From positions 1 to 34,744 of IMG/VR virus record IMGVR_UViG_3300036985_000091: a stretch of DNA of 34,744 bases; one strand, 5' to 3'. A program made the translations under genes and the position numbers. Positions 1 through 34,744 of this stretch are shown here, in pieces; positions within the stretch are counted from its first letter, which is position 1, and every line of letters starts with the position of its first letter. The notes below the pieces were generated by a model, which ran no database searches, was not told the origin of the DNA, and saw only the letters and a list, made by a program, of their open reading frames with translations. Source of the DNA: a virus.

Positions 1-231
1 CCACAGTTAACTGATCTATTCGGGGGTGACTCAATAGGCCAGGATGCTCACGTGGTTATGATGCTGCAACGTCCTTATGATTTATACGGGATAACAGATG
101 CCTACTGTGGTGAGAACCCAGTTGGCTTACTAGCCTGTCACGTAGAAAAGAATAGGGATGGTCAGCTAGGCATGATTCCTTACGAATCAGATCTGTCTAC
201 CTTCTCAATCAAAGAAAGACCAAAAAAGTAA
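1..231 (+). CDS. dnaB: Replicative DNA helicase, DnaB-like (C-terminal fragment)
   Basis: This is the last 76 codons of a gene that begins before the window, read in frame from base 1 to a TAA at 229-231. The peptide has the end of a SF4/RecA-fold hexameric helicase: GDSIGQDAHVVMMLQRP matches the DnaB strand and loop 'S..I.QDAD.V..L.RP', and VEKNRDGQLG matches the 'KNR.G..G' segment that carries the arginine-finger region. In the family this enzyme unwinds DNA at the replication fork using NTP hydrolysis. The Walker A and B motifs would lie upstream, outside the window. It leads into the recombination ATPase 11 bases downstream, so both probably share a transcript. A RadA- or Sak-like ATPase is the main alternative, but the KNRDG element favours DnaB. 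Confidence 0.8.
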   Translation, partial: PQLTDLFGGDSIGQDAHVVMMLQRPYDLYGITDAYCGENPVGLLACHVEKNRDGQLGMIPYESDLSTFSIKERPKK

Positions 232-242
232 ATTAATTAACT

Positions 243-947
243 ATGGAATTAGTATTGCCAACAGACAAAGTACCAGTTGGAAGAAAAAGCCCACGACATA
301 TGATTATGTACGGGCCCCCAAAAATTGGTAAGACTACTGCAATTGCTAAGCTTGATGGATGCTTAATCATAGACCTGGAACAAGGATCTGATATGGTTGA
401 AGCACTTAAAATCAAGGTTGCAAATCTTGCAGAGTTAGGACAAGTAGGGAAGGCCATCATGCAGGCCAAGAAACCCTACAAGTATATAGCCATTGACACT
501 ATCACTCAGCTTGAGGTGTGGTGTGAGTCAGAGGCTAAGGAATTGTACAGACAAACACCAATGGGTAAGAATTTCGATGCAGATAACAAAGGGTTGTCGG
601 TATTGTCTCTTCCTCAGGGTGCAGGCTATCTGTATCTTAGAATGGCTATTAAGAAATGGATGGACAGATTAGAAATGCTATCTGACCACATCATTTATAT
701 CGGCCACCTCAAGGATAAGATGCTTGAGAAGAAAGGTAAGGAGGTGTCTTCTAAAGATCTCGACTTAACTGGTAAGATTAGGAATATTGCTTGCTCTAAC
801 TCGGATGCCATAGGCTACATTTATAGAGAACAAAACAAGACAATGATCTCATTCGATGCTAGTGAAGAGATAACGGCAGGCTCTCGTTGTGAGCATTTAA
901 AAGGTCAAGTTATGGAACTTGATTGGAGTAAAATTTATATTGACTAA
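243..947 (+). CDS. Sak4-like RecA-fold ATPase (AAA_24 type)
   Basis: The 234-residue protein has a P-loop GPPKIGKT at residues 24-31 and a Walker B strand IAIDT (Asp85) followed by TQLEVWCESEA. This order and length are typical of the AAA_24/Sak4 family of phage single-strand annealing and recombination ATPases, which act with a phage ssDNA-binding protein in homologous recombination and replication. The expected partner may be encoded two genes downstream (1400-2164). The start ATG at 243 follows an AT-rich leader with no Shine-Dalgarno sequence, as at most starts here. Family membership is well supported by the motifs. The specific role in recombination is inferred from the family and the replication-gene context. 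Confidence 0.82.
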   Translation: MELVLPTDKVPVGRKSPRHMIMYGPPKIGKTTAIAKLDGCLIIDLEQGSDMVEALKIKVANLAELGQVGKAIMQAKKPYKYIAIDTITQLEVWCESEAKELYRQTPMGKNFDADNKGLSVLSLPQGAGYLYLRMAIKKWMDRLEMLSDHIIYIGHLKDKMLEKKGKEVSSKDLDLTGKIRNIACSNSDAIGYIYREQNKTMISFDASEEITAGSRCEHLKGQVMELDWSKIYID

Positions 948-965
948 CACATTAAATCAAATCAA

Positions 966-1349
966 ATGGCTATTGAAGCAACAGTTGTTCAAGAAACAAC
1001 ACCCCAACCAACTACAGTAATCACTGTATCATCAGTCCTTGGAGACTTGAATAACGGCATGGATAGAGCCGCTATTGCTATTAAGTATGGTCTATCAGCT
1101 GTAGAAACTACAGAGGTATTCAAGCATCCAAAGCTTAAGGGACTACGTGCTCGTCGTAAGATTACACGTATCTCTATCATTGATGATACTGCTGAGGACA
1201 ACCCAGTAACTATCCCTAATGTTCAACCTGTGACACCTAGTCACGGTTTGGATGAAACGGTTACAGAACGTAACCATTCAGAGGTGGTTACAAATCCTAA
1301 CCAACTGGATCTGCTTGACTTGATTGTCGATGCAGAATCAGCAATCTGA
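966..1349 (+). CDS. Small protein of unknown function, possible helix-turn-helix core
   Basis: A 127-residue protein I do not recognise with confidence. Residues 1-22 are rich in Thr, Val and Gln and look disordered. Residues about 30-70 contain GMDRAAIAIKYGLSAVETTEVF followed by a basic stretch KLKGLRARRKITR, which resembles a helix-turn-helix segment followed by a basic arm and might bind nucleic acid. The C-terminal third is polar and probably disordered. It lies 18 bases after the Sak4-like gene and 50 bases before the candidate ssDNA-binding protein, so it probably works in replication or recombination. It ends in TGA. The DNA-binding idea is inference only. Confidence 0.7.
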   Translation: MAIEATVVQETTPQPTTVITVSSVLGDLNNGMDRAAIAIKYGLSAVETTEVFKHPKLKGLRARRKITRISIIDDTAEDNPVTIPNVQPVTPSHGLDETVTERNHSEVVTNPNQLDLLDLIVDAESAI

Positions 1350-1399
1350 GAGGGAAGAGATATTGTTTATAAAATGTATTACCGTTAAAAATTATTAAA

Positions 1400-2164
1400 A
1401 TGGCTATTCAATCGAATAATTCAGAAGAAGTTGTAGCAGGTGGTGGCATAACCCTGTATTCAGGTATTGCCCCAGTATCAGTTATTGCTGTTAACCCAAC
1501 ACAAGATGAGCTTTCAGAGCTTGGTATTAACCTCAGAAGTGAGCCTGAGTACAAGGTAACCTTGAATGAAGAGGACTATAATAAGCTGGTATTCTGGCTT
1601 AGGTCTGAAGTTCCTGGTGCATCTTTTACTACAAGATTCGAGATACTGATGCAGTCTAAGCATCGTGTATCTAAGTCTGGGGATAAGTTTATGTGGGCTA
1701 ACAACATTGGTCAGACTACATGGAGTGCAGAAGTTCCTGCCTATGACTGGTGGAAGAATGCTGATAAGACAAGAAAAGCTTATGTTGGTGAGGATACTTT
1801 GATTAACTTTACCAAAGCTTGGGCTAACGTGGCCAATGGTGGTGAGATTTCATTTGATACTATCGATGCTATTGCTGAGGGTGACATGAGAGAGTTGCAG
1901 GAGTATGTAAAAGTACTAAGTGTTAACAAACTTCGTGTCCTTGTAGGTGTTAAAGATGGCAAGTATCAGGCTGTTTACAACCGTCACTTTGGCAGACTTA
2001 AACCAATGAGAGACGACATGTTTATTAAGTCCTTAAATGAGGATTATGGTTCTTTCAATGCTGAATATAACAAGGATCTTAAGTTACAGGTTTATTCCCC
2101 AACTATGATTGTGGCTGACCCTATAACGACACCAGTTGCGGCATCGGACGACTGGGACGTATAA
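1400..2164 (+). CDS. Candidate single-stranded DNA-binding protein with acidic tail
   Basis: The 254-residue protein has no motif I can name with certainty. Three things suggest an ssDNA-binding protein. It sits in the recombination and replication cluster close to a Sak4-like ATPase, whose relatives pair with an SSB. Its middle has aromatic and basic patches (TTRFEILMQSKHRV, FMWANNIGQTTW, YDWWKN) and a GEDTLINFTKAWANV segment of the type seen in phage ssDNA-binding proteins. It ends in an acidic aromatic tip, SDDWDV, resembling the acidic C-termini of bacterial SSB, T7 gp2.5 and T4 gp32 that recruit partner proteins. A strong terminator follows the stop codon. It could instead be another recombination accessory protein. 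Confidence 0.6.
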   Translation: MAIQSNNSEEVVAGGGITLYSGIAPVSVIAVNPTQDELSELGINLRSEPEYKVTLNEEDYNKLVFWLRSEVPGASFTTRFEILMQSKHRVSKSGDKFMWANNIGQTTWSAEVPAYDWWKNADKTRKAYVGEDTLINFTKAWANVANGGEISFDTIDAIAEGDMRELQEYVKVLSVNKLRVLVGVKDGKYQAVYNRHFGRLKPMRDDMFIKSLNEDYGSFNAEYNKDLKLQVYSPTMIVADPITTPVAASDDWDV

Positions 2165-2210
2165 TTTGTTTTGTGTTTATGTGTATATGTTGTTATTGAT
2201 TAATGAGATT

Positions 2211-2242
2211 GGGGGCTAACGAGCCCCCTTTCTTTATTTTTG
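2211..2242 (+). terminator. Rho-independent terminator after the candidate SSB gene
   Basis: GGGGGCT (2211-2217) pairs perfectly with AGCCCCC (2222-2228) across an AACG loop, and a T-rich run to 2241 follows. The G-C-rich 7-base-pair stem in an AT-rich gap between two same-strand genes is a clear intrinsic terminator. It separates the DnaB/Sak4/SSB group from the primase group. Confidence 0.9.
2235..2242 (+). promoter_or_regulatory. Possible Bacteroidota -7 box upstream of primase
   Basis: TATTTTTG fits the TAnnTTTG -7 element known from Bacteroidota promoters and follows the terminator stem directly. The nearest TTG (2209-2211) gives a spacing slightly longer than usual, so the -33 element is weak. 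Transcription starting a few bases downstream would give almost no leader before the primase ATG at 2249. This is a weak call, because T-rich terminator tails can match the motif by chance. Confidence 0.25.
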
Positions 2243-2248
2243 TAATCT

Positions 2249-3232
2249 ATGATACAGATAAGGAACAGCGAAGCCTACTTGGATAAAGACTCTGTTCTTT
2301 GTAAGATTTCAGAGTACGATATCTTTAAGTTCTATTGTCACAGTTTTAAGAAGAATGGTGACAAATTTTGTAGTGAACTCAGACAAGATAGATCCCCAAC
2401 ATGCTCAATAATTCAGTACAATGGCAAGTTATTGTATAAGGACTTTGGCAATGGGGATAGCCATGATTGTTTTAGTTACGTGCAACGTAAGTATAGTCTG
2501 ACATTTATAGAAGCACTTAAGGTAATAGATGCTGACTTTGGATTAGGCCTTCACGTAGGAACTATAACAAGGGCTCAGATGGCTATTACCTATGGAGATC
2601 AAGTTATTGAAAATAAGAAGCCAACTATTATTGCTAAACGTAGCAGAAGGTGGACTTTAGAAGATGTTAAATTCTGGGGTAAATTTGGGGTAAACCTAGA
2701 TTTATTAGTTAAATTTGCTGTGGAACCAATCGATTACTTTTGGATCAATGAGGTTCGGTATAGCTGCCACACTCTGGCTTATGCATATAATATCAACGGG
2801 AGATGTAAGATCTATAGACCGTTGGAAACAGAGGGTAAGTGGTTCAGTAATACTACTAAAAATGATATCCAGGGCTACGGCCAATTGAAAGACAGTGGAA
2901 ACATTGTCTTTCTTGCTTCATCACTGAAGGATGTTATGACCTTAAATGCCGTAGGCTATGAGGCTGTAGCCTTTCAAAGTGAGATGCAAATGCCTAGTCA
3001 TAAGTTTATTGATCATCTCAAGACAAGGTTTACCTTGATTGTTGTGCTGTATGATAATGACTTTAATTCTGATACAAATCCAGGCCAGACTATGGCTAAC
3101 AAAATTTGTAATACGTATCAGCTAATCAATGTCATCATCCCAGCACATTACAGATCTAAGGATATATCAGATCTTGTTAGAGATCATGGAAAAGATTGTG
3201 CAATGAGAATAATTAACATTCAACTACCGTAA
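2249..3232 (+). CDS. DnaG-type DNA primase with degenerate zinc site
   Basis: The 327-residue protein is a short DnaG-like primase that would make RNA primers for the phage fork. The N-terminal half matches the primase zinc-binding domain in layout: RQDRSPTCSIIQYNGKLLYK, then DFGNGDSHDCFSYVQ and FIEALKVI. The paired zinc ligands (CxxH and CxxC) are replaced, leaving scattered cysteines. The TOPRIM half has SSLKDVMTLNAVGYEAV, the acidic loop VVLYDNDFNSD and KDISDLV. In the first TOPRIM motif the usual catalytic Glu is not at its expected place. That pattern is, from memory, common in Bacteroidota phage primases. There is no helicase domain, so the protein probably works with the separate DnaB upstream. 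Its stop abuts the ATG of the next gene. Confidence 0.85.
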   Translation: MIQIRNSEAYLDKDSVLCKISEYDIFKFYCHSFKKNGDKFCSELRQDRSPTCSIIQYNGKLLYKDFGNGDSHDCFSYVQRKYSLTFIEALKVIDADFGLGLHVGTITRAQMAITYGDQVIENKKPTIIAKRSRRWTLEDVKFWGKFGVNLDLLVKFAVEPIDYFWINEVRYSCHTLAYAYNINGRCKIYRPLETEGKWFSNTTKNDIQGYGQLKDSGNIVFLASSLKDVMTLNAVGYEAVAFQSEMQMPSHKFIDHLKTRFTLIVVLYDNDFNSDTNPGQTMANKICNTYQLINVIIPAHYRSKDISDLVRDHGKDCAMRIINIQLP

Positions 3233-3460
3233 ATGACTGATTCTAAATACTATACAGACCCTGAAGTTAGAGAAGAGATTGACACTATACTAAAAAATTG
3301 TGCAATTCTGTTTAGCAACCTAGGTACTTACACTACTTTTGATGTACAAGACATCAGAATTGCAAAATATTTAGAACGAACATGGCTAGACAAAATACAA
3401 GAACTCGATCCAATACTGTACGAAAAGCTGGTCCCAAAAAAGGCTCCCGAGGAAAGATAA
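3233..3460 (+). CDS. Small protein of unknown function between primase and nuclease
   Basis: A 75-residue, mostly helical, mixed-charge protein. Its ATG immediately follows the primase stop (TAA-ATG), which suggests translational coupling. Its last 79 bases overlap the start of the nuclease gene in another frame. It has no membrane segment, signal peptide or recognisable motif; it is rich in Asp, Glu and Leu and ends in a charged tail, KKAPEER. Its position points to replication, but I cannot assign a function. The tight packing at both ends supports it being real, although the overlap leaves some doubt about where the nuclease starts. Confidence 0.65.
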   Translation: MTDSKYYTDPEVREEIDTILKNCAILFSNLGTYTTFDVQDIRIAKYLERTWLDKIQELDPILYEKLVPKKAPEER

Positions 3461-3876
3461 AATCTATTCAAAAGGTAGTTGACGGCATACAGTTCAAGTC
3501 AATGTTGGAAGTGTTTACGTATCGTAAGCTATTAGAATTTGAGTTAAAATTTGAGTATGAACAACGTAAGTTCATCATTATGCAAGGGTTTGACTACCCT
3601 CAATGTTCTTGGGAGACTCTCCCTAGTGGGGATTTTAAGGATAAAGGGAACGGAAAGGTTCGTGATATCACATACACCCCAGACTTTGTAGGGTATGATG
3701 CCAAAGGAAAGATTAAGTGGGTGATCGAGTGTAAAGGTTTTGCTAATGAGAGATTTCCTAATACATGGAAACTATTTAAGCAGACACTTATACGAGAGGG
3801 GATAGTAGTCCCACTATATCTCCCTAAAAATCAGAAGCAGGTCTTAGAATCAATTGATAAGATACTAGCTCTATAA
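3382..3876 (+). CDS. PD-(D/E)XK endonuclease, DUF1064-like
   Basis: The 164-residue protein has the PD-(D/E)XK nuclease pattern of small phage DUF1064-type endonucleases: FKSMLEVFTYRKL with Glu43, YTPDFVGYD with Asp101, and WVIECKGF with Glu116 and Lys118. These are the expected metal-binding and catalytic residues. The basic N-terminus (MARQNTRTRSNT, KKGSRGK) could contact DNA. Family members are proposed to cleave branched DNA or act in recombination and packaging; which applies here cannot be told. The ATG at 3382 overlaps the previous gene by 79 bases. A later start would cut into the conserved DGIQFKSMLE segment, so the overlap is likely genuine. A terminator follows the stop. Confidence 0.85.
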   Translation: MARQNTRTRSNTVRKAGPKKGSRGKIKSIQKVVDGIQFKSMLEVFTYRKLLEFELKFEYEQRKFIIMQGFDYPQCSWETLPSGDFKDKGNGKVRDITYTPDFVGYDAKGKIKWVIECKGFANERFPNTWKLFKQTLIREGIVVPLYLPKNQKQVLESIDKILAL

Positions 3877-3894
3877 TTAAAAATTTAACTAATG

Positions 3895-3923
3895 AAAGGT
3901 CTAGAGTAATCTAGGCCTTTTTT
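3895..3923 (+). terminator. Rho-independent terminator before rIIA-like gene
   Basis: AAAGGTCTAGA (3895-3905) pairs with TCTAGGCCTTT (3910-3920), with one U-G wobble, around a GTAA loop, and a run of T follows. The stem is 11 base pairs. It ends the primase/nuclease group and isolates the rIIA/rIIB group. Confidence 0.9.
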
Positions 3924-3937
3924 ATTATTCCCAACTA

Positions 3938-6730
3938 ATGAGTATTAAAACTATTGAAGAAAACTACATTGGTATGGATAAGGGGGTGGCTAAGAGGATT
4001 AACAAAGGAGCTGAGAAGCTTGTCTTTGATATCTTGCAGTCTACTCAGTATTCCACCCCAATACCTTCGACCGTCAGAGAGCTGGTAACAAATGCCTGCG
4101 ATGCTCAACGAGAGAAGGAGATGGCTATTGAGATTCTTACTGGGGTTAAACAAGCATCAGATTACTACATAACCAGAGATGGGGAGCAGTACTCTGATTC
4201 TAACTTTGACCCTAGCTACTACTCTATCTCTAACTTAGATATTGTACGTAATCATGTTGAGATAACTTATCAGCACAATGAAGGCATTGGCTATTGTGAT
4301 AAGCTAATCATCAAGGATTATGGTGTAGGTATCGGAGCTAAGAGATTAGAGGGTATCCTTGAACTAGGCTATTCTACTAAACGTAACACAAGTCAGAACT
4401 TCGGTGCTTTTGGCTTAGGTGCTAAGGTAGGTCTGTCAACTGGTGTAGACTTCTACACTATTGAGACGGTATACAATGGCAAAAGATTCAAGGCTAATTG
4501 TTTTAACTATAAGACTGACTTTATCATCCCAAAGTTCAATCTTGTAACAGGGCAGATTAACCCATCAACTACTTTGTCAGATGGATCTATAGTATATTAT
4601 GAGGATACTAATGATCTTAACTGGACTGAGGTAAGCCTTGGTGTTAAGTCTCACAACTCATCTAGATTTGAAGAGGCTATAGAAGAACAGCTTAATTATC
4701 TGGACAATGTTACCTTTTATGTAGAAATGAATGGGAGTAAAACAAAGCAGATTATTAAGAGTGAGGTTATCTATAACTCTAAACATCTAATTGTTTCTAC
4801 TAATAACTACTTGAGAAAGCCTCATATTGTTATTGTAAAAGAAGAGGGAGCTGAGACAGGTATTAATTATGGTTATGTAGACTTTAGAGAACTAGAGATG
4901 CAGGACCTGTATGGCCCTGTAGGTTTGAAGTGTCCAGTTAAACAGTCTTACATTGATGAGGAAGGGCAAGAGGTAATCATTCAGGATGGTGTTGAGGTAA
5001 CTCCGTCACGAGAGAAAGTTATCTGGAGTGATTCGACTAAAGCTTTTATTCAGAAGCTTATCGATGCAGCTGCAGACGAGGTAACTACTTTAGTGGAGAA
5101 AGAGTTGTTAGAGACAGACTTCCTTAAGTGGTTGGATACCTGTAGACAGGTTATTGGGGGAAGAGCAACTAATAAAAATTCAGATGACCCAAGTACAAAA
5201 ACCCTTGCAATCTTATCTAAAATCATTGATACTAAGACAATCAAGCCTAAGTATCATCCTAATCCGTTTATTAAATTTACTAGCATTCCGTCAACTCTTA
5301 ATGGCTTTTCAGTAAAGATTCATAATCAGAAGCAGAATAAGAAGTCAAGTGCTGATAAGATAAATGTAGAGTTTGAGTATACCTCAGACAAGATAGACCA
5401 TTGGGATCAGATGGGGGATAGGAAAGTATTCTATCGTACTGGTAATGCTAATAAGTATAAGGACTTTTACTTGTATCAACAGCATGGTCCTTTTGTAACT
5501 ATTAAGAAGACTACTCTTAATTATTTAGAGGATCAGATAGCTAATGCTACAACCAGTGATATTGCTTACCATCAGTCTGAGTATGATAAGAAGCTTGGTA
5601 ATCAGAACCTGATAGAACCTTTGATTAAAGCATCAGAGAACTATATCAATTATGATGATGTTGTTCTCCCTGATAATATCAAGGAGTTGTTTGATGGTGC
5701 TGAGAGTAATGCTGCTATTGAATCTCAATATGGAGGTAGTTTAACCCCAGAGGAGAGACGTAAGCTTAACTCTCAGATTGTAGCTTACACTCCTCGTCCT
5801 GATGATCACAGAAAAGCAGGTAACTCTTATTCTGACTATATATGGGATAAGGTAGAGCCAACTCTACGTACAATTGTTAACAGTACAATCCCAACTTACT
5901 ATGGTACTGATGAGGATGCTGAGAAGTTAAAGATGGCTGCTGCTATTCTCAAGAATTTTAATCCTAGTTTTAAAACTGTGATTAAGAATAATTATTCTTG
6001 GATTCCTCATGGTAATGCAAGTGATACCTTATATTACTTTGATTGTCTTGCTACTAGATTTACTGATCGTGGTGGTTACTTTGAAATGATTTCAGGTGTA
6101 GATTACAGTGAGCAAACTCAGCTATTAAAGCTTAGTGAGTCAAATGTAAAACATGTGAGAGACTTGCCTAATTACAGACACATTGATGAGTTCTTTAGGA
6201 CTATAGATGTTGAAGGTAATTATACTTGTCACCATGCTGTTAAGGTATTTGCTAATCATATATGGGCTAAGCAGTTCTCTGTTTGGGAAAGTTTTAGCTC
6301 TTATGATGATTGCTTTAACTTTGATTTTATTGATGAAAAGTATAATGAAGTATATAAATATCTAATAAATATTTATAGAAAGTTTGATTCTATTGTATTC
6401 TACAAAACACCAGGAGAAGAAGTGTTAAGAGATGTAAAAGAAAATATAACTAAACTTATTGACTTTGAATTGTTATGTGCAGCTGACATATCTGATGATA
6501 TGAAAGCTGAGTTATCTGCTAAGTATTTTGTTCTATCTGACATCCCAGGAGTAAAAGTCTTGGATGCTAAGTTTATGGAGGTTGTAAGATTTGCTGATGA
6601 GTTTGCAAAAGACACTAAGCATATGCTTCCAAACTTAAATACTTACAATAGAACAGAAGCTAATGAGCAGGTATTAATCTATTTGAAAGCCTTGCAGGTA
6701 TTGGAAATCCCAATCCCTGAGCTAAATTAA
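3938..6730 (+). CDS. rIIA: rIIA-like GHKL ATPase protein
   Basis: The 930-residue protein begins with a GHKL (Bergerat) ATP-binding fold. The N-box is ELVTNACDAQRE with Glu48, Asn52 and Asp55; the G1 box is DYGVGIG at 127-133; and the G2 box is GAFGLGAKVGL at 156-166. A GHKL protein directly followed by an rIIB-like gene is the arrangement of T4 rIIA/rIIB. Those proteins are linked to the membrane and defend infected T4 cells against exclusion by prophage-encoded systems; the mechanism in crAss-like phages is not established. It is longer than T4 rIIA (about 725 residues), mainly through a long C-terminal region without known motifs. No transmembrane segment is obvious. Start chosen just after the upstream terminator. 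Confidence 0.85.
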   Translation: MSIKTIEENYIGMDKGVAKRINKGAEKLVFDILQSTQYSTPIPSTVRELVTNACDAQREKEMAIEILTGVKQASDYYITRDGEQYSDSNFDPSYYSISNLDIVRNHVEITYQHNEGIGYCDKLIIKDYGVGIGAKRLEGILELGYSTKRNTSQNFGAFGLGAKVGLSTGVDFYTIETVYNGKRFKANCFNYKTDFIIPKFNLVTGQINPSTTLSDGSIVYYEDTNDLNWTEVSLGVKSHNSSRFEEAIEEQLNYLDNVTFYVEMNGSKTKQIIKSEVIYNSKHLIVSTNNYLRKPHIVIVKEEGAETGINYGYVDFRELEMQDLYGPVGLKCPVKQSYIDEEGQEVIIQDGVEVTPSREKVIWSDSTKAFIQKLIDAAADEVTTLVEKELLETDFLKWLDTCRQVIGGRATNKNSDDPSTKTLAILSKIIDTKTIKPKYHPNPFIKFTSIPSTLNGFSVKIHNQKQNKKSSADKINVEFEYTSDKIDHWDQMGDRKVFYRTGNANKYKDFYLYQQHGPFVTIKKTTLNYLEDQIANATTSDIAYHQSEYDKKLGNQNLIEPLIKASENYINYDDVVLPDNIKELFDGAESNAAIESQYGGSLTPEERRKLNSQIVAYTPRPDDHRKAGNSYSDYIWDKVEPTLRTIVNSTIPTYYGTDEDAEKLKMAAAILKNFNPSFKTVIKNNYSWIPHGNASDTLYYFDCLATRFTDRGGYFEMISGVDYSEQTQLLKLSESNVKHVRDLPNYRHIDEFFRTIDVEGNYTCHHAVKVFANHIWAKQFSVWESFSSYDDCFNFDFIDEKYNEVYKYLINIYRKFDSIVFYKTPGEEVLRDVKENITKLIDFELLCAADISDDMKAELSAKYFVLSDIPGVKVLDAKFMEVVRFADEFAKDTKHMLPNLNTYNRTEANEQVLIYLKALQVLEIPIPELN

Positions 6731-6758
6731 TTCGTATATTTATAGTAAATAATTAAAC

Positions 6759-7928
6759 ATGATCAATATCAACGTGATTGAAGACAGGATCTGCGGATCC
6801 TATGGAGACACTCCGTTCTCTGTTCAGCATAGCCCTAAGCTGTATGAGAAACTGAGTAAACTTGCTGAACTTGCTAACGACTCTACTACTATTGAGGAGT
6901 ATCGTAAGTTTATAGATGAGTTTGGACTAAACACCCAAGAAGATTACACTGCACTTATTCAAGATAAGTGTGAGTTTATCTTTGTAAACAGAGCTACTGG
7001 GGAGTTCTTTCTGAAGCATGGGGAGACTGTATCTACTATCCCAATGCCTGAGGCTTTGGTAGAGAGAATCTATGAATCTATTGACAGAGGGATTGACTTC
7101 AATCCTTTAGTTAAGATGTGGACTAGATGGCTTCGTAACCCTATCCTCAGAAAGAAGATTAAAAGTGAGATGGGTCAAGACTTTTCTCAAAGATTCTTCA
7201 ACTTTGTAAACCTTCAGTATGTACACCCTGTACTATTTAAGAAGTATACAGAGGAGATGGGTTTCTCTGATGAGAGGGCTATTGCCGCTGCTACTATGTA
7301 TCAGATGAAGATTACTAAGGAGGGGCTTTTGAATGGTTACAAAGTATCCAAAGAGATCCTTCATAAGTTTGACCCTGAGACTGGTGAGGTTCATGACCGT
7401 TACAACAGAACTTTTAATGTAGACACAGGTGAGATTGAGTCAGAAGGGCTCCCAGAATTTGTAGAGGATCGTTTATTCGAGCCTGCAGTTATGGGGAGTG
7501 GTGGTGATGCATTTCATTGTGAAGGAGCTAATGGATATGGAACCCCAGGCCATTTTATTAAGGTGGGCTGTGTACATCGTCTAGATTCTTGGGATAAGGT
7601 AAACACTAATGACTATGCATCTTGTGTACCAGGTTTGCATTTCGGTGGTCTAAAGTATATCTCTGGATACCGTGGTGAGATTCACAACATATTTGTTGAC
7701 CCAATGCATATCGGTGCTATTCCTGATGATGAGAGTGGTGCAGTAAGATGTTTGCAGTATTTTGTTCACTCAAGCTTGGCTGGAGTTAACGGTTCTATCT
7801 ATCATTCTTCTACTTATGCAGCTATGACAGATGCTGAGTGGGATGAGATGAGAGAAGAAGCTGTGGCTTTATCAATAGAGAAGGCAAAGAAACTTCTAGA
7901 AGAACAAGATGAACTAAATTCTTTATAA
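6759..7928 (+). CDS. rIIB: rIIB-like protein
   Basis: The 389-residue protein lies 28 bases after the rIIA-like gene. The segment at about residues 70-170 (FIFVNRATGEFFLKHGE, FNPLVKMWTRWLRNP, MYQMKITKEGLLNGYKV) resembles rIIB-type proteins, with a structured N-terminal region followed by helices. The second half has a GANGYGTPGHFIKVGCVHR segment and a long acidic helical tail. In T4, RIIB works together with RIIA. The assignment rests on both the weak sequence resemblance and the adjacency to the GHKL gene; biochemical function is unknown. The gap between the pair is AT-rich with no clear promoter or terminator, so the two are probably co-transcribed. Confidence 0.72.
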   Translation: MININVIEDRICGSYGDTPFSVQHSPKLYEKLSKLAELANDSTTIEEYRKFIDEFGLNTQEDYTALIQDKCEFIFVNRATGEFFLKHGETVSTIPMPEALVERIYESIDRGIDFNPLVKMWTRWLRNPILRKKIKSEMGQDFSQRFFNFVNLQYVHPVLFKKYTEEMGFSDERAIAAATMYQMKITKEGLLNGYKVSKEILHKFDPETGEVHDRYNRTFNVDTGEIESEGLPEFVEDRLFEPAVMGSGGDAFHCEGANGYGTPGHFIKVGCVHRLDSWDKVNTNDYASCVPGLHFGGLKYISGYRGEIHNIFVDPMHIGAIPDDESGAVRCLQYFVHSSLAGVNGSIYHSSTYAAMTDAEWDEMREEAVALSIEKAKKLLEEQDELNSL

Positions 7929-7931
7929 GCT

Positions 7932-8747
7932 ATGATTGACCGTATAGACACAGAAGGAAAAGAGAGTACGATATGTCTAATTGACGGGGATAGCTTATTA
8001 TATTACGAGATGGACAAGCCCACTCTAGAGCAAGCCTTAAGTGGTATTGACTCTAGAGTGGAGACTATCCTTACAAGTTGTAATGCTAATGCCTACGTTG
8101 GTTTTCTAACAGGGAAGAGTGGTTATCGATACCGAGTCTCTTCAACTTATAAAGCTAATCGTAAGCATCGTCCCAAACCAATTATATTCTATGCATTAAG
8201 AGAGTACTTGAAACAGAGGTACACTTTTATGGAGTTCGAAGGATTAGAGGCTGATGATCTCGTTGCTTACTATGGAGTAAACAACAATGATTGGAGGACT
8301 GTGATTTGCTCTCCTGATAAAGATGTACTGCATCAATGCATAGGCAAGCATTTTAATTATCAAAAAGTAGAGTTTGTGACAACTAATGAAATAGATGCCG
8401 AGAAATTTTTATGGAAACAAGTCTTAATGGGGGATAGCACGGATAACATCCAAGGTATCCCAGGTGTAGGAATCAAGACAGCAGAGAATTGGCTGAAGGA
8501 TCGTGATAAAGAAATCGAAGGGTTTGTGTTGAGAAAATATGTAGAAAAGTTTGGGGTGATTGAAGGGCTAGAACAGTTCTTTGTTAACTTTCGACTGGTA
8601 TACCTTCTTAGAACTAAAGAAGATATACTACGAGAGGTTAAACTAGAATTACCTGAATTACAGTCTTTAATATGTATTAACTCTAAACCTGAAGAGAATG
8701 AACCAACAGAATCTGCCCCTGAATCTTCCTCCTGGGAAACCTGGTAA
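7932..8747 (+). CDS. 5'-3' exonuclease / flap endonuclease
   Basis: The 271-residue protein is a FEN/PIN-fold nuclease of the type found as the DNA polymerase I N-terminal domain, T5 D15 and T4 RNase H. Visible motifs are LIDGD with Asp18 and Asp20, the helical-arch motif YKANR (73-77), EGLEADDL with Glu106, Asp108 and Asp109, SPDKD with Asp129 and Asp131, and GDSTDNIQGIPGVG (167-180) leading into the helix-hairpin-helix. All the main metal-binding acids are present, so it should be active in removing RNA primers and flaps. The C-terminal tail is rich in Glu, Pro and Ser and looks disordered. Its last 50 bases overlap the next gene. Confidence 0.93.
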   Translation: MIDRIDTEGKESTICLIDGDSLLYYEMDKPTLEQALSGIDSRVETILTSCNANAYVGFLTGKSGYRYRVSSTYKANRKHRPKPIIFYALREYLKQRYTFMEFEGLEADDLVAYYGVNNNDWRTVICSPDKDVLHQCIGKHFNYQKVEFVTTNEIDAEKFLWKQVLMGDSTDNIQGIPGVGIKTAENWLKDRDKEIEGFVLRKYVEKFGVIEGLEQFFVNFRLVYLLRTKEDILREVKLELPELQSLICINSKPEENEPTESAPESSSWETW

Positions 8748-9534
8748 ATCCTTTCTAACCATTATTAATGCTAGAACAGTAAGATTATCTGGTGATATAC
8801 AACAATTCAAGCCAATCTATAATGAATCTTATGATATCATTAAACTAGAAGGTGTAGAGTTGGATTACCATGTCGGGCAGGTCATCAGACCTAAGTTAAA
8901 GACTCCTTACAAGATTAATATAATTCAAAAGCTAGCTGTAAATGGGAATCCAAATAACCCTGCACAAGCCTATGACTTATCTATTGCAATATTGAACTTA
9001 TCTTCAATATTTGCAGCCCCTTTGTTGGGAGGTAATAGAGATTTATTCTTGTGGGATAAGTATTTCGTTAATGCTTTTGTAGAAACTGTTGATGAGAAGA
9101 ACATCATTGCAATGCTGTACAGATTCTCAGGGGATGTCTTATTCTTAAAGTTCGAAGCTGCACTATGTGCATTCAGAACATTTAAACGTAAGATTGACAC
9201 TGACTCAAGTCATGTAATGTTTGTATTTGAAGTTCCAGAGACATCACAGAATGCCTATGATTGCTTGATGAATAGTGAGTATTCTAAAATTGATGACTTC
9301 CTGAAGTTAAAGATTCTAGATTATCATGGGTTTAACATGGATGGTCAAACAGCTAAAGTTCTATTCAAGTCTCAGATTCTAAGAGCTGAGCTTGAGGAGA
9401 AGCTAGACTGTAGTATCCCTGCAGAGAATGAGCTGCACTCAGCATTTGATATGTCCAAAGAAAGATTCAATCCAGAGTATTATTACACACCAAAATCAAT
9501 AATAGAAAGAAAATTTAATGTCAAAAGTACTTGA
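8698..9534 (+). CDS. Protein of unknown function between flap nuclease and UDG
   Basis: A 278-residue protein that I do not recognise. It has alternating beta-like and helical stretches, including SFLTIINARTVRLSG near the start, a hydrophobic AILNLSSIFAAPLLGG at about residues 96-111 and YRFSGDVLFLKFEAALCAF around 142-160. No catalytic motif stands out. The ATG at 8698 overlaps the flap-nuclease tail by 50 bases, and its 3' end overlaps the uracil-DNA glycosylase by 17 bases. The three are therefore probably translated together, which suggests a repair or replication accessory role. The exact start is uncertain, because the first 15 residues (NQQNLPLNLPPGKPGK) look poorly structured and lie within the overlap. 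Confidence 0.72.
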   Translation: MNQQNLPLNLPPGKPGKSFLTIINARTVRLSGDIQQFKPIYNESYDIIKLEGVELDYHVGQVIRPKLKTPYKINIIQKLAVNGNPNNPAQAYDLSIAILNLSSIFAAPLLGGNRDLFLWDKYFVNAFVETVDEKNIIAMLYRFSGDVLFLKFEAALCAFRTFKRKIDTDSSHVMFVFEVPETSQNAYDCLMNSEYSKIDDFLKLKILDYHGFNMDGQTAKVLFKSQILRAELEEKLDCSIPAENELHSAFDMSKERFNPEYYYTPKSIIERKFNVKST

Positions 9535-10222
9535 ACAATTAGGGGATTGGGCTCCAGTTTACACGAAAGTAACTGAAGAGCTCGGTCTTGAATACGAAAT
9601 GCTCAAGTCAACTTTAAAAGCAGAAAGAACCTCTAGGATTGTTTACCCAAGCAGTCCAGAGGTTCTTCGAGCTTTTGAGATGACTCAACTTAAAGATTTG
9701 AAAGCAGTGATCATTGGCCAAGATCCGTATCACAATGGAGCTGCTACTGGTCTAGCCTTCGGGGTTAGAGCAGGGTTTAAGATTAACCCAAGTCTTAGAG
9801 TTATTTATAAAGAGCTATGTTTGGAACACGGGGAAGAAGAACTACCTAATTTTGATTTCAGTCTAGAACACTGGGCAAAGCAAGGGGTACTCCTTCTCAA
9901 TACAACATTAACTGTGGTAAAGGGTCATCCGAATTCTCATGAAAGCTTATGGAAAGGCTTTGTAGATGGGATGGTTACTAAGATGATTAGAGAGAAAGAT
10001 AATGTTGTATTTCTACTATGGGGTAAGTATGCACAGAACAGATTCAAAACCTTAGTTGAGGGGACGAATATGTACGATGGCAAATCCCACGTTGTAATTA
10101 CTGCTGCACATCCAGCAGCTGAGGTATACGGAAGTATGAAAGCTGGGTTTGTTGGGAGTAATTGCTTTATGAAAGCTAATGATAATCTATCCAGTCCTAT
10201 TGATTGGGTAAATAATAATTAA
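9518..10222 (+). CDS. ung: Uracil-DNA glycosylase, family 1
   Basis: The 234-residue enzyme removes uracil from DNA. The water-activating motif GQDPYH (67-72, catalytic Asp69) is intact. It is followed by PSLRVIYKEL, by EHWAKQGVLLLNTTLTVVKG with the uracil-specificity Asn, and by the C-terminal histidine in AAHPAAEV (His198). In standard UNG the last motif reads HPSPL; here SPL is replaced by AAE, so the DNA-intercalating Leu loop is changed, although GFVGSNCFMKAN resembles the usual end of the family. It overlaps the preceding unknown gene. Some phages use UDG to keep uracil out of their DNA or in replication priming complexes; which applies here is not visible. Confidence 0.92.
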   Translation: MSKVLEQLGDWAPVYTKVTEELGLEYEMLKSTLKAERTSRIVYPSSPEVLRAFEMTQLKDLKAVIIGQDPYHNGAATGLAFGVRAGFKINPSLRVIYKELCLEHGEEELPNFDFSLEHWAKQGVLLLNTTLTVVKGHPNSHESLWKGFVDGMVTKMIREKDNVVFLLWGKYAQNRFKTLVEGTNMYDGKSHVVITAAHPAAEVYGSMKAGFVGSNCFMKANDNLSSPIDWVNNN

Positions 10223-10225
10223 CCT

Positions 10226-10402
10226 ATGCCAGATATTACAATGTGTTCAGGAAAAGATTGTCCTATGAGGGAGAGATGCCATAGAAGTACTGCTAGTCCA
10301 AGTAGTCGGCAGAGTTACTTCTTAGGCATTCCTCTCAAAGAAGATAAAACTTGTGATCACTTCTGGGATAATGGAAATTATACCCTAAACGATGCAAAAT
10401 AG
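10226..10402 (+). CDS. 58-residue Cys-rich, probably zinc-binding protein
   Basis: A small gene four bases after the UDG stop, reading MPDITMCSGKDCPMRERC and continuing to a TAG at 10400-10402. Cysteines at 7, 12, 18 and 43, with a histidine at 19 and a His at 45 near the end (TCDHFWD), look like a small zinc site. The opening resembles, from memory, a short family found in Bacteroidota phages ('MPDITMC.G..CP....CYR'). No function is known to me. The TAG is followed directly in frame by TAA TAA. The size is too small for sensitive prediction, but the Cys spacing and the tight placement support a real gene. Confidence 0.68.
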   Translation: MPDITMCSGKDCPMRERCHRSTASPSSRQSYFLGIPLKEDKTCDHFWDNGNYTLNDAK

Positions 10403-10442
10403 TAATAACCTATTATAAAAATCCTTAACGGGTATAAAAACA

Positions 10443-10526
10443 ATGAGTAAACAAACAGCAATGATACCAAATGAAAAAGCAAAGTCACACTATACCCTTA
10501 CATTTATTAGCAATAAGTCAGGGTGA
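10443..10526 (+). CDS. Possible 27-codon leader peptide
   Basis: An open frame of 27 codons (MSKQTAMIPNEKAKSHYTLT, then FISNKSG) ends in TGA at 10524-10526, eight bases before the Shine-Dalgarno sequence of the next gene. The start follows an A-rich stretch with no Shine-Dalgarno sequence. The end of the frame coincides with an imperfect hairpin (10494-10524). It might be a translated leader that tunes the downstream gene, or simply a chance frame. No motif supports a protein function. Confidence 0.3.
   Translation: MSKQTAMIPNEKAKSHYTLTFISNKSG
10494..10524 (+). promoter_or_regulatory. Imperfect hairpin just upstream of the Shine-Dalgarno-led gene pair
   Basis: ACCCT (10494-10498) pairs with AGGGT (10520-10524), AC (10500-10501) with GT (10517-10518), and TTATT (10504-10508) with AATAA (10512-10516) around an AGC loop. 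There is one mismatch and a two-base bulge. It ends ten bases before the Shine-Dalgarno sequence at 10534-10544. It lacks a T-tract, so it is not a typical terminator; it may affect mRNA stability or translation. Only 12 pairs form, so chance is possible. Confidence 0.35.
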
Positions 10527-10533
10527 ACAAAAC

Positions 10534-10544
10534 AAAGGAGGTGA
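10534..10544 (+). promoter_or_regulatory. Strong Shine-Dalgarno sequence, MazG-like gene
   Basis: AAAGGAGGTGA is an almost full-length match to the anti-Shine-Dalgarno of 16S rRNA and lies three bases before the ATG at 10548 (AGGAGG ends six bases before it). The genes upstream in this window have AT-rich leaders with no such sequence, so this site stands out and decides the start. Confidence 0.85.
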
Positions 10545-10547
10545 GCA

Positions 10548-10763
10548 ATGAAAGAACCAAGTAACTTATTAGCATCAGTAATCATGGATCTAAAGATTCG
10601 TGAAGAAAGAGGATTAGCAACATACGGTACAACTATGGATAGGAAGGACCTGTCTAAACAAGAGTGGCTGCAACATGCCTACGAAGAAGCTCTTGATCTA
10701 GCTCTGTACTTAAAGAAGCTGATGGAAAATCATGATAAACTTAAAATTAAGGAGGACAAGTAA
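10548..10763 (+). CDS. Small MazG-like helical protein
   Basis: The 71-residue protein contains REERGLATYGTTM, then EWLQHAYEEALDLALYLKKL. The pattern ExxLD followed by a tyrosine at the end of a helix, after 'YG...', resembles short phage proteins related to MazG-type nucleotide pyrophosphohydrolases, in which acidic residues on such helices bind metal. It has only one clear metal-binding helix, so a complete enzyme would need oligomerisation, or the protein may be non-catalytic. It begins after a strong Shine-Dalgarno sequence, and its TAA overlaps the next ATG by one base (TAATG), so the two genes are translationally coupled. Nucleotide-pool function is an inference from the motif. Confidence 0.6.
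   Translation: MKEPSNLLASVIMDLKIREERGLATYGTTMDRKDLSKQEWLQHAYEEALDLALYLKKLMENHDKLKIKEDK
10749..10756 (+). promoter_or_regulatory. Strong Shine-Dalgarno sequence, MGLDQYAYA-type gene
   Basis: AAGGAGGA lies inside the 3' end of the preceding gene, with GGAGG ending seven bases before the ATG at 10763. Together with the site at 10534 it forms the only clear Shine-Dalgarno pair in the window, which otherwise has AT-rich leaders. Confidence 0.85.
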
Positions 10764-11140
10764 TGGGATTAGACCAGTATGCTTATGCCAGGGAGGTTAA
10801 ACCTGACGAAGAAGAACCAGTAGACATTGATATTGCCTATTGGAGAAAACACAATCGTCTACAAGGATGGATGGAATATCTCTATAGAGATAAGAATCCA
10901 GATTCTAATAGAGATTTTAATTGTGTCGATTTAGAATTAACTGACGAGGATCTAGATAGACTAGAGAAAGATGTGACTGACAAATCTCTTCCAGCAACTG
11001 GAGGGTTTTTCTTTGGGGATGACTCTTATTCTAATGATAAGTGGGCCGAAGATGACAGGAAGAAAGATCTACAGTTTATCCATGATGCTAGACAGTATCT
11101 TAGAGACGGGTATAAAATAATATACTCATCTTGGTGGTGA
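10763..11140 (+). CDS. MGLDQYAYA-type phage protein of unknown function
   Basis: The 125-residue protein starts MGLDQYAYAREVK and continues with IAYWRKHNRLQGWMEYLY. This combination ('MGLD.Y.Y' plus 'WRKHN.L.GWME') marks a family I recall as widespread in phages and bacteria, with no established function; names such as phosphoglycerate kinase attached to it in databases appear to be mistakes. The middle is very acidic (DLELTDEDLDRLEKD), and the C-terminus is a helical and strand segment ending IIYSSWW. No transmembrane segment is seen. It is coupled to the MazG-like gene by the TAATG overlap, so the two may share a role. It is the last gene before the convergent terminator. Confidence 0.7.
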   Translation: MGLDQYAYAREVKPDEEEPVDIDIAYWRKHNRLQGWMEYLYRDKNPDSNRDFNCVDLELTDEDLDRLEKDVTDKSLPATGGFFFGDDSYSNDKWAEDDRKKDLQFIHDARQYLRDGYKIIYSSWW

Positions 11141-11145
11141 AAAAG

Positions 11146-11169
11146 AAAGGGGCGAAAGCCCCTTTTTTT
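11146..11169. terminator. Bidirectional terminator between the two modules
   Basis: GGGGC (11149-11153) and GCCCC (11158-11162) form a stem, extended by AAA/TTT, around a stable GAAA tetraloop. Seven T's follow on the plus strand. On the minus strand the same hairpin is followed by a TTTCTTTTTC tract. It lies between the plus-strand gene ending at 11140 and the minus-strand gene ending at 11177, so it can stop transcription from both sides. Confidence 0.93.
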
Positions 11170-11176
11170 AAGCCTA

Positions 11177-14100
11177 TTATGATACTCCTGGAGGAGCAAT
11201 AAAGAATTTAAGAGATTCTTGAGGGTTAGAGGATTTATCTAGACCTCTAAAGATTGGTGCTAGATCTTCTAACATCTTAGTTAACTTAAGATCTCCTTTT
11301 TCATACTTACCAGATTTTCTTTCATAGTAGATACCATCTTCATCTCTTAATCCAGTTCTGTATGGAATCTCTTTGAATAACAGATGATCCACTAGTTTCA
11401 TGCTATTAATAAAAGGCTTAGACAAAGCTGTTGGAGATGAGGCAAACCTGTAGAATTCCATAGGGTTGTAGAACTGAGATAACTCTGATGATATTCTCAA
11501 AGCTTGATAAGCTACAAATGCTGCTGCATAATCATCATCGTCATCATCATCACTCATCATTCCTAAAGCTACGGCTGCTATTGCAGTTGCTGTTACTTTA
11601 AATCCAAGCTCCATACTAGTACGTTTAACATTCTGCTTTTCCATTGGACTTAAAATTTGATACACACTGCCAAACTTTAACCCTTTAGATACAGATTCTT
11701 TTACGTATCTACCAAAACTGATATACATACCTTCACTAATTCCATTTACTTCTGTATCTAGGTGTATCTGATCCCCAAATCCAAATCTCTTTCTTAAACC
11801 TGGTTGGAAATATCTACGATACATCAAAAGAGCTTTACCATACCATCGTCTGTTTAAGATAGGGTCATCAATAGCAGTCTTAATCTGGTTGGTTTTCTTG
11901 TATACCCCAGATACAAGATTTATCATTTGTATAGGCTTAAAGTTAGCCACTCTAGGATCTATCTTCCACTTACCACTAGCATCTTTGTCAAACACATCAT
12001 ATAGATTAGCCTCAGAACCATCAGCATTTTTAATTACTTCTCCGTTCTTATCTTTGAGTTTACCCTTATATGTATCAGCTAAAGCTAACCCCCTGGTTAC
12101 AGCTGTCTCGTGTTCAGCCATATGCTGCAGGATGAATAGGCTTTGAGTATCTACTGCTTTAAGAGCCCTGTTACCTGTACGTTTCTCTGTATAGTTTGAA
12201 AGTTCTACTCCTAATAAGTCAAACTCTTGAATAAATCTAGCAAGTTTTGTTTCTTTATTAAATTTACCTGCATCTGAGATAGTTTCCCCAGATAACATAG
12301 ATTTAGTATAAGTTACTTTAGCCCAAGTAAGATTTTTAGTGTCAAAGAATTGACCAGCTACTGCTTCTTCTGCTAGTTTTTCATTATCAATTAAGAACTG
12401 GTTAGTTGCCTGTAGAGCATTCAAAGCAAGAGTATTCAATGCTGAGAAAGTAGCAAGTTTATTTACCACTTTGTTTACATTTACTACTCTCCCCAAAATA
12501 TTAAATTCTTGTTTAATTTCTTTCTCCCCAAAGAATTCCTTATCTATAAACTCAGATACGTGTTGAAAGTTATTTGATACTCCTTTTTTTCTGGTAAATC
12601 TATTAACTCCAGCTGCTTTAGCAGCAGCAGACAATACAGGATTACCCTGTACATTCTGTTCAAGTATTTCTCTTCCTTCTACAAGGTCTCTCATCATAAT
12701 GACAGCTCCTGTAATTTGAGACTTCCTTCTAAACATATTAGCCATACCAGCATACAGTACAACTGTAGAACCTACGTCATGGCTTACGAACCTGGCTTCT
12801 GTTGGATTGATGTAGTGTACTGGGACAATCTTATTTCGTTGTTCTTTATTAGCATTGATAACTGCACCATATGAATCATCAGTTGAGAGGAATGCAAATT
12901 CTCTATTTGCAAAATCTTTAGTAGACTTAAATACATTGTAGTTGTCTCCTTGTAACTTTTCTAGACCCTGAGCCTCTACTGATGGGACTACATACGATAC
13001 TTTATCCCAATCATTCTTATGAGGTATCTGCTTACCAGACATCTTCTGGTGTTCATTATAAACTTTAAGAAGAGCTGTGTAATACTTAGCTGCTGGAGAA
13101 TTAGGATTAGACATTAGAGCCGTATACTTAGGGTTAGCATAGTTAGAGTTTGGTCTAACTGCTATTCCTTTATACTGATCGTTTTTGCTGTCAAACATTC
13201 TAGCTTTTTGTTGTAGAAGGTCTAGTTTATGAGCCTCATAAATAGCTGCTAAGTCTGGGTTGGACTGCACTCCAACCATTTTTTTATTCAAGTCTTTAAT
13301 CCTGGCATCGAGATCTGCTACAGCTTCAACCCCTTCTTGTGTTACAATTGTATTTTTCTTATACCAATTAGCTACCTCTGTAAAGAACCGAGCACCTGCA
13401 TCACTCTTAGCCCAGTCTCTATACTCTGTAGTACCGTACTCAGGTTGAGCATACTTTGTCTTTAAAGATTTTCTCATTTGGTACTCATCCTCGTGGAACT
13501 TAGTCACATTATAAGGCTGCACAAAGCTTAGCATTTGCATAGGCTTCATTTTTCCTGAAGTATCACGTATATAATAAGTCTGAGTCTCTAAGATATCAGA
13601 GTTGAAACTGGTAGGATCTAAGTCCGATCCTTTAAATTCTGCAAATTCTTTATAAGCAGGGGCAAGCTCATCTATTACATCTCTGGTATCAGCCGATGCT
13701 TGGTAAAGTTTATTCTTTACCATTGATGTAAACAACTGTATAGATACTTGAGACGAGTAGATCAGCGGGTCCATGTACAGAGAGTAGGCAGACTTATCAA
13801 GTTGTGCCTCTCTAAGTTCATTTATTAGAGTCTCTCGTGAAATCTTTTTATTTTTAAGCTGCTGTATGTTAAGGTCTATCATTGCCGTCTCGTAATCCTC
13901 TTGAGAAATCTTTTTTTCTTTAAGATCATCTTTCAGTTTGTAGTATTCTTCATCTCCCTTAATAGCAATAAGACGTTTGTTAGTCTTAATATTGTTTATA
14001 AGAACTTCAATGTCACTATTTATCTCTGGAGTACTATATTCTAATATGAGATCTGCTGTAAGCACTGTTCCAATATTTTTATATTGCATCTGTTGACTTC

Positions 14101-15658
14101 TTAGTTTCTTAACCAGATTGTCTACCTTTTCCTCCATAGAGGATAGGACTATCTGTTGTTTACTATTAATTCTAGATGTTTTTCTATCTTCAATAGAGCC
14201 TTGAAGTTTGCTTGCAATACTGTTATCACCACCTCCAAAGAAGTCTTGAATATTGTTACCTAAGTGGTACATAGTATTCAGAAGACCACATCTCTCTTCT
14301 TCAGACATATTTATAAGACTTTCATCAGAGAAGCTCATCATGTAGTTTATGCTTTCTTCATTAGTCTTTACTATTCTTGACATATAGTCTACAAATCCTA
14401 TGAAGTCTTCCACCTGTTCTGCTTTGGCTACTGCCCCCTTTATTTTCTTTTTTGCATCATCGTTAGTTTCTTGAATATTTTTAAATGTACTAAGCTGGGA
14501 CTTTATCTGTACTATGACATCATCATTCTTTATTGGAAGAGCCTCAAGTCTCATGAGCTGGGACTGAAGTGTTTCAGTCGTAAGCTTCATCAAGTCTTTG
14601 ATATCCGAAATCTTTTTATTAAGAACTTTACTATTCTGCTCTTCTTCAGTTAAGGTGCCTGTAAATTCATTAGCATTTAATCTTTTGCTAAATAGCTTAT
14701 CCAAAAGAGTCTCTACAGCATTGTCATCTATTCCAAAGAAACTTTTTATAGCTCGAATAAATTTATTAATTGCAGTTTCAAATACAGATTTTCCTTTTTG
14801 TCTTCTAGCACCTAGTATACCCATAGATGTTACAAGTGTTTCCTTGGCTAGAGCCTGTTCAGATAATTCTGGATAAGCTTCTGCTACTTGGGTGTAGAGG
14901 TCTGTGCCTTTTACAAGATTCAATGCTTGTTTAACTAAAGCATTATCCTCCCCAAGCAAATCAATTAAGATATGACTGAACTCATGTATATGAGTATCCT
15001 CAGTCATAAGATCAGGGTTAAGAGTAATGTTTACAGTGCCATCACTATTAGCTTTAGCCTTTCCCTTAGTGTCTATTGTATCATCAAAGTTTACCTTAAT
15101 TACAATACCTGCTGCTGAGAAAGTGTTTATAAGATGTCTTACCTGGTCAGCTAATTTTGGAATGTCTTTGAATGCTTCTTGTTTACGTGAAAGAGGTTGA
15201 GTCTCTACAAACTCTTCTTCCATCTCAGCAACTTTAGGGGCTATTAATTGCTTAAATGCTTCTTCTAGTTGCTCGTTGGTGACTTCAGGAATGTATGCTT
15301 GTTTGGCAAGAGTCTCAATAGGTTGAAAGAAACTATCGTTAATGCTGACTTGATATCTATTTATACCTATTTTTTTGGCAGTTAAGAACTTCTCCACACT
15401 ACCATTGGGCTTGAAGTATCTAGCAATTGTAGTATTCATTGAATTTACAATGTGCTTAGGATCTTTTATATCACCTTTAGTTATTAGATCCCCGTTGCTG
15501 TTTACAGTGAAATACTCGGTAAACCCGTCGAGTAAGCTATATTTAATAGCTTTTTCTTTGTTAGAGGCATTACCTTCTATAGTATCAAATAAACTTTGAT
15601 ATCTTATTGATGGTTGTGGCTCTCCTTCAGTGCTAATTTCAAATACTTTACAGGCCAT
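11177..15658 (-). CDS. Giant virion-type protein with N-terminal HEXXH metallopeptidase domain
   Basis: A 1493-residue protein, last gene of the late operon. A zincin motif HEFSH lies at residues 225-229 (EDTHIHEFSHILIDLLGE). A Glu further on (about residues 265-275, ALAKETLVTSMG) could be the third zinc ligand, and an amphipathic helix FIRAIKSFFG follows. This order is shared with the next gene upstream. Residues about 330-700 are charged and helical, probably coiled coil. Near the C-terminus a hydrophobic stretch TATAIAAVALGMM is followed by seven Asp (1370-1376). This could touch the membrane. I infer a capsid-packaged, ejected protein that cleaves a virion or host target, because it sits next to the polymerase; no substrate is visible. 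There is no Shine-Dalgarno sequence, and TAA is followed by TAG. Confidence 0.8.
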   Translation of the reverse strand: MACKVFEISTEGEPQPSIRYQSLFDTIEGNASNKEKAIKYSLLDGFTEYFTVNSNGDLITKGDIKDPKHIVNSMNTTIARYFKPNGSVEKFLTAKKIGINRYQVSINDSFFQPIETLAKQAYIPEVTNEQLEEAFKQLIAPKVAEMEEEFVETQPLSRKQEAFKDIPKLADQVRHLINTFSAAGIVIKVNFDDTIDTKGKAKANSDGTVNITLNPDLMTEDTHIHEFSHILIDLLGEDNALVKQALNLVKGTDLYTQVAEAYPELSEQALAKETLVTSMGILGARRQKGKSVFETAINKFIRAIKSFFGIDDNAVETLLDKLFSKRLNANEFTGTLTEEEQNSKVLNKKISDIKDLMKLTTETLQSQLMRLEALPIKNDDVIVQIKSQLSTFKNIQETNDDAKKKIKGAVAKAEQVEDFIGFVDYMSRIVKTNEESINYMMSFSDESLINMSEEERCGLLNTMYHLGNNIQDFFGGGDNSIASKLQGSIEDRKTSRINSKQQIVLSSMEEKVDNLVKKLRSQQMQYKNIGTVLTADLILEYSTPEINSDIEVLINNIKTNKRLIAIKGDEEYYKLKDDLKEKKISQEDYETAMIDLNIQQLKNKKISRETLINELREAQLDKSAYSLYMDPLIYSSQVSIQLFTSMVKNKLYQASADTRDVIDELAPAYKEFAEFKGSDLDPTSFNSDILETQTYYIRDTSGKMKPMQMLSFVQPYNVTKFHEDEYQMRKSLKTKYAQPEYGTTEYRDWAKSDAGARFFTEVANWYKKNTIVTQEGVEAVADLDARIKDLNKKMVGVQSNPDLAAIYEAHKLDLLQQKARMFDSKNDQYKGIAVRPNSNYANPKYTALMSNPNSPAAKYYTALLKVYNEHQKMSGKQIPHKNDWDKVSYVVPSVEAQGLEKLQGDNYNVFKSTKDFANREFAFLSTDDSYGAVINANKEQRNKIVPVHYINPTEARFVSHDVGSTVVLYAGMANMFRRKSQITGAVIMMRDLVEGREILEQNVQGNPVLSAAAKAAGVNRFTRKKGVSNNFQHVSEFIDKEFFGEKEIKQEFNILGRVVNVNKVVNKLATFSALNTLALNALQATNQFLIDNEKLAEEAVAGQFFDTKNLTWAKVTYTKSMLSGETISDAGKFNKETKLARFIQEFDLLGVELSNYTEKRTGNRALKAVDTQSLFILQHMAEHETAVTRGLALADTYKGKLKDKNGEVIKNADGSEANLYDVFDKDASGKWKIDPRVANFKPIQMINLVSGVYKKTNQIKTAIDDPILNRRWYGKALLMYRRYFQPGLRKRFGFGDQIHLDTEVNGISEGMYISFGRYVKESVSKGLKFGSVYQILSPMEKQNVKRTSMELGFKVTATAIAAVALGMMSDDDDDDDYAAAFVAYQALRISSELSQFYNPMEFYRFASSPTALSKPFINSMKLVDHLLFKEIPYRTGLRDEDGIYYERKSGKYEKGDLKLTKMLEDLAPIFRGLDKSSNPQESLKFFIAPPGVS

Positions 15659-15669
15659 TTATTTTTATT

Positions 15670-18600
15670 TTATAACATACAAATTTGAGTAACATCTGAA
15701 GGAGCTACTTTTTTAGCTCCAGCTATATACAATCCTTGGAAGAATGGCAATACACTATCTATACTAGTTTCTTTACCTACAACTTTTATATTAAGATATT
15801 CTCCCCCCACAATATGCTTTTTGGTATTAGCTGTTTTGTTAAGAGACAAATATAAAGCTTTATCTGAGCCCTGCTTATAGTTTGGGCTTAGGACGTACAC
15901 ACCTGACTCTCCTTTTTTAGTTCTAAATACCATAACTGCTGGAGGGTAACCACCATACTTTTCAACATTGGTGTAATGTTCTTTAGCAAGCTTGGTTACT
16001 GTTATCCCTAGACTCTGTCTATCTGTGAGGTTAGACCCACCAGGACGTATCTCCCCAAATATTCTAAAGAACTTGACTAAGTCCTCAGCTGTAAAGTAGT
16101 TGCCTGTTTGCATGTTCATAGATTGCTTATGTAAGTAATCCGCTACACTTATATCAGGTAATCCAGCCATTTCTCTTTTAAGAGGTTGCAGCCAAAACTG
16201 TGGTGGGATCATAGTAGCATAGTTAAATGCCGACTTCCTAAACCCGTTAGAGATTAAGGTGTGCATAGATAAATCAAACCCTATCTTCTTAATTTCTTCT
16301 ATAGATCCTTTATACTTTTGTATTGTTTGCTCTGTAGCATCTTTACCAGGCTTTGTTAAATAAGCTTCTGGTCTGTACATTAGGTTGTACAAGTCTTCTT
16401 GAATCCTTGACTTTTCCTCTGGTGCATACTGTTGTGTGGCATCAAAGTTAAAAGTTACAAATCCTTTTACAGATTTGTTATTGTCATCTTCGCTAAGTTT
16501 AGATAAGAATTCATTCCCAGAAAGGTTTCCGTATTTCTGTAAAGCATTTTGAACTCTTGCCCACAAGGTAAACTTTCCTTTACCTGGTTTGTATAAGTCT
16601 TCACTGTATGGTACATTAAAATATACACTAAGTGGGGAATCTTTTTTTGTCAAAATTGTAAACATCATAGCAGCATTAATATCTCTGTGCTGCTCTACAC
16701 TTAGTGTCTCTCTTCCTGTAGCTGCTTTGATACCCTCTTTAAATTTAATAGCTGACTCTGATGTAGTCATTGGGAATACAGTACCAGCAACTCCAAGCAT
16801 TTCTACTAGCAGATTATAGTACCCTCTCTCAAATCCGTAGATGGAATTCTCATCATAAAATTGTGTAAGAATGTTTTCATCTTTAGATCTACCATAGAAT
16901 GCTATAGGTGCATTATCCATTAGCCCACCTTTTGGATTGTTAAACTTTTGCCGTCTCTCTACAAATGCTTGAACTGCCTCTATCCTGTTAATGCCTGTCA
17001 TGGTATCTGGAGTAAGCAGTTTAAATGCCTCCTTAAGCTGTTTACCTGCTGTATACATTTTCATAAAGTTTTGCAGAGCTCTAGCAGGCTTAACAGATAA
17101 AGTCATGATTTGATCTCTAGACATTGTATATGTACTAGGTATTTTTTTATAATTCTGAGGAAGACCATCACTGCCTAGTGCTATATCATATTTCTCAGCA
17201 ATTTTTTTATAAGCTCTATTCATAGCAGACAAATCATCATTGTGTTCATTTGCCATGACGTCTACAAAATCTCTGATAATTGGCTGGTTTAAAAAGTGAT
17301 GTAGTAATTCTGTATCCCCATGATAATGTATCCACAGCAACTCTACTGGAAAAGTTATTGGGCTGTCATTCACTATATAGTGGTATGGAGCTTTGGTACC
17401 ATCCACAGCTGCAGTTACATATCGGCTACTAATTCTATCTGTAGTAAGACCAGAGTCATACTTATATCCTGCATTTTTTGGGATGGCTTTAAGAAAGCTA
17501 GTATTTACCAATTCTCCTTGAATTTTAATTGCAAACTCTGACACCAAATTAAAGTCATCTGATGCAGCTGCTACGTTTCTACCAGCCATTGCATTAGCCC
17601 AAAGTCCTCTTAATTTGGTTCCTAGCAAGTTTCTTACAGCACTTTGAGTTTCATACATACCTCCTGTAAATACTTTATTAGGTTTTAAAGACTCGTTTAG
17701 ACTCACAATACTAGTTCTAATATTTTTTAAAACGTCATCATCAAGTGGTCTTAGTGTCTCAAGGTAGTGTTCTGGGGAAGAGAATACAGCTTCGATTGTA
17801 TCCAAGATAATATTCATTAGTTCCTTATCATTAACTTTAGATACGTCCTTAGTTCTAGAAAGCTCAAAGTAATTAGGCTTTACTTTTACACCATTCTCAA
17901 TTTCTGGAAACATCAAGAACATTTTATCTACGTCAAAGTCAGATCCCATTAGCTTTACAAGCTGTGGGGGAACTACAATTGCTTTTTCATATCCAGCAGG
18001 AAGTACAGCTTTAATCTTGAAGATAATGGTGGATGCCTTATCCTGGTTAGGGATACGATAACCAATGATTCTTCTAAGCTCTTCTGGAATGTTGGCAAGA
18101 TCTAAGTCTGCACCTGGCTCTATGCCAAATCTTCTAAGCACATCCTCTCTAACCATTATCTCAGCGTGGGCTAACCTAGTGCCCCTACCTTCATTAGAAG
18201 GGTGATCCACAATCTCTAAGAAATTAAGAGTGTTGTCTACTCCGAATCCACCTAAAGCTGCAGTTTGTACAGCCTCGTATCCTGATACATATTGCTTAAA
18301 TACATTGTTGTTATAGATGCTAAGTAATGCTGTTTGGAATGCTGTACCGTATACAGGGAAGTCAAGTGGTATAGAGAATCTTGTAATACCAGTAACAGGG
18401 TCTATAGTTATATCAAGAGCTTTAATGAAGTTATCACTTAATTCTCTTTCTATAGCTTGACTCTCAATTAAGGATCTAATATTTTTAATCAGTTTCTTTT
18501 TAGCTTCTTTAAACTCTTCAGCATTTTGAATAGCATCTATGTTTACTTTACTATTAGTAGATGTCTCAAGCTTAAGTTTTTCAACAATCTTTCTAAATTG

Positions 18601-21600
18601 ACCTAAACCTATTTGATTGTTTACAGACTCAAGGTCTCTTTTAATTCTTTCCTCAATAGCTGCATGATAAAGTGCTGTCATGTCTTCACCAAATACAGGC
18701 ACCTCTTCTTTTAATCCTGCATTGTAAAAATAAGTTGCAGATGATACTACGTTAGCAATAGCATTCTTTTTCACTTGTCTACCGAAAATTGTCTCGGATT
18801 TTTCTTTTGCAGGTGGAATGGTTTGAGGAAAACGTAAAGCAGATGTGCTGTTTCTATTAGATTTTACATTAGCAAAAAATCCACCTTGCATAGGTGACCA
18901 GTTCTTAATATCAAGTACATTCAACTTAACCCCCTTCTTGGCAGATATAGCACTAGCTGTATGTATTTTTTTCATCCCTGCATAAGGATTGTTTGCTTCA
19001 AGTGGGTTGGCCTCCATTCTCATCCTCATGTCATCCATGACTGGGAATGCTTTACTGTACGATTTAAGTATTGGGAAATAAGCTGTCTTAGTAATGTCCG
19101 AAACTACAGTATTTCCTACACGTTTAATCTCATTGCCAAATGGCTTATAGGGCCTGAATGGGATTTCTTGCCCAGCCTTTGCTCCTTTAGGTAACTTAAC
19201 TCCTAGTGGATATAAAAATCTTCCCTCAGGATCTTGTTTATAATTTTTGTAAGCTAATTCATGATAATCATCCCACTCTCCTTGCCCGTCCATTATTTCT
19301 CTCAACCAATCTATTGAGATAAGAGTTAAACCATCGTGCTCTTCAAATTCACCTGCCATGTACTGTGAAGTAAACGCAGCTTCCTCTGGGCTATATCCAG
19401 ATCGTATAAGTTGCTCAGTAGTTCTAGTTGCCCAATCATTCATTTTCTGTGCAATGGCAGAAGTAATCTGTCCTTTTGGATCATCAAATACTAACTCTTC
19501 GTATTCAGAGATGGCTCCATACCCCATAGGATCGTCAAGCCATGTTACTTTTTGTGATTCTTTTTTACCAAGTGTTCCTTTCTCTGCAAGCTTAGTCCCA
19601 GGGGTTCCAAGAGTTCTTTGACGTTTAGTAAAATCCTCTACACTCTTGAACATAGCTCTATTACCTCTCGTTATTTTAATAACCTCATTTCTACCTACAT
19701 CTTCATGAATAAGAAAGTCTAAAAAAAGTGGGGTTGCCATTTGAACAAACTTAGAGTTATCAGAAGATTCTACAATCTTAGTTCCCTCTGCCCATTTTGA
19801 TAACTGTTTACTACTTAAGTCTTTTTTCCTATTAGACGTTTCAATAAGTTTTGCAATTTGAATTGCAGCATCTTCGTAGAACAAAGTGAGATCTGCTGTC
19901 ATCCTGCTTAGCTCATTTGCAAATTCCTTTAGTTGTGGATTTAAAGGAATGCCGTTGTTACGTGCTTTTATATAATCCTCAGCAAGATCCGACATATACA
20001 TTCCACCACCTTTTTCACTGATAAACACATCAGTTACAATTCTTTCCCCGTCTTTATTTATACCATCAAACTGCATAAACTCACTGCTTATACCAGTAGT
20101 GTCTCCAGTATGATAGTCTGATATCTTAGTGGCATTAGGATCTGCAATTGTCTTTTTAGCTTCTTTTATTCTAAGAAGATCTTGAAGTATTCCTTTTATG
20201 AATGCCTGTTGGTAGTTCATATTAAGACTATCCTTTGTGTGACCAGATAGTCTAGGCATGTTCATGTACATCATAATTGCCCTGTCCCCCATAGAAGGAA
20301 CGGTTACCCCATAGGTGGTAGCATCATCGTTATTTATAAAGGCTTGTAGTCTTGAAAGAATAGAATCAACACTATTAAAGTCTTCGTATTCTAATCCATC
20401 TTCTGCATAATCTCTAATAGCTGATAACGGATTCACACTAAATCCCTCTGAAAACTTTTCATTATTCAGAAGATGGTTAAATAAGTGGCTAGGTTCCATG
20501 CCAGGTGGAAATATGAATGGATCCTTTTTATACAACTCAAAGGCCTTATCTTTATTCTTAGCTAGGTCTGCTTTAACTATTGCAGGTAATTCAGCAATAG
20601 GGGTAGACATATTTAATGGGAATGTAGCCGTGTTAACAGCAGTCACAAAACTCTCAGCAGATCTACTTGTGAAGTACGGAGCTAGGCTAGCCAGGAACTT
20701 CATACCCTTTTTAGCAAAATCTGCATCGTAATAAGGTATAGGTTTTTCATTTACCGTACCTATGCTTAACCCAGTACGAGGGAAGGTTGTAGTCGGAGAT
20801 AGAGATTTAAATATCTCTATAAGTCTAGCTCTATCAAAGATTACCTTAAATGCAGCTTTTCCTTTAACTTCTATTTTCTTTCTTTTATCTGTTTCAGATT
20901 TAAGTACTGTGAATCCTTTGTCTATTAAGTTTTGTAGGTTTTGTATAGTATCAAACTCTTGGATATTACTTCCTAAGCTCATACCTAAATGCCATATTAG
21001 AGAACCTAGTGCATTTACAGGAGTACTTATCTGACCGTCAGTGCCACTCATAAATGCAATATCAGCAGCAGCATCATCTTTGTATTCCTTAATAGAAGCC
21101 TCGTAGCTTTTCTGAAAGTACTTTGATATAAGCTTAAACTTCTCTGATTTTATTTTATACTTAGCAGTAGTCTCATCATCACCTATTGTTTTTATATAAA
21201 CTGCACGTTTAGTTATATCTGTATCTTCTTCTTGTCCATCCATTTCTACTATCTGGACTCTCCATTGTTTTCCTACTCTGCTCTCAGTGCTAGAACTATT
21301 AGCATTTATTATTTTACTATCCTCCCCAAAAAGAATTAACTTAAATTCAGAGTTAGTATTAGCAAGTGCATTATACAAAGTAGCTCTGTCTTGATGAGAC
21401 AGCGTACGAATACGTTCATTTATACTTTTAAGATCTGTTCTAAGCTTAGATTTCTCTATAAGATTAGCCTCCATCTCTTCAAAAGTTAAAGTGTCGGCAC
21501 ATATCTCTGATAACTGTTTGTATATAAAAGGTAAACTGTAGTATTCATTTTCACTAGTAAACACTTCATTCTTTTTGGTTTTATATATTATCTTGTCTCC

Positions 21601-23091
21601 TTCTTTTACTCCAGTTATAATAGGTATACGTCTAAGAATATTCTTTGCTCTCTGTGATAGTTTAGTCATTGGAGAGTCGGCAAAGTGGCTTCTTCCTCTA
21701 ATGTCTTTATCATCTACACCTGCATCCTGTGCTTCAACTTTTTCAGTCTCAGCATCTCCTTCTTCGTTGCTAGCTACAAGAACATCTTTTGTAACAGAGT
21801 ATTGGGCGGCAGCCAATCCATTAAGTACCATTTTTCTCCATGATGGGATCAAAGTGTTACCAGTTTGAAGATCATTTTTACCGTACCAGTTTGTAATTAC
21901 ATTTATAACTTGCTTACGTCTAGCTATCTGTCTTTGAGCTATTGATTTATCTCTGTCAGAAGAATCAGGATTAATTACCTTTTTCTTTATTACGATTCCA
22001 TTCTTCTTTGCATATTCAACTAAGTCTGAAAGATACCCATCTACCTCAGGTTTAAATGCCTCGGCTGCTTTAGCATCTTGTTTTTTAAGAGCATTGTACT
22101 TTATCTTGGCATTAGTATGTCTTGTCTCTAATGACAACATTTTATACATCTTAGGTATATCTGTTTTATCTATAGTTGTTTTTTCCTTTATACTGTAGAT
22201 CTGATACAAGAGTCCATTCACAATTGACCCATTAGTTCTTTCCTTCTTACTTCCTAAGATCTTATTTACATCAGGTGTCTCCCAACTTTCAATTTCATCG
22301 ATAGCCATATTGGTAAGCCCTTGTACCATCTTCTCTACAGTGGCTGATGGTATACCCTCTACAAGCATGCTCGGATTATAAGAACTCTGCATAGCTTGTG
22401 GGTTCCTGAATACTCCTCTACCGAGGAAAGTATCATTGGCTTTGGTAGTCTCCATAAGAGAATACACATCTCTAAGACTCAGCTTATTGGATATTATTCC
22501 TTTTATCCAGCTGAACAAGTCTCTGAACCATTTAGCTAGTCTATCCAGTATACCCTTGCTACTTTCTTCCTCAGTCTGCATGTGCTCCATGAATCCATCA
22601 GACATCTTCTCTTCGAGTACTAGATTACTAGCCTCTTCATCCCCGATTAAAGTATCGTATAACTCTTGTACTTCTTTCTGAATTTTTTGAATCTCAGCAG
22701 TAGTAGGTGCTCCAAATTGTTTAGATGCATCTTTATACAAAGCATTTCTCTGTTCTTCAGATAACATTGTTCTAAACAGCAAATGGTAAGCTTCATGGTA
22801 TGCAGTTCCAGCTTTAGCAGATGTCCATAAATTAATTGCCCCGTTCTCAACATATCCATGCTGAGTCTTATTACCTATCTCTTTGGCAAAGTCATAGAAG
22901 ATAGTCTCCTTTCCAGGAAACATTTTGGATAAATAAGCAATAGCTCTATCTTTTTTATCAGACTCTTTTGGGAAGTAGTACTTAGAAGGCACCTCCCCAT
23001 TATACTTATTCCATAATTTATAAGCTCTGTCAGGTTGAGCTTCTTCTAGTGACTTCCATTCAGGAAGAGATTTATTTGGGCAAAATGTCAT
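15670..23091 (-). CDS. Giant crAss-like virion RNA polymerase with N-terminal HEXXH domain
   Basis: A 2473-residue protein. The polymerase core is marked by GSDFDVDKMF, with Asp1718, Asp1720 and Asp1722 forming the Mg-binding loop of the double-psi beta-barrel. Upstream, RIPNQDKASTIIFKIKAVLP and AIVVPPQLVKLM line up with the beta-prime pattern 'RxPxLHRxSI...' through 'NADFDGD'. This is the single-chain polymerase family of crAss-like phages (phi14:2 gp66 type), related to YonO and to eukaryotic RNA-dependent RNA polymerases. A candidate first barrel lies around residues 1290-1420 (VVSDITKTAYFPIL). The N-terminus has HEAYH at 99-103 with EEKMSDGF as a possible third ligand, then an amphipathic helix LAKWFRDLFSWIKGI (about 181-195). 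It is probably carried in the capsid and transcribes early genes after ejection; the protease domain may be active or structural. It has an AT-rich leader and no Shine-Dalgarno sequence. Confidence 0.9.
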   Translation of the reverse strand: MTFCPNKSLPEWKSLEEAQPDRAYKLWNKYNGEVPSKYYFPKESDKKDRAIAYLSKMFPGKETIFYDFAKEIGNKTQHGYVENGAINLWTSAKAGTAYHEAYHLLFRTMLSEEQRNALYKDASKQFGAPTTAEIQKIQKEVQELYDTLIGDEEASNLVLEEKMSDGFMEHMQTEEESSKGILDRLAKWFRDLFSWIKGIISNKLSLRDVYSLMETTKANDTFLGRGVFRNPQAMQSSYNPSMLVEGIPSATVEKMVQGLTNMAIDEIESWETPDVNKILGSKKERTNGSIVNGLLYQIYSIKEKTTIDKTDIPKMYKMLSLETRHTNAKIKYNALKKQDAKAAEAFKPEVDGYLSDLVEYAKKNGIVIKKKVINPDSSDRDKSIAQRQIARRKQVINVITNWYGKNDLQTGNTLIPSWRKMVLNGLAAAQYSVTKDVLVASNEEGDAETEKVEAQDAGVDDKDIRGRSHFADSPMTKLSQRAKNILRRIPIITGVKEGDKIIYKTKKNEVFTSENEYYSLPFIYKQLSEICADTLTFEEMEANLIEKSKLRTDLKSINERIRTLSHQDRATLYNALANTNSEFKLILFGEDSKIINANSSSTESRVGKQWRVQIVEMDGQEEDTDITKRAVYIKTIGDDETTAKYKIKSEKFKLISKYFQKSYEASIKEYKDDAAADIAFMSGTDGQISTPVNALGSLIWHLGMSLGSNIQEFDTIQNLQNLIDKGFTVLKSETDKRKKIEVKGKAAFKVIFDRARLIEIFKSLSPTTTFPRTGLSIGTVNEKPIPYYDADFAKKGMKFLASLAPYFTSRSAESFVTAVNTATFPLNMSTPIAELPAIVKADLAKNKDKAFELYKKDPFIFPPGMEPSHLFNHLLNNEKFSEGFSVNPLSAIRDYAEDGLEYEDFNSVDSILSRLQAFINNDDATTYGVTVPSMGDRAIMMYMNMPRLSGHTKDSLNMNYQQAFIKGILQDLLRIKEAKKTIADPNATKISDYHTGDTTGISSEFMQFDGINKDGERIVTDVFISEKGGGMYMSDLAEDYIKARNNGIPLNPQLKEFANELSRMTADLTLFYEDAAIQIAKLIETSNRKKDLSSKQLSKWAEGTKIVESSDNSKFVQMATPLFLDFLIHEDVGRNEVIKITRGNRAMFKSVEDFTKRQRTLGTPGTKLAEKGTLGKKESQKVTWLDDPMGYGAISEYEELVFDDPKGQITSAIAQKMNDWATRTTEQLIRSGYSPEEAAFTSQYMAGEFEEHDGLTLISIDWLREIMDGQGEWDDYHELAYKNYKQDPEGRFLYPLGVKLPKGAKAGQEIPFRPYKPFGNEIKRVGNTVVSDITKTAYFPILKSYSKAFPVMDDMRMRMEANPLEANNPYAGMKKIHTASAISAKKGVKLNVLDIKNWSPMQGGFFANVKSNRNSTSALRFPQTIPPAKEKSETIFGRQVKKNAIANVVSSATYFYNAGLKEEVPVFGEDMTALYHAAIEERIKRDLESVNNQIGLGQFRKIVEKLKLETSTNSKVNIDAIQNAEEFKEAKKKLIKNIRSLIESQAIERELSDNFIKALDITIDPVTGITRFSIPLDFPVYGTAFQTALLSIYNNNVFKQYVSGYEAVQTAALGGFGVDNTLNFLEIVDHPSNEGRGTRLAHAEIMVREDVLRRFGIEPGADLDLANIPEELRRIIGYRIPNQDKASTIIFKIKAVLPAGYEKAIVVPPQLVKLMGSDFDVDKMFLMFPEIENGVKVKPNYFELSRTKDVSKVNDKELMNIILDTIEAVFSSPEHYLETLRPLDDDVLKNIRTSIVSLNESLKPNKVFTGGMYETQSAVRNLLGTKLRGLWANAMAGRNVAAASDDFNLVSEFAIKIQGELVNTSFLKAIPKNAGYKYDSGLTTDRISSRYVTAAVDGTKAPYHYIVNDSPITFPVELLWIHYHGDTELLHHFLNQPIIRDFVDVMANEHNDDLSAMNRAYKKIAEKYDIALGSDGLPQNYKKIPSTYTMSRDQIMTLSVKPARALQNFMKMYTAGKQLKEAFKLLTPDTMTGINRIEAVQAFVERRQKFNNPKGGLMDNAPIAFYGRSKDENILTQFYDENSIYGFERGYYNLLVEMLGVAGTVFPMTTSESAIKFKEGIKAATGRETLSVEQHRDINAAMMFTILTKKDSPLSVYFNVPYSEDLYKPGKGKFTLWARVQNALQKYGNLSGNEFLSKLSEDDNNKSVKGFVTFNFDATQQYAPEEKSRIQEDLYNLMYRPEAYLTKPGKDATEQTIQKYKGSIEEIKKIGFDLSMHTLISNGFRKSAFNYATMIPPQFWLQPLKREMAGLPDISVADYLHKQSMNMQTGNYFTAEDLVKFFRIFGEIRPGGSNLTDRQSLGITVTKLAKEHYTNVEKYGGYPPAVMVFRTKKGESGVYVLSPNYKQGSDKALYLSLNKTANTKKHIVGGEYLNIKVVGKETSIDSVLPFFQGLYIAGAKKVAPSDVTQICML

Positions 23092-23104
23092 TTTCTGTAT
23101 TTTA

Positions 23105-26100
23105 TTAACAAATTCCTTCTAGCACATCGTTCTGCAGCTTGTCAGATTCTTCTTCTGTAAGGGTGATGCCAAATGTGTCTTTTACTATTTGTATAAACAT
23201 TGCATCATCCATTCCCCCAGATTTAGTAATAGACTTTTTAAGGTCTGCTAATTGTTTGTCTACTCCTGCTGATGGACCACTTTTGGATTCTCCAGCATTT
23301 AATAAGTCAGATGTTAAAGATACTTTAGTCACCTTACCTTGCTTTTTAACTTCTTTATTTTCCTTATCAACTTCTTTACCTTTAGCAGTTTTACTTTTAG
23401 TAGTAGCCTTAGTGCTTGCTTTCTTACTGCCTGCATTATTGATACTTGGGTCCGAGCTAGTCGTTGCTCTTTTCTGCTCGAAAGATACTTCACCCTTTAC
23501 CAACTTTTTAATGTCGTAGTTTAATGTAAACTTTTTCTCAGCCATACTAGATACTCTATCTATGTATCCAGCCTTGTCATATCTAACTGGTATAAACAAT
23601 ACACTAGCTCCTGTTATCTCAACCTTTACTTTTTTATCTAGTCCTATACCTCTTAGTGCATAAGCATACATGCTTAGCTGAGTTCCGTGTTGATCTCTTT
23701 TGCTTTTAGAAACTTTTTTAGTTTGTGGGTCAGTGTACCCTTTTTCATAATTTGCAAGCCCAGACTCTGAGCCAGTCTTTATGTCGTAAAGATAATACTT
23801 TCCAGTCTTCTTATCTCTAGCTAAAACGTCAAACTTACCAGCAAAATCTCCGTAGCTTTCACTGTAGACAATCATCTCAGTAGAAATTACTTTTTGTTTT
23901 CTAGAGTCTATCAGTCGTTTTATGTTTGATATCTGGCTTTTAAGATCCAAGAATGCTACACGAGACATTTTATCTCCACGGCTATAAGTGTCATCCCCCA
24001 TAAGGACTTTCTCTACAATATCGTGTACGGTATTACCAGCTCTGCTAGAAGATACTTTCTGTTCTTCTGTACCATTAAATGGCTCAGAAGAGAAACTAGT
24101 AATACGTTTAAATTTCTTAGTAGTGGATGTTCCCTCAGGCTGTATTTTATAGTGAGTTTCTTCTTTAGTGGTAGGGTCTTCAAACATCCCCTTATACTCT
24201 TTTTCTTTAATATCCAAAAGTTTACCGACTAATGGGTCTAACAGATCTCTGTCTTCTTCTGGGATATCATCTTCTTCTATATCCTCTTCTATCTCATCCT
24301 CATTTTTTAGTTTACCTTTAGAATTAAGAAGATCCTCCATAGTTGTAGTAGATCCTGCAGCTTCATCTTGCTCCTCCTCTATCTCACCAATAGCTTCTGC
24401 TATTTCATTGTTATCTTCTAATTCTTGTTCGGAATCACTGATCTCATTGTAGTCATCATCCTCATCTGAGTACTCATCATTTTCTTCTTTTTCTTTAGAC
24501 TCAGTATTGGCCTTGGCAGATTTATTTGAAATGTCTTCTTCGGCAGAATTAACAGGTTTTCCATTTACAAGCATAGGCCCATAGGTAAGACCAATGTCAA
24601 AGTACGGACTACGATCTGTATTGAGGTACATGTCTGAGCCTATGATTCCAGTCCAAGAGTTACCTTCAGAGTCAATATCAGGGATAGCCTCAGGGTCACT
24701 CAAGTATTCTACATAGCTAGTATATTTCTTTCTTTCCCCATTCTCCTCATTCATAAATGGGGAATCAAATGGCTCATTAGCTATAAGTCTTTCTATACTT
24801 ACTTGATACTTTTTATCCATTAAAGCACCTTCAAATGCTTTGATTACTTTATTTGAATACTGATTCCATTTACCTTCCTTACTTTCATTTTTGATAAAGT
24901 TTATTCCACCCTTCTCTCCTTTTTCAGCTTTTACAAAGCCGTATTCAAACTTCTTACCTGCTAATGCAAGAGAAAGATTTTGTGCAGATATACGAATATA
25001 GCTTTCAGCCTCAGGTAAATAGAAGGCATACGTATTCTCTCTATTCTCTGAGTTCTCTTGTCCTACTGGTAAAGAGAACATCAAGTCAGTTCTCTCCAGG
25101 CCTATTGCTAACTCTGCAATTAAATTAAAACCTACAAGATCTTCCAAAATATCTGACTGGCCATTCATAAGAGCCAGCTTTGCAGCATTAACTCCAGCCT
25201 TAGTCATGTTCTTAGTAGTAAGTCTAAGATGTCGGAATCCTCCTAGAGGACTTTTAACAATCATTGCAACTCTACCTAAATCTTCAGGGTATGCTTTTAT
25301 GTCTGGGAAGGTGTCTCCTGGTTCAATGTTGCCCCCTTTTAATGCCACTTCGTACTTACCTGCACCACTATCTCTTTCTATACGAGCTATGGCTATAGTA
25401 GGAACCCCTTCTGCAAATGGATTATAAAAGAATCTATTCCCATCTTCATCTACTGCATTTGCAATATTCTGAGAGTTAAATCTTTTACCAGCGATAGTAC
25501 TAGTCGTCTTTTTACCTTGTAGGTAATTATTGTAGATATCCTCACGGCTTACGTTAGACTCTGGTTTACCTGGAGCATAGCCTTCAAGCATACCAACTCT
25601 TCTCACCTTGCCATTAGGCATTCTTATTCCTACGAATATTGGGACCTTTTCCCAATGCTTATTAGCAGGGATGCTATCTTTTATACCTTCCCAATAGACA
25701 GTATCAGTACGTACTTCAAATATTACCTCTGTGCTTACACTAGAATCAACACTAGATGTTAGAAGCTCGGGAGTCATTTCAATAGTCTTACCTGTATCGA
25801 CATTTACTTGCTGCTTATACTTAGGATTAGCTAATGGTGCTCCATCAGTATCTACTATTACATTATTGTAGTCGTCAGTAGTTTTGTACTCATTCTTTAC
25901 AAGACGAGCATCTATCTCCCCAGCATGTTCACTTCCTACTTCTTCTTCCTCATCTACAGATTCTTTTGCAGGCTCACGAGTAATATTGTCTTCATCGATG
26001 ATATCTTCAGTAGGTTCTTCTTCCTCAGTTTTAAAATCTACTTGAATTGTTACATCATCTTCTTCATCAATATCATCTACCTCATTAGAGTAAAGGCCTT

Positions 26101-29100
26101 CTAGATCTGTTGGATCCACATAGTCCTCATCATCTTCATTAATGTCTAATTCTTCTGACGTAGGTGCTTCAGCATTTCCCTCAGTCTCTCCGTTATTTCC
26201 TTGTTCCTCAGCAGATCCCGTAGGTTCTTGGGCATTTTGTAAGTCTTGGCCAGTCTCACTTGATTCTCTAGCTTCATTTTGTGCTGTTATTTGTTCTTGT
26301 AGTTTAGCAATTTGTGCATTAACTAACTCTAATCGAATTAATGCCTCTTCAAGTTTGTCTTGTTCTGCATCTATTAACTTTTGCATCTCCTCAAATGAGG
26401 GTGCTTCTGCTGTAAGGATAGTAGGGTCTTGAACTCTTTTATACCCCTCAATCTTATTTTTTAATTTATGTATACTATACTCTAGGTTATCAGCTTCTTC
26501 TTTAAGTTTCCCAATTTCATTAGCAATATCTACAGCATCTTGTGGATTTATATCTGTAGCTTTAGCATTAGGATCTCCCTCACTAGTCATACCTAGCATC
26601 TCTCTACGTAATCTTTCAAGTTCCTCTCTCTTCTTATTGTAGATTTCAATTAAAGCTATTATGTCATTGTAAACTTCATTAGAGGTAAGTGCTGATTCAG
26701 GCTGGTTACTTCTTTTGTATGCTTCTTCTAAAAGTTTTTTAGCCTGAAACAATCCATTTAGAAATTTCTGTGTTTCTTTTGCTGCATAGTCATACAGTGC
26801 TGGGGAAGCTTCAATTGGATCTATATCTATCCTTTTCTTAAGCTTAGGCTCTTCTACTTTGATAGATACATTTAGTATATCTTTTGCTTTGGCCTCAGCT
26901 TGCTCTAGAGTCATGTTCACAGTATCAGCTGTGCCCTCAGAGATATAACCCATCATTATAATCTCAGCAAGCTCTTGTGTTAGAATAGGATCCTTCTCTA
27001 CTGTGAATATAACTGTTTGCCCTTCTTTATTTATAAGTGTTACTGAAATAACTGGAACCAATCCTTCGTCGTTAATTGCTGCCTCATTAGTTTTAACAGC
27101 ATCCATAATATTGATGCTGTTATTCCTATAAGGAACTCCGTTAACTATGACATTCCTGTTATCACTGCTGGTAACCCTGATGGCGTTTACATACTGTTTA
27201 GCATTTGGACTATTGCCATCAGAAGTTTTAAATCCAGCTACAGCTGCGGCTGCGGCTTCTGCAGCTCTCTTTTGTCTTTCAGTCTGAGGAGCATTGGCTC
27301 TTGCTTCTTTTTGAGCTGTAGTCTCTCCAGTTCTATCTGCCACAACTCTAAGAATGGCTATAGCTTTTTGAGGATCTTGATCTTTAAGTTCCTCAATACC
27401 ATCTAACATATCTTTAAGTACAGCATCTGGAAGATCATTGTAGTCTTCCACATATCTGTCTTCTACCTCTTGAAGTTCTTTATATTTTTTAAGAAGCCTT
27501 TCTCTAAGTTCTGGACTAAGATTGTCGGCATTAACAAGAGAATCTAAGTCTGCAGTAGATCGTGCCTCATCTATAGCTACACTAGCATCTTTGTTATCAT
27601 TAGCAACTTTAGCTTGTGCTTTAGCCCCCTGTTTAGCCAGTATAGCCAAATCTCTTTTTTCTGGAGATAGCATAAGCTCATCAAATGCAGCTATAGACTC
27701 CTCTCTCATTTGCAATCCAGAGAATAAGTTTTGCAACTCATTCATGAATTTTATTTTATCAATAGGGTTAAGGTTATCAGCATACTTTAGTGACCTCTCA
27801 AGTTTGCTAAGAATCTTATTCTCTTCATCTTCGTCTTTCTTCTTCCTTTGTCCTTCTGGAGATTGTTCTTCTTCTTTTTGTTTAGCTTTTGCCTCTTCTG
27901 AAGCAGTATCACTAAGTGTTGTGCTAACTATAGATTTAGGGAATTGTATCTCCCCTGCAGCAGATACAGTAATCTTGTTCTTTTTTACAAGAGCAAGAAT
28001 ATCATCTTTATTTATAGTTGCAAATGAGTCTGGCCCCTCTGGAGATAGTCTTCTAAGTTCGTCAATGCTAGAATTAATCTCTTCATCCCTAGTGTCGATG
28101 CTAACCATGTGCTGCATCATAATAGACTTCAACCGTTGGTTGTATAACCTTTGAGTAGCGTCAGCCTGCTTTTGCTCTTTACCTTGAAATAGACCAGGTA
28201 AACCAGTCTTAATAGGATTAACTCTTTGGATAATATCATCCAAGTCTCTATTAAGCTTAGATGCTTTATTGTATTCTTGTTTTAAGTTTTGAATAACTTC
28301 GACATGGCTTTTTCCTCCACTCTGTTCTGAGAATGTAGATTTAAGTCTTCCGTCTTCTGTCTTACTAGTATCGTAACCAGTACGTTTCATGAACTCTTCC
28401 TCAGACATCTTTTCAAGATCGTCGAATTCTTCAAGTCCAAGGTCCTCTGCATCTAAGGCTTGTAACTTAGCAGCTCTGCCAGCAATTAGTTGCTTTCTAA
28501 GTTCGTTAGCAAGCTTGTAGTTACCTACTGCATTAGCCGCTGTAATAGCACTAATAGTTCTTAAGCTTTCATCATTCTGTTCAGCATTTGCTAGAAGGTC
28601 TGTAAATGCTGCACTATTTTTAATATTTAAAAGTCTCTCTGTATTAGCAGCAAGGTTCTTTCTTTTAGCAGACTCGGCTCCAAATGTGGTACTAGCTGCA
28701 CCCATTGCTCCACCAGTAAGAGCTCCAAGCAGCATGCTTTCCATACCGTCTGCACTTCCAAAGGTTTCACTTAATCCTTTAGTAATTGCCTCTGCAAAAT
28801 CTCCACTCCCAGTAGCAAACTTATTTTTAAAGTATTCACTAGCTCCCACACCAATTGCATACTGTGCTCCTTCTTGGAATGCTTCGTTTAAAGAATTTTT
28901 ATAAACAGGACTAACAAATTTATTAGCCTTAGCAAGTGTTTTACCAAAAGCAGTATTAGGGGTTTTAAGTACATACTTGCCTCCCTGTTCTATGATGTCT
29001 TCGGTCATGCTTTCCCCGATAGGCATTCCTGCTAATTTCTTAGAACCACCTAACATGCTTCCAAAAGCAAACAAGTTAGTAGGCATGAGAACAGCCATAT

Positions 29101-30118
29101 TTAATGCAAATGTGCTATTCTCCACAGCTCTTGCACTGTCCAAGATTGCTTGTCTTTCCTCAGAAGTCATGTCTTGTTTAGCAGACTTCCCAGGATTAGC
29201 TTCTTCCCAAGCATCAAAACTCTCTCGAATAAATGACTTAGACTTTTCTCTAGCTTCTACTGATGATTCAGCAAGAGACATCATTGCTCCTACTTCTAAA
29301 TGTTTAGCAGCATTTAATCCTCTAGCCATTTTAGCAGCACCTGCTACATCATCTGATAACTTAGCCCCAGTTTTAATCATCTTAGAGGCTTCATAAATCT
29401 TCTTAAGCTTTTCACCAGTGGTTGCAACTTTGCCAATGGCAGCTGCTTCCCCAAAAGTAGCTATCCCTTTACCAACTAATCCTACTCCTTTGCTAATCAT
29501 ACCAGTACCTCCAGTTAACCATACGGTTGCTAGAGATCCTAATGAATAACCTAAGCCATTAGCAAACTTATCAGTCCAGAAGTTAGCAGTTCCCAAAGCA
29601 TCTAATACATCTCTATCTGGGTCTTGTTCTTTCTGAGTGTAATAGTGTGGAAGGTTTTCAGCCATCCATTCATTCATTTCATCTACTGACCTACCGACAG
29701 CATTATCTGCATAAGTACCCCCACTAGCCATAGAAGCTAAACCTGAGAATATTCCAATAGTATTTTCTGCAATGGCCCCACTCATTGTAGCTCCCATTTT
29801 GAGAAGTCCTCTTCCTATCTTCTCTCCAACTCCTTGGTTCTTTGCACGGATTTCATTCCAGTCCTCACCAAATGGATTTAAACCTACGTCATAATCGGCA
29901 TAATTTGCAAGAGCGTCACTATATCTATTAGTAACATTTATTGTACTAGAAGCCTGCTCCAGTCCAGACATGAATTTGTCTGGAGCAATTTTATACTCTA
30001 TAGGTTTACCAGCATTAATCTGAGCTTGTTTGATATATGGATTATCAGAATCTACTGCTTCAGTAGTAAGACCTGAGTTTTTAGCAATCTGTGCTAGGTA
30101 TGGATTTTCTTCAGCCAT
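23105..30118 (-). CDS. Giant virion-type protein with C-terminal PD-(D/E)XK nuclease domain
   Basis: A 2337-residue protein upstream of the polymerase gene. The N-terminal fifth has glycine-rich hydrophobic stretches (SGAIAENTIGIFSGLASMA at about 110-130, LGSLATVWLTGGTGMIS at about 192-208, MLLGALTGGAMGAAST at about 460-476) that could insert in membrane. The middle has coiled coils (about 1160-1290). Two strongly acidic linkers lie near 1320-1400 and 1880-1960. The C-terminus has a RecB/Cas4-like nuclease: NTVHDIVEKVL at about 2030, then GKFDVL with Asp2097, and YDIKTGSE with Asp2112 and Lys2114. Lys-rich segments follow before the end. It resembles a large ejected cargo protein with a nuclease at the end, which may process host or phage DNA; this role is inferred. 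TAA is followed by another TAA. Confidence 0.82.
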   Translation of the reverse strand: MAEENPYLAQIAKNSGLTTEAVDSDNPYIKQAQINAGKPIEYKIAPDKFMSGLEQASSTINVTNRYSDALANYADYDVGLNPFGEDWNEIRAKNQGVGEKIGRGLLKMGATMSGAIAENTIGIFSGLASMASGGTYADNAVGRSVDEMNEWMAENLPHYYTQKEQDPDRDVLDALGTANFWTDKFANGLGYSLGSLATVWLTGGTGMISKGVGLVGKGIATFGEAAAIGKVATTGEKLKKIYEASKMIKTGAKLSDDVAGAAKMARGLNAAKHLEVGAMMSLAESSVEAREKSKSFIRESFDAWEEANPGKSAKQDMTSEERQAILDSARAVENSTFALNMAVLMPTNLFAFGSMLGGSKKLAGMPIGESMTEDIIEQGGKYVLKTPNTAFGKTLAKANKFVSPVYKNSLNEAFQEGAQYAIGVGASEYFKNKFATGSGDFAEAITKGLSETFGSADGMESMLLGALTGGAMGAASTTFGAESAKRKNLAANTERLLNIKNSAAFTDLLANAEQNDESLRTISAITAANAVGNYKLANELRKQLIAGRAAKLQALDAEDLGLEEFDDLEKMSEEEFMKRTGYDTSKTEDGRLKSTFSEQSGGKSHVEVIQNLKQEYNKASKLNRDLDDIIQRVNPIKTGLPGLFQGKEQKQADATQRLYNQRLKSIMMQHMVSIDTRDEEINSSIDELRRLSPEGPDSFATINKDDILALVKKNKITVSAAGEIQFPKSIVSTTLSDTASEEAKAKQKEEEQSPEGQRKKKDEDEENKILSKLERSLKYADNLNPIDKIKFMNELQNLFSGLQMREESIAAFDELMLSPEKRDLAILAKQGAKAQAKVANDNKDASVAIDEARSTADLDSLVNADNLSPELRERLLKKYKELQEVEDRYVEDYNDLPDAVLKDMLDGIEELKDQDPQKAIAILRVVADRTGETTAQKEARANAPQTERQKRAAEAAAAAVAGFKTSDGNSPNAKQYVNAIRVTSSDNRNVIVNGVPYRNNSINIMDAVKTNEAAINDEGLVPVISVTLINKEGQTVIFTVEKDPILTQELAEIIMMGYISEGTADTVNMTLEQAEAKAKDILNVSIKVEEPKLKKRIDIDPIEASPALYDYAAKETQKFLNGLFQAKKLLEEAYKRSNQPESALTSNEVYNDIIALIEIYNKKREELERLRREMLGMTSEGDPNAKATDINPQDAVDIANEIGKLKEEADNLEYSIHKLKNKIEGYKRVQDPTILTAEAPSFEEMQKLIDAEQDKLEEALIRLELVNAQIAKLQEQITAQNEARESSETGQDLQNAQEPTGSAEEQGNNGETEGNAEAPTSEELDINEDDEDYVDPTDLEGLYSNEVDDIDEEDDVTIQVDFKTEEEEPTEDIIDEDNITREPAKESVDEEEEVGSEHAGEIDARLVKNEYKTTDDYNNVIVDTDGAPLANPKYKQQVNVDTGKTIEMTPELLTSSVDSSVSTEVIFEVRTDTVYWEGIKDSIPANKHWEKVPIFVGIRMPNGKVRRVGMLEGYAPGKPESNVSREDIYNNYLQGKKTTSTIAGKRFNSQNIANAVDEDGNRFFYNPFAEGVPTIAIARIERDSGAGKYEVALKGGNIEPGDTFPDIKAYPEDLGRVAMIVKSPLGGFRHLRLTTKNMTKAGVNAAKLALMNGQSDILEDLVGFNLIAELAIGLERTDLMFSLPVGQENSENRENTYAFYLPEAESYIRISAQNLSLALAGKKFEYGFVKAEKGEKGGINFIKNESKEGKWNQYSNKVIKAFEGALMDKKYQVSIERLIANEPFDSPFMNEENGERKKYTSYVEYLSDPEAIPDIDSEGNSWTGIIGSDMYLNTDRSPYFDIGLTYGPMLVNGKPVNSAEEDISNKSAKANTESKEKEENDEYSDEDDDYNEISDSEQELEDNNEIAEAIGEIEEEQDEAAGSTTTMEDLLNSKGKLKNEDEIEEDIEEDDIPEEDRDLLDPLVGKLLDIKEKEYKGMFEDPTTKEETHYKIQPEGTSTTKKFKRITSFSSEPFNGTEEQKVSSSRAGNTVHDIVEKVLMGDDTYSRGDKMSRVAFLDLKSQISNIKRLIDSRKQKVISTEMIVYSESYGDFAGKFDVLARDKKTGKYYLYDIKTGSESGLANYEKGYTDPQTKKVSKSKRDQHGTQLSMYAYALRGIGLDKKVKVEITGASVLFIPVRYDKAGYIDRVSSMAEKKFTLNYDIKKLVKGEVSFEQKRATTSSDPSINNAGSKKASTKATTKSKTAKGKEVDKENKEVKKQGKVTKVSLTSDLLNAGESKSGPSAGVDKQLADLKKSITKSGGMDDAMFIQIVKDTFGITLTEEESDKLQNDVLEGIC

Positions 30119-30138
30119 TCGTTAATTCTATTCTAAAT

Positions 30139-32466
30139 TTAAAAGCCTGTTACAAGTCCACTACCAATAAGACCTTTAATAGCGGGCTCATCTAAATTAT
30201 GTTTAGTGGCTGTACCTTTATCCTTATCCGTTTTTAAATAAGGAGTGCCATCTGGATATGTGATGGAAATATACGGAGAGTCATCCCCCCTGCTGTAAAT
30301 ATTAATTAATACGGATTCGTTATTAATCTTAACAGTATTTAAAGTTCTAGGTACTCCAGGTTGCATAGATCTTTGTTGCATTACAAGAGCACCAAATCTT
30401 ACCTCAGGATTGTTGATAGCGGCATTTAATCCTTCATTCTTAATTTGATTTCCATCATAGATAGCAGTCATCGTTATTTCATCATCTCCAGTACCTTTTT
30501 TTACAAGATTAAGTTTCCATGAGTTATTTCCTGGTCTCCATCCTGATCTTACAATCTGATATCCCGATAACTCTGGTGAACCTCCATTAAGTTGTTTAAC
30601 ACTGCCATCTGGTAACATAACTGTCACAATCTCTTCTGGCATTACTGCTCTTCCACTTTGCCCTTCAAAGAAAGCATGTGCTGCTTTGGTAGTTGAGACA
30701 TCTGTCTTCTTACCCATACCAGTTTCAATCAATCCCATGTTGTATGCAGCAGACTCTTTAATTTCTGCATACTTTGCATTTACTTTTGATTGAAGGCTAT
30801 TATTAAACTTATTCAATACTTGTTCTGGAGTAGATGCATATCCGTTATAATACAGCTTTCTTTGTTCGGTAGTCATATCACTTGTTGCATAATTTGAACC
30901 TCCTGGTACTGGAGAATATCCAGGTGAAGAGTTTGAAGGCTTATAGTTCTTAGCCATGTGTTCTTCAAAAGCACCTTGACCATATTGCTTATCAAAATTT
31001 GATTGAAAATTTATATAATCTTGATCACCAGTGTTGTCAAATATTTTCTGAACCTCAGTATAAACATCTCCAGAAGAGTAAGATGGAAACATAGCTTTAA
31101 CTATTCCTGTTATTTTAGAATCTATTGTTTGAAGATCAGCCAAGCTTACTGCAGAATCAGCTGCCTCTTTCATCTGAGCCTGAACTCTAGACTTATTATT
31201 AATCAGAGTGTTAAGAGTGCTATTTAAGTTACCTTTAATTTCATCAGAATATTCTGGATGGTCAGCAATCTCTTTAGTAATAGATGCAATCTGTTGATCA
31301 GTTGCAGCAGCATATTGCATCTTACTCTTATGATCAATGCCAGATACATCCATATCAGCTCTAACCATATCGTAGTTATAAAGTGAAACCATTGACGATG
31401 CTCCACCCCCACCACTTCCATCTCCATCTCCACCCCATCCAGTAATTCCAGATTCTTCTTTGTAAGTAAACAAACCAGCTTTCTTCATTGCATATTCTTC
31501 TACTGGGCTAAGTATCTCTGATCTATATCCTTCTCTCATTAAGTCACTAGCAAGTGCTGGGTCTTGCATAGCTGCATCTATTTTAGCACTAGCATCTGTA
31601 AGTGCAGTAATAGCAGTTTGGTATTGAGCTTTCTTTGCTTTGTCAGTTTCTAATCCAGCTTGAGTTTGCAACTCAGCCATCTTTTCTTGATACTTTTGTT
31701 TTTCAGCTGCAAGAATTACAGGAGTCTGCCCACTTGTATTAGCTTCATGAGTTTTCATATCTGCCATCTGAGAAACATAAGCAGCTACATCTGGTTCTTG
31801 AATAACAGCGTTGTACACCTGCATTACATCTGCTTCTGGTATTTCTTCTGTGTAAGCTCCTATTTTACGTTTGTATGTTCCGTTCTCATCTGTAACTATA
31901 CTCCCTTCCTCATATCCTCTTTTCTTCATCTGAAGAATTTCAAGTCTTTTAGCAATGAGATCCATTATTTTAGGATCTCTTACAATAGTAGGAGCAGAAA
32001 ACATTGTTCCAGCTTTTGCCCTACCTGTAGCAGGATCTATCTGAAATCCTGTATACCCTTTAGTAATGTAAGAGGAGGACTTGTTATATTGCTCAGAGTT
32101 AATGTCTCCTTTTTTATATTGCTCATCAATGCTTGTAAGAGCTGCTTGATATCTTTCGTAGTTTTCTTTGATTGGGGAGTAAGCTTGAGCAAACTCTTTA
32201 GATGCCCTATGCACAGCAAAACCTAGATTTTCATAATCCCCTCTAGTAGATAAACCTTCAAGAGTGGTGTTAATCTTCTCTTGTAGCTCGTTCTTTCTTT
32301 TGATATCATTTTCAAAAGGAAGAGCGGCTTTCATCTGATCAACAGATAAAGTTAATTCATCATTAGCTTTAAAATTTTCTACAAATCTATTACGTAGAGT
32401 TTCAGATATTTTTACTGATTGAGGATCTACGTAAGTACTTACATATTCATTCCATTTGTACGGCAT
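30139..32466 (-). CDS. Helical virion-type protein, candidate ejection or structural protein
   Basis: A 775-residue protein with no enzyme motif. It begins MPYKWNEYVSTYVDPQSVK and is mostly helical and charged, with Ala, Gln, Lys and Asp repeats consistent with coiled coils at about 30-110, 235-310 and 370-450. A glycine-rich hinge, GWGGDGDGSGGGGASS, lies at about 343-358. The last 200 residues look beta-rich (VTVMLPDGSVKQ, YISITYPDGTPYLK). It sits between the wall hydrolase and the nuclease-bearing giant, so I infer an internal capsid or ejection protein like the coiled-coil core proteins of T7. It does not resemble a tail fibre. It begins five bases after the tandem stop of the upstream gene, which suggests coupling. 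Confidence 0.68.
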   Translation of the reverse strand: MPYKWNEYVSTYVDPQSVKISETLRNRFVENFKANDELTLSVDQMKAALPFENDIKRKNELQEKINTTLEGLSTRGDYENLGFAVHRASKEFAQAYSPIKENYERYQAALTSIDEQYKKGDINSEQYNKSSSYITKGYTGFQIDPATGRAKAGTMFSAPTIVRDPKIMDLIAKRLEILQMKKRGYEEGSIVTDENGTYKRKIGAYTEEIPEADVMQVYNAVIQEPDVAAYVSQMADMKTHEANTSGQTPVILAAEKQKYQEKMAELQTQAGLETDKAKKAQYQTAITALTDASAKIDAAMQDPALASDLMREGYRSEILSPVEEYAMKKAGLFTYKEESGITGWGGDGDGSGGGGASSMVSLYNYDMVRADMDVSGIDHKSKMQYAAATDQQIASITKEIADHPEYSDEIKGNLNSTLNTLINNKSRVQAQMKEAADSAVSLADLQTIDSKITGIVKAMFPSYSSGDVYTEVQKIFDNTGDQDYINFQSNFDKQYGQGAFEEHMAKNYKPSNSSPGYSPVPGGSNYATSDMTTEQRKLYYNGYASTPEQVLNKFNNSLQSKVNAKYAEIKESAAYNMGLIETGMGKKTDVSTTKAAHAFFEGQSGRAVMPEEIVTVMLPDGSVKQLNGGSPELSGYQIVRSGWRPGNNSWKLNLVKKGTGDDEITMTAIYDGNQIKNEGLNAAINNPEVRFGALVMQQRSMQPGVPRTLNTVKINNESVLINIYSRGDDSPYISITYPDGTPYLKTDKDKGTATKHNLDEPAIKGLIGSGLVTGF

Positions 32467-32471
32467 ACTTA

Positions 32472-34733
32472 CTAGATATTAAATGTTTTTTTACCCTTTG
32501 ACAATTCACCTAAACGAGAAGTGTATTTTCTAGTTTTTCTAATTCCTCCAGTTTTAGCTGTACCTATGTAGTCATTATACTGCTTAGCTGAATAATCTCT
32601 AAGCTCTTTATCTGTTTTACCATAAAACTCAGAGTCTTTATCTTTAGCTTGTTTTTTCAAGTCTTCATAATATTCAAATCGTTTATAAGAACCAGCATCA
32701 TCCATAGCATTAGCTAGTCTTTCTTGAGCTTCATAGCTTTTGTAATCTTTGTAGATATTAGCAATACGTCCTGATGCAGTATCCAAAACTCCTAAAGTTC
32801 TTTCATCTTTATATCTTTTCTCATCAATCTTTAGTCTAGCTTCTTGGTTGCCAGCTTCAAGATTACTTTGGTTAACTGCAAGTTGATTTTGAACATTAGC
32901 CATGTTAGCTCTTTGAGCCATCTCTGCATTAGCCATAGATGCTTGCATTCCAAGTCTAGCTTCTTCTCCAGCTAATTCTCTATTAGCTCTTTGCTCTTGG
33001 TTAGCTATTTCAAGACCTTGTTGATTTTGCTTGCTGTTAGCTGCCATCATAGCAGCTATGCCTCCAGGACCAGCATTTTGATTTTGAATAGCATTCTTAA
33101 TAGCAACAGTGTTTCTTTCAACAGCTGACCTTTCAGCATTCATATTTACTCTAGGTAAAATAGCTCCTTTAACACTAGTAGATCCAACATTACCTGCACC
33201 CTTCATTCTCTCAAGTTTGCCATCAGTCTTGTATCCCTTAAACAATGCATACCCTACAGGAAGAAGTTGACCTAACCCTGCAAGTAGGGCCCCGTTAATT
33301 CTTCTGTTTCTTGGAGGAATAGTTTTATCTCCTTCTTTTTTATCATCTTTTTTTACAAGGTCTTCCTCTTTAGGAATTACATCTTCTTTTTTATCAACGA
33401 CTACTTCAGGAGGAAAATACCCATCCCCAGGAAATGGCCCTTCTGTTCCTGGATCTACTACTACAGGAGTTGGGTTAACAGTTGCGGCAGGAGTTACACC
33501 GAATGGAGTTGGAATAAACTCAGCAGCTCTTTGACCAGTATTGTCTGGCATCTCTGGTCTTAGCAATGATGCAGGTGGAAACCCAACTTTAGGTGCCCCA
33601 AGTGCAGGAACATCTATTGTAATAGGTGGTCTAGTTTTACCTAGATATGGGCCCACCCCACTTACTGGAACAGCATCATAAGCTTGTCCAGGTCTACCCA
33701 TGTTACCAGTGAATGATCCTACTCCAGTCCCAGGTCCTGTATACGGTGCAACCCCAGTTCCTGGTTTAGCAAATGGCTGACCACCTAAACCTGGCAATGG
33801 TCCAGGCTTTGATACCCCAGTGTTTGGGTTAGGCAACAATTGCTGAGCACCTCTTCCTAATATATTCATACCTATAGCTCTAAGTCCAGCTGGTACTGCC
33901 ATACCTACACCTAATCCAATGTTTCTAACATTAGCATCTTGATTTTGTTTAGCCTCAAAAGCAGCTTGTTGCTCAGCATCACTTAATGGGTTATTTCTCC
34001 TTTCTCCAGTTTTTTCATTATAATAAAAAGTTCTAATAGATCCCATGTATCCAGGCTCACTTACCAATTTAAATCCAGCGTTAGGATCTTTTACAGGGGC
34101 TGGTGTATTAGCAGCACCTAATTTAAGTTTAGGTTTTTGCTGTTCTATTATCTTATTTGTATTTGTTACATAGGATTTCCAATCTCCTTCTGGGAATTCT
34201 TTTGTTGGGTATCCTTCTGCATATCTTCCTTTGCCCCCATAATTTTGAATCATCATTAAGGCTTCCTCAGGAGTCTTTGCATCTTTGTATTTTGGAGACC
34301 ATTTTTTAACGTGAGCTGTAATAGAGTCTTGGAGGTTATCATAGTTAGCAAAAGTTTTAGAGCCTCCACTAGGATCTCTTGGAGTTGCAATTCGGGCACC
34401 ATCTTTACTCTTAGTAGTCTGCCCAAACATATTCCAAGAGCCTGTCATTTGTTTACCAAATCCACTCTCAATAGCCCATTGAGCAGCTGTCACCTCTGGC
34501 ATAGGGTCTCCTGCATTTTGAGCTAATTTATAGATTAGACTGTACTTATCATCTTTGCTCATTTTGTTCCACTCTTCGATAGACACGTTACCATCTTTAG
34601 GACCACCATTAACATACTCCTTAACCATACCACTATTAGTAGTACGTTTACCAGGAGCTGCAGACTGTTGGTCGGATGGAGCTTCAGCATTAGCTTTATT
34701 GGTATCTCTAAGAGTTACATTAGCTGCATCCAT
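32472..34733 (-). CDS. GH73-like peptidoglycan hydrolase joined to a structural region (start may lie beyond window)
   Basis: At least 753 residues. The N-terminus has an FlgJ/GH73-type glucosaminidase signature: AAQWAIESGFGKQ with catalytic Glu89, then GSWNMFGQ, a FANYDNLQDSITAHV segment and GRYAEGYPTKEF. Such domains cut the glycan strands of peptidoglycan and would let the phage cross the host wall at entry. A Gly/Pro-rich low-complexity region follows (about 300-430), then a hydrophobic segment INGALLAGLGQLLPVGYALF (about 478-497). Next comes an Asn/Gln/Ala-rich coiled coil (about 540-640) and a basic C-terminus, KYTSRLGELSKGKKTFNI. This is a plausible virion protein of the ejection set. 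The frame stays open to the window edge without a stop, so the true start may be upstream of 34733. It ends in TAG TAA. Confidence 0.78.
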   Translation of the reverse strand: MDAANVTLRDTNKANAEAPSDQQSAAPGKRTTNSGMVKEYVNGGPKDGNVSIEEWNKMSKDDKYSLIYKLAQNAGDPMPEVTAAQWAIESGFGKQMTGSWNMFGQTTKSKDGARIATPRDPSGGSKTFANYDNLQDSITAHVKKWSPKYKDAKTPEEALMMIQNYGGKGRYAEGYPTKEFPEGDWKSYVTNTNKIIEQQKPKLKLGAANTPAPVKDPNAGFKLVSEPGYMGSIRTFYYNEKTGERRNNPLSDAEQQAAFEAKQNQDANVRNIGLGVGMAVPAGLRAIGMNILGRGAQQLLPNPNTGVSKPGPLPGLGGQPFAKPGTGVAPYTGPGTGVGSFTGNMGRPGQAYDAVPVSGVGPYLGKTRPPITIDVPALGAPKVGFPPASLLRPEMPDNTGQRAAEFIPTPFGVTPAATVNPTPVVVDPGTEGPFPGDGYFPPEVVVDKKEDVIPKEEDLVKKDDKKEGDKTIPPRNRRINGALLAGLGQLLPVGYALFKGYKTDGKLERMKGAGNVGSTSVKGAILPRVNMNAERSAVERNTVAIKNAIQNQNAGPGGIAAMMAANSKQNQQGLEIANQEQRANRELAGEEARLGMQASMANAEMAQRANMANVQNQLAVNQSNLEAGNQEARLKIDEKRYKDERTLGVLDTASGRIANIYKDYKSYEAQERLANAMDDAGSYKRFEYYEDLKKQAKDKDSEFYGKTDKELRDYSAKQYNDYIGTAKTGGIRKTRKYTSRLGELSKGKKTFNI

Positions 34734-34744
34734 GTTAGATTGAG

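Follow-up and report, generated by a model that had tools for sequence, protein, structure and literature searches.

Zincin-like domains at module seams and terminal cysteines at gene breaks in the virion cargo proteins of crAss-like phages

Virion polymerases and the cargo genes of the window

Zincins in phage virion polymerases are already known from N4, whose vRNAP carries one of the zincin-like metallopeptidase (MPTase) domains of polyvalent proteins; the core of these domains consists of an N-terminal helix, three strands, a HEXXH helix and a second helix with a glutamate (PMC5512222). The locus described here shares with these MPTases the presence of a zincin core in giant virion-delivered, polymerase-fused proteins and a basic aromatic helix following the core. 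It differs from N4 vRNAP in the position of the domain, which in N4 lies C-terminal to the polymerase, whereas here two homologous copies occupy two module seams, and in the polymerase itself, which is of the two-barrel type here and T7-like in N4. A further difference from N4-type MPTases is the EEXXH variant of the second domain, zincin B, in crAss-like phages. Thermus phage P23-45 encodes gp96, in which a virion RNAP is joined to a tape measure protein that bears a metallopeptidase domain (PMC10770324); compared by its description, it is likewise a giant protein with a two-barrel virion RNAP and a metallopeptidase on the same chain, and it differs in being one polypeptide in the tail tape measure.

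Within the crAss-like gene block a zincin is also already on record, p-crAssphage gp45 having been deposited as a ‘putative RNAP associated protein fused to zincin protease’ (BK010471). Its HESLH domain lies at the seam of zincin A, near the C-terminus of a gp47-type cargo protein adjoining the RNAP gene, and escapes detection by our zincin A profile. In connection with gp45 we found no mention of zincin B, of both seams or of terminal cysteines, and a two-seam zincin rule was not found in the open literature searched. Closest to the window are phi14:2 and crAss001, with the same three cargo proteins: the vRNAP (phi14:2 gp66, crAss001 gp50), the gp65/gp49 protein and the g067/gp47 protein. In crAss001, gp47, gp49 and gp50 are virion proteins by mass spectrometry (PMC10172136). 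Both phages obey the terminal-cysteine rule described below exactly, as the window does; their polymerases, unlike that of the window, carry no zincin. Zincin A is absent in phi14:2 and located on gp47 in crAss001, whose zincin B is of the EEXXH type.

The window, by which we mean the whole 34.7 kb virus record analysed, comes from a relative of the crAss-like gut phages. Its minus-strand half encodes five cargo or structural proteins, among them three giants, P0003, P0002 and P0001, separated by gaps of 13 and 11 bases and homologous by tblastn and profiles to proteins of crAss001, phi14:2 and other Crassvirales. The arrangement by which we recognise a Crassvirales cargo block, a DxDxD-motif RNAP adjoining gp47- and gp49-type giants, is present, and by homology to crAss001 the cargo proteins of the window phage are predicted to be in the virion.

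All cargo features located below are on the minus strand. First in the chain is P0003 (23105–30118, 2337 aa), a crAss001-gp47-type cargo protein that matches the gp47N profile over residues 82–585 and has crAss001 gp47 and phi14:2 g067 as homologues. Near its C-terminus is a PD-(D/E)XK nuclease-like domain (23549–24190), detected by phrog_466 (exonuclease, E = 7.5e-6) and by our own profile, with a PF12705 match (E = 5.1e-5) slightly above the cut-off; since the same domain is located on separate downstream cargo ORFs in other contigs (L071, L080, L089 and L103), it moves within the chain. P0002 (15670–23091, 2473 aa) is a virion RNA polymerase homologue by tblastn to crAss-like ‘putative RNA polymerase’, with the double-psi beta-barrel (DPBB) core and its DFDVD motif at residues 1428–1945 (17257–18810; tblastn, and a core profile that matches residues 1430–1944). 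Last is P0001 (11177–15658, 1493 aa), of crAss001-gp49/phi14:2-gp65 type by tblastn and profile, in which the conserved C-terminal region of gp49-type proteins spans residues 881–1493 (11180–13018; own profile). Upstream of the cargo block, a cysteine-free protein of 753 aa (32472–34733, minus strand) has an N-terminal glucosaminidase-type lysin domain (PF01832); facing the block is a uracil-DNA glycosylase gene (9518–10222, plus strand; PF03167, E = 3e-13), followed by two small uncharacterised ORFs.

Two homologous zincin-like domains at the seams

The sequence-only reading had drawn attention to HEXXH motifs in P0002 and P0001, each followed by an acidic helix and then by a basic aromatic amphipathic helix, and these features proved real in both giants. 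HEAYH of P0002 (residues 99–103, 22783–22797) is invariant in 63 sequences and HEFSH of P0001 (residues 225–229, 14972–14986) in 34; both helices follow, and the third ligands, Glu161 (22609–22611) and Glu273 (14840–14842), are equally invariant. The invariant columns are G79, H99, E100, H103 and E161 in zincin A (mean identity of 24% in the 63-sequence alignment) and H225, E226, H229, Y262 and E273 in zincin B (34-sequence alignment). By chance, 0.027 HEXXH motifs would be expected in P0002 and 0.014 in P0001, and a six-frame scan of the window contains only three in total.

As delimited by alignment, zincin A comprises residues 41–215 of P0002 (22447–22971; AlphaFold2 pLDDT of 80) and zincin B residues 161–340 of P0001 (14639–15178; pLDDT of 78, with the core above 90), confidence in both models being medium beyond the core. 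The order of elements is the same in both, helix, three strands, HEXXH helix, Glu helix and basic aromatic helix, with HEXXH on the first C-terminal helix and the glutamate on the second; the topology is zincin-like in each, and neither unrelated folds nor unconserved motif residues were found. That the two domains have a zincin fold and a metal site is very likely. Strictly taken, neither giant begins with its domain: 40–45 residues precede zincin A in P0002, and about 160 variable residues come first in P0001.

Neither zincin rose above the cut-off in Pfam and PHROGs searches with the whole proteins and both domain alignments, and phmmer and profile searches of PDB sequences gave nothing significant. 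A Foldseek comparison of the models with the PDB was likewise without significant matches, the weak top ones, none at E < 0.1, including the zincins anthrax lethal factor, MATCAP, abylysin and BlaR1. This lack of a fold match at E < 0.001, even with zincins among the top weak ones, would suit two HEXXH motifs that arose by chance or convergence in helical proteins, an explanation made hardly credible by their invariance in deep alignments, by the zincin topology, by homology that persists with the motif masked and by the resemblance of zincin A to the N4 vRNAP peptidase domain.

On profile comparison, zincin A and zincin B are homologous beyond the motif. Aligned with hhalign they reach a probability of 96.7% (E = 3.1e-10, 164 collinear columns), and 93.4% with HEXXH masked, while reversed and shuffled controls stay at or below about 5%; direct BLAST of the P0002 and P0001 N-termini paired non-corresponding regions and is no evidence of homology. 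In the tree, zincin A and the EEXXH zincin B each form one clade (SH-aLRT of 100), and A and B are cleanly apart. The pair may have arisen by duplication inside the lineage or by two captures, and the profiles and tree do not prove the duplication proposed earlier. Against the N4-family vRNAP peptidase profile, zincin A reaches 94% (E = 1.4e-7), and 43% once HEXXH is masked; zincin B compared directly with that profile is not significant and is linked to N4 through zincin A. Zincin A-like domains are found in cellular genome contigs (L160, L164, L165 and L166), for example in a Marinobacter protein with LPD1, and the family therefore reaches beyond virion polymerases.

Between the window and its relative L004, zincin A is 80% identical and under purifying selection (dN of 0.12, dS of 1.94); identity is 51% in the 785 residues that follow and 78% in the RNAP core. 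Zincin A is thus as strongly conserved as the polymerase core. Of the 56 non-redundant zincin B domains, 21, with crAss001 gp49 (L011:9434-13483) among them, have glutamate in place of the first zinc-binding histidine, giving EEXXH. The second glutamate, the histidine, the third-ligand glutamate and one glycine are conserved in all 21, which form one clade, and an early idea that zincin B had been lost in gut phages was rejected because these are a variant with all other site residues invariant. In ZIP transporters EEXXH accompanies manganese transport (PMC10457451), and by that analogy a metal switch is possible in EEXXH zincin B.

Across crAss-like phages, own profiles give the module order gp47N–zincin A–RNAP–zincin B–gp49C in nearly all loci, with gene breaks on either side of the zincins or all modules in one ORF. 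In the window the breaks lie directly upstream of each zincin. In crAss001 and its kin the break is downstream of zincin A, which ends gp47, often encoded on the opposite strand; in L087, L089 and L099 it is downstream of zincin B. Complete fusions occur in L108 (4726 aa) and L006 (4652 aa); no zincin A was detected in L006. The place of zincin A therefore ranges from the gp47 C-terminus through mid-ORF in fusions to the position before RNAP seen in the window. One locus departs from the order (L061, with an extra B-like match before zincin A), and zincins are missing at some seams: both in cr111, and zincin A in DAC15 and phi14:2. In p-crAssphage, gp44 is an RNAP+gp49 fusion in which zincin B is not detectable. 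Scans with gp49 profiles from wide alignments, which lack conserved stretches, gave no result. With zincins at both joints, a conserved seam architecture is close to certain.

This variation bears on what had been made of the two domains. Of a shared module placed in front of different cargoes, the homology stands and the front position does not, and self-cleavage in cis to release the polymerase cannot be a general job of zincin A, which in crAss001 and kin sits on the gp47 C-terminus. Two other ideas were also rejected: zincins are not needed because modules are fused, being found at split seams and absent at some fused ones, and the zincin is not a delivery tag, its position varying while only the cysteine-containing N-terminus is always at residue 1. 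Overall, the sequence-only interpretation is partly supported.

Cysteines at the gene breaks

Ahead of zincin A, P0002 opens with a separate element of 40–45 residues (FCPN...EWK.L....A..LW...G.VP; 22957–23091), located by profile matches to ‘FCPN...W..L......LW...G.VP’. All 36 ORFs matching the profile of this CPN element carry it at residues 1–8, and nearly all of them are polymerase, gp49 or nuclease-bearing cargo ORFs; by tblastn it matches annotated cargo-gene starts in cr113 and cr114 and, weakly, in cr272. It is the closest match to the module before different cargoes proposed earlier: different cargoes begin, at residue 1, with a cysteine-containing N-terminal peptide and not with a zincin. 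Inside the element lies the putative coupler cysteine, Cys4 of P0002 (23080–23082), forming the downstream half of seam 1.

The other half of seam 1 is the sole cysteine of P0003, its last residue, Cys2337 (23108–23110). At seam 2, Cys2471 of P0002, third residue from the C-terminus (15679–15681), faces Cys3 of P0001 (15650–15652). Apart from these, the giants contain only Cys531 of P0002 and Cys457 of P0001, and the remaining two cargo-like proteins of the window have none.

In related phages too, most cargo N-termini begin M-x(1-5)-Cys in proteins otherwise almost free of cysteine. Among distinct complete ORFs (contigs retrieved more than once were collapsed by N-terminal identity), counts that rest on metagenomic ORF starts, with which the deposited start codons of cultured phages agree, give a terminal cysteine in 0/25 gp47 ORFs at the N-terminus and 25/25 at the C-terminus, and in 0/24 and 23/24 gp47+RNAP fusions, respectively. 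For gp49 ORFs the corresponding figures are 39/40 (the remaining one has a misplaced start) and 0/40, and for RNAP+gp49 fusions 2/2 and 0/2. RNAP-containing ORFs in which neither a gp47 nor a gp49 part was detected have the cysteine at the N-terminus in 28 and at the C-terminus in 35 of 40; the N-terminal exceptions are probably for the most part ORFs of 3,500–5,400 aa with an undetected gp47 part, or fragments. The two complete fusions contain no cysteine in 4,726 and 4,652 aa.

A gene break is accordingly marked by a cysteine among the final residues of the upstream protein and by a second one at residues 3–7 of the downstream protein. Both facing ends carry it at 14 of 14 split seams 1 and 58 of 60 split seams 2 (the exceptions being L095, a fragment, and L086), and where the seams are fused, the stretch across is free of cysteine in 33/40 and 6/7. 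The cultured phages crAss001 and phi14:2 and p-crAssphage follow the rule. Deposited crAss001 coding sequences have one cysteine in gp47, Cys2339, third from the end, Cys5 and Cys2404/2412 in gp50 and only Cys5 in gp49; in phi14:2, g067 has cysteine only as its last residue, Cys1797, g066 has Cys3 and Cys2179/2180, and g065 only Cys3. In p-crAssphage gp47 (L013:32141-34714, 857 aa) a single cysteine lies one residue from the C-terminus and gp46 after it has none, possibly an exception to the rule or another coupling.

Out of sample, in contigs found through gp49 rather than zincins and with those already used removed, the N-terminal cysteine was present in 27/27, the C-terminal one in 0/27 and that of the upstream partner in 25/26; the control ORFs gave 7/121 and 24/121 (Fisher p = 2e-23 and 1e-13). 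Such counts include related and hence non-independent sequences, yet flanking residues vary widely while the cysteine stays. Breaks that fall within the DFDVD codons, in L018 and L112, served as a negative control and have no cysteine on either side; they look like intron insertions, and an annotated endonuclease ORF lies in the L018 gap. In L070 the RNAP region is broken at the protein level in a new position, with cysteine on both sides. The N4 vRNAP (L148:14524-25026), like fully fused crAss-like chains, contains no cysteine in 3,500 residues. A cysteine switch latching the zincin was considered and dropped, because RNAPs and other ORFs that lack a zincin carry the cysteines just as often. 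As a pattern the terminal-cysteine rule is virtually beyond doubt, and it appears to be new.

Proposed coupling and uncoupling of the cargo chain

On balance, we regard one end-to-end cargo chain, with zincins at its joints and pieces coupled by cysteines, as the best overall explanation. crAss-like virions would carry a single long chain, gp47–RNAP–gp49, its joints marked by zincin-like metallopeptidase domains, A before RNAP and B before gp49. In phages that encode the chain as several proteins, the upstream C-terminal and downstream N-terminal cysteines would form a head-to-tail disulfide, and the partly unfolded cargo would be ejected as one train; in fused phages a peptide bond would replace the disulfide. 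Less surely, the zincins may cleave the chain at its joints or close to them, during maturation or following entry, freeing the polymerase, and reduction in the host cytoplasm may likewise open the disulfides. Covalent coupling of the pieces by cysteine is the probable part of this scheme, judging from the ORF termini; uncoupling by zincins is a tentative one. The full version, in which head-to-tail disulfides rebuild a giant injected polyprotein that travels as one covalent train and is dismantled by reduction and the seam zincins, may equally well prove right or wrong.

End-to-end coupling is favoured because cysteines stand on both sides of breaks and at neither free ends nor within fusions, a pairwise rule to be expected neither of a general tag nor of a lipid anchor or metal site. 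A disulfide would be the simplest chemistry for it. Because the Bacteroides cytoplasm should be reducing, such bonds might form only late. Disulfides do occur in the crAss001 virion tail, through which cargo must partly unfold to pass (PMC10172136). We consider it rather unlikely that the terminal cysteines instead bind metal, are lipidated or belong to a packaging signal, with cysteine loss elsewhere avoiding misfolding in the oxidising periplasm. The single-chain N4 vRNAP, with no cysteine in 3,500 aa, does make depletion alone a general feature, and the N-terminal cysteine often lies within the conserved CPN element; a tag or lipid anchor, however, would neither vanish exactly at free ends and fusions nor pair with a cysteine on the facing end of the partner.

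Zincins are not needed for coupling, being absent from some phages that obey the rule (cr111, DAC15 and phi14:2), and zincin A is not merely a splitter of the gp47/RNAP junction, as it is kept where the genes are already split and missing in some phages. Release of the polymerase by a cut close to a joint would be their most economical job; against it stands N4, whose vRNAP has a similar domain and is packaged without being cut (PMC5512222). Ordinary polyvalent-protein metallopeptidases acting on host proteins after injection, a role proposed for that class (PMC5512222), would explain why active sites are conserved although the genes are already split and why zincin A-like domains occur outside the polymerase context, as in the Marinobacter protein with LPD1; seam placement would then reflect modular shuffling. 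A free effector need not keep to fixed seams, though, and nearly every architecture found places A after gp47N and ahead of RNAP, and B after RNAP and ahead of gp49, making this explanation improbable. Less probable still is a structural role in cargo packaging or threading, the metal site serving folding rather than catalysis. It would agree with N4, whose vRNAP enters the virion uncut and requires the region bearing the MPTase domain for encapsidation (PMC5512222), and with the change of the first histidine to glutamate in 21/56 zincin B domains whose site is otherwise strictly conserved, but pure metal binding would not require the general-base glutamate of HEXXH, which is invariant in 63 zincin A and 34 zincin B sequences.

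crAss-like phages are among the most abundant human gut viruses, and about 700 kDa of polymerase cargo has to leave them through a tail whose constrictions are less than 50 Å wide. The cysteine rule makes it testable whether gp47, the polymerase and gp49 leave covalently as one chain, with the seam zincins as the matching candidate for its disassembly. If this is true, gene fission and fusion would be interchangeable in the evolution of these phages, a pair of cysteines standing for a peptide bond.
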